The translations under genes were made by a program, and so were the position numbers. Below the pieces are notes generated by a model. That model was not told where the DNA came from. It worked only from the letters and a program-made list of their open reading frames with translations, and searched no databases. Of a DNA stretch of 64,000 nt, positions 1 to 64,000 are shown one piece after another. Position 1 is the first letter of the stretch. Every line of letters begins with the position of its first letter. The DNA comes from Spinacia oleracea (lineage: Eukaryota; Streptophyta; Magnoliopsida; Caryophyllales; Amaranthaceae), in NCBI RefSeq assembly GCF_020520425.1, contig NC_079487.1, positions 127,370,385 to 127,434,384 on the forward strand, given 5' to 3'.

Positions 1-31
1 CTGTCATTTCTCTTTGTATAATTTGATTTAA

Positions 32-764
32 TACCTATCTAAACTTGAGCACTACTTGGAGTTGGATCCTATTAACTTACATATTATAATGTTTTGTTTA
101 TATACTCAAGAACTCTAATCAAACAAACGAATTTGCAGATGCTATATAAAAGAGTTTTAAAATTCAAAACTGTTATTTGAGTCTAGGGGTGAGTGTGGAT
201 ACACGGGAAGGGAGGTGATGAAGAGGGGATGAATTTTATTTTGTACCTCTCGAGATAGGGGTTGGGAGGAGTGAGTATCATTCCTATCGTGGATTGAGGG
301 GATGGAGATGAGAATTATAGGCGGGTGCAGGTGTGCAGGCCCTGCTCCATCTCAAGGTCATCTCTAACTCAATAAAGGAAATGGTCTAGATAAGCGTTAA
401 GTGACCGGGTAATGAGGTTGACGGGACGACTGTGTGAGTATTAAGTGGGTAATTAATACGACAGAAGTGAAGGGTGGGTGAGATAAATTTATGTTTGACA
501 CAAGTGGTGAATTAGAATGAATTTTTTTTTTTATCTATGTACCCTTATTTGTTTTAATTATTTTAATAAGTAAGCACCGAATGAGCAATAACAAATTTAT
601 CCATCATTAATTATTTTATATTTGGGGAATATCGGTAAACTCTATTTTGATGATAATTATATACCATATTTCATATAAATTTATATTTAGATTGTAAATT
701 GTACATCGCACGGGTATTATACTAGTACCTATCTAAACTTGAGCACTACTTGGAGTTGGATCCT
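32..764. repeat. 39-bp direct repeats flanking a Helitron-like tail
   Basis: The same 39 bases occur at 32-70 and 726-764 in direct orientation. The second copy begins at the T right after a CTAG terminus at 722-725, which is preceded by a GC-rich GCACGGG segment at 707-713. That is how plant Helitron 3' ends look (a short hairpin, then CTRR, inserted before a T). I cannot define the 5' (TC) end. The repeats are too short and too far from any coding remnant to be called terminal repeats of another element type. Confidence 0.45.
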
Positions 765-2789
765 CTGCGGTTCTTTTGTAACTAGATAGTCTAATTAGTT
801 TTATAGTTGGAAATTCGAAAATGTGTTATCTATGTAAAATTTAAAAAATCATGACACCTGTTTTTAGTTTAGTATAGAAAGATTCTTTAATTGAATGACT
901 TAGACGAGATTAGTTCTCAAGTCTTAGATACAATAATTCCGATATTTTAAGTCTTTAACCAACTAAATTTGTTGATGCAAAAGTCGATTTAAAAACTACT
1001 CAATGGAAATAGGAGGAGTGAGGAGAAACAATGCTGAGATGAATCTAGGGTTGTAAGAGTTAAGGCGACCACATTGTAAAGTAGGAGTAATTTTTCTCTT
1101 TGTAAATGCGTATAATTGGTGATATCTTAGACCGTAATTTGACTTTAATAATGATAATTATAAAACTTGAATAATATAATAGTTCCAATAAATTCCCATA
1201 TAGTACAAATAAGTCTTTAAATTTATCTTTAATCGTCTTTAAATAAAAATAGTGGTCCAATATTCCAATAAATCGAATAATAAACTTTAATAGAATAGTA
1301 ATCTTTAGAAGTTGTTATCTACTACGTATTCTAGTTAGTACTCCAAATAAAGGATGATTTTTTACAAAGCAATCTTGAAGCTAAGTAAGTTGATCCCCAC
1401 TCTCATTTTGTTTTTGTGGACAAGAGAGATTTTTGAGAACGTACCACCGCAATCTCTTGGTTGGATATTATTGCCTACGGCTCATAAGAATCTAATCAGA
1501 ATAAAGTTGTTGATTAGGATTCTCAAGTTGAAATGTTATTTTATTTTTTGTTTTTTTGTTTTTTTGGTTGGTATGGAAGGAGATTATTAGCAAAGTGCCA
1601 TTGATCCCGCGACTCGAGGGATCAAACCCGGAGTCGGGTTGTGTTTTAACATAAAAACTAAGGTCTAAACTTATGTAATTGGACGAGCTTTTCGGGCTAG
1701 ACTCAGGTTTGGGTTTCTTTAGGCCTAGTCATTGAGGACCAATTTTACCGGCCCACAAACTTATACTATGTGCGTAGTAATTGTTAAAAATAATCTTTTC
1801 CTCCTAAATAATTGTCATTTCAGTGTCTCCACGGTAATTTGGGAAATAAAAACTAGATACTTCGTATATTCTTTGTGTTATTAAAAAAATATTTATTAAG
1901 ACAATCAATTCCAATACGAGTACAAATCAATCGTTGAAGCTCCTGAAAATAATATTACTCTTAAATTCCACTTAAAACGACTCTAATTTCCACCATACTC
2001 CTACCTCTTAAATTTATATTCCCCACTTCATGTACGGAGTATAATAATGACCGATATTGTTGTGCACAACTTTTTTTGTTTTGTTTGAGAAAAATATTGC
2101 TGTGCACAACTTAAGTTAATAAAGTGGAATTATGTTGATATATTAAACACGGCAATTATTTAATTACGGGGAAGTAAAGCTTGATAATTTTTATTAGAAT
2201 GAAAAAGAAAAAAAGGGTGGGATGTTATGGTTGTGGGTATTTATTGTAAATTCTATGCGTTGAAATGAGAGTTTAGCGAAAATAAATGTGGAAAAACAGT
2301 AGTACGAAAACACTATTACAGCAATCAGACAGTCCTCGTGAAAAAAAAAGGTGTAAGAATTAATGTGTTAACATCAACAAGATCGAGCAATCCAGTTTGT
2401 AGCCGACTCAACATCTTCAGTGTACTTCACATCAATTTTCACCATTCTTTCGCGGCTTCAATTCCCTATAACTTGTAACTCTTGTACTCAGCTCCCGGGT
2501 GAAATATTTATTGGGTGTTTTTAACATAACTTGTTCGAGTAAAGTAATCTTTGGCACATCAAAATTTTAATCTTGACACATTTCATGTGAGTAGAGCACA
2601 TAAAAGTGTGTTTTTTTTTCTTCTTACAAGGTGTGCCAAAATCATTCCGTTTTTCGAGTGTAAGTGCTACGAGTATCTATTAAACTAGATTTCCAACTCG
2701 TGCAAACACTGATGTGTAGAGTTTTTTCCGGTCCTAAGAACATAAAATAGTGAAATTAATGATGTTATTCTGCATCAAATAGCTTAAAA
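765..2789. other. Intergenic, AT-rich, no gene seen
   Basis: Short open frames here have no recognisable domain and no plausible splice context. Positions 1590-1640 hold a GC-rich patch with an imperfect palindrome around GATCCCGCGACTCGAGGGATC-like sequence. The rest is AT-rich and unassigned. Confidence 0.5.
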
Positions 2790-3088
2790 GAGCATCTTCA
2801 ATGGTTGTAGCTAGGGCTAACTTGAAATTTACTACTTATAAAAGTTTCAAGGTAATAGCTAGACCATTGGCCGGAGTGAAAATAAAAAATTAGATTGGCC
2901 AATTAAATTAGCTTAAACGACAACTAGCTGCTACTAGTTGTCAAATAATTAACTGACAAGTGATACTAATTTAAATAACAAGCTAGTTGTTAGCAATTGG
3001 AGCACAAATTAGCTAGCAAATAAATAGCTTGAAATGCTAGTTGGTATAACAAGCTAATTGTCAAATTAGCTTGGTATTGGAGATGCTC
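2790..3088 (-). mobile_element. Harbinger/Tourist-type MITE, family H1, copy 1
   Basis: It has terminal inverted repeats GAGCATCTTCAATGG at the left and CC..GGAGATGCTC at the right, and the body is rich in AGCTAATT/AGCTAGT words. It is the reverse orientation of the two better preserved copies at 15258-15580 and 33261-33583: its left end matches the complement of their right ends. The flank is TAA on the right but AAA on the left, so the 3-bp target duplication is decayed. Non-autonomous, no coding capacity. Confidence 0.7.
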
Positions 3089-4251
3089 TAAATGCTCTAA
3101 TTGCCAAACAAAGCCTCTATACTTTTGTTAAAAATTAACGATAAAATAGCATATTGTACGTGACAAAATTTGCTTGCCCAAGCTAATCCGCTCGTCCGAA
3201 CTAATTTCCCATTTAAACTTCAATTGTGAAGCTAGTAGTTTGGAATTTCTAAAAACTACTACTAAGTCTTTATATATAACCATTAATTGGAGTTTATCAC
3301 AGCAAATCAAATGCATTGTTAAACTTTAAGTCAATGGTAAAAGTTGTTTCGCGAATTTCAGGTGGTGTTAAACTCACTTATATTATCTTATCTTAACTTA
3401 TTACCACTTGTTTTATCTATATCATTTTATCTTACTTTAGTGGCCATTCTTGAAAGGTATAAAAATATGTTATTTGAACTTATTGATCCTTATTTTATAC
3501 TCCGTAAGAAGTATTTCGTATTATATTATCTGAAGTTATTGACTCTTATCTGATCTTATCTTAATATAAATGAAATAAGTTAAAATAAGGCGAAGATAAT
3601 AGAGATTAGACTTGTTTAAGGAGCTGAAATATCGTTTCAATTGAGGTGAAAAATAAAAAATGACATCTACCTATATTAAATGAATTAATTGATGATTTGT
3701 TAGAATAAATTGAATATTTTTAAAATGAGAACGTGGTTGTTTAGCGATCTTAAGTTTGATTCCTCGGTTGTGGTAGAGTGAAGAATGTCATACCCAAAAA
3801 AAGAAAGCGAAGAATCTCAATCCATTTAGGTGCTAACTTTTTGGACCACCATTTTCCCAAAATGCTAATCTCGCATTTCAATTTTTTTAAATTACTAATT
3901 ATATTAAAATATTGAGTAGAGTTTTATATAAAGTTGGCGGGACACCCCGCTAAGCCTGGTCCATCCATCTCCGTTTAAATAGCGTGCTTGAACAATGGTT
4001 TTGGAAAAAAAATAAAAATTTGGATGGGCAAGCCCAGCCAAATAATGTTAACGGGGCGGACACAGGCATGATAAATATTTGTCGCGGGCAACCTGTCCGA
4101 CCCGTTTATTAAAGAAAGTAAATTTATTTTATATTTTTTTAGTTAGTCGTTTATACTTGTATTTTTTCATTTCTTAAGTAATACGTAGTACAAAGTAGAA
4201 AAACACTGGATCTTGACTTTTTAGTGGGTAAAATTTTTCATTTTTATTAAA
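3089..4251. other. Intergenic with repeat scraps
   Basis: Positions 3380-3600 are rich in TTATCTTA/AACTTATT words. At about 3728-3810 there is a short segment with a B-box-like AGTTTGATTCC followed by an A-rich stretch, possibly a SINE tail. Positions 3925-4110 carry GC-rich CCCGACC/GGGGC words that resume at 4790-4960, which suggests an older element split by the insertion at 4261-4602. No gene is seen. Confidence 0.4.
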
Positions 4252-4260
4252 TTATTTATT

Positions 4261-4602
4261 GGGTGATGATAAAGGTCGCAAGTTGCGACAATATTTAGTT
4301 GTCGCAATCTTACGTGTCGGAGTTTAATTGGTACATATAGGCGCCACGTATGTTATGTGTCATCAAAATATTTTTACTATCAATACAATATTTTTACTAT
4401 GTAAATATATAAATAAGGTAGTCGGTATAAATAAGGAAACAAATTAGAATATTATGATTTTCCTACCTTTTTTTCAAACATGTATAATAGATTATATAAG
4501 TTAAATATTTTAGTTTCCAATTTAAATCATGACACATAAGCGTGCCATGTCATCATTATGACACGGCTTAAAGGTCGCATGTTGCGACCTTTATCATTTT
4601 CG
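4261..4602. mobile_element. Mutator-like MITE with 9-bp target duplication
   Basis: Inverted termini are built on ATGATAAAGGTCGCA at the left (from 4265) and its complement TGCGACCTTTATCAT at the right (to 4598). Just outside, TTATTTATT occurs on both sides (4252-4260 and 4603-4611), a 9-bp direct repeat as Mutator-like elements make. The sequence is AT-rich, so the duplication could be partly chance. It is 342 bp long and non-coding. It seems inserted into an older repeat with GGGC/CCCGACC words on both flanks. Confidence 0.6.
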
Positions 4603-4611
4603 TTATTTATT

Positions 4612-5734
4612 TAGTACAAATAACTTGATTCTTTCTCACATTGTTACAAGAATATCCCATAATTTTATTTTTTCAATTTGTTTTATAAGCTGGAACTCAA
4701 AAATGTAGAGATCATTAAGCAGAACAAAAAAATTAACCATAAATACAAAAATTAATTCATTATATTTAGTAAAAAAAAATTAAAATATTTTTAGGACCGG
4801 TTAGCCCACGGGGCAAGCCCGACCCTTTTAATAGGTGGGTACGAACAAGAAGTCAGCCGTTAAAAAGGGCCTGCATTTTCTATTCTATGCCAGTTGGACA
4901 TAAAAAATAAGCTTAGGTTTGGCCCGCTACCCGTCCATTCCCGCAAATGATCACCTCTAATTTTATACTACTGCCTCTTAAAACGATCGAGTAACTTAAA
5001 ATAAGTTTATTAAAGATACTTGTAGATTATGAATTCCTGTATCAGTCATGGATTGTAGATCCACACATGATCAAACTCCAAAGTAAATATGGTCGGATTT
5101 GAGTCACGGTATTACGCGTACGGCATACATAGATCATAGATTCATACGGATAGCATTAGAAAAGAGCAGTGGATGATAAAACAAAACAGGTAAAATGTTG
5201 ATAGCATTAGAAAAGAGCAGTGGGATTAGAATAGTAGTTTCTGACAATGTAAACATTCTTACTGTACAATAATTCATAATGACACGCGTGATAAGAGAGT
5301 AGAGGCAGTAACTAATTTTGAATTTTGACTAAACCAAGTAAAACTTCACAATGTCACTTTGTAGGCCACATCTAAGATTCCACCATTTTTACGTTTCTAC
5401 TTCCCCATTATTAGTCCCCTGTCTTGCCTAGCTATGGGGATCAAAACCCATATCTATTTTCCAAATTACTTGCAATTATTTGCCGCATTAACATTTTTTT
5501 TTAGCTTTTCACTTTTTAATTTGGCTTTTACATCTAACCCATATTCAACAACTATTTTCCACAAGGGTTAATTATATAGATATAGAATGATATAGATATT
5601 AAATGATGTACGTGCCGAAAGTTAGTAGCAAAAACCTAATCCGTATCTTAGAACTAAACTATGTTCTCTTCACTTTAAAGGAGAGTGCATGTTTGAGACA
5701 ATGTTTTTTTTTTACAAGGTAAGAAGAAAAGGAA
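4612..5734. other. Intergenic, with a 24-bp direct repeat
   Basis: The right part of the older GC-rich repeat runs to about 4965. A 24-bp sequence at 5149-5172 is repeated exactly at 5200-5223. No coding feature is seen. Confidence 0.45.
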
Positions 5735-5980
5735 AAGCACTAGGAGACCCTCCTCACGAGGGGCATTCCTAATGCATTAGAAGAAATGATAGGAAATAAA
5801 GTAGAGTTATTATAAATATCAATATCTAAGCTAGTAGAAACAAGATGTCTAACATTAGCGATCCAATCTGCTGCTTTATTTGCTTCATTGTAGACGTGTG
5901 TGATTTTCCAATTGCAGAAAGAATTCAGGAGAATCCCAATATCAGTAATAATATGATCAATAATGTGAAACATGGGGGTA
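5735..5980 (-). mobile_element. LINE ORF2 fragment, RNase H-like C-terminal part
   Basis: On the minus strand the frame reads THVYNEANKAADWIAN, the signature near the end of the RNase H-like domain of plant L1 LINEs (family pattern HV.RE.N..AD.LA). Only about 75 codons are recognisable and no upstream reverse transcriptase is next to it, so this is an isolated, 5'-truncated scrap. Confidence 0.65.
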
Positions 5981-7220
5981 TGAGTTTGTGTAATTTAGGC
6001 ACTAAGGCCCTATTCTTTTGTGATAAAATATACTCCATATGTACGGTAGGCTTAGTACACCTTGTAATTGGAATGTCACAACTCACAAATTCGAACCTCG
6101 CCAATCGCTTATACTTGGTATTAATTTTCTTCCTCTTACCGATAAAAAAAGTTTAAAGAAAAAACTGATGGAATTATAAAGTTAAAAGAGTAGTCCATTA
6201 TTAAAGTGTGCCTAAAGGCCTTGAATGGTGTACGGTGTACCCCGTATTGTTTACTCCGTAATCCCGTATGTGTAATGTGCCGTGCCCCCCAAAAAATGAC
6301 AAGCTTAATTAGGACGATGAAGCCAAGGAAGACAATTTGCAAATATTAAAAAAGGATGACGTATGCAGCTCAAAGTTCAACGAAATCATGAAAGTCAAGC
6401 AATCCTAGTCAACTAGCACAATGACATCACTCACATCACTAGCTGTACAATTAACATGCCTCTATATATTAAAATAATAATAATATAAATAAATAATAAT
6501 AAATAATTAGTGCTAGGCCCTAATTAAGAGAAAGTATGACCTACGAGATAAGCTAGCTAGCCTAGCTGAGTGATCAGTGATGAGACATGACAACACAATA
6601 CGGAGTGTAATATGTTAACCATTCTTAATTATTACGAACTACTCCGTAAATGTTATGATCAGTAGACCAGATCCTGTTTAGTTGTTTTAAGCTTCCAGAT
6701 TTAAGGGCAACGACAACGAGTTTAGTACACTGTACGTACAATCATAGTGAACATGTTATATGTATAAAAGGTAAATAGGTTATTGTTCGATTTTCTATAA
6801 AATCATTTGTAAATTACATTATCGTCGTACCTAATTTAAATAAACATATAATTCATATATATTATTATATACGGAGTAATCTCCTATTCCCTCGTGTTTT
6901 AATACAGAGTATGAGTTATTTTTGGTCGTCACGGAATTTTTAGGAGGTTTGAGGTACGGAGTATGAGTTATCCTAACTACTCAGTAGTTCATCTTTAGAA
7001 TTTCCCCTTTTAAAGAGAACTTCTTCATAATTCTCCACCAATTCTTCCTGAGTATCTTATTGTTCGCCCCATGCACGTTGCACCAAATATGCTTTATTAA
7101 AATATGGATGGGTGAAATTGAGAAAAGACAAAAGTGGCGGGTCAAATGTATTTTATGTGAGAATAGAGTTACAGTCCATAATCAGTTTAGTAATGGAACA
7201 ATCTATTGAGAACATACTAA
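5981..7220. other. Intergenic; simple ATA/AAT repeat and a tRNA-like scrap
   Basis: A B-box-like segment (ATTCGAACCTCG) lies near 6090, possibly from a SINE. Positions 6466-6505 are an (AAT)-type microsatellite. The word ACTCCGTA and its complement are frequent. No gene is seen. Confidence 0.4.
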
Positions 7221-7535
7221 GGGCTTGTTTGGTTGATATGTGAATTGAATTCCCACATGAAGTTGTAATTGAAGGGAATTTAGTTCCCTTGTTAAATTCG
7301 TGTGAATTTCTCTAAGTTGTTTGGTTAACAACATGGGAATTAGAAATTCCTATGAACTTTGATTGACCAAGGAGGGATAGGTAATTTACTTCCCATGTTT
7401 TGTAGGAATTCAAAATTCCCATAAATTTCAACTTCCTCCGTTTTTACTTTTTTATGTCAACCAAATAACTAGTCAATCTATAAATTCACATGAATTTTCA
7501 CTTCCCCCATTTTTATATATCAACCAAACAACTCC
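7221..7535. mobile_element. Tourist-like MITE (Harbinger type), TAA target site
   Basis: The termini are GGGCTTGTTTGGTTGATA (left) and TATCAACCAAACAACTCC (right), imperfect inverted repeats resembling the GGGC.TGTTTGG ends of Tourist elements. TAA flanks both ends (7218-7220 and 7536-7538). It is 315 bp and non-coding. Confidence 0.75.
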
Positions 7536-8552
7536 TAAAATGACAATAGAGTAAACAAATAAGGTTACAGAGAGTACTTTTAATGAAACTATTACTTGAA
7601 ATTGCATTGTAAAGTGAAGTACTATGTATATATTTTCCCAAAAAATGTGAGTGTGTGATACGGAGTATGTTTTCTCTTTTTCGAATGACCAATAAATCAT
7701 TACTCCTATAAATTACAATTGCAAAAGAGGGATTTCATCATGTGACGTATTATTTATAGACCCTCATTCTTTACTACGTACTCCGTATTAGACTTGGAAC
7801 TTTTTTTGTTAACACGTACTCCTTTGTCCGTTTTTAGTTGCTACTACTCCGTACATTCAATTTCTTTTACTTCATTTTAAGAGTTACTTTACATATTTCC
7901 ATTAAATTAAGATTTTTTTTCAATTAATACTTCGATATAATTAAGAATACTTTAGACGATCTAGTTGATGTATTCAAACATTTTTTTTTAAATTATTCGT
8001 ACACAATGAATTGGTACAGGTAAAATGATGGATAACGGTCTCAGATCTTTGTGACACACAACACACAAGGATTAGGTTCATGAACTTATGTACTCTTCGA
8101 GATGAAAAAGTACAACTTACAAGTACCCATGTTTGATTGTCCCATGATTATCTATCTGGTTAAATGTACTTACTTAGTTATAACTTTAATTTAATTAATT
8201 TCTGATCGATTTAACTCTAGACATTTGTCATTAGATCTAATGACAACATTCTATTTAATTAAGCCATGAATTAATTTAATCATGTTTAATTATAACTAAG
8301 ATGGAGTATAATTTTTATTCTTATTACGTATGGTACAAGGGGTGAGTAAGAGTCCCAGTCGAAATTCCGAGAACCGGAACATGTTCCGATTTAGCGTATC
8401 CGTTTGTTCAACTTTTATAATGGAATATTTGTAAAAAAAAAAAAGGTAACTTTATTTATTTATTTTTACATGTAATTCAATCTTTTGGGGTATATTGTTT
8501 TTATTCGGGCTAAATTAGTAAATGAACACTTTTGTTTGTGCCTTATCTATTA

Positions 8553-8907
8553 CTCCCTCCGTTTATTTTTGTTCTTTACGTTTTCATTTTTTGATATTTC
8601 AAAATGTTTTTTACATTTCCTTTTATATTATCACACAAATGTTTGAATATTCTATCAAAATTTGTGTCCAATGATTATTTTAACCAATTAAATTCACTGG
8701 GTCATTTAATCTCTTACACTTTTCTATTAAAACATTAAATTTTTCTCATTTTTCCAATATCAGGTTTTTGATAAAAGTGAAAACATTATAAATAAACGTA
8801 ATTTACTTGTTTAAATAAAAAAAATAGAGAAATCTCAATGCACATTAATTAGATATTAATAAACGTGTAAAATGTCAAATGTAAAGAACAAAAAGAAACG
8901 GAGCGAG
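8553..8907. mobile_element. Stowaway-like MITE, family S1, copy 1
   Basis: The left end CTCCCTCCGTTT is followed by a TTTTTGTTCTTTACG extension, and the right end is the matching complement ending GGAGCGAG. The TA dinucleotide occurs on each side (8551-8552, 8908-8909). The long terminal inverted repeat (about 30 bp) and 355-bp size match the copies at 12533-12890 and 50742-51105. Confidence 0.8.
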
Positions 8908-8909
8908 TA

Positions 8910-9783
8910 CAATATACTAAAATAAACACTAGGAATGACACATGTCACTTCCTGATGTAAAATTTTCCCGCCTAAAATATTTTCCAAAAATATATATCTT
9001 TTTATTTTATTTTTATTCTCTACCTTTTTGTAAACTATCTTTGTATGGGAAAAAAAAAGTTAATAAATTATGGCAATAATAGATATCACGTGATAATAAT
9101 TTTGCTAAATATTTTTTGATAATATTTTAGTCAAATCGGTACTATAGTAATGAAAAAATATATTCACTCGATATGTCGATCAAATTAGCATATTACACAT
9201 ATATAATATGCATATTAGATGAATAAATTTAAATGAGTATGTTGATTTTTTTTTTTATAATTATGCAGTATTTTGGGGATATTTAGTTAAATATTTTATA
9301 AAATATAATTATCATAATCCGTGCGTGCACGGGATCTAATCTAGTTAACATTATGACTTTGACATAATTTTAGTAAATAAAATAAAATTAAGCGATTAGA
9401 TTTGGTAATCATGTACCTAACCGGTTTTGGTTCCAAAGCATTGAAGACAAAAAAGGGAAACGATTTGAGCCGATTCCTAATTTCATTACCCGAAATTAAA
9501 ACCACACAACTAATTCCAGTTTCAAAACTATAAGCCACTTATTTTAATTTGATAAACCCCTATATTCAACCAGTGGTGTATCCGGGGGGGGTACAGTTGC
9601 ACCCCCATTCCCTCAGATCCCCAACAGAAAAAAGAGAGGGAAAAAAGAGAGAGAAAAAAAAAGAGAAGGTTGCTGACATAATTATATATAAATACTAAAT
9701 TAGTCAAAATGAATCACTTATATATTAATGTTTGCCTCAGTGGCAATTGAAGGGAAACCTTATGTTTTCCAAGGCTAGGAAGG
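8910..9783. other. Intergenic; ends of older elements
   Basis: Holds the Helitron-like terminus at 9319-9344 (listed separately). From about 9571 a CAGTGGTG start and G/C homopolymers suggest the left end of a further hAT-type element, of which I cannot find the matching right end. Confidence 0.4.
9319..9344 (+). mobile_element. Helitron 3' terminus
   Basis: A hairpin CCGTGC-GT-GCACGG (9319-9332) sits 8 bases before CTAG at 9341-9344, followed by T. This is the classical plant Helitron 3' end. The same architecture in weaker form ends at 725. The 5' limit of the element could not be found, so only the terminus is annotated. Confidence 0.65.
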
Positions 9784-10388
9784 CAGTGGCGAAGCTATGT
9801 GGGGGGCTAGGTAGGCCATGCCCCCCCACCCCCTAAGATTCTAGTAATATATGATAAAAGTTGCACTTGTGAATAACTTCCTCCTTTGGTTCATTGGTAT
9901 TTGGTGTTAGCTGCCAAAATTCTAGTTCTGTTTTCGAATCATATGGCTAGCATTTTTTATTTTTTATTGAAGTAATATTCGCTTCTCAAACTTCTTTTAT
10001 TATTTTCATTACATTTCTTTTTTAGTGCTTAATTTAGATTTTTCATAAAGTGTTATCCAATGGAAATAGAGAATAAGTATGTTGTCCAACAAAATATATA
10101 TACGTTTAATACTTAGTATATGTTACTTAATTTTTGTTACCTAGCTACTTTAAACATAACAATACTTAGTCGGTGTTACTTAAAACTTCTTTGTTTATGG
10201 TGTCCAAGTATTTTAGTGTTTGTATCTTCAAATATTAAGAATTTTCGGTCAATTTATATTTTACTGTAATAAACAACAACAAGTTGAATTTATTATTGAA
10301 ATTGTAGTATTATATTTTAGGGAATTAGACAAGTACTCCTATATAAAATTTCAGCCCCTCTTATACAAAAGGTCTGGCTTCGCCCCTG
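9784..10388. mobile_element. hAT-type non-autonomous element with 8-bp target duplication
   Basis: The left end is CAGTGGCGAAGC and the right end GGCTTCGCCCCTG. TAGGAAGG is duplicated exactly at 9776-9783 and 10389-10396, the 8-bp duplication expected for hAT. It is 605 bp long with no transposase remnant. Internally, 9890-9950 reads like a tRNA-type A box and B box (GGTTCATTGGTATTTGG, later TTTTCGAATC), so it may hold a SINE-derived segment. Confidence 0.8.
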
Positions 10389-11769
10389 TAGGAAGGTCAA
10401 AGGTTTGACTCTTGTTACCTGCGTTTCTCTCCAATTGTGTTTCTTTTTAGCTTTACTAGGAGGTGTCTTGTGGAGTATATTTGTATTTTGATTTTAACTT
10501 TTTTCTTTTCTTTTAATCATTCTTTGGCTACATGGATTATACTTCTATTATTTTATTTTATTGTCAATTTTAATTTGTTATAATTTTCAAAATTGTAAGT
10601 TTGCCTAATGATTATAGATAAAATAAGATATTAAAATTTTGTTGATTCTTGATTCACCGATTTTGAAAATAATACATAAAGAGACTATGTTTTATGACTT
10701 ATGGATTGTAGATATGTTTATTTCGTACGTAGTACTGTAGTAGCATATACAGAAAATGTAGAACAAATAACTTGCAAAATAAGTTATTGTAAAAAGTGTA
10801 ATAATTAATTATCGAGTAGGTACAATCAACTAAAGTGTTTCAAACTTTCAGCGTAACAATTTAGTTGATTAATCTGAAAAATCTAAACAATGGATCATAA
10901 TACAAAAAGGTTACTATTTCTTCGACGGCCCTAAACATCAATAACAGAGTTCTCCGTCGGAAAAATATCAAAGAGTTGTGTACATCCATGATTAATACAA
11001 TAATGGATGAATATCTAATTATATTAAATTTGGCCCCAAATTTTAATTTAATTTAAATGTTGCCACAATTTTTTTTGGTTACGAGTTTATCCGAAGTTGT
11101 GTTTGTTAGTAATTTTGCAACCCCATCTCGAAATTTCTAGATAGGTCACTGTATTTAACTATGCAGTGCAAAATTAAAAGCTACTTTCTTGTACTTGAAA
11201 ATCATCAAGATATATAGTTCGTATTGTTTTTTTTTTTTGGTACATTCTCATTTTTTAATTACACGTGTATTTAGGTTACCTGAAGCTTATATTTGGTCCT
11301 GGATATGCAATTTTATTTTCTTCGGGTCTTTAATTTATGAGACGCCTTATGCATAAAATTGTTGATGTCACCATTAAAATTTTGAACTATACGATGATAA
11401 AGTGTAAGCGTTGTTGGATAGAAGACTGGGGAGTCAAGGGGAAGTTCCTTTCCTGCAGGTATTGCTTCTACTGCATTCAAACTTTCCCAGGCGCTGCACA
11501 ACACAAGTAGGCGCTAATAAAGAGGTTTGCATTAAAAATTATAAGTATTTAATTGATTATAACTAATAGAACTATTTTATCATTATGTGTAGCTATTTGA
11601 TTAGAAAGTACAACTATTTGGTAACAAATTGTTCTTATACTGACATAAGACGATCACATATAGTGCATGGTTCTTGAGTTCTTACAGTGGTTAAATTAGA
11701 TGTATCCATAAATACAAAGCCACCAAGGTACATCTTAAAAGTCCATCACAATTGACTAATTAAATAACC

Positions 11770-11940
11770 AACACAAGTAGTGAAGTTGGTGGAGAATTCG
11801 AGGTCACAAGATCGATTCTCATCAATTGCGAAATGCTTTAGAGTGATCCAAGCAAAGACGTACGTAGCTGGACTTACTAACACGTGATAGATATTGCTTC
11901 ACTTGGCTCTTTCTTCTTATCTAATAAAAAAAAATTGTCA
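11770..11940 (+). repeat. Possible tRNA-derived SINE
   Basis: An A-box-like stretch (GTAGTGAAGTTGGTGGAG) is followed about 30 bases on by AGATCGATTCTC, which resembles a B box, and the segment ends in an A-rich run at about 11925-11935. Spacing and order fit a SINE head and tail. No target duplication was identified. Confidence 0.35.
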
Positions 11941-11954
11941 ATAATAAAGTCTTG

Positions 11955-12135
11955 GAAAATTTTGCTAAAAGTAACCTTTTATAATCCAAAATTTGCGAAA
12001 TAACTTTTAATTTTTTTTTTTGCGAAATAAGACCTTAAACTAAAAAAAAATTGCGAGGCGCAACCAATTGCTCATTTCAAGCATTGACTGAAACTTCCCG
12101 GCCAGTGACTTGCATGTGCAGGGCACATGTTCTTC
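11955..12135. repeat. Dispersed unclassified repeat, copy 1 (partner at 51168-51350)
   Basis: The AAATAAGACC/TTGCGA-rich first half and the second half with ATTGACTGAAACTTCCCGG and GTGCAGGGCACATG parallel the order of words at 51168-51350 (GTTGACTCAATATTCCCGA, GTGCAGGTCACGTG). Divergence is high. No terminal repeats or coding sequence. Confidence 0.4.
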
Positions 12136-12532
12136 AATTTAGCTAACCACACCCATTTTCCCTCTAAAAACCGTCCTTTGACCAACCCCCCCCCCCCCCC
12201 CAAAAAAAAAGCTTTGAACTTTGTTCTTCTTCTCCGAAATCCAAACTTTTTGTAACTTTTAATATGTTTTGATTAACTTTTATATTATGAAAATAAAGTT
12301 AATGGATAAACAAAGGTTAAATGATAATCTTATTCATTATTGGTGATTTTGAAGGAATAATTTTATTAAAATGAAAAATGTTATCACTAAATTATACTGG
12401 ATATATCGAGCTGGATAACTTTTACATATATCGGGTTAATATTTGAGAATTTTGAGTTAACTTTTACTCCGCTTTACAATATTTATCGTGCACATTTTTA
12501 AATAATAACTTGTGTAAGCGTATTGCCAACTA

Positions 12533-12890
12533 CTCCCTCATTCTCTTTTTGTTCTTTATGTTTTCCTTTTTGGGTATTTAAAATGTTATTTACATTTCCT
12601 TTTATATTATCACATAATGACTTATTAGTTATTATTCTATCAAAATTTGTGTCCAATTATTATTTTAACCAATTAAATTAATTGAGTCATTTAGTATCTC
12701 ACACTTTTTCATTGGAACATTAAATTTTACTCATTTCCCAATATCAGAATTTTAATAAAAGTGAACATTATAAATAAACGTAATTTATCTTGTTTAAATA
12801 AAAAAAATTGAGAAATCTTGTTGCAAATTAATTAGTCGTTATAACGCGTGAAAAATATCAAACGTAAAGAACAAAAAGAGACGAAGGGAG
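12533..12890. mobile_element. Stowaway-like MITE, family S1, copy 2
   Basis: Starts CTCCCTCATTCTC, ends ACGAAGGGAG, with TA on each side (12531-12532, 12891-12892). It is 358 bp, collinear with the copy at 8553-8907 and with the same internal order (ACATTTCCTTTTATATTATC near the left). Confidence 0.8.
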
Positions 12891-13199
12891 TAACATTTGG
12901 AGTATCATTTTCCTCCAACAACTGAACAAGGGGAGGATTCTGCTGACAAAAATCTCTTTGGGGCAATGGCCCACGGGCTAATTAATTTTACCCATAGTAG
13001 AACTGGATCACCCAATGCTAACATGAAATGGACGGACCTTAATTTGGGCTCCAACCCACACTATGGCCTATAGGCACTATGCCTCTATGGCAAAACTACG
13101 ATCATTATAGGCTTTATGCCTTTATGGGCTTATGCCATGCACTATATTTTCTTATGTTTCCTTTACAATTTCATTACTCGTATATTTACACAAATTTTA
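12891..13199. other. Intergenic, imperfect ATGCCTATAGG-type repeats
   Basis: Positions 13060-13140 repeat short ATGCC/CTATGG/ATAGGC words irregularly. No element limits and no gene. Confidence 0.4.
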
Positions 13200-13562
13200 A
13201 TTCATGCAAGAAATAAAAACAACTCTTTTTCTAATGCATCCAAACATAGCCCCGGATTCGATGGTATGCATGCTCTCTTTTTTTAGAAATTTTGGCATAT
13301 TGTTGGAGCAGATATTACTGATCTGGTCAAAAGGTGGTGGTATGGACATGTAGACTTATTTGAAATTAATAGAATGTGCATTGTTTTAATTCCTAAGTGT
13401 TCGATCCGAAGTATATGACAGAGTTTAGACCCATTAGCTGTTGTAGTGTGGTCTGCAAAATTATATTAAAAAACCCTGGCAAATAAGCCTAAATGGTTCC
13501 TAAATGATATAATTTTCGTTAACCAAAGTGCTTTTGTACCGGGTTACCTCATTACGGATAAT

Positions 13563-14117
13563 TAGAGCTGGTAAAAATTGACCCAACCCACCAACCCAAC
13601 CTGAATCCAACCCAATAATAAAAGGTTGGGTCAAGATTTTCAACCCGTTTAATTAAATGGGTCAACCCAACCCAACCCATTTAATTAAATGGGTTGGGTC
13701 AGGTTGAAATTTTCAACCCGAAAACAACCCGCCTAACCCGTTTAAATTCAACCAAGTATGTAATATAGATATGTAGAATGTTATTTGAAAGATTTTCTCT
13801 CATTTTTCCTTCAATATTGAATAATTATTTGACGTTTTGATTCATGTCAATACATATTGAAGTATTACTTTTTGCTATGAGATATGCCACAAAAAAATCA
13901 CCTCGCAATTCTATAGTCAAGTCAATTTACACTTAAAAGTGGAAAAAAAGAAAATTAAACGGGTCAACTTCAGGTCAACCCGTTTATAGTTGGGTTGGGT
14001 TGGGTTGAAAATATCAACCCGTTTAACTAAACATGTCGGGTTGGGTTCGAAAAATCTCAACCCGTTTATAAATGGGTCGACCTGATTTCGACCCACCCCA
14101 ACCCATTGCCAGCTCTA
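13563..14117. mobile_element. hAT-type MITE nested in the LINE, 8-bp target duplication
   Basis: It begins TAGAGCTGGTA and ends TTGCCAGCTCTA. CGGATAAT is duplicated exactly at 13555-13562 and 14118-14125. In the LINE this is the codon region for the conserved ITDN motif, which is present on both sides of the insert. The body is rich in GGGTTGGGT/AACCCAACCC words arranged as inverted arms. It is 555 bp with no transposase. Confidence 0.9.
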
Positions 14118-15257
14118 CGGATAATGCACTTGTGGCGTTCAAAATTTTTCATTCTATGAAGAGGAAGGGGGGATCGAGGGTCTTGATGGGTTAGTGACTC
14201 TAAAACTTGACATGAGTAAGACGTACGACAAGATGGAGTGGACTTTTTTTTGGATATGGTGATGTATAAATGGGGTTCAGTAGTATCTGGGTGAGAAGGA
14301 TTATGGACTGGCTGGCAACCGTAGCTTTTTCTTTCAAAGTGAATGGTACTATTGCAGGGACGATGTCTCCATCTCGGGGGATACAACAAGGTGACCCAAT
14401 ATCTCCTTACGTATTTTACTATGTGTAAATGTTTTCTCAACTCTCATTACAAAAGCTGCAGGTGAAAATAAGATTCACCAGAGCCAAAATATGCAATGAC
14501 GCCCTTAGAGTGACACACTTGTTTTTTTCCAATGATAGTATACTTTTTGCTAAAGCTAACTTACAGGAATGCTCGGTGATTGCTGATATTATCAGTACAA
14601 ATGAAAGAGCATCTGACCAGAAAATTATTCTCAACAAAACAAAAGTTGCTTTTAGTAAATGTGTGTCTATCGAGAGGAGAAAGGAGATTGTCGATACTCC
14701 AGGGGTGCTAGCCGTAGAAAGACATGAGAAGTATCTTGGTCTGCCGACAATTATAGGTAGATCGAAGAAGGCAATCCACGTGTTTGAAGGAGAGGGTATG
14801 GAAAAAGATGAGTGGGTGGAAGGAGAAACTACTATCAAGATTGGGAAAAGAGGTACTCATTAAGGCGGTGGCACAAGCTATTCCTACTAATTGATGAGTA
14901 TTTTAAAATCCCGAATGACCTTATTGATGAGATTCATGCTTTATAGGCCCGATTTTGGTGAGGATCAATTCTAGATGACCGTAAACTTCATTGGCATAGT
15001 TGGGAGAAGTTAAGTGTACCGACCAAAGATGAAAGGGAGATTAGTGTCCCATGACTTAAGGTGCTTTAATCAAGCGCTACTTGAAAAACAAATGTGGCAT
15101 CTATACAATTTGGAGAGACTCTCTTCTTCACCGGACACTGGGTACTAAAGGCGAGATATTTTAAGCACTCAGAGGTTCTTGAGGCTTATCGTGGTATGAT
15201 CCTAACTATTCTTGGTGGAGTATGTGGGGTGCTAAATATCTTTTGATGGATGGCTTA

Positions 15258-15580
15258 GAACATCTACAATGGTAAGCTAATTTCTAAATTAGCTTGTCAT
15301 GCCACATAATATTTCAAGCTACTTCTCTTTCGAGTTAGTTAGTACCCTAGTGGTTAGCTACTAGCTTGATATTTAATGTAGTCATATTTGTCAATCAATA
15401 TTTTAATTTAATTTAATTTAATATTATTTCATTGGCCATGTTTTTTCAAGCAAATTAATTTAAATAAGCTAATTTGCTTGGCCAAGCTAATTTATTATTT
15501 CAACTCCAATGGTCAAGCTAATAGCTTGGAATATCTAAAAATTGCAAGCAAGTCACTCGTTACAACCATTTGAGATGCTC
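15258..15580 (+). mobile_element. Harbinger/Tourist-type MITE, family H1, copy 2, nested in the LINE
   Basis: Ends GAACATCTACAATGG and CCATTTGAGATGCTC, flanked by TTA on both sides (15255-15257, 15581-15583). It is exactly 323 bp, the same as copy 3 at 33261-33583, with the same internal order. The LINE frame continues after it with LWRVGNSVDINVWSDPWL, which is expected at this point of ORF2. Confidence 0.85.
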
Positions 15581-15707
15581 TTATTATGGAGGGTGGGCAA
15601 TAGCGTTGACATTAATGTATGGTCAGATCCTTGGCTTATAAAATAAGGTAAGGCCGTATATCCCTACATTTCTACCCTCTGAATTAATTGATTATGAATG
15701 TGCGGAG

Positions 15708-15979
15708 CAGTGCCGGGGCCATAATGATGTCATGACTGTGGGGCCCTATGCCGATTTTCTAAATGAGGCCCTCGTTATTAAAAAAAAAAAGGAAAGAGAA
15801 TTAAAAAATAAACTTGATAGGAATTCAACCCAAGACCTTGTGTATTACACATGCAATAAGACCTTGACCACTACTCCAACTTTGTTTTTGTTTGCATTAA
15901 GGAAACTAATTATATTATATTCTGAACATTTGGGGCCCTGTTCCGTCGCTCACCTCGCACACCCTCAAAACCGGCCCTG
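15708..15979. mobile_element. hAT-type short element nested in the LINE, 8-bp target duplication
   Basis: Ends CAGTGCCGGGGCC and AAACCGGCCCTG, flanked by an exact GTGCGGAG at 15700-15707 and 15980-15987. The LINE frame is YECAEWKCD across the join. On the minus strand the element has an A-box-like AGTAGTGGTCAAGG and a B-box-like GGGTTGAATTCC about 35 bases later, so it may contain a tRNA-derived piece. A degraded relative is at about 29260-29440. Confidence 0.85.
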
Positions 15980-16180
15980 GTGCGGAGTGGAAGTGTGATA
16001 TAGTACGTAGTACTTTTGATGCACAAATTTGTGAGATTATCTTCTATCCCTTTATAGAAGAGTTGGCCGAAAGATGTGTTATACTGGGGAAATCAAAAGA
16101 GAGTGCTTATAACGTAAAACCAGGCTATTGGCTCGCAGAAATATCAAATATGGCGACATGGTGATCTAGCTTCCTATTTG

Positions 16181-16871
16181 ATCGATGGTTTTGTGGTATC
16201 CTTTGAGGCAAGATGGTTATGGCTAGCTCGAAAGGTTAAGGTTAAGGTAAAGGTAAAGGTAGAAACAAAATTCTTTTTGATCAACAAAACCCTTTTTCAT
16301 TGTCCTTTGTGAGGTTGGTGGATGACTATAGAAGCTAGCCAAATAAGGCCTTTGCACCTGTAACAACTAACAAGTGTATTTATTAATATCTATTTTTGTG
16401 CATTATAATTATATCATCAACTAATCTAGATGATCATTTGCGCCTTAAAGCCTAAAATATGTTCAATTTCATTCAATTCTCAATCCATGACGGCAAAGAA
16501 AATTGGACTATTCTTTTTTAACATGTCAACACAAATTTGTCACTAAATAGCAACTTGAGTTGATTGGCAATTTATAATTAACGAATCGCCTACTAAATTA
16601 GTCATGTAGTAGAAACCAAATTCCATTAAATCAACAGAAAATCGCCAATTGAAAAATGATGCTTATTAGGATACTCGCCAATTCAATTGGAGATTTTGTC
16701 TTGGAAAAATTCTCTATTTCAAGTGGTCAGTTTGTACTAAACTGAGAAAAGATAATTACTCATCAAACTAATGTTGACGTGGACAATAGATCAGGAATAA
16801 TATAACAAGGGATATATTTTGGGAATTTAGAAGTTTATAGCATTTAAGTAAAAAATCGGTCTATTTATTCT
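16181..16871. other. Intergenic, no gene seen
   Basis: Positions 16225-16265 hold a short GGTTAAGGTTAAGGTAAAGG-type run, too short to call telomeric. The rest is AT-rich and unassigned. Confidence 0.4.
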
Positions 16872-17669
16872 TAGAGTTGTCAATTCGGTTACTCAAATCA
16901 GGTATGAGACATCCCTATCTTCTCATGTCATGTTCATGCCAGGTCATTATGTTTAGGATTTTAGGGGTGTACATGGTCCGATTTAGTGCAGTTTGACCCC
17001 AAACCAAACCCAACGTGTAAATGTGATTTGAGAAAACCGCATCATAGCCAAAAATATCAAATCACACCATACTACACCGTAAAATGCTATATGATGCGCT
17101 GTGGTTGGCAGTTTAAACCCTTTGTTTTATAAAGCATTGCTAAATTTTATATTTTCTATTTCTTCTGTTGAAATCATTTATGTATATATTTATAATGCAA
17201 AAATCAAAATTATGAACTTTAAATAATAAAATTACTAATTACATCACTTTCGTTTAAAATACTAAGAAATCGCGTAAAAGTATAGTTTGTGGTTTAACCA
17301 ACAAACCACATCACTTACGTACAGTTTGGTTTCAAATAAATAAATAAAAATGAAACCACACCTATGCTGCAATCCTCAGTTTGATAAAAAAAGTTAAATT
17401 TCTTTCTAACCTTAAACCACACCGAACCGGCAAAAATACGGTTCGATTTGCAATTTGGTGCGGTTTGAACTACCATACTATAAATCGATCAAACCTATCA
17501 TATGAGTTCAGGTTAGGTCAATTTCATTTTAGATCATATTAGGTTTTTCACCATTTTGCATACAGGTCAAGTTCGATTAGACTTATATCTGACTTGGGTT
17601 TGTGACGGATAAGTCGGGTTCGGCTCAATCAACATTGATTGACGACTATTCACAAAATTGTCAACTCTA
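16872..17669. mobile_element. Probable hAT-like element, with a second repeat inside
   Basis: The left end TAGAGTTGTCAATTCGG pairs with the right end AAAATTGTCAACTCTA. The 8 bases outside do not match, so no target duplication remains. Inside, from about 16973, AGGGGTGTACATGG begins another repeat rich in AAACCACACC/GGTTTG words to about 17500. No coding sequence. Confidence 0.45.
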
Positions 17670-17689
17670 GACAAATTCAACAGGACTAA

Positions 17690-18260
17690 AACGCACCGTA
17701 TTCCTCCGTTCTTCAAACGCATCACTTTCTGGGTTTCCGTACTATCGTAGAAGATCCTCCATTGACGAATTTCGAACAAACTCCACACCTTTCGTTGTAG
17801 TTCAGGTACACAGTAGAATTCCCCCCTTCAATTAATTTTTAGTCTCCCCAGTTTTCAATTTCTATTAAATTCCTTTCAAATTTACACAATTGCTGTAAAA
17901 ATTGTGTCATTTATTTATTTGATTGTTCTTTAATTTTCTGTTTGGTCTATCTAAAATTCAAAATTCATGCCCTTTTCTGCCCCCTTTTAGTTGGGGATAG
18001 TGGGTGTCGTTTTCTGCATTTCAAGTTTGATGCTGAATTTAGTAAATGTGTCCAAGGTGAACTATTCGGTTGGACCATTTCTTCAAAAATCCAACTTCTT
18101 TTTGCGTTATCAATATCATGCTTTTTTCTTTTTCTTTCTCATTCGAGGTGACTCCATGCTTATATAGATTTTTAGGTGTTTCGGCATATACACCTAGCTT
18201 TGGCGTACCCGGGCTAGGAACATAATGGTAAAGAATACGATTAGCACAATGGTGAGTTTT
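17690..18260 (+). other. Possible untranslated or short exons of an unidentified transcript
   Basis: Positions 17695-17810 have the GC content and C/T-rich look of a plant 5' UTR and end in a good donor (GTTCAG|GTACAC). Positions 18165-18250 end in ATG|GTGAGT, and just before that an ATG opens a nine-codon frame MVKNTISTM. I could not find a convincing coding continuation downstream, so this may be a short-peptide gene, a non-coding transcript, or chance. Confidence 0.25.
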
Positions 18261-20794
18261 TAAAATGTGGTTGATTTGGATTCCCTTGTAATGTGACTAG
18301 AGTTTGGCACTGGGATTTGCTGATTAATTGGAATGGTTGATCATTGGCTCATTGGGTATACTTAAAGACAAGAGTGATTTGTGTAATTTTAGTACCTAAT
18401 TTCATGTTTAGTACAACCAATTAAGAAAATGTTTTCTGTTCTTGAGGACTTGAGGTTTCTGGGAAGATTGATGCTAGTATGAGTAGTATCTACTTTTGCT
18501 GACAGGAGTACACTCCAATTCACGGAGTTTCACAATATCTAACAGATTTGTATGTAGGAAATTCACCCTCTCAAAACAAAATTTTAACAACTAGTAAGTT
18601 TTGGTGGATAGGAAAACAAGAGAAAGGGAAGGCAATCAACATGATGTCTTCTTGCCCCTTTCTCTTTTTGGTTAGATAGAGCATCATAAAATCTAGAAAT
18701 TGTAAGAAAAAAATATAGGATCCAAATAAAAGAAATGAAAGTGGCACACTACTTATTTCTTAGGCTAGATTTTGTAGCTTATCCTTTCTATATCGTAGTT
18801 AAGGTTCACAATGACAGCGTCGTGAAGATGCACGCGGTGAAGTCTGAATTGTGTATGAGTCTATTAGTGAGCTTTCACTATTTTTCCTTTTATCTTGCTA
18901 CATTGCTCCTTGTGTAAGTCTACACACTGCACAGATGGTCTGAAGATGAATTTTGTAACGTTAGTTATCTCAGAGGTTGGCAGACCGAATTAGTATCTTG
19001 TTTGTTAAAATAACAAGATAGTAGTCTGTATTTCGGAGAGATACATTTTGGAGCTTGGTTAGGTGTTGTACATGTGTATCAAGGATGAATACTGTTTAGC
19101 AACAAGGTAATGCCAATCATAAATTTTGCTGAAACCAAACCCAGTTAATCGGACTATCCCCTTCACAGAAAATTTCTCTGTTTATCACTCTCGATAATGT
19201 TTTCTGACATACACTCTCTGTACTTTTCCTTAAGCCCCTCCTCTTCTAAAACCCTAGTGAAACTTCCTACTGATTTTTACTAGAAAAACAACCCGATCTG
19301 TTTTGTGAAAATGATAGTTTTAGCCATTTTCATTATCTATAGTGTAATGCTTCTTCCTGCCTTTTTCCTAATACCTATAGCTTCTTTGTCTATATCTTGC
19401 CCCCATTTTCATATTTACTTTCTACAGATATGCTTTGGGATTGGCAAAGGATTATCATACACTTTATTAATTATATTTCTCCATATAATTCTGATTGTGT
19501 CATCTAATCATTACTGAGTTAGTTCACTGATGATTTCCTAGTCGTTGGAACACGTGCAGATATCTTCTTTACGCCCTAAAAGATTTCTTCGAGACATTCT
19601 GTACGGTATAGTTATCCTATTAGAAAGATCTAGTTGTAAATACTGGTCTCCTTGCCTATGCTAAACATCTTCTTACAGTGAGAAACCTCACATCTGCTTG
19701 AAGGTTGTTTCCTTTGTGTAGAATTGACATCTTTGTCGATTCATCCAAGCATCGTATTTAAACCAAAATGCAAATCCTACAGATACTTGTGCGGTTGTGC
19801 GACTTGTGAGTTGTGCCTATCTTATGTTAACCAATGCTATTGGGATGAGATAATTAGTTAATGACTGTGATATGACATATTATTCCTACAAGTAAAATAT
19901 AGTGGGCTGATAGAGAAGTTAAGAGTTAGATGCTCTCTTGAAGGATAGGTGTCATTAAACCACCAAAGATGCTTCAACCATTTGGCTGTGCATATTTCCA
20001 GAAAAGATGCAAAGCTTGCCGAAGAGCTATGCAGCTCCTCTCATGTTAACATCGTTCCCTGGTCCAACTTCTTGCACTGATTCTCCATAGAAAGGATAGG
20101 AATTATGATATTTCTTACTCCACTTCCCCGAAAACTCCCTTTCCTGATCCTCGAGAAAAAAGAAACGGGAAAATTGATTTGTGAATGGGGAAACACAGCA
20201 GGAACACAAAAGAAAGAGTATTTGCCTAGAGTATTTGAAGTTAGGACTAATGGACCATGCACATGTTTTTGACACACTGAAGATCACAAACAAGGTGTTT
20301 TTCAATTAGAGAATTTTAGAATAAAAAGGCACTGATTAAATTGCGGGAAAACCAAAAGAAAGAATCAAATTTAAACCTTGTAAAGCTTTCTGATTCAAAC
20401 AAAACTAAACCTCGAACAAAAAAGAATCAAGCTGTATAATAAAAGCACTGTATATTGTCCTTTGTGAGAGCCATAACATCATAATAACTGTACTCACTCC
20501 TTGTTTCTTACTTGAATAAGATATCAACTGCAAAACAAGAGATATTATCGGCTCACTTCATGCATTGCCGCTTGCGTTCAGTGGTTTATGATTCACTGGC
20601 TCCAACTGTACATATTTCCCTGAAAGAACCTTCAAAAAGACCAAAATTTCACCAATCAAGCCGCATAGAACCCCTTGAAGTGTTACTCACCACAAACCTT
20701 TAACTTATCTCTGGTTTGCTTGATTTTTTCTTTGTGCGTCCTTGTGAACTTGCTCCTTACCTGTGTAGTAGAAGAAACAAGTTGCACAACCCTT
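18261..20794. other. Intergenic/unassigned, downstream of the CLE gene
   Basis: Less AT-rich than the left part of the window and poor in transposon ends, so it may hold transcribed sequence, but no frame shows a domain or splice-consistent exon on either strand. The segment nearest 20795 would include the 3' UTR of the minus-strand CLE gene. Confidence 0.35.
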
Positions 20795-21076
20795 TTAAGA
20801 CCTATTGTGGATGGGGTCAGAACCTCTTCGAACTCGTCGTTCGCTTGATTGGGTTGGATCATATTTCTTGTTTTCTGGAGTTGATCTTCTACTAGCATTG
20901 AGTTCCTGCCTTGAGACTCCTTGCAGCACTCGATTGTTTGGCACGAGTTTTGAATCTTCATCGTTTGGCGCAAGGGCCATTTCTGCCCTCCTTAGACTAC
21001 AACCTCTCTCTGGTTTTATTGCTAGTAAACCAATACATAATAGAAGGATGAATGTTTTATGGGCACTTAGGGTCAT
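20795..21076 (-). CDS. CLE45: CLE45-type CLAVATA3/ESR-related signalling peptide precursor
   Basis: Intronless frame of 93 residues. The start is the ATG at 21074-21076; the frame is open slightly upstream but only with a GTG. Residues 1-25 form a signal peptide with hydrophobic core FILLLCIGLLAI, then a variable spacer. The C-terminal CLE box is RRVRRGSDPIHN (about 20804-20839), followed by only two residues before the stop. That dodecapeptide is the one known for Arabidopsis CLE45, a secreted ligand of BAM-type receptor kinases that restrains protophloem differentiation in roots. By family, the propeptide enters the secretory pathway and the box is cut out. The family match rests on the box; the spacer is not conserved in CLE genes. 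Orthology to CLE45 rather than a close CLE25/26 relative is inferred from RRGSDP. Confidence 0.85.
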   Translation of the reverse strand: MTLSAHKTFILLLCIGLLAIKPERGCSLRRAEMALAPNDEDSKLVPNNRVLQGVSRQELNASRRSTPENKKYDPTQSSERRVRRGSDPIHNRS

Positions 21077-24076
21077 TTTCTCTACAAACACTCGAAACAG
21101 AGCGAGGTCGGGGAAGTCCTACTACGAGTATTGCTTCAGAAAGAAGTGAGAGAATAAGCAAAGTCTGAGATTGTAATCCTTGTATTGTTGTGACACCCTT
21201 CCTGTAGAAACAGGAGTGTAATATATCTGCCTGAAGATTTAGAGAGTGTTTTAAAGCATAAAAGCAGAGGGACCCAGAACAGGCAGAAGAAGTTTAAGAT
21301 TCACCCAAAATTTAGACTAGTGTGAGTTATGCAAAATTAAGGCTGTTATGGAAGAATCTAAATAGGATGAATAAAGGGATTGGAACAATACCCTAGGGAA
21401 GCCAAGTATCTTTTTCATCTGTATCCTTACATCCCTATCATTTGCTTAGCTTTTCTTGTCTTGGTGACCAGACATAAAGTTCCCTCGGTGTCCCCCCTGC
21501 CTTCTTGCCATTTCACCTGGCCATGCTTACTCGTTTTTTGAATTTGAGGATGATGGATTATTCCTAAGTCGTCATTGGCCGTTCTTGTCCTAAATGGTCA
21601 TACAATCACGACTGTAATACAGTCTCGTTCGAAAACACCTACTCATGTATTCATGTATACTAGTTTGGAATGTCCGCAAAACTGTCACATTCTTAAAGTA
21701 GAGATAGATTATGGTAAGAAGACCTATTGTAAATATACTGAACCATGGAAAACCTTGAATTACAAGGGGTTGGGAGATTATTGATTCGGGACAGAGAGAG
21801 TCACGGCTTGGAGAGGGTTACTTAGGTCACTTTGTCATTCCTTTGTTGTTAAGGAAAGGTAAATATAAGTTAATGACTGAGGGACAAGGCATGAGCCACC
21901 CAGCATTAACTAAATTGCTACAGTAGCCTGGCATATAAAGAATAAAAATATAAAAAATGGAAGGAAAAAGATTGGGGGAATGTAACAGCCCCTCCCCTAA
22001 AAAACACCAAACTGCTGCTTTATGCCACTAAGATCTGCTCCTTCTCACTTTAGAATTCCAAGCTCTTTTATCTATACCAGTCCCCTTGGTTTCTTGTGCT
22101 TAATGTGTTTGTTTTATGCTTTTCTTGGTCTTTCTTTCTGTTTCCAAATCCTACATTCCTCATCTTATGTTTCACAAACCACTTCCCGCTCTTTTTTTCT
22201 CATTTTTTATACTCGTGTTTATTCGTTTGAAATTTTGAAGGAAAATGATATGTGCAACCTAAAATGAAGCTCTAAGTAGAATACAAAACGTAGATGATTT
22301 AATGCCTAAAGTTTGCTGTTAAGGTTGCATATATGAGAATTGGAAATTTTAATTACTAGTAAATCAAATGGGATGAAATAAAAACAGTCTAAAAAAGCAT
22401 ATAACTGGTGATGCTTTATGGAAATGAGGTGATTATATTCTATTGTGCCGTAAAATTAAAGGGAGACTGGTCATAAAACTCTTGCTGAGATGTTGTTATG
22501 ATGTGCTGATTCTCTGCTTTTCTTTTTATGTAGCAAATCAAAGTGAAAATAAAGAGGGTCATTGGATGGATGCTTTGTTAAATTGATTATTTCATGTAAT
22601 CTTCAGCACACACTTTTAAAAGCTTGGAGCACTTAAACATGCTGCTATCATTTGGGTTGGTGCTCCTTTTCTAACTCAGCAAACTGTATACGACCCTGGC
22701 AATTTTTGTTTTCGGCGCGGTCGCCTCATTTTCACCCTGTATATTTGTGTATATTTGTGTATACATACAAGAAATTTTTTGTCAAATTTATCAAGAGAAA
22801 ACTTGTGCATTGTGTTATATCGACTGGCCTTGAACTCTAATGTTACCTGTTTTTTGTCCGACCCTTGACGATTACGCTACATCTATTATTAGATGAGATT
22901 TGATCTAATTTGGATAGATAACCTCATAATTAAGCAATTGTCCTTGGTCATAAGTTATTCCCAAAGAAGAAATACTTGAAATGGGTCTTTTTCTTTAGAT
23001 TTTCGTACGTGATTTTAGTACTCTTTTAAGGCTTGCATTAAGTACTTATTAGTAGATACCCTTTTTGCTTTAATTAAAGTTAATGTGATCTCGGGATAGG
23101 AGTTAGTCATCAACCTCTGTTTTTCAATTTCACCAGAAATGAAAATTTAGGGTTAAGGAAATTATAAAAATTTGGATTGTCTTTATCTTTTTTGATTCTC
23201 AAGGTTGGTCTTAAAGGTTAGTCTTTTTGTCACTTTAGTTTGAATGTAAAGAGCTTCATTTGCCAGCCGCCTTTGATGACAAGGATGCACTCTCATAATC
23301 ATGAACAATAATGGTAATTTGTTGGATTAAAAACCATAGGTTAAAATAAATCAGTGTATAAGCTTGTTAATGTGTTACTTTTGTTACTTACTAAAGATAA
23401 TACATTGGCATTAACATTGTCCAGAGATTAAATTAGTATGTTTACTGTGATGAAATGAACCCAATTCTCGGCTTTTATAAAGGTTCATTATCCATCACAA
23501 TCAGGTAGAATATATTCTTCGCCAGCTTTAGCTATTAATTAATTGACAAAATTTGATCAATCTTGGAGACATTAACCTTTGATATAGTGAGAACTTTTAT
23601 GTGTACGGACATAACCGGATTAAAATACAAGGTTACAAAATTTATAACCCACAGTTATATTAATCTTCAAGCTGTTAACATTTTCGGAAAATTACCAAAG
23701 TATGTTCCTGCAATGACAGTTAGTAAATTACAAACACTTTGGTTTAAGAAAAGAAGTTGGTAGCTGTTGTACTTCTTTATGTAATTTAAATACATAAACT
23801 TGCTCAGATGAAAACCAAGGACTCAGGTTTGGGAAATACCCATAATTTTCCTTTACCAACTCAAGATAAGACCTTTATATACAGCATCAAGCCGGTTGAA
23901 TATTAACTCTTACAAAGAATAACTGGCTCCTGGACTTTTAGGCTAACAGATAATTAAAAACAATGGTGGAATTTAGGGTTAAAAGCAATTTAAAAACAAA
24001 ATAGATCGACTTGGAAAGGGGCGATGTTAATCACCATTTTCTTCTCAAGGATGCAGGTACTGCTATTAAAAGAGCA
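21077..24076. other. Intergenic between the CLE gene and the RING-CH gene
   Basis: The left part should hold the CLE promoter (minus strand, rightward from 21077). Positions 21480-21560 and 22020-22200 are pyrimidine-rich and UTR-like but I cannot assign them. Frames of 60-80 codons occur without domains. No transposon ends were recognised. The last few hundred bases are the probable 3' UTR and downstream region of the RING-CH gene. Confidence 0.35.
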
Positions 24077-27000
24077 CTAAACTGCTTCTTGGCCCACAAC
24101 AGAGGGAGAACGCGGAGCTATCATAAATTGCAAACCCCTATGTTGCCCCGATTGAAGCACAAAGGCAACCTGAGTTGCCGCCAACGCCGCAGCTTCCTGA
24201 AAATAACAGAATTATTCTGGTTAAGCAGGCAATAATAACAATTACAGATATACAGCTCACTTATCATGTTGAAACTATTGAACACATTTTGCGGATGATC
24301 AATTGATTGGCATATCTTGCTCATAACAAATCATGTCTATCTTGTATGTCACTGTGGTTGGCAAGTAAGAAAAGTAGTCAATTTTTAATAGAGCTCTAAC
24401 CCCTTTAATAAAGGTTGAAAAGTAGTCAATCTTTCTTTGTATCATTTCCCAGAAAATTGATAAACTAGGTGGTTTAATTTGTAAATAGTTCGTTCATGAC
24501 AAAAAAAAAAAAAAAGTTGACAAATCAGATTGTTCTCGTAGTTCAATTTGCATTCAGCAAATGCACAACATGAATCTCAGAACCAGTATTCCTTACTCTA
24601 GAAGTTAAAAACCAAATCCAAGGGTAGAGATAAAATCATCCAACCAAAAACTGTTAACCAAAATAAGCATTGAACCAAAAGATCATGACAGATGAGTATA
24701 AAAAAAAGGGAAGGAAATATTGTCTGTCTACCTGTTGTTGTCTTCTGCGTTGCAAGATACTGATGGCCCATGCCATAATGTAACAAGGCAACAGAAATCC
24801 AGCAGCCCTGAGCAAGAAAAGCTGCAAAGGAAAACAGTCAACACGAAGCAGCGCAAGACTTTGTAAAATTTAGCATTGATTATAAAAGACAGTGACATAG
24901 TATACATCTACATCTTACTTACCGAGAAAAATGCCGACATGTCGTCTTCACCATCAGCATCTGGTGCACTCCAAGCATGCCTTAGCAGCAGAAGGGCCAT
25001 CAGCTGCCAAGAAAAATAAAATGTCAACATGTTGTGAGCATGTTCAGTTTTAAACTGCTGACAAGAAGAACCTTGACAATGCATCATGCCCGCTTCTAAA
25101 CATATTTGTCACAGGCACATAAACAAGTATTCAATCTGGAGATTGGTTATGATGTCTACGTCTATTTTTATCTGATAACTCTATTTTCACACATTGGCTT
25201 TGAAGCTTACAATGAGAGCAGCTGAACGGCAAAATGCAGCTCCACTAGCACTAGTAGCAGCATAGTCATCATACTCAGCTTCCAAAAACTGTCGTTCTGC
25301 CTCGGCAATTGCCAGAAGACGAGGATCATGCAAGTCCAAAGGAGTACCAGATATTGTCCAGCCTCCACTGCGAATGACAATAATCAAGCATGAGACAGTA
25401 GAGAGTTTAAAGAGAAGGGGAAAAAAGAATTAACACTCCTATTTTGTGTACAACTGCACTCAGGGAGTGGGGGCCACACCGCAACAACAAAAATACTCAC
25501 CCGATATCAATTGCAGCATCTTCAGGATGGGGTGGTGGTGGAGGAGCAGTGTAATTAGGTTGGTAAGGCTATAAGATGTGCAAAAATCGATCATCAGCCA
25601 AATAACATACACAAATAAACAGAGCAGTTAAATAGTGCTCAATGATGCATCAGAGATCTAAGTCTCAGCTAAACCTTTAAATAGAAAGATTTTAATTGAC
25701 GGTTACCTATAAAATGCAATAAAGGCAACATGAGAAACACAAAACTAACAGGGTATCAGATTTAGGAGATAATTGAGAAATTTAGCTTATAGCGGGTCCC
25801 AAAACTTGACATGCAAGCAGTAACATATTTTGTATCCCTTTAAATTACCCCTGGACTCTAGCTTTGCAACTTCCTTCTTGGAGGACATGATGGAAGGGAA
25901 AACAGTAACTTCTCGGATACTATGGAGGAAGCCAGTGCAACACGCCAAAACTTGATAATTATAAAGTACTTCAAAGGACCTTGCATCGATGCTCAGTCCC
26001 AGGTCTGAGATGTTAACAAAATGGGAAGAAACTCACATTTTACAATGCTCATCTTTATTTTAAACAAATACTCCTCCGACTCATAACAAGCCCTATACCT
26101 CAAATGGCAGGGTTTGAGATGAGGGAAGGCATGTAAAATAGACCACAAGATGGGAGCCATTATTAAGGCACAGGCCTAAAAGAAAAGTGAGACCGATTCT
26201 TTAAAATTTAAATAGTACTTTAATCATCAAATAGCCTTTTTCCCAGATGGTAGAGGTCGTAAAATGCCACTCTTTTATTGTCCAAAAGCAATCCCAAGAG
26301 ATGTGCTTTGGAGCATACAGTGTGTCACATTGGGAGCCACCGGACAATTGATGGACCATAACAAAAAGCAAATTGCAGGGAGCTCCACACACCTCATTCA
26401 ATGTAAGTTTAAACACTTGTAAGAACTTGTTCATCACTTTGTTTCAGTGTAACCTGATTCAAATGGCAGGTCTCATCTCGAGAAACAAACAGTAAAAACA
26501 TCTATCATTACTATAGTACTATCAAAGGTAAAAAGAAATTCTTTTAGCTGATATAGACAACCAAAAAACACATTCACCAAATCACTCTTGACAAGAAATG
26601 GTGCAGCGGTATTAAAGTTCTTGAGATATTTTCGAAATTAACCTTAATACAAGATCTCCTACAAAAATACTTTTACTCTTTATCTTATAGAAGCAATTGC
26701 TACTGTCAAAATCAATCAGATGGAGTTATGGAAAACTCCCATTTACAGCCATCTGTTTGATGTAATGTATCCAGAAATAAATAAATTAGCATACCTGGTG
26801 GCAGATCTCACACGTTATGTCTCCTTTCTCATTGCACCAGCGCTGAACACATTTTCTATGTGCATACTGCACATAAACCAGGAAAAGTCAATATGTCGTC
26901 GTGTAAAGGTATTAGATAGTGAGAGCTAACAGCTGCTTAAAGATGAGCAAGACACTAATTGCCATATCTGAGAGCCGAACAAAGAGACATAAAATGAAGA

Positions 27001-28110
27001 ATAACACACCCTCGGTGAGTGTCTTTTCAAGCCAAATCAGAAGTCTGGCATTGACTTGCATTAACACTAGAGTAAAAGATGCTTTCTTTTTGTCATTTCA
27101 GGTATACAATCAATTAAGACTACCAAAATAGAACCAACAAGCAAGCCCAACCTTCTTTTCTGCATCATTACCGAAGTTTTACTCTTTCCACACAACCTCG
27201 CTCAAAAATGTATCCCAAAATTCATCACGGCCATCAAAAGCTTTTGTTTCTATCTCATCAGTCTACTTCCACTCTCCTTCCTTCTTGTCAGTTGTAAGTT
27301 TATGACTCTAGCTCTAACAATTTATAACATGGCTACATTGCAATATACAATTATATACCATGGCCTACCTAAAACAATATAAACAACAGTCCTGTCATAT
27401 GACCTTTATTAAAACTAACACGCCAACCTCGTATAAACTAGTTAATTCCGAAATTAATTAGTTAACATGCCATTAGAACCAACACTATTGTCTTAATAAC
27501 ATGTTCAATACTGAGGTCCTGAATTGAATGAATTCTTAGACAATGTTAGGTCCATCTTTACATCACATTATTTTCACAGACTTTTCACCAAAAACTCGAT
27601 AAAATAAAATCGATACTACAAATCTCTAGATTAGGTCATTTGTAACAGAATTAACACTTAATACCCTTGCTAACTCTTCCTAAATCTCAAATGGTGCTCC
27701 CATTCCCTCAATTTCATTTCAAATTACGAAAATTCTATCTCGACTCACATCAAATCAAACATAAGAAAAGGAACAATTGACGCGGACAATTAAAAAAAAC
27801 ACTAAAAAATTAAAGTAACAATTTATTTTTAATAATTTGGGAATACCTTCAAGCTGCCACAACAACGACAGGGGACTTCCAAACTATCAACACAATCTTC
27901 TTCCTGGCAAATTCGACATTCAGCGAGCTGAATAAGGGGTTCATCTTCTCCTGCTCCTTCTCTTTCATCTTCAATTCCTTCTACTCTATCCTCTAATTTC
28001 TCCTTCAACCCCGAATTCGACGACGACGAAGCTGCCACCGCTCCCTCGGCCTCTTGCGCACTCGTAGGATTCACCAAACGGTCCACATACAACACCAAAT
28101 GCTCTCCCAT
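24077..28110 (-). CDS. RING-CH (MARCH-like) membrane E3 ubiquitin ligase with plant C-terminal domain
   Basis: Seven coding exons on the minus strand: 27847-28110, 26795-26866, 25501-25568, 25211-25367, 24923-25003, 24732-24821, 24077-24196. They join in frame to 283 residues, every junction is GT-AG, and the start is the first ATG. The C4HC3 RING-CH finger is Cys65, Cys68, Cys81, Cys83, His91, Cys94, Cys107, Cys110 ([25 protein letters not shown]). A proline-rich linker and GGWTISG follow, matching the plant extension DUF3675. Then come two hydrophobic segments, about 178-195 and 210-238, as in membrane-anchored family members. By family it transfers ubiquitin from an E2 to membrane-associated substrates; no substrate can be inferred. 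Residues 20-60 are acidic and low in complexity. The intron between the first two coding exons splits the finger. Confidence 0.88.
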
Positions 28111-28500
28111 TTATGAAATTAATTGAGTATCGGAATCGCTAAAATTTACCCCAAAATCAAAATGGTCAATCGATTCAAACCCACCTGGAATTGCATGAAA
28201 TTCAATCATATCACTAACATTGCAACAAAAAAAAAAGGGTGGAAAATGCAATTAAATCGAAAAAATGGAGGGATTATTCGTGAAATCCAAGATCACGCTG
28301 AGGATAAACCAGCGGATCGGAGGATTTCAATCTTCAATACAAAAACAAATAAAATTGGGAGAAATTACAAAAATTGGAAAAATGTGGGAAGAAATGCAAG
28401 GATTTAGAGAGAGATATATACCTGAAATGCAGCGGAATAGCGTACTGGTTGACAATGGCGAAAGAAAGAGAGAGAAAATGGAAGACCAAATTTAGGAGGA
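28111..28500 (-). other. 5' UTR of the RING-CH gene with a 283-bp intron
   Basis: Reading the minus strand, a leader segment ending TTTCAG|GTATAT (donor at 28421-28420) and an acceptor TTTTAG|CGATTCC (exon resumes at 28138) frame an intron at 28139-28421 just before the ATG. Leader introns are common in plant genes. The + strand frames over this region are not real genes. Confidence 0.55.
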
Positions 28501-29503
28501 GAGAGGAAAATGGTAAACAATGATTTACAGAGAGATGGAAAGTGTCTTAGATAACAGCTGATCACCGCGTTTTGGACATGTAACATCTTTGATCCTTTCG
28601 CGTTACTTACGGCTATTTATTCTTTGTCAAGTGTACGTTATGGCAACTTGTGTAAATGTCGCCATGTCGGAAATTGACCATCCCTCTCTTTAGATTTCAC
28701 TCCAATTTTAAGTATGGATGAACTTTTTTTTTTTTTTTTTTTCGTATTTTATATTGCGAATGATGATACAATCTGTAATAAAGTAATCTATTAAGTTTTT
28801 TTGTAAAAGCATGAGACACAAGCCCTTAATTTTAATTCTTAAGCACTTTGTCAAAATGTTGTTGGTATAAATCACCCAGAGTCCAGGACAATGGAGCCCA
28901 TGTAATTTCTTAAAATGAGACCTTCATCCAATGAGAACAAAGGAAGGTGAATAAAAAGAGGTATTGTTAGTGCAAAGCCAATAATTGCCCTTTCCATTTT
29001 GGTCATCAACTTATTTGTCAATATCTCTCTCCCGCCTCACTAATGACTAATGCCCGATTCATGTCCGTGATCCACATACGCTCATCTTATCCCAAAGGAA
29101 GGAAAATGTTGAGACAATGGCATGATGCCAACACATGCCTAAGTTGATATTTTGGTAATGAGCGTGACTAGGGCATTGCTTCGTTCTTGACATTTTCTTC
29201 TCTCTTCATATTTTTAAATCAAATATCTTTTATATCTATCCTCTTATCCTAACCAGTTTTCCATTGTTAGGTATCCCACAAAAAGAATCGAACCCTACAC
29301 CTTGAGTATTACACAACACCTTAATCACTACTCCAATTTTATATCCGTTAATATTTACAGAACTAACTACTCGTATACTATATCTGAAATTTTTGGATCC
29401 TGTTCTTTCGCTCATCCCGCAACCCCAATAATCATCCTTGTAGTTGAATAACGCATGTTATAAAATACATACTTCGTAAATATTAGACGGTATGATAAAA
29501 AAA
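28501..29503. other. Intergenic; promoter side of the RING-CH gene plus a decayed hAT relative
   Basis: Positions 28727-28742 are a T run. About 29260-29440 matches, diverged, the inner part of the hAT element at 15708-15979: GAACCCTACACCTTGAG with ATTACACAACACCTT, then CCTGTTCTTTCGCTCA near the right. Its ends are gone. No gene is seen. Confidence 0.45.
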
Positions 29504-31339
29504 GGGCATTACTATTCGACGCCCATTTTTACGCAAAACGCCCATCTTTATTTAATGAAATGTCCCTCTTGTCCCTCTCATCCCACCCCACCCCACCCCA
29601 CCTCACCCACTCTCACTCACCCCCACTACCCCCACTCACTTACCCCATTTTCTCTCACTAGAACCACCACTAAATTCCGGCAACCACTATTTTATCGGCC
29701 CCACCTTAGCCACCGCCATCATTGGCCCGACCACCACGTCATCATCGTGATTGGAGTGAAATTTTGGCCGAGAACGTAGATGAATTTTTATTATGTTTGT
29801 TTATTTGTTGACTATAATTAAGTTTGTTTGTTTATTTGTTGACTATAATTAAGTTAATAATTATTTAAGGAAAAAATGTTCACTTGTGTTCATTTGAAAA
29901 AATTATTTATTGACATTATAATTAATAAATGAACCTAAAAAACCCTTAATAATGCATTATTAAAAACATAATAAAAATATTAACTAAATAATAATAACAA
30001 ATGTAATAAATTCGACGAAGAATTAGTTGAGGAAAAACACGTAATAACAAAAATGAAAAAACACGGAATAGGGTTGAGATCCCTATCTTGTCCTAGGGAG
30101 AAAATTGGAGTGGGAGCCCTATTCCGTGTATTGTAATGCGACAAAGGGAAAAAAACATGGAATAGGGTTGAGATCCCTATCTTGTCCTAGGGTTGGAATT
30201 GGGTTGGGAACCCTATTCTGTGTTTTGTAATGGAGACAAAATAGAAAAAACACGGAATAGGACTGAAATCCCCATCTTGTCCTAGGGTGGGAATGGGAAT
30301 ATGAGCCCTATTCCGTGGTTTGTATATGCGACAAAAGCACAGGGGATAGGGTTGAGATACCTATCTTGTCCTAGGAGGGAATTGGAGTTGTAGCCCTATT
30401 CCGTGTTTTAATGGTACAAAAATGATAAACACGGAATAGGGCTGAGATCCCAATCATGTCCTAGGACAAGAATTGGGGTATGAGCCCTATTCCACAACAG
30501 CAAAGCGACAAATCTTGAAATAAACAAACAAATCATGGAATGGGGTTGAGATCCCTATTCCTGCCTAGGTTGGGAATAGGGCTGAGCTCCCTATTTTTTC
30601 ACATGGAGGGAGGGAATAGGGTTGAGATCCCTATTCATGCCTAGGGAGGGAATAGGGTTCACATCCCTATTTCGGCCTAGGGTAGGAATTGGGCTCTTAA
30701 CCCTATTCCATGTAATCACATAATTAAATTTATTCTTTGAATATTTATTGTCTTGTTAGGGTAGTTTACGGTTATTATCAGTCAAAAACTAAATAATTGA
30801 CAAGAATAAGACTAATATTTGTTTGTTGGTTAACGCTTAAGTTAGGTGGTAATTTTTATTTTGAGTCGATATGAAATAGGTGAAACACACTAATTAGTAA
30901 TTGTAGCACTTTTTATCACTAAATTTTTAAACGACGTGTATCGTTAAGTACCACAAGTACATTTAATTAATTTTTTAATTAATTGAATAAGAGTAGCTTT
31001 GTTGATGGTGGTGCATGCGCCGGTTGGTATTTTGATGAATGGCGATGAATTCTCCGGCAGTGGGTGGCGGAAAACAAACCAGTTAGGTGGGGGTGGTGAT
31101 AGGTGGCGGAGAAAAAAACAAGTTAGGTGGGAGTGATGGTGTCGGTGGTGGATGGCGGTGGTGGCTGCCTAAATTGGGAAAGGGGTGGGTAAATTAAAGA
31201 GAGAGAAAGTGATGTATGGGGTTGGGGTGGAGGTGGGGGTGGGGATGGGGGGTTTGATTTTTTTATAAGGGTAATCTTGGATTTTCACCATTAAAAAATA
31301 GGCGACATGTATAAAAGTGGGCGTCGAATAGCGTGGCAT
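29504..31339. mobile_element. Mutator-like non-autonomous element with long inverted ends and an internal hairpin array
   Basis: The left end carries CTATTCGACGCCCATTTTTA and the right end its imperfect complement, TAAAAGTGGGCGTCGAATAG. The similarity continues inward for roughly 200-250 bases as a pyrimidine-rich left arm (CCCACCCCA words, GCCACCGCCATC) and a purine-rich right arm (GATGGCGGTGGTGG, GGTGGGGGTGGGG). TAAAAAAA borders both ends (29496-29503 and 31340-31347), a possible but low-complexity target duplication. The centre holds a tandem array (30055-30720) and a 31-bp doublet near 29793-29856. No transposase is seen. The right end lies about 370 bp before the apyrase ATG. Confidence 0.7.
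30055..30720. repeat. Tandem array of about seven 85-100-bp hairpin units
   Basis: Each unit begins CACGGAATAGGG, continues TTGAGATCCCTATCTTGTCC TAGG (with variants) and ends GAGCCCTATTCCGTG, the reverse complement of its own start. A unit can therefore fold into a stem of about 12 pairs, with a smaller ATAGGG/CCCTAT stem inside. Units start near 30060, 30150, 30247, 30338, 30426, 30535 and 30605. The last two are shorter and more diverged (CCTGCCTAGG in place of TGTCCTAGG). Spacers often contain GCGACAAA. There is no coding potential and no CRISPR-like regularity. Confidence 0.85.
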
Positions 31340-31714
31340 TAAAAAAAACTCGGTCACCATGTCCAAAATTCTTAATCCTAGTTGGCATAAACTTGACCCC
31401 GGTCCAAAGTTTTCCATGCGCCCAAATCCAAATGCCACCCAAAAATTTAAAATATACCAGCAAAGTAGCAAACACCATCAATCGGAGATCACACCAGAAA
31501 ACAAGAGGGAGATCGAGAGAGACTGAGCAGCGCGCAAATTAACGCCGTGGGAAGGAAGAAAACGCAGAGAGGCCGGCGTAAAAACTCTCTCGACTTTCCT
31601 CCTTCCCCATTTCTGAAACCCAACAAAATCCGTATTTTTTGTTCACTTTCGAATTGCCGTTACTGTGAAAATAGGGGGGAATTCCATGATTTTCCTAATT
31701 GATCATCTTTTTTG

Positions 31715-34700
31715 ATGCGCCGACCTAATGCCCAATCTCCAAAGCACAATTCCGAGCTAAAATCCGACCCAGATCCTCAAATGGAGCCACTTTCCATCAA
31801 ATCGTTCAATTTTAAGCAAAACCCTAGTTCTAGATCCAATTCCTTTTCTAGAACTCCCAAAAACCAACCCAAATCCATTTGGCTTACTGTTTTTCTCTTT
31901 TTTATTGCGTTTTTAATTGTTTTTTACTCATTGTTTGTCTTTTTCCGACATAAAACCCCGGTTAATGGCCGGAAATTTGGGATGATTATTGATGGAGGGA
32001 GTACTGGCTCACGCGTTCATGTATTTGAGTATAATGTTGAAGGTGGGGTGCCCAGGTTTGATTTCGGGCCGAATGGGCATTCCTCGATGAGAGTTAGTCC
32101 TGGTTTATCGTCATTTAAGGAGGTTCCCGATCGAGCTGGTGAGTCATTGGTGGAGCTGGTGGAATTTGGGAAGAGGATTGTGCCCAGGGAGTTCTGGGGA
32201 GATACTGAGGTTAGGTTAATGGCCACTGCTGGGCTTCGGTTGCTTGATTTGAACGTTCAGGATCGCATTCTGGAGTCTTGCCGGAGACTTATGAGGTCGT
32301 CAGGTTTGAAGTTTCGTGATGATTGGGCTTCGGTGATTACAGGTACAAGTTATGTGAGTTCATTTGAGTTGCCTTTATGATATTTGTTTTACTATTTTGC
32401 TCTTTGGTGGATTGGTTAGGATGGCTTGTTTTCTCAATTATGGTATCTATAATCTATATTCATTTCACTATACATATTGTGATTCTGTGAAGCATCTGTG
32501 GCAATTAGTCTCGGCCTCTTTTGGAGTTTTGAGAAGGGGGACAGGCGTGTAAAGGTAGGTTAGAGTACCACAGAGGCTAATGTGTTATCCTTGTCGGAGA
32601 TTCTTGTTAAGGGTGCTAGGGTGTGTCGTATGTGAGCGCAGGAAAAGGGCTGTGATAGAACTGATTTTCAAAAACAATATAGTAGTGGGAGTGTGAGAAT
32701 ATTGTAAAAAGGTATGAGAGAATATAGGATCAATTATATACAAGTATGAGAAAAGATATTGTCAGCTTCCCCTCCATCACACCCCAATTTGAGAGGCAAA
32801 GAAACACGAGGTTTGAGTTGGATTGGACCAGGTTCTGTTCATTGCAATATTTTTATCTCCTAAGTACTTGTTCCCAATCCAAATTGGAAGTTTAATGTGG
32901 GACAGATGGAGTAACTTTTTTGCTTACATGCCTCCTATTTGAAGAGGTTTGGGGGTTATTATGCTTAGAGCTGTCGAGCAGACATGAGGAATCACTCATT
33001 TGAGAGTGAATGAAAGTTATCTTTCATTTAATCATTTGGAGTATCTGGCTTTCCGTGAAGCTCAGATTCACAAAATTTCTCGCCTTACCCATGTATGACC
33101 AGGTACATATATGGGATATCTGTATGATTGGGGGAAGACATAGCAACTGACTGATATGACAATGCCAATGGGGAGAAAGAGAGGATGAATGGAGGTATCT
33201 GTCAGATTCAGTCATCCAGGCATGTTCTTCTATCTATGTTTGACTGATTGATTGCTATTAGAGCATCTTTAACGGTAAGCTAATTGTTAAATTAGCTTGT
33301 CATGCCACATAATATATCAAGCTATTTCCCTTTTTAGCTAGTTGGTACCCCAATGATTAGCTACTAGCTTGATGTTAATGTATTCATATTTGTCAATCAA
33401 TATTTTAAACATAATTTTATTTAATATTATTTCATTGGCTAATTTTTTTCAAGCAAATTAGCTTGTATAAGCTAATTTGCTTGGCCAAGCTAATTTATCA
33501 TTTGAACTCCAATGGTCAAGCTACTAGCTTGGAATTTCTAAAAATTACAAGCTAGTCCCTAGCTACAACCATTGGAGATGCTCTTACAGGTACTCCCTTC
33601 TCTGGCATTTTTCCTCTGTTGATTCAGCTCACGGTTATAGATAAGCTAATTATGCAGTGGACTATGTTTCTTCTCTAGGTCATCATGTCCAGACTCATCA
33701 AAATATTGAACCTCTTTTAGATAATAAAATTTCTTACTTCATATTTCTGCGGTTTAGATCAGTATGGGTTTGTTCTTGGGAGAAGACTTCCCTTATTTGC
33801 GTGTATTTTTCCTGTATATAAAAATCAACGAAAATTTTGGGCCTCCATCCATAGCCTGAAAGTAAAATTTACTTGGTTATAATTTTTTCTTCAGAATGAT
33901 GAGGCAGTTCAATTATTGTCATAAACAATCGTTAGTTTCTGCTCTTATCTGGTGATTAGGTTTTGTTTCCTTCCCCCCTCCCCCCTCTCTCAATTCTCTC
34001 CCTTTCCCTTCCACCCTCCCTTCCCCAACTCTCACTCTCTCCCTCCCCGTCCCTCCCTCCATTGCGCCCTTTTATTCTTATCTAAAATTCATTGATTTTT
34101 TTTAAAATTAAAGTAATTAGTTCAAGCATCAACAAGTTACATACTCTTACGCTTTTACTAGCTTGATACCTAATTTTCAATAATGCTTGACAAGAATGGC
34201 AGGCTTTTGACGGTTAGACTTCTGCCGCCTCTTGCAAGCCTATCTAGGACCCATATCACCATTAGATGTTAGTGTCTGGAACTCCGAACCCTCTCCCTCC
34301 TGACATAATGAGGCAATCCTCGATCCTGGGAAATATGAATTTTCAAGATTGGGAAACCAGACATACACAAAAAATTATATGAGACTATGCATTTCAACAT
34401 ATAGGAAAAATCATGTGAACTTCTTGTGTGTTGGGAGGTGAAGAAGCAGCTTTGTTTTCTTCTTTTGGAGTGTGGACGTGAATCGCGATTAAAGATCTCT
34501 GACAAGTTTCAGGCCCTAATAGACTTGTCAGACAAATTTAGGTTCAATTATTATACAGAGTAGAAATGAGACATCCGTGGACTTGCATTTCAATGACAAG
34601 TGTTCTGTTTGAAACTTTGAATGAATTGTTACGGCAAAGTTGACACACTGAAGCGCGAAGCTCTAGGGCAAAGCGCTTAATTAGGTCTGAGCGAAGCGTG

Positions 34701-37700
34701 TGTGATTAAGCGCGCTTTTTGGCGCTTCATTGAATTTATTTTTATTATTATTTATTACTTTACGTTGAAAGTTGTTTTTCTATGTTATTGTGTTTTGGAC
34801 CGCACCCTATTAATCCTTAACAATATAAAGTGGGCAAAGAGTCCAAAAAGAAGAAGACAACAGGCGCAACAGCCATCCCTAGCTTCTTGATAAACACTAT
34901 GTTATATGCCTTATTTTTGTTAAAACAAAGAGTAATATATTTTTGGAAGCAAATCTGATGTTTATATATTTGTGGTTATTTAGTAAGATATATATGCATA
35001 ATAGTAAAAACCATTTAATACTTAAAAAGTGCGCTTCACTTCGATGAAGCGCGCGTCTTGCGCTTGCGCTTTGCGCTTAGGCTCTAGGACTCATATCGCT
35101 TTAGTGCGCTTTGCGCTTTTTTATACATTGGATTCTATGTGGGGGACTGGAGTTTTGGCCTCGACTGTATGAGAAGTGCATACTCCATACTCCATACCTG
35201 TGAGGTTTTATTGGGATGGCCCTGCTGGTATCAACCTGTTTTAATTTTGGTGACCAAACATCATGGTTGATTCCAAATTAAAAAAAAAACATCCTGGATT
35301 CTGACCCCCATATAGATACAGCCCCAATGGATTGTAAATTGTAACTTTATACTTCCTAGATGCATCATATTGACTTTCACACTATTCATTTAATAACTTT
35401 GTCCACGGTTGTTACTAATACATAAAGACGAACTTTGTATTTTTTTTTATTTATTGTTATTGAGTTAATCTCAATATATATTTTCAAAATTAGAAATAAT
35501 ATACTTTCATAATTTCTATTAATATGCAATTAAAGATATTAATGGTCAAAGTTAGTATATAAATAATGTAGAAAGTCAATATGATGCATTTATTGTGAAA
35601 CGGAGGAAGTTAGATCGTTGGCGGCATTTGTTGGATACTGACACACAACAAATTTATCTTCTGTGTATTTTTCGAAGTAGTATCTTTATCTAAGATAGTG
35701 TCTTACCTATGAACCCCCGAGTTTCTTCCTATGCACTGTACTATGTTTTCTGTTCCTTGATTATGTAAACTGATGATACATATTGACTGGCAATGTTCTT
35801 ATTTGCTGACAACGAGCACAAGTTGTTGCCTTGCTGGTATTTCCTATTTGTGAATAATGTAGCCTGTAATATTTCTCAATTTCTTATTCAGGCTCAGATG
35901 AAGGTTTGTATGCTTGGGTTGTGGCTAATTATGCACTTGGTACTCTTGGAGGTGATCCTCACTTAACTGCTGGCATCATTGAGCTTGGTGGGGCTTCTGC
36001 TCAGGTATATTTTTCCTTCTCCTTCTATCAATATTCTCAAATTGCAGTTTGGAAACATTCTCTTTATTGGTTTACACTGGTTTAATTTTGAGCCTAGGTA
36101 TTTGTAAGGGTGAACTGCATGGGAACAGTGTCTCCATTGGTTTACACTGGTAGGGGTAAGGTTGCGTAACCTGTTTACACTTGGACCTCCCTAGACCCTA
36201 TCCTTGTGTTAAGGTGGTTGTTGCAATTTGCAATTATCAACTGCATACAGGCGGTGAATGCACTCCTAAACGTAACTTTTTTGTTCATCTGTGTACTTTA
36301 ATGATACAGTTTCTCCCTTGTGTCTCTAAAAGCTTCAAGTTTGTACTGTCTGTTACAGAGTACATGGTTAATACATTATTTGGATGGGATAAATCTGAGT
36401 TTGTTCATGTTTATGCTCTTACTTAGGTCACTTTTGTCTCAAGAGAGTCGGTGCCTCCTGAGTTCTCCCGGTCACTTAAATATGGGAATGTTACTTACCA
36501 TCTCTACAGCAACAGCTTGCTTCACTTTGGTCAGGTAGTTTTAAATTAATGAAGCTAGTTAATTGTCTTTGAATTATGATTCCCTTAGACTTGCTAAATC
36601 GACCTGCACTGTTTTGACTAATATAGCTCTTTTGCTTAAAGTGTTCAAGATTAGGAAGAGTAGGAAAAGTTTGGGCAATTAGTATCTCTTCCCTACATTG
36701 TGCGTCCATACTGAGTGATATGTCTGCTGTGCAACATCATAACTTTTTAATTTGTTCCCTAGTATAGGCTATTAAGGAGATGAAAAATTAATGGCCTTTC
36801 TTAGACAAATACCTAGTTGATTGTATTGGGATTTTTTTTTTATTTTAGTACGTTTAACTTGACAATATTTCATATTGGCTACTTGCTTGTATATGATTAT
36901 ATGATAGGAAATTTGATATGAGCAATTGAGCAGTCCTAACTATGATCATCCTTCTTTAAACAGTCCTTACATTACTTAACTAAGATTATACCAAAATTTA
37001 TAACACCTTTTACGAGAGTGGTTCTTGGAAAATATGACTTGTTATAGCAGGTTAACTCTTGTCATGTGATAATCACGTGACCTTAACGATTCTCTTTTTT
37101 TATCCCGGTTGAAGCTAGAAAATAAAATCTGGAAACTGAAGAAAAAAGGAGCAAAGAAATCCCTTCGATATTCTATTTCTTTCTCTTTTCCTCGCCCTGC
37201 TCTTTGTTTAATCCTTTGCCTTTCTCATCTTTGTTTAAAGTACAATAATTTCGACAAGTCAAATAAAAATTAGGTAATTTGAAGCGAAAAAGTAATAAAA
37301 ATGAAAGAGAATCATTAAAAAGTGACTTGATAGTTGATACAAGTTTAGCTGCTATTGCAAGTCATTATGTGAAGGACCGCTCTCATAAAAGAGGTCATAA
37401 AGTTAGGTTTAGAAGTTAATTGAATGTAGGGACTAGAGACTGTTTAAATAAGGTGGTCATTCTTATGAATTTTTCCTATGTGATATGTGAACGGATGTTT
37501 GCCTGAAACGGGAATGAGAATATATGGGTGTTTTAATATGTATTCTGAAATTACTTACCAAAAAAAGTACAGTACGTCTGTTTATTTGTTTATCAAAATA
37601 TAACTTTTAATCTCTCTGTAAATTGGATAAAAAATTATTGTTACTAAAAGAAATATTTTATCTATTGATTATTTCATGGAGAAAATCACTTGTAACAGAG

Positions 37701-40700
37701 GAAAACCCTAAGCCCTAAATTTCTCACCTTACTCTTTCAGAGGGTCCTTATTGCAAGTCCTTTTCCTCTAATGCAAGAAAAACCCTATGCCCTCCCGTTT
37801 CTGATTGGTACCCTGATATTTCCCTCTCCACATCACGATCTGCAATAAGGACCCTCTATGCCTTTTGTTTTGGGCCAATGACAACCACTGGAAGCTATGA
37901 AACCAGTAGAATAGGGGAACTCTAACATTTACATATATTTTTTGCTATAACCAAACCAATCATGATTGTTGGTCTTTGCAGATGTGAGTGAAATATATTG
38001 CAGTTGTTTGGAGAGATTGAATTAAGATCTGTTTTTGGGGTGTAGTTAATCTAATCCTTTATTTTAGAAGACAAGTTCAACCTTCAGATATAAAAGTATA
38101 TTTTGGGATGCACTTGCCTATCAAAATGTCTTTTAAATACTAATGAACCTAGGGACTAAAGCAAGGATATCATTAATGAGTCCATGTAGCTCGACTCCGC
38201 CCTTTTGATGTCCTCCAGAATAGTAATGACTATCTGCAAGTCTGTCCAGAAGCATACATGTAGCTCATTTCTATCAAGTGCCCATTGCATCGCATGCCAG
38301 GGAGCAAGAAGTTCTGTATTCAGAGAGGACTTTGAGAACACAGGAAAAGCCCCACCTTGCAAGTTATTGACTCCAATGCAGTCAGACACTATCCTACAGC
38401 AGCTTTAATTTTCCCATTCTCAAGCTTTTACCAAGCTCCTTCTTCTTTGATTGTTGTCTGTGAGTTTCCTCCACTCCCCCACTGTATCTTCTTCTTGGGA
38501 CCTGATATGGGACTATGGGAGTGTAGTTAAATGCTTTGCTAAATTGGCATGCAAGTTTTTACTTTCACTCATTCTTCCGTAAATGATCGCACAAGAAACC
38601 AAATTGTGTCACTGGATGGTTTGCCATTTCTAAAAGTACCATTATTCCGGTGAATCCAAAGTGAACAATAATGAATAGCTGAAGTGGCTCTTCTCCTTCC
38701 TTTTTACGAGCAAGAAAGTACTTTAGCCAGTTCCACAACCATTCTTCAATTTCAGTGTTATCTGGAACATCACTTCTTACTCAGAAATTGCTTGACAACC
38801 ATATTCTTGTGACCACTATGAAAAACCTGAAAAAGTAATTGCTGGTTTCCTCTTCCATGTCGCACAGAGTACAATTTTCAAGGGGGGCTCCACTTCTTCT
38901 CAAATTTTGATAAGTAGGCAAAGCATTATTGCTCACTTTCCATATAAAGAACTTTTATTTTCAGGATGGGGCCCAAAATCACTTCCGAAATTTTGACGCT
39001 TCATGTGGTTGGTTTGCATAGGAAGAGAAGCACAACCTGATTTTATAGAACAGATACCATCCGGATGGGGAACCTGGGGGATATGCTGTGCCAAAATCTG
39101 GTTAACTGTTGCTGGCAAAAAATTACTCCATAAGAACTGCGGATTCCACTGTCTAGTTTCAGATGAAGTCAGTCGTGTATAGTTCACGTGGGCAGTCATT
39201 GCTTTGACTTCCCCGCAAGTTTTGCAAGTAACTAATTTTAATATTCTCACCTGTACCCAAGGATCGCCATATGTTGTCTCTAGCTGCTCTCACACTCTTA
39301 CCACTCCTTTGTAGCCCCAAGTCTGGTTAAAATGTATTAATGCTCTAGAATCTTTTTTTCTCTCTTGTTTTGGGAAGGGTTAAGGCTCGTGAAGGAATGT
39401 TAATATGTTTGTTGGTGGGATCCTGCTGTTTTTCTTTCAGCTTATTTAACTATTTATAATATGCGAGTTTTATAACATTAATATGGATGATTCAACCTGG
39501 GATCTTAGACAGTCGCCAAGTTGCTATTGGGCCAATGCCTAGTATGTTTTATCCCTCAGATTATTGTTAGGTTGCTTCTTTTTACTGACCCTCTTAGACC
39601 TTGATTTTAATGGCGTAGTGCTACTTGTTGATACCTGGCATCTGCGTCACTTTAATTTTGCTTTACATCAATGTAGAGGTGCACACATAGTATATCTACT
39701 TGAAGCGATGTCTTTACCCATTCATATTTAGCATGAATATTATAGTAGCAGTACGTTGTAACTTCTTAACCTTTTTTAAAAAAAAATTATTTTTTTTATT
39801 TTTTAATTTCAGAATGTAGCCTTTGATTCACTGAAGGTTTCACTTGTTTCAAGCGATGTAACATTGGGTAAGTGACTTTAATTTTTTTAAGCTGTATTTA
39901 TGATTCTTGCCTTATATTTTCTACATGGGTCTTCAACATTCTTTCAGTTTACTATGATTGTCCTTGTTGACGAAATATGCATATTATGAAGAGCTTAACA
40001 AAGCCGATAGTAATTGGTGTTGAATTGTATGCTGAGTGCACCGAGCTATAAAGATAGTTGGACAGTAAATTTGAAACGAACCAATTTAGAAAGTAAGTTC
40101 AGTTCAGTGAAACAGATGGAGCACAATATATTGTTACTTTTTCTTGGTGGTCAATAGTGACATGTTGTATAGCAGAGCTAATAGACAAATGCCTTTTGCA
40201 TGATTAATGATTGGTGTTTCTTCTGTTACTACTTTCTTGTTTCTAGGGCTCTTGCATTTGAATATGGTTATTAGCTTCTGGATTGATAATAATATTATAC
40301 CGGGATGAAGAATCATATGTTATTTGCACATTATGCCATTTTGAAATTGCTATTATTCAATGAATCATATGTTATTTGCACATTTTGCCATTTTGGAATT
40401 GCTATTATTCAATGTGGTTTGCTCTTTTTATATTATAAATGCAGTACTACAAGTTCTTTATGTAATTCTTTCTCGCAGCTACTGGATCTCCTGACAAGGA
40501 ACCAACCGTAGACCCTTGCACTCCCAAGGGATATGCTCAGAGCACCAATTCTCCGGATCCTTCGGTCACACATTACTTATCCAATTTCCGCGCTGCTGGA
40601 AACTTCTCAGCGTGCAGAGCTGCTGCCTTGAAGCTGTTACAAAGAGGCAAAGGTACTTATTTGCTGCTTTACCTATTGAAAAAATACAGTAATACATTTG

Positions 40701-42341
40701 ATCATTCCCGCATGACCATAAATTTTTTGGGATAGAAAATTTGACAATTATGTAATTATCACTTCTTTTTTTGGGAGGATACAAAAAGGTAATTTGTTGA
40801 GAGTATTTTTAAAGACAAATTCAATAAAGTGTTTGATGATATAAGTCTTACTAGTTATTATTATTCTGGACATTAAGTAGACAATATTATGTTTCTTTTT
40901 TCTTTTTCCTTGGCAAGTAAGTCACTAACACCAAATTGATGATCTTTATAGAGGGTTGTGCGTACCACCATTGCAGTTTGGGAGCCACATTCATTCCTAA
41001 GTTGCAGGGAAGATTCTTGGCTACCGAGAATTTCTTCCACACGTCACAGGTTTGAGATTCTCTCTTATGATGGGATTAATTGCAAAGACGTGTTGCTCTT
41101 TATAGGAATACACATTTCAAATAAAATGACTTTTTGCCTACTTTTTGTTAGTTTTTTGGCTTGGCTCCAAAGGCAGTTCTCTCTGATCTGATGGAGGCTG
41201 GTCAAGAATTTTGCAAGGAGAACTGGTCAAGTATTCGAAAGAAATACTCTTCACTTGCAGAGGAAGACCTCGCACATTATTGCTTTTCTTCTGCCTATAT
41301 TGTGGCCCTTTTACATGATAGCCTTGATATTGCCTTTGATGACACCAGGTAAATAATCATTGTAACCTTGGTTTTTTTTTTCTGGTTCTGGCTCTTAATA
41401 TCTTGTTATCCCCCTGAAACTCCTGCCCTAATCCCTATTTGAGGCTAATACGATAGTATACAACATCTATTTAGAACTAAAATTTGCTTGTCCTATTCTA
41501 ACTAATCCTGGCAAAAGGCTGTTCCAATAGTTATGGTTGATTCTCCACTTACCAGTGACCTGATATTGTGAATGCATTTTTTAAAAGTCACAATTTTTCA
41601 TGGCATTTATATTTTGCGTTAGATTAGTTGGAGAGTAGTTTTTGGCTTCGTTTGGTAGGGTGTACATGGAAAATGATCCCTTTTCAATCATTTTACTTTG
41701 TTTGGTTTGGCAAGGGATAGAAAACTATTCCATAACTCCCTCAAAGGTGGAAAAACCTTTTCCATTTAAAAGGTAGAGAAACCACTTTTCCAATTTTCCT
41801 CCTTACCTCCCTCTTTCTTCTTCCTATCAATCTTCAGCTATCTTCTTCCATTTTCCTTTTTTTTATTAATTTTCTTTAAAGGAACCAAACAAAGGAAAAC
41901 TAGCTTGGAATTGTGTTTTCCATGCTAAATCATGTTTCATTGAAAACGTTTACGTCAAACCAAACGGAGCCTTAGTGAAATCCTCCCCCCCCCCCCCCCC
42001 TGTTTTCTGTTCCAATTTCCCCTTTTTTCCTGCAATTGTGGTTGCTAATTGTTGGAGACACCTTGTACAGCATCGGATATACCAATCAGGTGGAGAATAT
42101 TCCTCTGGATTGGGCATTAGGTGCTTTCATATTACAGACAACAGGTGCAATCAACGGAGCTAACAGTGGATGGATTGCTTCTCTAATTAGTGACAACTTC
42201 CCTAATGCTTTCATCATCATGGGTGCTGCACTCTTGTTAAGCATTGCAGGCTGTTATTTTTCGCAGTGGAGGAAACCATACTTTAAAACTATTTATGATT
42301 TGGAGAAAGGGCGATACATAATAACTCGAATCAATAGGTGA
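31715..42341 (+). CDS. APY6: Apyrase (GDA1/CD39 nucleoside di-/triphosphatase), APY6-like
   Basis: Eight exons: 31715-32342, 35892-36004, 36427-36534, 39813-39867, 40479-40652, 40952-41049, 41152-41348, 42071-42341. They join in frame to 547 residues, close to the roughly 550 of Arabidopsis APY6, and all introns are GT-AG. A membrane segment lies near residues 55-78 after a basic Ser/Asn-rich cytosolic tail. Apyrase conserved regions follow in order: IIDGGSTGSRVHVFEY (91-106), ATAGLRLL (170-177), SDEGLYAWVVANYALG (211-226), GIIELGGASAQVTF (237-250), and DWALGAF near 471-477. A second membrane segment, about 503-521, lies near the C terminus. By family it hydrolyses NTP/NDP in the endomembrane lumen or outside the cell; APY6 is linked to pollen wall formation in Arabidopsis. 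Membrane topology with two anchors is inferred. Intron 1 (3.5 kb) and intron 3 (3.3 kb) are swollen by repeats. Confidence 0.92.
33261..33583 (+). mobile_element. Harbinger/Tourist-type MITE, family H1, copy 3, in apyrase intron 1
   Basis: Ends GAGCATCTTTAACGG and CCATTGGAGATGCTC, flanked by TTA at 33258-33260 and 33584-33586. It is 323 bp, equal in length and collinear with copy 2 at 15258-15580; it lacks coding sequence. Confidence 0.88.
33967..34065 (+). repeat. Polypyrimidine tract in apyrase intron 1
   Basis: About 100 bases almost entirely of C and T (CCCTCC, CTCTCTC words). It lies deep in intron 1, far from the exon 2 acceptor at 35891, so it is not the splice-site tract. Confidence 0.7.
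34640..35125. repeat. GCGCTT-rich repeat with inverted ends in apyrase intron 1
   Basis: The left part has GAAGCGCGAAGCTCTAGGGC and AAAGCGCTTAA. The right part has TTGCGCTTAGGCTCTAGGAC and GTGCGCTTTGCGC, partly the complement of the left. An AT-rich centre separates them. This looks like a dispersed inverted-repeat element, but I cannot name its family or fix its exact ends. Confidence 0.5.
35352..35609. mobile_element. Stowaway-like MITE in apyrase intron 1
   Basis: Left end CTTCCTAGATGCATCATATTG and right end with AATATGATGCATTTATTG then CGGAGGAAG. TA on the left (35350-35351), TT on the right. About 258 bp; the family differs from S1. Confidence 0.65.
36130..36240 (+). repeat. SINE-derived fragment in apyrase intron 2
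   Basis: GGTAGGGGTAAGGTTGCGTA followed by CCTCCCTAGACCCTAT resembles the 3' half of widespread plant SINEs, which carry GGGTAAGGTTGCGTACA then CC.CC.AGACCC. The tRNA-like head and target duplication were not found. Confidence 0.4.
37739..37857. repeat. 17-bp perfect inverted repeat with 85-base loop in apyrase intron 3
   Basis: AGAGGGTCCTTATTGCA at 37739-37755 is exactly complemented at 37841-37857. Related words AAAACCCTAAGCCCTAA and AAAAACCCTATGCCCT occur before and inside. It could be the remains of a small foldback element. Confidence 0.6.
38150..39320 (-). mobile_element. 5'-truncated LINE ORF2 fragment in apyrase intron 3
   Basis: On the minus strand 39250-38933 reads RQWNPQFLWSNFLPATVNQI, then HPDGICSIKSG and GPHPENKSSLYGK. 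Next comes NALPTYQNLRRSGAPLENC and TLCDMEEET (about 38930-38850), the reverse-transcriptase zinc-binding region of plant L1 LINEs. Near 38390-38160 come ELLAPWHAMQWALDRNE and FWTDLQIV of the RNase H-like domain. Frame changes and stops occur. It is antisense to the apyrase gene and confined to the intron. Confidence 0.8.
40311..40414 (+). repeat. 52-bp tandem duplication in apyrase intron 4
   Basis: Two adjacent 52-base copies (40311-40362, 40363-40414) differ at only a few bases. The second ends about 64 bases before the exon 5 acceptor (40478), close to the likely branch-point zone. Confidence 0.85.
41644..41971. mobile_element. Harbinger-like MITE in apyrase intron 7
   Basis: Inverted ends GGCTTCGTTTGGT and ACCAAACGGAGCC. 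TTT precedes and TTA follows, so a TTA-type duplication is only partly kept. The inner part (TTTCAATCATTTTACTTTG, AAAACCTTTTCC) recurs at 55165-55320. A poly-C run follows at 41984-42000, about 70 bases before exon 8. Confidence 0.7.
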
Positions 42342-43564
42342 TGTTAACAATTCTAAATTCAAATACCCTGACTTGTCGGCTGCTGAACAGAGGAACAGAT
42401 CAATGCACTCTTTTTGGTCGCCATTAGTATTCTGGGAACGCCTTATAGTTTTCCCCTGAAGTTAAGCAAGAGTACCATTCTTATAGGGGTAGATTGTTCG
42501 ACCCAGATTTTCCGGTATAGTATCAAGTACATCTGCATGCTCTGTAAATTATTAGTTCATGTAAAGTAGGGCGCGCTGTAACTCTCTTGGTGCAGATATA
42601 AAAAACATGGCTAGATCAGTTGTATGAAGTTCTGGAACCAAGCTGAGCTATGAGCTATGGAGTGTTATCAATTATACTACTACATTGTAAGAAGCTTTTA
42701 TGATTTATTTTATATCATATTCGAATTAATGAAATGGAAGAAGTCTGTGTGACAAAACTAGGTTTATGGTCAGCTAATTCTATTGTTAATTTGAATTTGC
42801 AGTGAGTTTATGGCAATTTTTAGTGCTAACTGAGCGAATTAAAAGCTCAAATCAGTTGATTTTGTAAGTAATTGTTCACACATAAAATTACTACTTCCTC
42901 TGTTCTTATTTATATGACACAATGGAGTTTTAGACACTATTCACACAAACATATTTGACTTCCTTTTGTGGTTTATACATAAGAAAAAACATAGTCGTGT
43001 GGGGCTTATTAGATTCGTATCAGTAAATATTATTTAAATATCAACTTTTTATAATTTTTTCCGATCCACAATTAGAGATATTAATGTTTGAAATCGTGCA
43101 TTGGCAAACGTGCTTAAATAATTGTGTCATTTAAATAATTGTCATTTAAAAAAGAACGGAGGAAGTATGTTACAGTATTTAAGAAACCTACAATCTTTTT
43201 CTGTATTTCAAAGCTATACACTGGAACAAGAACATACAATAAAAAAAAAATATATGAAATTGACTAAAAATGTAGACAATAAATAAAGAGTTTTGAATAT
43301 AAATAAGCACACAAGTACACAACTCTTACAATCCAGTATCTTACAACTCAAACATGCATCATTGTATCTTACAAGCAAATTTACTCTTACAAGTCAAGAG
43401 TAAATCAAGCTTACTACTATGTATTTTACAAAGCTAGAAGCAAACAACTCAAATAAGCAAATTAACAGACACATTAACACACGATTATCATCTAATTACA
43501 TAATTAATACAACATAGATCGAGTTTCAACTTAATTAAGCTCAAGATCAGTCTGAAGTTCGGTC
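42342..43564. other. Convergent intergenic region between apyrase and methylesterase genes
   Basis: It should hold both 3' UTRs. AATTAATGAAATG-type A/T-rich sequence near 42725 may be the apyrase polyadenylation zone. The MITE at 42894-43165 is listed separately. No gene is seen. Confidence 0.45.
42894..43165. mobile_element. Stowaway-like MITE, family S2
   Basis: Left end CTTCCTCTGTTCTTATTTA, right end AAAGAACGGAGGAAG, TA on each side (42892-42893, 43166-43167). 272 bp, non-coding, with TATTTGACTTCC-like inner sequence unlike S1. Confidence 0.75.
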
Positions 43565-44700
43565 TCAGAAGTTGGAGTAGTGTACGTCAGAGGTAGTAGC
43601 ATGATGTTCCATAGCTATCTCCAAAAGACAGTCACATAGCTTTTTTGGCATGCAGAACATGGGCATATGATCTGAGTGTTTAAGCTCCTTGACTTGTTCC
43701 ACCCCATTATTTTTAATCATCCATCGTTGGAATGCTGGTGGTATTGCTTCATCTTCGTCACACATGACATAAACTAGCCTCACTGATCCATATCCTTCCT
43801 TCGAAAGCTTAGTCTCCGGCCTCCACAAATCGTTAAGGAACAACGACGATGGCCTTCTCAATGTCAAAATTAACTCATAATCCTAATAACATTACCACAA
43901 AATAAGACTAAATTAACAACATATATTTTAATTATAACTTGAGCGTTTGAATAAGGTTACAAGTTACCTCAGGGGGAGACAACTTATAAATCTTAGATAA
44001 GAAGCATGGTCCGAACAAAAATGATGTAAGGCTCTCCTTTGGGTCGTCACCGTAGCTCTTGAATTCGGTGTCGACCCAATAATCTTCTCCTGGTGGCATA
44101 CTTGCAGTAAACTTGTCCAATATAAAGAGAATATAATTAACAAGTTTCTGTTAATTTTATGGTCCAATGAATATATATTATCGCCAATCTTAAAATTAAA
44201 TGCCACGTAATGCTTATAGATATACTCCGTAACACGTCTATATACGTACGTGACAAATAAAAAGTCAAAGATTATACGTTTATTAATTATTTAATTAAGA
44301 GGACATGCATATGGCAGTATGATACCTGGTCAAAAATAAAGGAGGGAGTGTGGTAAGAATCAGGCATAAAAGCAGTGAGGAAAACAGCAACATCAATTTT
44401 ATGAGGGAATATGTCCATAACCAAAGCTATGCTAAGCCCTCCAAGGCTATGCCCAACAAGAACAATTTTATCATCATCAGGAAGAGACTCCATTAATTGA
44501 ATCAATGGCTCAGTGTATTCGCCAAGAGTTTGGAGTTGAGAGATCTTCGTTAGGTTGATCCCGGCGGCCACCAAGTCAAGTACCGTTACACGGTGTCCGG
44601 CGAGCTCTAGTAGTGGTATAAGCTTGAACCAACACCATGCACCATGACATGCACCATGTACTAGTACAAAATGCTTCTTCATGTAACAGCTTTCTTCCAT
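43565..44700 (-). CDS. Methylesterase (MES/SABP2-like alpha/beta hydrolase)
   Basis: Three minus-strand exons (44326-44700, 43968-44111, 43565-43882) give 278 residues with clean GT-AG joins in phase 0; the start is the first ATG. Residues 11-24 carry the LVHGACHGAWCW oxyanion region. The nucleophile elbow GHSLGG puts Ser at 85. The acid is probably Asp217 in CDEDEAIP, aligned with the Asp of family CTEDKAIP. The catalytic His is 245 in HSDHMPMF, where the family usually has GADHMAM. The end PKKLCDCLLEIA is typical. The family hydrolyses methyl esters such as methyl salicylate, methyl jasmonate or methyl-IAA in the cytosol, and also includes polyneuridine aldehyde esterase-like enzymes; the substrate cannot be read from sequence. 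It is convergent with the apyrase gene. The length is slightly above the usual 260 because of a longer N terminus. Confidence 0.9.
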
Positions 44701-44785
44701 TACGTACCTCTCTATCTAGTTCTTTCTCTTCTTTTGGGTGTTGGAGAACTTAATTTAACATGCAGGTGTGCATGTTTGAATGCAT

Positions 44786-44794
44786 CTTAAATAG
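44786..44794 (-). promoter_or_regulatory. TATA-like box of the methylesterase gene
   Basis: CTATTTAAG on the minus strand, about 90 bases before the ATG. A weak match, supported by position only. Confidence 0.35.
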
Positions 44795-45377
44795 AATTTC
44801 GATCCATGGCTGTGTATTTGGGTACGTAACGAGCTCACGTAAAAATTGTGCATGTTATTCAATGATCTCATGTAATACAACGTTATTGCATGTTATACTA
44901 ACTCTATTACTTTTGACGTTGAGTGTCATGTTTTATTACTCCGTACTTTTGCTTTTATAAATCACTACTTACAAGTCATGATTCTAAAATGGATTTTTTC
45001 TTTTCCTTCAAAAAAAAGAAAATGAAAAGAGAACAAAAAAATATATGTGAAATGATAACAAAATAAAAAGTAAGTACAGGCCCGGCCTGCTAGCTACTCA
45101 TCCAAGTCCGTAAATGATCATCTCTACAAACAACATAGTTATCCTATGCAACTATTATTCTAATGGACCCTACTGATTATTGTACGAGCTCAAGGGTGAC
45201 ATCCCCTAATTGTGCAGTTATGCTAAGAGTGATTAGGAATATTCCAAAATTTCAAGATATGATATTCTTCCCTCGTATCCACCACAACTAGTCCACAATG
45301 CAAATTGTGTGTTGTGCATGTGCCTATTGCCTAAGAAAACTGATTGTTGTTTTAATTGCACATTTTCCTAACGCATA

Positions 45378-45489
45378 GGGGAAGTGATAAATCCAAAGAA
45401 AATTTTACTTCTTTCAAGGAAATCCACATTTTTTTAAAGGTGATTTCCTTGGAAGAAGTGAAATTCTTCCTTGGATTTATCATTTCCCC
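45378..45489. repeat. 112-bp foldback (inverted repeat)
   Basis: The left arm GGGGAAGTGATAAATCCAA... to GGAAATC and the right arm GATTTCC... to TTGGATTTATCATTTCCCC are near-complementary over about 47 bases with a short T-rich loop. The structure is typical of a small foldback MITE. No clear target duplication. Confidence 0.7.
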
Positions 45490-45598
45490 ATTTTTCAGGT
45501 GAATGAAAACATTTGCATAATTTTTCTTCCAAAAAGAACATTTTGATTTTGATTTTTTTGATTTTTTTGTTTCGTTTCCAAATATGCATTATATTAAA

Positions 45599-45749
45599 TC
45601 ATCATTTTAAAGCTCATTTTCATGTTTCCGAATATATTCTCCTCAACGTCATTTCCAAAACCATCATTTTAAAGCTCATTTTCATTTTTCCAAAACCATC
45701 ATTTTAAAGCTCATTTTCATTTTTCCAAAACCATCATTTTAAAGCTCAA
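45599..45749 (+). repeat. 35-bp tandem repeat
   Basis: Units of 35 bases with CCATCATTTTAAAGCTCATT at 45661-45695 and 45696-45730, a partial third at 45731-45749, and a diverged copy from 45599. Positions 45513-45600 are AT-rich. Confidence 0.85.
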
Positions 45750-46492
45750 AGTTGATTAGATTTCCCTAAATTTGCTATTTTTTAATAAAATGGTCAAGTT
45801 AGAAAGTTTAATCAAAGGGTAATTAAAAAAGTAGTCAATGTCATTCTAGCTATTAATCTTAGTTTAACTTATACGGAATACTTACTTATCAAAAATTTGG
45901 TCATCAAAACTTATTACGGAATAAAAATTAACTAATCTGAATCATCAAAACTTATTAAAATTTCCATGAATAAATACTACGTATAAAGTAGAATTTATTT
46001 TAGTTGTAACCGAACATAAGTGGAAATAAGGAGAACGAAATAGGCCTAACTCTTTAACTAAATCCGATGGGATATAAAACCAAAAAAAATCTCCATCAAT
46101 CATGATTCATGAATCAAGAAGTGTGAAAACAATCATGGAATACGTTAAGTCGAAAAGCCTAAAGGAAATAAACAACTGTTTGTACAATTATTGCCGACCT
46201 TTGGCATTAAATGTAACAATAATTTGAACTTCGATTTTCATACGTTACACTCAAATCATATACGGAACATATTGTATGTAGTCTCAACATTTTCACCAAT
46301 AAAAGCTAAAAGGTAAGGTCCCCTTACCTATACCAAATATAAATGTGAACATAATGACCTTTCATAATCCTATCCTAATCCTATGAATATGATCCTTTGA
46401 ATATGAACATAAAATATATTTAATATTTTACATAATTAGCATATTCCGATATTCTTCCTTCTTTTCATTTGTCTTTATCTTCCTTCCTTTGT

Positions 46493-46500
46493 TATATATA
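46493..46500 (+). promoter_or_regulatory. TATA box of RNase gene A
   Basis: TATATATA, 107 bases before the ATG of the first RNase gene; a usual plant distance with a short leader. Confidence 0.5.
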
Positions 46501-46606
46501 GACTAACAAAGTGTTACATTTTGTAGAATCATACACCTCAAACAAATATCAACTTTAATTTGGCGGAACTTGATTTGCAATAACATCTCTGGCCCCCGAG
46601 AGAAAC

Positions 46607-47698
46607 ATGAAGTCCTTTTACTTAATTTTGGTAGTACAATCTCTGTTTGTAGTCTCAGCATTTTCCCAAAGCTTTGATTTCTTTTACTTTGTTCAACAGG
46701 TATAGTACTGTGCCATAATTTTTAAGTTCTTTTGTTTTGTTTTGGTTGATTTTAATAAATATATATAGATTGAACAAGTTATATATATTTACTATATATT
46801 GAGGATGATTTTGCAGTGGCCTGGATCATACTGTGATACGAAGAAGAGTTGCTGCTTTCCCAGTTCAGGCAAACCAGATGCAGATTTCGGAATTCATGGA
46901 CTTTGGCCCAATTATAAGGATGGTTCCTACCCTAGTAACTGTGATCCTGACAGCCATTTTGATCAATCTCAGGTACGCTTTACGCTTTATTTGACACATT
47001 TTCCACTAACTATATTTTTTTAAAAAATAGTTATTGGGAAATAAACTTTAGTATTGAATTAAATTGAATTGCATTAAATTAAATTGAACTGAACTGAACT
47101 GAACTGAATGCTCCTGAACTGTCAGATAAATCCTAAATTGAACTGACGTTATTGTCTTAAAAACAGATATCAGGAGTGTTGAGGAGAATGCGAAGTGAAT
47201 GGCCAACATTGGCATGCCCAAGTAACGACGGAATACAATTTTGGGCTCATGAATGGGAAAAGCACGGGACTTGTTCTGCCCTTGACCAACATGCTTACTT
47301 CCAGACTACTCTTGACCTCAAAAATCAAGTCAATCTTCTCCAGTCACTCACAAGTGCAGGTAATTATTACTCTTTTTTTATTATTAGTTTCGGCTTTTGT
47401 TTGAGGACAAAGGGAGTACTTTTTCTTATGTCGCGTGTAATTAATAACGTTTTTGTTTTTTTCTTGTGACGTAGGAATTGAGCCAAACGGTAATACATAC
47501 TCCTTAGAAAGCATAAAAGACGCCATCAAGCAGGATGTCGGATACACACCTTTTGTGGAGTGCAACAATGATTCATCTGGGAATAGTCAACTTTACCAAA
47601 TTTATCATTGTGTTGATAATTCTGCGTCTAAACTTATCGAGTGTCCTGTTTTTCCTCGTGGCAGATGTGGTTCTCAAATTGAATTTCCTACATTTTGA
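46607..47698 (+). CDS. S-like RNase T2, gene A of a tandem trio
   Basis: Four exons (46607-46699, 46817-46972, 47167-47359, 47475-47698) give 221 residues. Residues 1-20 are a signal peptide (FYLILVVQSLFVVSAFS); the mature part begins near [15 protein letters not shown]. Catalytic site I is [10 protein letters not shown] with His58. Site II is FWAHEWEKHGTCS with His111, Glu112, Lys115 and His116. Conserved cysteines are present, including CC after the first exon and the C-terminal CP..PRG.CGS. The family cleaves single-stranded RNA through a 2',3'-cyclic phosphate in the apoplast, vacuole or ER; many S-like members respond to phosphate starvation, wounding or ageing. Intron 3 (phase 1, after the LTSAG codons) is absent from genes B and C. 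Intron 2 holds a short TGAAC run. Self-incompatibility function is not implied. Confidence 0.93.
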
Positions 47699-49130
47699 TT
47701 GATTTGTAATCAGCTGAATGATTTGGGGGCATGATTATCTCATGGATTTGTAGCTCTCATTTCATGTTTGGTACAAATGTTTGTTACATGTCTAATTATT
47801 TTTCAAATGAGCATTCTTAATTAATTTCTCTCATCTTATTGATTTATCCGCAAATATTTACAGTTTTTTTTTTTTTGAGGGAATGTATATTTACAATTAT
47901 AAGAATTCATAATGTTATGAATTAATTAAATGAAAAACATCAAATCAAAAGTTGCACACTTTAGAAATGTATGTAACTAAAAACATTTATTAGTTAAATC
48001 GGCAAATCTATCTACGCGATGAGAATATAAGATCATCATAATCTTAATCAGGGGAAGGACAAACAAATCCTCATTAAGATTATAGGAATCGGACTCTTAT
48101 CATCCGATTTATCCTTAAAAACCGCATATGGTAAGACTTATGAGAAAAGTTACCTTTCTAGAACATATATTAAGGGACCATTTTTCATTAGATTAGTTTG
48201 TATCATGACACAAAAAGAGTCCAAGAGATAAACTACTTCATAAAAGATCGATGGACGACAAAAGGCAACTCAACTAACAATGACTTTGAGCCTCAAATTG
48301 TGGACCAAATTAGAACACTTTCAATAATATGTGATGTTAACCAAATTATCTTGTTTACCAATTACGGGTTTGTTAGTTACTTATCACACATTCTATCCAT
48401 AATGAAATGTCTTCCAAGCATCAACTACGTACACCTCCCCATTACTTGCTTTTTTTTCTACGCTTACACAACATCCCCGTAGATGTTAGCATCACTGTTT
48501 TTATCCTTAATTACCTTGCTTAATTGCTTCTTTATACGTATCTTTATCCAACTACTCAATCTTAGTACTTCCTATTTAACAAATAAGTACCTGACATTTG
48601 AATTAAGTTGTCACATAATCAACAACATATTATACAATAATACGTCGTGTTGTTTCTTAGATAGGTTAATTTGACAAGGGATCAATTATTAGGGACAAAT
48701 TTAAAATGAATAATCTCATCACACCTCTCTATTAAGTTCATCCCATATTAATTGAATTGGCCGTGATGGATGAGTAGGAAACTTCATAAACGTGCCTGAT
48801 AATGATATAATTAATTAGCAAAATGATTTGATAATATGATCTGATCGCATAATCATAAATGGAAGTAATTAATTACTCAACCACGCATCATCCTCGTACC
48901 CCGGCCCTAATTGAAATTGAATTATCAAATTAACATGAATAATTTGGTGACAAATTAAATAAGTATAAAACTTAAGAATGAAGTATGAACACGCAAATAA
49001 ATTAGTTAGGGTTGTAATTAAAATTCGTTAATTAAGGCATCATGGCGTGTAAATGGCTTATGGGATATGCCAAGCTATTTGTTGTTGGATATTCCGTTAC
49101 GTAAACTCTATTATTTCTGTTACTAGTATT
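47699..49130. other. Intergenic between RNase genes A and B
   Basis: AT-rich; contains the 3' region of A and the promoter of B. No transposon ends or further RNase exons recognised. Confidence 0.45.
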
Positions 49131-49137
49131 TATATAA
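49131..49137 (+). promoter_or_regulatory. TATA box of RNase gene B
   Basis: TATATAA, 91 bases before the ATG, followed by a CA-rich leader typical of plant 5' UTRs (CTCAACAAAACTCATCAC). Confidence 0.55.
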
Positions 49138-49221
49138 CCCCCAATTAATCTCTATGAACTCAACAAAACTCATCACATTTCAATTTCAACACCAAAAGAA
49201 TTAAAGAAGAGAGAAATAAAT

Positions 49222-50585
49222 ATGGGGAAAGTGTCAATAATGATGATGGTTTTAGTTGTTTTATGTTTAGTTGGGGATGTTTTATGTAAGTCCAAAAAAC
49301 CGCACAAGTCTACAAGTACTGAATTTGATTTTTTCTACTTCGTGCAGCAGGTACTTTTCAATTTCCTATCCCGTATCAGGATCCTTTCCATTTATTTTCA
49401 TGTTTTATTTTAAAGGGACTAATAATATATGTTTGAATGCGCGTAGTGGCCAGGAGCATATTGTGATGCAAAAGGGAGGAAATGTTGTTTCCCAGGTAGC
49501 GGGAAGCCAACAACAGATTTCTCAATCCATGGACTTTGGCCTAATTACAACGATGGTAGTTACCCATCCAATTGTGATAGTAGTAACCCTTTTGATGAAT
49601 CTCAGGTATACTACGATCTTAATTCTACGATATAATAAACCATTTCTTTCTATTAATTATTCGGAGTTTTTGTCAAAAATGACTTGAATGTTTGCACAAT
49701 TTTGCTTCCCTCTGAAGATAACATGAATCATACAACTAAATTATCGGTTAATTAGTAATTAAAGCTTTCTTGGGTGTCAATCAATTGCCAACTACACCGG
49801 TGTACAACTTTTCGTGACTCGTATATTACATAGCTACGTAGTACGTACTATAATTATGAAATGAAGACATTTTAATTTGTAATTATTTCATTTTATAGAC
49901 ATTAGGGCTCATTGGGTATCAAAGCTAGTTTCCATTGTTTGGTTTTTTGGTTTTGAAAGTCATATGATTTAAATTGAATCATAAACCAACAAATAGTCAT
50001 ATCTATAGTAATCATGATGATTTCATAAACAGACAAAAACAAAAATAGAAACTACATTTTGTGATTTTTCATATTTTGGATTTTAATTGCGTAAAAAAAC
50101 AAAAAAAAAAAATTTATATTTTTGTACAACTATTGAAGCATTAATTCTAGAACTATTGGAATATGCAGATAGACGAGTTGGAGAGCAAGCTAGAAACAGA
50201 TTGGCCATCACTAGCATGCCCAAACGTAGGACCCAAGTTTTGGGCACATGAGTGGAACAAACATGGGACTTGTTCATCCTTTTCAAGCCAACAAGAGTAC
50301 TTCCAAGCAGGACTAGACCTCAAAGAAAAAACTAACCTTCTTCAAGCCCTCAAGGATGCCAACATTGAGCCTAACGACGAGTTCTATAACGTCGAGGACA
50401 TGAAGGAAGCCATGAAGGAGAAGATCGGATTCTATCCATGGATTGAATGCAACCGTGATTCCGAAGGAAATAGCCAGCTTTACCAGGTCTATATTTGTGT
50501 ACATGCTAATGGTAAGGACCTTATCAAATGTCCCGTGCTTCCTCGTGGAAATTGTGCTTCTAGAGTACAATTTCCTAAATTTTAA
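49222..50585 (+). CDS. S-like RNase T2, gene B of a tandem trio
   Basis: Three exons (49222-49350, 49447-49605, 50169-50585) give 234 residues. The signal peptide is about residues 1-22 ([16 protein letters not shown]), then a lysine-rich stretch (KSKKPHKST) not found in A or C. Site I is [10 protein letters not shown] with His71. Site II is [13 protein letters not shown] with His123, Glu124, Lys127 and His128. The C-terminal [18 protein letters not shown] matches gene A. Introns 1 and 2 are at the same places and phases as in A and C; the third intron of A is missing. All expected catalytic residues are present, so it should be active. By family it is secreted or vacuolar. The middle region ([19 protein letters not shown]) is more acidic than in C. 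Confidence 0.93.
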
Positions 50586-50741
50586 GGCACCTAATTTGTA
50601 TGTGTGATTATTTAGGGCCTTGGTAATTCCTCGAATTTGGTGAATTGTTTTCTCACCAATTCAAACATTTGTAACTTCTTATTGCTTTTTTAATTCAACG
50701 ATTCATATTGTGAAATGAAAATTTTACCACTACACCAAATA

Positions 50742-51105
50742 CTCCCTCTGTTCATTTTTATTCTTTACGTTTGGTATCATATATAGACGCGATTTAACAA
50801 ATAATTAATTTGAACAAAATTTCCTTTTTTTTTTACTTAAACAATTTATATTTATTAATATGGAGTACTAATATTTTCACTTTTATTCAAAATTTGACAT
50901 TGAAAAAATGAGAAATATTTAATATTCTAATGGGAAAATGGGAGAGAATTAATTTCCTAATGAATTTGATGGTTTGAATAATTACTTGACACAATTTTTG
51001 ACAGAATATTAGAAATTTTTATGTTATAATAAAAAAAATCAAGTGTAAAGATCAAAATGTGACACTAAAAACGAAAAGAGAAAAGAATAAAAAGGGATGG
51101 CGGAG
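50742..51105. mobile_element. Stowaway-like MITE, family S1, copy 3
   Basis: Left end CTCCCTCTGTTCATTTTTATT, right end GAATAAAAAGGGATGGCGGAG, TA on each side (50740-50741, 51106-51107). It lies about 160 bases after the gene B stop and looks like the reverse orientation of copies 1 and 2. Confidence 0.72.
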
Positions 51106-51167
51106 TACTACTTGATATTTGCCACACTTATTTGATTGATTACCGATCATTACTAATTGGTTTTTTT

Positions 51168-51350
51168 TGTCAGAAATGACCTTTTAAAGTAATAAAAAAA
51201 ATTGTGACAAATGACCCTTCTTTTAAAAAAAACAAAGTTGTGAGATAGGACCTAAAATCGATTTTTGGTTGTGAATTGGGACATGCACACATTTTTCAGT
51301 GGTTGACTCAATATTCCCGACGTTGACCTGATCGTGCAGGTCACGTGCCT
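51168..51350. repeat. Dispersed unclassified repeat, copy 2
   Basis: AAATGACC words at 51175-51220, then GTTGACTCAATATTCCCGA and GTGCAGGTCACGTG, in the same order as at 11955-12135. Confidence 0.4.
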
Positions 51351-51774
51351 AATGAAAGTGTTTTTCTTTTTTTATTTCTTTCATATTTAATCGGGTTATA
51401 ATCGATTTCGAGTTGACATCGGGTCGGGTGTTGAATCAGGTTCGGGTCATTGTATGATCGGGTCAGTTCTGTTGTCGGTTATATTCCGGTCGGGTTTGGA
51501 TCCGGGTCTTGCATTAACGGGTCGAAATCGGTCGTTGATTTTAACGGATTGGATACGGTCAGATTACATGTTTCCTGTTTTAACGACATTTCGGGTCTCG
51601 AATGGGGTATGAGTCCTAACGAGTACAGGACGGTTTCTCAGATCGGGTCAATTTTTTACAGTTCTAGCTATATGCAACCATTAAGACATTATTCCTTACT
51701 CAAGTCTTATATGTGACCATGCCACAACATGTTCACACTTATAAATAAGGCCAATATGTTTAAAGCCCAGAAAA

Positions 51775-52392
51775 TAAAGTAACATCAGCGTAGAAATAAA
51801 GTAACATTAGCATAGAGAATCAAGTAATATCAATATATACAAAGAATCTATAACCTGAAATTGAAGAAACTGCAATAAAACAAGAAAAGTAACAGCGAAT
51901 ACATCGTATAAATAACACCAGAAAGTCAAGTAACATCGGTTTATAAAATGAACCTCTAACATAAAATTGAAGAAACTGCAATAACTAAAAGTAACACTGA
52001 CATATAAATTAAGTCAAGTAACACCAGTCTATATAAGGAATCTCGAACAAGAAATCCAAGAAATTGCAGTAAAACAAGAAAATAACAGCGAATACAACGT
52101 ATAAGTAACATTATTATATAAAATCAAGTAACACCAGTCTATATACAAGTAACCTCTAACATAAAACTGCAATAAAATAAGAAAAATAACAACGAATACA
52201 ATGTATAAGTAACACCAGCATAGAAAATTAGGTAACACGAGCATAGAAAATCAACACGAGCATAGAAAAATAAGTAATATCAGTTTATAAAAGGAACCTC
52301 TAACATAAAATTCAAGAAAATGCAGTAAAACAAAAAAGGTAACAACGAATACAATGTATAAGTAACATCAGCATAGTAAGTCAAATAACACC
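51775..52392. repeat. AT-rich tandem array, about five units of roughly 110-150 bp
   Basis: Recurring order in each unit: AAGTAACA(C/T)CAG, TCTATATA or GTTTATAAA, GGAACCTCTAACATAAAA, a GAAACTGCAATAAAACAAG block, GTAACAGCGAATACAA, GTATAAGTAACA. Units vary in length through deletions. This is a small, decayed satellite-like array of unknown origin. Confidence 0.75.
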
Positions 52393-52759
52393 CGTCAATA
52401 ACCTTTTCCATATCAGTTGTGATCACACCATCAAGTTGATGGTGTGCCTAGTAACATATGAGACACACTGATATTCCTTCTGTTTTAAAATAGTGCGACA
52501 CTTATGTAGAGAACCGTCAGAGAGAGGATTATGAGACCAAAGTTGCTATTACAAGCTTTGGATAAGTCTACTAACATTTACTGTAATGAAGCTACAAATT
52601 ATATAAATTATCACAAACTTTTCAGAAAGACCGATCTACGATAATATATTGTGTGGCGGTCTAAAAGAGGAAGGTTATCCGCACCTGTTCTATTCTTTTA
52701 GTTACCCTTATTGATGTTATAAGTTTTCTTTATTATAGTTATAAGTTACTTTATTTTCA

Positions 52760-52833
52760 ACGATATTAGCTCAAATGGTAGAGCAATGTACAATATTGTA
52801 CATGGTGTGGGGTCAAACTCCACGTAGTCTAAT
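52760..52833 (+). repeat. tRNA-like segment (SINE head or tRNA pseudogene)
   Basis: An A box TAGCTCAAATGG (52767-52778), with a D arm GCTC/GAGC, is followed 31 bases later by a B box GGGTCAAACTCC (52810-52821) inside a good T arm (GTGGG/TCCAC). The anticodon stem ATGTA/TACAT is present but leaves an 8-base loop, and the acceptor ends do not pair. A functional tRNA is therefore unlikely; a tRNA-derived SINE or a decayed tRNA gene fits better. Confidence 0.5.
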
Positions 52834-53159
52834 ACATATACTATACTTGTGTATTGGTGTATATTTTCATTGTTGGTGTTGTATTGGTCATAGTTATAAC
52901 TTGTAACAAGCATATCACTCTTGATTAAGACACTTCATTGTTTATTGTTAGGGTCGTATTTTTCAATGGTCAGGGTCATATTTATCCTTGAGTAAGGTAA
53001 CTTTAGTCCTCGAATAAGGTCACTTATATCTTTGGTCTGGTTCACTTTTATATTTGGATGTACAATATGTAAAAAAGAGTACTGTAAAATCCTAAAATGA
53101 GAATAAATGTGGGCCGAATATTTGATGTGTATATAGCTGTGACGTGTTACAAAACACTG

Positions 53160-56100
53160 TCTTAGAAGCAAAATCCGCCCCGACTATGGTGCAATCGTAA
53201 TTGGCGATGCCCCCCAAGATTTTACACAGTAACTCGTTTTAACGTGCACTCGAATAAAACGAATTAGGAACTTATAATATGCTCAGAATAAGATAGAGAA
53301 GAGAATGATTTTTCGGTGTATCACAACTGACCCCCAAAGCTGATTTACCCGAACCGGCTGGACGACAGCGGCGGCACGCGTGGGAATGCCTCCTTCTAGT
53401 CCATTTCAAACATAATAAAGCTTGCTACTATATTTAAACTAGAGAAAATCTCTTTTTTCCCTCAATGTGGGACAATCACTCTAACATTAAATAGTAGGCT
53501 TCAAAGGCATCTTTTGATTTTCTATCAATGTGGGACAAGCCTTTTTCTTACGAAATAGAGGAGTTTAAAACAAACTCTTTGCATTATATCCAACACAGTA
53601 AAATAGGCACACAAAAGCTTTTGATAAATTATATACTACTCGCTGTTTTGCTGGCCCAACCAATCAAAGAGCTGCAGAATAAAACTATCTAATCATAGAC
53701 TAAGTATTTTTAGATGACACAATTTTTCCATAAAATATATTTCCTCCGTTCAATTTTAGAAGAAATAATTTAATTTTTGTCACTATTCATACAATTTTTC
53801 CGGACTATTGATTATCATTTATACTTCAAAAAAAATAATATAATCATGTAGGATGTTATAATCATTTCATTGTATATATTTATAATATAAACTTTTATAA
53901 GTTTTGATAGTGAACAGAATTATCTTAGGATATAAATGGTACAATTGTAGTCACATTAGGTTTCCTATTCACGGAATAACGGGTGCTTCGTGTTCTTTCA
54001 AGATATTAATTTGCAGACATATTCACGAAAGGCATCCCGCGATAATTATTTTTAGATTTTACAAACAGTAGCGTACGAATCCTCCCGCTATGAATGCGGA
54101 GTGTGATAGAGCATAGAATTATCTTAGAATATAAATTGTACAATTCTAGCTAGACTTCTAGTGACATTAGATTTCCTATTATAATTATACTATTGTTACA
54201 CTATCAATATGATTAATTACACTGACTGTGAAGGAGGGTTCCCCGGATGATTGCTTCTATCGACTGTCCTTCTCTATGTTGACTGGGGAAGCCTCTCAGT
54301 GTGATATAAAGACCCGAACCCCGTGTTTTGGGCTTGTTTTGATCGGAGCAATACTTCGCACATAATTAAGGGAGCCATTGAAAGGTGACTAAAACACCAG
54401 AAACGGCGACTACCCGAGCTAATGATAGTGGTGACGAAATGGTTTTCCTTTGAGTTGATGGTATGTGTATTGGAAGTGTTAATAGTTTGGTGATATTCTC
54501 CAATTGACGGAGTTTTGCAATATCCAACAAATTTACCAGAGTTAACAAAAAATAATAAGGTAAAAATATATATATCTGACGTATTTGTATAAAACTCAAG
54601 GATATTTAGTGCATTTCTAAAAATTGAGATTATTTTGTGTATTTTGTTAAACGACATTTCATGGAAAAAACGAAACTAAAATAAAGACGTACGGAGAACT
54701 TTATAGGCGAAGCAAATAAGTTTACAACTAAATTTAGAAATGGTTGGGTGGAGACAAGAAATAAAGCAGAGAGTCACCGACACTAGACACGGGACCCATC
54801 ACTTCCATGCTATTGCTTGGTATTATTGCTTCACGACTTCACGTGGTTGCACTTCCCTTGAACGCCTCTTCCGTCTTCCCTTATGCAACTCTAAATGTGT
54901 GTTATTTTCAACTTATAATAATATAAGGTATGAATTTATTTGGATTTATATGGATTTATTTTATCTGAAATTTTTTAAATTTATAATATCTTATTTAACT
55001 TATAAGACCTTATTAAAATTTTATTGGACCTTATTGGAATTTATTAGAACTTATACGATCTTATTGGAGCTTATATGAACTTATATGATCTTATTGGACC
55101 TTAGGAACTTAATTATGTTTATGCATTTCCGCTCCTCTTTTTTGTATTTGATGGTTTATAGTTCAGACTCCGTTTGTTATAGTGAAAAACATTTTCATGA
55201 AAAATAAATTTTCCCTTTTCAATAGTTTACATTATTTGGTTTAGTAAGAAATGGAAAACAATTTTCTATAAATCCCTCGAAGGTGAAAAAACCTTTTCCA
55301 TTAAAATGAAGGGAAACCACAATAGATTTGAACTAAACATAACAATAAGGACAAAACACATCACATTATTACATAAAACTAATCATGTGAATAAGAACAT
55401 GAAGCTAATACATGATCGATTAAAAAAGAGATCGAGAAGCGAATTAGTAAGAATTGAAGTCAGAAATTTTGGTTGGTGCTGAGACTGTTGAGTGTTGTCA
55501 GTTATCAATAATACGATTTATCAGTTTACGATCTGCAACCAGATCACATGAAAATGGATGTAATGCTCAAATAAAATAAATAAATTTAGGAAAAAATTAA
55601 AAAAAAAGAAAAAAAAAGTGGAAAATGATATGATTGGGTATGTAGAAGCCAATCCAATGGAGACACTGCATCCCTTTCTGGTTATCGATATCATGTGCAA
55701 CTCTTTGGCAACCCATCTGCTTTTTCATGTGGGGGTGGGCCGTAAATGGGTCTCGACTCTCCCATCTTACATTTCGTCTACCCCCTTATCCAATTCAATA
55801 CATGTACGTGGTCTCCAACTCTTTTGTTATTGTCGTGTTTATTATCTCATCTGCTTAACTAATTTGCTCGTTCATGATTTGTAGTAATATAATAAAACTA
55901 GCAACGATATTGAAATAAGCCTTTTTATACGAAGTACTACGTATAACTTCAATTCTAAAACAAAAACTGGTATGGTCCTAATGAAAAAGGTCTTTCTCTT
56001 ACCCCATTGAAACTTTGAGAGAGTGTTATCGCAGTGTGGCCCTCATTGAAACATGGTTTGCAAGTCTTTTGGATGATCTTGTAGTGGAACTCCTATCCAA

Positions 56101-58299
56101 TTAACAGACGGTTTTAATACGATTGAAATCGAGAAAAAACTGGCAAAATATTTGTATAAAAAACTACTTCGTACATTAATTGTATTATCTGAGCGCCACC
56201 TCTTCCACAATATCCCACTATGTTCCTCCCCCTCATCCCTTTTCATCCCCAAAAGCATCCTCATATCGTCTTGCTACACGTACTTGTTCAACGAATTCCC
56301 CAAGAATAATTAAACGGTTTCTCTCTTTAATTCGGCATGCGATATTTAGAGCTCCGCTTGTGGATCAGACATGGTTATTGCTCGTCAGAAGATAAAATCG
56401 GAGGAATCAATCAACGAAGAAAATAGGGTTACAGTTTCATCTACTAATATATACTAATGTATTAAAAGATGATCTTAAGAAACGTATACGTCCCACGTAT
56501 ACCCTCCCTTATTACGCCAAGTCACCACTAATCAGCATCATGACATGTCATTTGCACAAAAAAAAACATGTAGCAAGGATCGAACATCAGACCTCATTTG
56601 TTAAAGTTACACACTTACACTTCCTACCATCTTAACCAACGTACTACAATACAACTCATGTTATGTATTTCCATATAAATTGAATAAAAGTGAATGCAAA
56701 AATAAAAAGGGGGAATTATTACTTAATTTATAAATGTACAACTATTACTTTCCTAGCGTAAGCCTCAACTTTCAATAAAAGCTTGGGGTAATAGAATGTA
56801 ATAATTGAGTAAGAGAGAAAACATTAATGGAGGTTAGGTAATTAATCAACTAATAGTGAATGAAAGGATTCGGCTTCGTTTTAATTTTCTGATGTGGGGT
56901 TTTAGTGGCAAGGTTGTTGATCGGTCCTAATCTTATTTCACGTACCACCGCCAATTCGATGACGACACCATTTATATGGGCACATATTACAAAAAATAAA
57001 CCTCAATAAATTAAATGTCAAAACCCGGGACAACGCACGAACCACGCACTAATTTATCTTCAAAATGTGCAATGTGGACACATCACACCATCAATTAATG
57101 ATGCGATTTGCCGCATTACTAAATATATACTACGTATCAAATACATATAGGACTATAGTACGAAGTAATGGAAACTAGAAAGTGAGGAGTAATAATAGTC
57201 ACTGCTACCAAGTGGGCTAGTTAATTAGCATGCCACATAAATAATGTTCATAATAGTAGTTGTAATTATTTGTTTTAAACATCTATATATGTTCATGGAA
57301 AGAAAAGGTTTCCATGATCGTTTAACACACACATATTAGAGATTTAGATTTTAGAGGTGGCCATCAGGCCATGTGACTAGTATATAATTCTTTTTGTTGT
57401 TTTATCCTTAACAAAACTATCTACTTCGTATCATTTTAAACTACCAATAATTATACATTAAAATGGTATATAAAGGCACATGATATCAATTTATCATCTT
57501 TTAAAGAAAATAGGAATTTTATACGACACCATTTACAACAAGAAAGCAAACAAGTAAACATCCATCTTTTATATTTGTGAAATTAATATAAAAACACCTT
57601 AATAATTTTATTTCTACAACCCAACTTATATATTACGGAGTATGCACGAAAAGTATATACAAGTATACTACAACTTTTGTTAAAGGCAACACACCTACAT
57701 TTAATTGGGTTGTGACAATAAATAAAACTTACGAGCCTTACTTTATATCTTAAATTTTTCTCTTTAAAAATTAGACTATCGAAAAAGAGGGGTGATAAAA
57801 AGCACCCAACACATTAGTAAAATACGGTAATTCAGACATTTAACTCATAGTACCATTAAAGGTGACAAAATTGTCCCCAGTTTATCAAATCAAACCCTGA
57901 TAAACTTGGGTTCCCATGTGAAATTGATGACTTTACTTTCTCTAACATTTCGCGTTCACATAAACTTTTCTTCTTAAAATTTCAACAGTTTCTTCTTTCT
58001 TGTGATAAAAACCTAACACATGAACTTATTCGGGTACGATAAATAGTACATTATCTTATGCACCGTAACAAAGATTGTACAATTCCTCCAAAATTACACA
58101 TAATTGAATTTGTTGCAACTACATGTGATAGTTTCCAAAATTATTGCGTGATTTAAGTAAAAAAATCAGGCATCAGAATAAAAGCAGAAAAAAGTTTGAA
58201 AAAACAGAAAATATCATTGTCTTTTTCCACATCCACATGCTATCATTTTCATTTACTAATATAATATTTAATTTAAAATAAATGACATACTGATACTAT
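53160..58299. other. Gene-poor spacer between RNase genes B and C
   Basis: Positions 53160-53600 are a more GC-rich unclassified repeat (AATGTGGGACAA appears twice, near 53465 and 53530). 53741-53930 looks like a one-ended MITE (CCTCCGTTCAATTTTAGAAG). 54900-55105 is rich in CTTATTGGA/ACTTATA words. 56420-56700 has, on the minus strand, a tRNA-like GGTTAAGATGGTAG and GTTCGATCC pair. I found no RNase exon and no other gene here. Confidence 0.4.
55165..55320. mobile_element. Truncated relative of the MITE at 41644-41971
   Basis: ACTCCGTTTG start, then TTTCAATAGTTTACATTATTT, GGTTTAGTAAG and AAAAAACCTTTTCCATTAAA run in the same order as 41700-41790. The right end is missing after about 55320. Confidence 0.6.
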
Positions 58300-58307
58300 T
58301 ATAAATA
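58300..58307 (+). promoter_or_regulatory. TATA box of RNase gene C
   Basis: TATAAATA, 92 bases before the ATG, followed by a leader with CTCTTGACTCTCCCAACTAAC. Confidence 0.5.
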
Positions 58308-58398
58308 AAGCCATCAGTCCATTAACTTTCTTCAAAAAGATCACACTCTTGACTCTCCCAACTAACCCAGCAGTTACTTCAATCCAAGATCAGTGAGA

Positions 58399-61300
58399 AT
58401 GGGGAAATGGGGAAGTTCTCTGTTAATCAAGTTTAGTGTTATCCTAAGTTTATCTGTTGTAGCTCTCGCTAACAATGGCAATAATTTCCACTTGTTCTAC
58501 TTTGTGCAACAGGTATTTTTATTTTGTTTACTTGCTCTTTATTTTGTCCGGATTTGGTTGTCACGTTATTAAAATGTGAATGTACTGTATGTTAGTAATT
58601 ACTCGTAGTAGTATTAATCATAAAATTGGTGTTGGTGGTGTTGCAGTGGCTAGGATCATACTGTGATCAAAACGGGGAAAGATGTTGTTACCCACCAACT
58701 GGAAAACCAGGACCAGAGTTTTCAATTTATGGGCTTTGGCCTTACTTTAATGATGGTAGCTTCCCCTACAATTGCGGCAGCGACAACTTTGATGAAGCTC
58801 TGGTATTTTTCTCCTTCTACTCTTCTTCATCTCTTCTTTTTTTAGCTCTGTTTTCCCTTTATTTTTCTTCAAGGTTTTGATATAGATTATAAACTCCGCA
58901 ATTAATTATTGGATACTTGTTTAGCTTTTAGAAACTTTAACAGAGATTATATACCTAATTATTGTTTTTGATGAAACTTTATCAGAGATTATGTACCTAA
59001 TTATTGTTTTTGATGAAACTTTAACAGAGATTATGTACCTAATTTAAGTTCATGATTTTGTACATTGTCATATGGAGTAACTCATCAGTCCGAAAAAGTT
59101 GATAAAGGTTTTTAGAGTTTATTCTTTTCACCTTAGGTACGGATTTATTTATTGACTCTTATCTAAACAGATCCGAGTTTATGAACTTATTTGAACTAAT
59201 CGAAACTATTAGTTAGTTGTGTTAGATTAATGGAAACTTCTCTAAACAATTATACGGAGTAGTGAAATACGAGGTACGGACTATAGAGTACTCAACTTGG
59301 CTTAAAGAATAGTGCCAAAGACAAGACCATGTTCAACGCTCTAGGTTGGACAATGGACACACCTTGACCCACAGTCCGATTCTCGTGGGACAAGAGTCAA
59401 GACTTTTCAAATATTTTGGAATTTCTGGATCTGAAATTATTCTTTTTAAGAAATTATCGATATTATTATGAATTGTACTCCCTCCGTATTTTTTTAAGAG
59501 ATACACTTGACCGGGCACGGGTATTAAAAAGAATAATTGAATGAAATAAAATAATAAAACAAGTGGGGTTGGATAGATATTTTAATAATTAAACATGTGG
59601 GGACCATGTCATTTTGGTGGGTGGAGGGTGGGGTGGGTTTATGAAATTATTTGTTTAATAGGATGGTGGGTGATAGAGTAAATTAGATGTATTATTTAAT
59701 TAGATAGTGGGTTGATAAGTTACTAAAAATGGCAAGTGTATCTCTTAAATAAATACGGCCGGAAAAGGCAAGTGTATCCCTTAAATAAATACGGAGAGAG
59801 TAACAACAGTCAACACTAATCGAACTTAAACTACTATTTCCGTTCTTAAATATTAGTCTGTTTTGACTTTTCAACTCGTTTTAATTCAATATTTAAACAT
59901 AAATATCTCCAAATACATATGTAAGAAAAATATAAAAATTTGATATTGTTAAACTACACATTAAGACGAACAAAATAAGATCTCATGAATATGTTTTGGA
60001 AGTACGTATAGTAAAGAAATTAGAAGATACTCTTCAATTGTGAATAGTGTCAAAATTCCAAATGAGACTAATATTCGAGAACTGAGAGAGTATACCTTTT
60101 ATTTTATAATGAACTTAAAGTATACTTGATTCCATGCAGTAACATTACTAATCTGGTGTTTAGTTATATCACATGTACAATAAATATTGTATTTGAAGTA
60201 AAAGTTAACTCAAAATATTTAAAAAGTTACCTTTGTATAAGAAAAAGTTTAGTTACCTTTGTATAAGAAAAAGTTATCTATTTTTTACGGATAAATTTTT
60301 TCATTTTAATAGACATTATTTCTTCAAAATCATGAATAATGTATAAAATTAATCATTTAACACTTTAAAATGTTTATCTATCAATTTTTTTTATAATATA
60401 AAAGTTAATCAAAACCTATTTAAAGTTACATAAAACTAGGGGTAAAAGTTATAAAAAAAACTGGATAAAAATTATCTTGGTGTACAATAAATTTATTGTA
60501 CATCTTATGCGCGCAAGACCCTTTGTAATTATATTGCAAATAATATGAAATGTTTTTATGTCAGATCACAATTTTGTTCTAACCTATATATTTGGAGAAA
60601 GCGACTTCCCAATTAGAGTATTAGACCTTGCAAAATTGACCTGCATAGCCATAAGGCCCATAAGGCCGTGTCCGACTATTCTATCCAAATCTAAATTGTA
60701 CTGAAACTTATGGAGACTCGATTTTAAAGCTAACCATTTTGATAAAAGCCCAAGTGCTAAATTTTTTATTTAATTTTGATAAAAGCCCAAAGCCCAATTT
60801 TATTTTATTGTAACTAAAAAGTTTATAGACACGAAAAAAACAAGATCATCTTCATTCAAACCAGATAAAAGCCCAATAGCCCAATTATTTTGGGTCCATT
60901 TGATACGTATATCTGGGTTAGTCAGTTACTCCCTCCGTCCCGGAATACTTGACCTGTTTTCCTTATCGGGTCGTCCCTTAATACTTGACCTGTTTCTAAA
61001 AATGAAAATATTCTAACAATATTATATTATTTCTCACTCCACCCCTATTAACCCACCTACCCCTACTCCATACAAAAAATAATTAAAAATTCAACCATAC
61101 TCTCCCCCAACCCCACCCCTTTACACATTTCCCACTAACTACATTAAAATAATACCCCACTATCAACTACTACCTATTAAATTAAATAAGTCAATTCAAA
61201 TCCCTTAAACTCTGTGCCGGTCAAACTGGGTCGAGTATTCCGGGACGGAGGGAGTATGTTATTTTGATTGCTAACTAAGTTTTAAATTTTGCAGCTTAAA

Positions 61301-61720
61301 CCCATGCAAGACAGTTTGAGGAAGGAGTGGCCATCATTCACATGCCCACAAATTGGTAGAAAATTCTGGGTCCATGAATGGAACAAGCATGGAACATGCT
61401 CCAAATCAGTCCTGGGTGAAGTCGCTTACTTCAAGGCCGCTTTAGCTCTCAAGAACAGGGTCAATATCCTTGGAGCCCTTACAAGTGCTGGAATTCGACC
61501 AAACAACCAGTTATACTCTCTTAAGTCCGTTAAACAGGCAATTGCTAGGGGTACTGGTTTTCACCCTTGGGTTGTCTGTAACCGTAATTCTCAAGGTACT
61601 AGCCAGATTTGGCAGGTTGCTATGTGTGTCGATAGAACTGGCACCCGACTCATTAACTGCCCTTTCGTTCCCAAAGGACAGGGTGATTGTGAGTCCAGAA
61701 TCAAGTTTCCTTCTTACTAA
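58399..61720 (+). CDS. RNase T2-like protein, gene C of the trio, first catalytic His replaced
   Basis: Three exons (58399-58512, 58647-58802, 61295-61720) give 231 residues. The signal peptide is about residues 1-24 (LLIKFSVILSLSVVALA). The fold-defining residues are kept: FYFVQQW, CC after intron 1, and site [15 protein letters not shown] with His117, Glu118, Lys121 and His122. Site I, however, reads FSIYGLWPYF: residue 66 is Tyr (codon TAT at 58727-58729) where genes A and B have His. In the family this His acts in the acid-base pair, and its loss is known to go with loss of activity in RNase-related storage-type proteins. No stop or frameshift is seen, so the gene may encode an expressed pseudoenzyme. 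The C-terminal half is more basic than in A and B. Intron 2 is 2.5 kb and filled with MITEs. Introns match B. Confidence 0.9.
58931..59045 (+). repeat. 42-bp tandem repeat in RNase gene C intron 2
   Basis: Units at 58931-58972 and 58973-59014 and a partial third to 59045 share GAAACTTTA(A/T)CAGAGATTAT; differences are few. Confidence 0.85.
59478..59810. mobile_element. Stowaway-like MITE in gene C intron 2, with duplicated right end
   Basis: Left end CTCCCTCCGTATTTTTTTAA, right end TTAAATAAATACGGAGAGAG, TA on each side (59476-59477, 59811-59812). The last about 35 bases (GGCAAGTGTATC.CTTAAAT) are repeated just inside, so the right terminus is present twice. Confidence 0.78.
59834..60090. mobile_element. 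Stowaway-like MITE in gene C intron 2, second family
   Basis: Left end CTATTTCCGTTCTTAAATATT, then AGTCTGTTTTGAC; right end GAGACTAATATTCGAGAACT then GAGAGAG. TA on both sides. 257 bp. Confidence 0.65.
60165..60525. repeat. AT-rich element bordered by TGTACAATAAAT words
   Basis: The left side has ATGTACAATAAATATTGTA (from about 60174). At the right, 60481-60502 is a perfect 22-base palindrome built on TGTACAATAAA and its complement. A short direct doublet (AGTTACCTTTGTATAAG) lies at about 60226-60275. Ends are not defined and the family is unknown. Confidence 0.45.
60929..61254. mobile_element. Stowaway-like MITE in gene C intron 2, third family
   Basis: Left end CTCCCTCCGTCCCGGAATAC, right end TATTCCGGGACGGAGGGAG; TA on each side (60927-60928, 61255-61256). 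The termini are nearly perfect over about 22 bases, so this is a young insertion. It ends 40 bases before the exon 3 acceptor. Confidence 0.88.
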
Positions 61721-62780
61721 TTATAGAAAGCTTCCCTAGCTAGTCATGTAGCGTCCCATTTTTAGTGCTCGCTTATCTTATATATGTACGGAGGAGTACT
61801 AATGCTGTAGTTTCTTATCTGATCAACCTATGTAATACTCCCTACTTTTGTCTCTAAATTCTTGTTTTGTGTTACTAATAGCTTCTCATCATCGGGTTGC
61901 ATATGTGGAATATTAGTATCATTTTCTTCCAAAAACTGTAATTGATAAACAATGTATCCGCACCCAAAATCTCTACAAAAGCGCTACATCTATCGCAATT
62001 TGGATTATACACCCGGGTGCACAGTGCTCATTGTGCACCCTGTTGAACATTTATTGAAAATCTAATCAACATTGAGAACGATATCAATGTACATGTAGTA
62101 GTGAAATATTTAAACTATATGTTCTATGGATTTGAACTATATGTTCATTGGCTATATGTTCGGTCTTTGGGTATGAACAATATGTTCTTTGTATTTGAAT
62201 TATATGTTCTTTGTAAAACAGGCATTGTGCACCCTATGGTACCAACTTTTGAATCCCGTTTCCACGTATCCTCGATCGTATCCGTTTTCCATATATGTGC
62301 AACCTAACGCTACATCATGGATCTGTATTAATGTGAAAGATTTTAGGCCAACCTAAACAAAAGATCAACTTGCTTTAATCAAAACAACCAAAGTCTTAAT
62401 CACATTAATGTTCCCATGGAATTAAAATAAAATAATTAAACTTAAGTTCCAAAGTGCCCTTGACAAGTCAAATCCGAGAACCCTATTGGAACGATAGCCA
62501 TTCAAAATTATCCCCCACTTAACAACTACCCTAAGTACTAAAATGAACATCAACCTCACAATCCCTCCAAAAATCCTAGGCAAAGCAGCCTCATTTGTTC
62601 AACACCTCTCTTCTATTAATTTTTTTGTTTAATTTTCTTTATTTATTTGTATTGTAAAGCTTCAAGTGTTGAAGTGAACCACACAATAGAACCTAAAAAT
62701 CTAAAAGAAAACACGTAAAGTTGTCACTTGCCATACAAAAAAGAAACAATGTTTGGAATGACGTGTAAACTAACACCCCA
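61721..62780. other. Intergenic between RNase gene C and the BIC gene
   Basis: Contains the gene C 3' region, the GGGTGCACA repeat (62005-62245) and the BIC promoter. No gene. Confidence 0.45.
62005..62245. repeat. Repeat with GTGCACCC inverted ends
   Basis: ATACACCCGGGTGCACAGTG at the left, with GCTCATTGTGCACCCTG right after it, and GGCATTGTGCACCCTATGG at the right. The middle has several (G/A)AACTATATGTTC words. It looks like a small element with inverted ends and a repetitive core; the family is unknown. Confidence 0.5.
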
Positions 62781-62781
62781 C

Positions 62782-62789
62782 TTATATAC
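62782..62789 (+). promoter_or_regulatory. TATA-like box of the BIC gene
   Basis: TTATATAC, about 120 bases before the ATG, followed by a C/T-rich leader (TTTCTTTCTCTCCTC). Confidence 0.45.
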
Positions 62790-62906
62790 TCATTTCTTTC
62801 TCTCCTCAAATACTTATATTCTTCCTCACACCACTTCACAATTTCCAATCAAAATTAGAAAACACAAAGGAATTCTCAAAAGAAAAACAGGTGAATATCC
62901 AAACCA

Positions 62907-63051
62907 ATGGAAGATAAACAACCCCCCACAATGCAAATTCAAGTTAAAGTTGAAGAAACTCATCAAATACCCACCTCGTTGAGTCAAGAAAAAACCAGGT
63001 TTGACGCGCCCGGAAACGACGATCATCATCAACTACAACCGCAACAACAGC

Positions 63052-63110
<59 letters not shown>

Positions 63111-63434
63111 AAGCGGCCAAATGAGAGCAATAGTGAAGAACAGAAGAAACCAATAGTTGATCAAGAAAAGATGGAGAAAAGGAGTAATAGTAATAATAAT
63201 AATGTAGGAATATTGGGTCCAAGAGAGAGAATGAAGAGGCATAGAAGAGAGGTAGCAGGGAATGTTTGGATACCAGAAATGTGGGGCCAAGAAAATTTTC
63301 TCAAAGATTGGACTGATTGTTCAGCGTTCGATGCTTCTTTGGTGCATCAAAATATAATGCTAGCTCGAGCTTCTTTAATGGAGGAGAGAAGAAGATCTAA
63401 TTCCACTACTCTCACTGTAGAAAATAGCTGTTAG
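62907..63434 (+). CDS. BIC1: BIC-type blue-light inhibitor of cryptochromes, with polyglutamine tract
   Basis: Intronless frame of 175 residues; the first ATG is used. Residues 104-150 hold the conserved cryptochrome-interacting region: [31 protein letters not shown] and CSAFDASLV, as in Arabidopsis BIC1/BIC2 (family pattern GRERLKRHR..VAG.VWIP..WGQE.LLKDW.DC..FD). BIC proteins bind photoactivated CRY2 in the nucleus, block its dimerisation and so damp blue-light responses; their transcription is light-induced. The N-terminal half is low complexity, with 23 consecutive glutamines at residues 46-68 and an NNNN run near 96-99. The rest (residues 69-100) is charged and probably disordered. BIC1 rather than BIC2 is a guess; both share the region. 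The polyQ tract is unusual for the family as I know it. Confidence 0.9.
63042..63110 (+). repeat. CAA/CAG microsatellite coding for polyglutamine
   Basis: Twenty-three in-frame glutamine codons, nearly all CAA, inside the BIC gene. Long valine/leucine-like frames on the other strand are its shadow. The tract is likely length-polymorphic. Confidence 0.9.
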
Positions 63435-64000
63435 TTTTCTTATTACTATTGCTTTTTATTTCCCCCTTCTTTTCCCGTTGTTAATATAAATTTGTTTACA
63501 AAGATAAAAGATCATATACGTATACAAGTATTATTTATGTGTACAAACGAAATGTGTGTTCGTTTGCACGTAATTGATTTTATTAGCATGATAGTACATG
63601 TGGTTTCTAATTTATACATTTATTTACATAAAATATATAAAAAAGCTAAGAGATTATCAAGCTATTCAAGTACTGATGTTTGTTAGCTATATCATTGAGG
63701 CTATGGCCTATTACTGTTTACAATATGTGAAATTTTCGACTTTTCGCCCCCATTTGTAATTTGTATTGACTTATTTGTACAAAAATCAAGAGAAAAGTAG
63801 AGCTATACAAATTAAAAAAACCAAAGTACAATGTCCTATGCATTGATGTTGTAGTTCTTCCAAGTTATTGCATTTTAGCTAAGCAAGATTGGAACACTTT
63901 TGGGGTGAACTTCTCCTTCTTTGTCGAACCCCTGCAACAATGGTTGCAATCTAACCTAACCCACAGCTCCTCCACTTCCCACACAACCACCAACCTCCCT
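63435..64000. other. Region after BIC; possible gene end at the window edge
   Basis: 63435-63860 is AT-rich, presumably 3' UTR and spacer. On the minus strand 63865-63999 is an open frame of 44 codons plus stop that runs off the window (ending KFTPKVFQSCLAKMQ). An acceptor-like TTGTTGCAG also occurs on that strand near 63930. I do not recognise the product, and the frame may be chance. Confidence 0.3.

Follow-up and report, generated by a model that had tools for sequence, protein, structure and literature searches.

A survey of plant RNase T2 genes (Ramanauskas and Igic 2017, PMC5598434) inferred 67 class I sequences, falling into nine clades, to be non-functional, and reported that seven of the nine shifts to a basic pI in class I accompany loss of an active histidine. 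It describes a Caryophyllales class I clade of 14 sequences without the conserved histidines and with such a shift in pI, states that virtually nothing is known of its expression or function, and suggests that the loss perhaps marks a functional shift rather than pseudogenes. The His-less genes of grasses form a class I clade in the same survey, which would include the rice genes OsRNS4 (AK061438) and AK109411; both were inferred to be inactive, with Lys66/Tyr125 and Ala67/Ser125, respectively (PMC5520845). In Zn-deficient roots OsRNS4 had the highest ratio of induction, and a possible storage role is discussed for it (PMC5520845).

Other proteins of the family illustrate what may follow from a changed active site. 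CalsepRRP of Calystegia (1jy5), an inactive RNase-related protein, has its own first His replaced by Lys and keeps the fold. It was suggested to be a vegetative storage protein (PMC5598434, PMC5520845), and a ginseng storage protein is said to be without activity yet to carry the His (PMC5598434), so that loss of the histidine and storage do not go together one-to-one. Arabidopsis RNS1 with both catalytic histidines changed is inactive; overexpression of this dead enzyme in nahG plants brought conductivity below that of the empty-vector control, an effect that the authors regard as likely competitive exclusion of native RNS1 (PMC9545236). In a fish RNase T2, a change from His to Tyr at another active-site histidine was reported to lower specific activity, and related changes were expected to reduce rather than abolish it (PMC2720953).

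Here we analyse a spinach locus at which an RNase T2 gene, gene C, has Tyr where the first catalytic His would be expected. The window (the whole stretch of 64,000 bases that was analysed) cuts through a tandem array of nine such genes, seven of which lack this histidine. The seven-gene group is a further member of an already known kind, examined here in more detail: as a kind it is not new, the Caryophyllales His-less class I clade having been described before (PMC5598434). Among the matches listed in a literature search there was no paper on this spinach array, and the motif IYGLWP occurred in no paper of a motif search in which IHGLWP occurred in two.

Results

Gene C is an intact gene of RNase T2 descent

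Gene C consists of three exons (Table 1), which join in frame to encode a product of 231 residues; its introns (134 and 2,492 bases) have GT-AG splice sites and the frame is open. Judged by eye, the hydrophobic N-terminus reads as a signal peptide, and the mature part contains ten cysteines, a number shared by all nine genes of the array. The Pfam profile of RNase T2 (PF00445) matches gene C with 170.7 bits (cut-off 26) over profile positions 1-188 of 188. At CAS I the protein has Tyr and not the catalytic His of the family, and at CAS II the His/Glu/Lys/His set is present (HEWNKHG). Gene C is thus a member of the RNase T2 family by descent, while RNase activity is only putative. The structure predicted for the protein, with three sequences as input, was poor (mean pLDDT 51.6), and no structural claim is built on that model. 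MITE-like inverted repeats were observed inside intron 2.

An initial annotation of the locus had read FSIYGLWP in gene C, and the motif is indeed encoded in the exon starting at 58647. It had given the gene as 58647-61720, of which the right end is correct, whereas on the left exon 1 at 58399-58512 had been missed; it had also placed the Tyr codon at 58727-58729, one base off the actual 58728-58730, although the substitution itself is real. Its description of a His-to-Tyr change with cysteines and frame intact agrees with the codons (TAT in C, CAT in A and B), the open frame and the ten cysteines.

Table 1. Coordinates of the RNase T2 features inside the window (window position = C1 position minus 127370384).
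Feature	Position	Strand	Description
Gene A	46607..47698	+	His-bearing RNase T2; four exons (46607-46699, 46817-46972, 47167-47359, 47475-47698)
Gene B	49222..50585	+	His-bearing RNase T2; three exons (49222-49350, 49447-49605, 50169-50585)
Gene C	58399-61720	+	Intact class I-type RNase T2 gene; three exons, two introns
Gene C, exon 1	58399..58512	+	Start codon, hydrophobic N-terminus; ends in FYFVQQ
Gene C, exon 2	58647..58802	+	CAS I region, FSIYGLWPY
Gene C, codon of the first catalytic His	58728..58730	+	TAT, Tyr; site corresponds to His34 of RNase MC1
Gene C, intron 2	58803..61294	+	Longest intron among the nine gene models
Gene C, exon 3	61295..61720	+	Catalytic-region stretch intact, followed by stop codon

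Seven of nine tandem genes lack the first catalytic histidine

The 'RNase trio' of the initial annotation belongs to an array of nine RNase T2 genes (A-I), of which it forms the first third. All nine lie on one strand, and the array spans 56,694 bases and runs past the right end of the window: A, B and C lie within it and D-I to its right, up to C1:127473684. A PF00445 profile search of the whole genome (894,210,420 bases in 242 sequences) yielded 27 matches: 19 lie at C1:127.417-127.474 Mb and correspond to exons of the nine genes, and eight lie elsewhere. On C242 of that genome, the rbcL product equals the chain of PDB 1aa1, spinach Rubisco, at each of its 475 residues, and that of five further entries likewise. 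All nine gene models have open frames and canonical GT-AG introns. Gene A has three introns and genes B-I have two, the first two; with positions matched by order only, A-I thereby fit the plant class I patterns I-D and I-C described in PMC5598434, namely three introns, or two after loss of the last.

At the codon of the first catalytic histidine, A and B have CAT. In C, D, E, G and I the codon is TAT, in H it is TAC and in F it is GAT. The histidine is therefore missing in seven of the nine genes, replaced six times by Tyr and once by Asp, and what had been annotated as a single changed paralogue is a clade (see below). A base error or chance is not credible, because five other paralogues also carry Tyr at this codon. 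The proposed tandem arrangement of active and inactive paralogues holds in so far as A and B have all catalytic residues that were checked and C-I lack one; activity itself would be putative in either group.

Exon 2 of gene C as a genome query returned at least nine matches, all nine in the array, and exon 3 at least 12, ten in the array and two weak ones elsewhere (E 3e-5 and 1e-3). Since the strong matches of both exons all lie in the array, no dispersed close copy of gene C was seen among the matches listed genome-wide. The eight further T2-like loci in the genome have His at CAS I in four cases (L016-L019); a pattern search did not find the CAS I motif in three (L020-L022), and the frame of the last (L023) reads Asp before GLWP, beside a possible exon border. 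In prokaryote genome contigs, none of 120 pattern matches was confirmed as a relative.

The closest PDB matches are class I-type enzymes that retain the histidine

Among the 18 PDB sequences that matched gene C, the closest were the RNases NW, LE and NGR3 (E 6e-66 to 3e-64), with MC1, CalsepRRP and the S-RNases far behind. RNase NW (1iyb) matches 204 residues of gene C with E 6e-66 and RNase LE (1dix) 206 residues with E 2e-64; both, which we take to be class I S-like RNases, have the same cysteine columns. They differ from gene C and its sisters in having their own His at the first site, and Asn where the clade has Tyr (7/7). The relationship by sequence is accordingly that of a class I protein. 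S3-RNase and SF11-RNase match with E 9e-20 and 3e-13, which by this comparison with PDB sequences would speak against class III.

Like gene C, the Caryophyllales clade of PMC5598434 belongs to class I, comes from the same order, has lost catalytic histidine and is basic. Gene C, with Tyr at the site and a pI of 9.01, shows both histidine loss and basic pI, as do its sisters with one exception (7/7 His-less, 6/7 basic). Gene C and its sisters therefore very probably belong to that clade. The main text of the survey contains none of the terms Spinacia, Beta vulgaris, Amaranth, Chenopod or beet. The description used here does not give the clade a tandem array, a Tyr substitute, an otherwise intact site or a dN/dS equal to that of His-bearing neighbours.

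The storage analogy drawn in the initial annotation is looser. CalsepRRP likewise lacks the first His (Lys), but it reads YEWAKHG where gene C reads HEWNKHG, having Tyr at the CAS II residue His83 that gene C keeps, and its similarity to gene C is far lower (E 1.9e-22). Gene C has Tyr at CAS I and matches NW, LE and NGR3 best, and so is not a close relation of CalsepRRP, which is assigned to class II (PMC5598434). OsRNS4 and AK109411 resemble gene C as T2 relatives without the first His; they differ in that both of their own catalytic histidines are replaced, in gene C only the first (PMC5520845).

The histidine loss is probably old and the His-less genes are under purifying selection

A protein tree was built from A-I together with the RNases LE, NW, NGR3 and MC1 (support given as SH-aLRT/ultrafast bootstrap). 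Genes C-I form one clade (100/99), so that the loss of the histidine most simply would predate the duplications within it. Gene C as the first branch is weakly supported, the node that joins the other six having 58/55, and the position of B relative to A is not settled by the tree (74/73). Pairwise dS (NG86) is 1.22-1.45 between C and its six sisters, on which ground a recent single mutation in gene C was rejected, and 0.72-1.68 within the clade, which makes its duplications old. Six of 36 pairs, each made up of A or B and a clade gene, have no ratio, because their NG86 dS is saturated and undefined.

Selection was analysed with our own codon likelihood program, whose one-ratio likelihood equals that of IQ-TREE (-4327.81 in both). 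The overall dN/dS is 0.242 under one ratio. Allowing three ratios (A and B 0.245, stem 0.263, His-less clade 0.239) brings no improvement (P = 0.97); absolute values are rough because dS is near or above 1. The His-less clade is as constrained as its His-bearing neighbours. The dN/dS test by which the initial annotation had proposed to distinguish retention from decay comes out for retention: on the branch to gene C dN/dS is 0.158 and a value of 1 is rejected (P = 2.4e-5), and on two other topologies it is 0.200, with neutrality rejected at P = 1.3e-6 and 2.1e-6. A dN/dS of 1 is rejected on all nine terminal branches (P 1.4e-9 to 0.026), most weakly for G and B (dN/dS 0.410 and 0.294; P = 0.013 and 0.026, respectively), and purifying selection also acts on F (0.239) and I (0.152). 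These values are unlike those of a neutral pseudogene. Among the seven clade sequences no positive selection at sites was detected (M2a vs M1a and M8 vs M7, P = 1.0 each), and an arms race in the clade was accordingly rejected.

The rest of the active site is largely kept and the charge is shifted

In the numbering of RNase MC1, with residue roles taken from docking work (PMC9266746), the first His is one of two named catalytic residues. According to the alignment, Gln9, Trp37, Phe80, His83, Lys87 and His88 are kept in all seven clade genes and Glu84 in six, gene I having Leu. The other base contacts of MC1 (Thr43, Ser44, Asn71, Val72, Leu73) say little about the clade, since MC1 and the class I enzymes mostly differ there too. 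Position 39 is Tyr throughout the clade and Asn in five His-bearing class I sequences. Altogether the clade has ten fixed columns whose residue occurs in none of these five sequences; not all of them lie in catalytic motifs, and they include the basic residues Lys63, Arg83 and Lys98 (numbering of mature C). The five His-bearing sequences share 86 invariant columns, 54 of which are unchanged in C-I. Measured against these, active-site residues are not retained in excess (6 of 8, hypergeometric P = 0.37; P = 0.21 without Cys, Gly and Pro columns); the six kept residues taken as a subset picked afterwards give P = 0.023. The cleft residues are indeed retained, but this counts as weak evidence that the cleft is used, because six of eight is no excess.

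To compute the pI of the mature proteins, we took the cleavage site to lie three residues ahead of the conserved FYF/FYL stretch. The pI is 4.97 for A and 4.91 for B; in the clade it is 9.01 (C), 8.99 (D), 4.96 (E), 8.98 (F), 8.63 (G), 9.73 (H) and 9.45 (I). Six of the seven His-less proteins are basic, and the acidic gene E indicates that basic charge is not essential to the clade. The Asn+Gln content is 11.4% in C, 12.1% in A and 12.0% in B. An Asn/Gln-rich storage composition was considered and rejected, the clade (9.3-15.3%) not being clearly apart from the His-bearing genes (12.0-12.1%).

Discussion

Tentatively, we read gene C as encoding a secreted, cationic, RNA-binding pseudo-RNase within an old and constrained clade of seven. 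The protein would be secreted, with T2 fold and nucleotide cleft kept, and efficient RNA cleavage would be impossible for it, since it lacks one of the two acid/base histidines. Cationic and stabilised by disulfides, it may bind RNA or nucleotides, which we infer because the cleft residues are kept, the charge is basic and dead RNS1 probably interferes with native RNS1 (PMC9545236). It might, for instance, compete for substrate with its paralogues A and B, or alternatively hold extracellular or vacuolar RNA. Tyr39, two residues from Trp37 in all seven proteins, could hinder rather than help base binding.

A Tyr-His-Lys set is typical of tRNA-splicing endonucleases. We consider it very unlikely that in six of the seven clade genes Tyr34 joins His88 and Lys87, both retained, in a rewired active site, its pocket remodelled by the Asn-to-Tyr change at position 39, with a new and perhaps specialised RNA-processing or RNA-holding activity. 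If this were true, an old digestive RNase would have been converted into a family of secreted RNA-handling proteins.

The main rival to an RNA-binding pseudo-RNase, doubtful as it appears to us, is a vegetative storage or stress-accumulated protein, that is, a stable secreted or vacuolar nitrogen reserve that lost the histidine as nuclease activity is unwanted in an abundant protein. CalsepRRP, with Lys at the first site and a suggested storage function, and the inferred-inactive OsRNS4, most induced in Zn-deficient roots (PMC5520845), speak for it, and the ten cysteines would suit a stable protein. Composition can be held on either side, as Asn/Gln content fails to separate the clade clearly from the His-bearing genes, and gene C in particular is like A and B. 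Storage itself, however, does not explain why His83, Lys87 and His88 are retained in all seven genes and has no need for a shift to basic pI, and the active sites of the rice pair (both histidines lost) and of CalsepRRP (Tyr for His83) are more changed than that of gene C. Unlikely, too, is some other moonlighting role outside the cleft, as a partner in protein-protein contacts, an antimicrobial cationic protein or a receptor ligand: it is consistent with the basic charge of six of the seven proteins and with those of the ten clade-fixed columns that lie outside the catalytic motifs, but site-level positive selection, possible in a pathogen-facing role, was not seen.

That the proteins are still nucleases, with Tyr34 as proton donor or stabiliser beside His88 and Lys87 and a weak or specialised RNase activity, is in our view improbable. 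All other catalytic residues are kept in gene C, Tyr is the common substitute in six of the seven genes, and the fish His-to-Tyr change at another active-site histidine is reported to lower activity (PMC2720953). Against this, F has Asp at the site and I lacks Glu84, both under purifying selection; moreover, the first His is a named catalytic residue of MC1 (PMC9266746), and changing both histidines inactivated RNS1 (PMC9545236). A sequencing or assembly error or a decaying pseudogene is effectively excluded by Tyr at the same codon in six paralogues, by intact frames and splice sites in all nine genes and by the rejection of dN/dS = 1. An origin as a self-incompatibility S-RNase or a relic of one, suggested by the basic pI and the lack of a third intron in gene C, has next to no probability either, as NW, LE and NGR3 match far better than the S-RNases do and the catalytic His that S-RNases retain is lost.

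The locus may also bear on a trait. On chromosome 1 of spinach, a leaf-width QTL that covers 44 genes (41.470-42.045 Mb of an older assembly) was reported to be enriched for ribonuclease T2 annotation and to contain a gene annotated as cell-wall-loosening (41.75 Mb) as well as NAC genes (42.02 and 42.03 Mb); cell-wall and NAC genes are the candidates named in that study (PMC8223354). Beyond the array, in the same order as in the QTL, we find an expansin at C1:127.675 Mb and at least one NAC gene at C1:127.847 Mb (150 of 208 candidates scored). The array thus probably lies within the QTL interval, with no sign that the RNase genes matter for the trait. Where arrays of this kind are automatically annotated with 'ribonuclease T2 activity', as in the GO enrichment of the QTL, a large part of what is counted may be proteins that probably leave RNA uncut.

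Inactive relatives of RNase T2 recur across plants. In this array one crop genome combines two paralogues that have all the catalytic residues checked with seven adjacent ones that lack the His; relative age, selection and charge shift have been measured for them, and the arrangement makes it straightforward to remove the His-less block or to compare biochemically neighbouring proteins with a single catalytic residue changed.

Residue variants and repeats in the His-less genes

Comparison of the array genes revealed further substitutions among the paralogs C-I that lack the first catalytic histidine (His34, RNase MC1 numbering): gene F carries Asp rather than Tyr at this position, the second catalytic-site motif reads HEYNKHG in gene E (Trp to Tyr), and the catalytic Glu84 is replaced by Leu in gene I (HLWNKHG). 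Gene E is also computed to encode the sole acidic protein of this clade. Intron 2 of gene C owes its length of 2.5 kb partly to the inverted-repeat elements within it, the clearest of which has the ends TACTCCCTCCGT...ACGGAGGGAGTA; these elements resemble Stowaway-type MITEs.

Features of the window and the RNase T2 array (window positions unless C1 is given)
Feature	Position	Remark
Inverted-repeat element	59476-59802	gene C intron 2
Inverted-repeat element	60927-61256	gene C intron 2
Inverted-repeat element, weaker	59832-60092	gene C intron 2
42-base unit, three head-to-tail copies	58931-59056	close to gene C intron 2 start
Open frame, BIC2-like C-terminal part	62895-63434	downstream of gene C
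Open frame, apyrase-like	31703-32380	GDA1_CD39 nucleoside phosphatase match, 102 bits
Open frame, matching alpha/beta hydrolase families	44287-44715	- strand; PF00561, 56.5 bits
RNase T2 array	C1:127416991-127473684	window 46607 to past right end
Genes E and F		RNase T2-matching locus L012
Gene I		RNase T2-matching locus L015

Genomic context

The C-terminal part of the frame following gene C matches the cryptochrome inhibitor BIC2 (PDB 6k8k, E 2e-15); the frame also contains a long glutamine run. The array is probably covered by a published spinach leaf-width QTL interval, which also contains a cell-wall-loosening gene and NAC genes (PMC8223354). If the array lies inside, the His-less genes would make up most of the 'ribonuclease T2 activity' GO count in this QTL.
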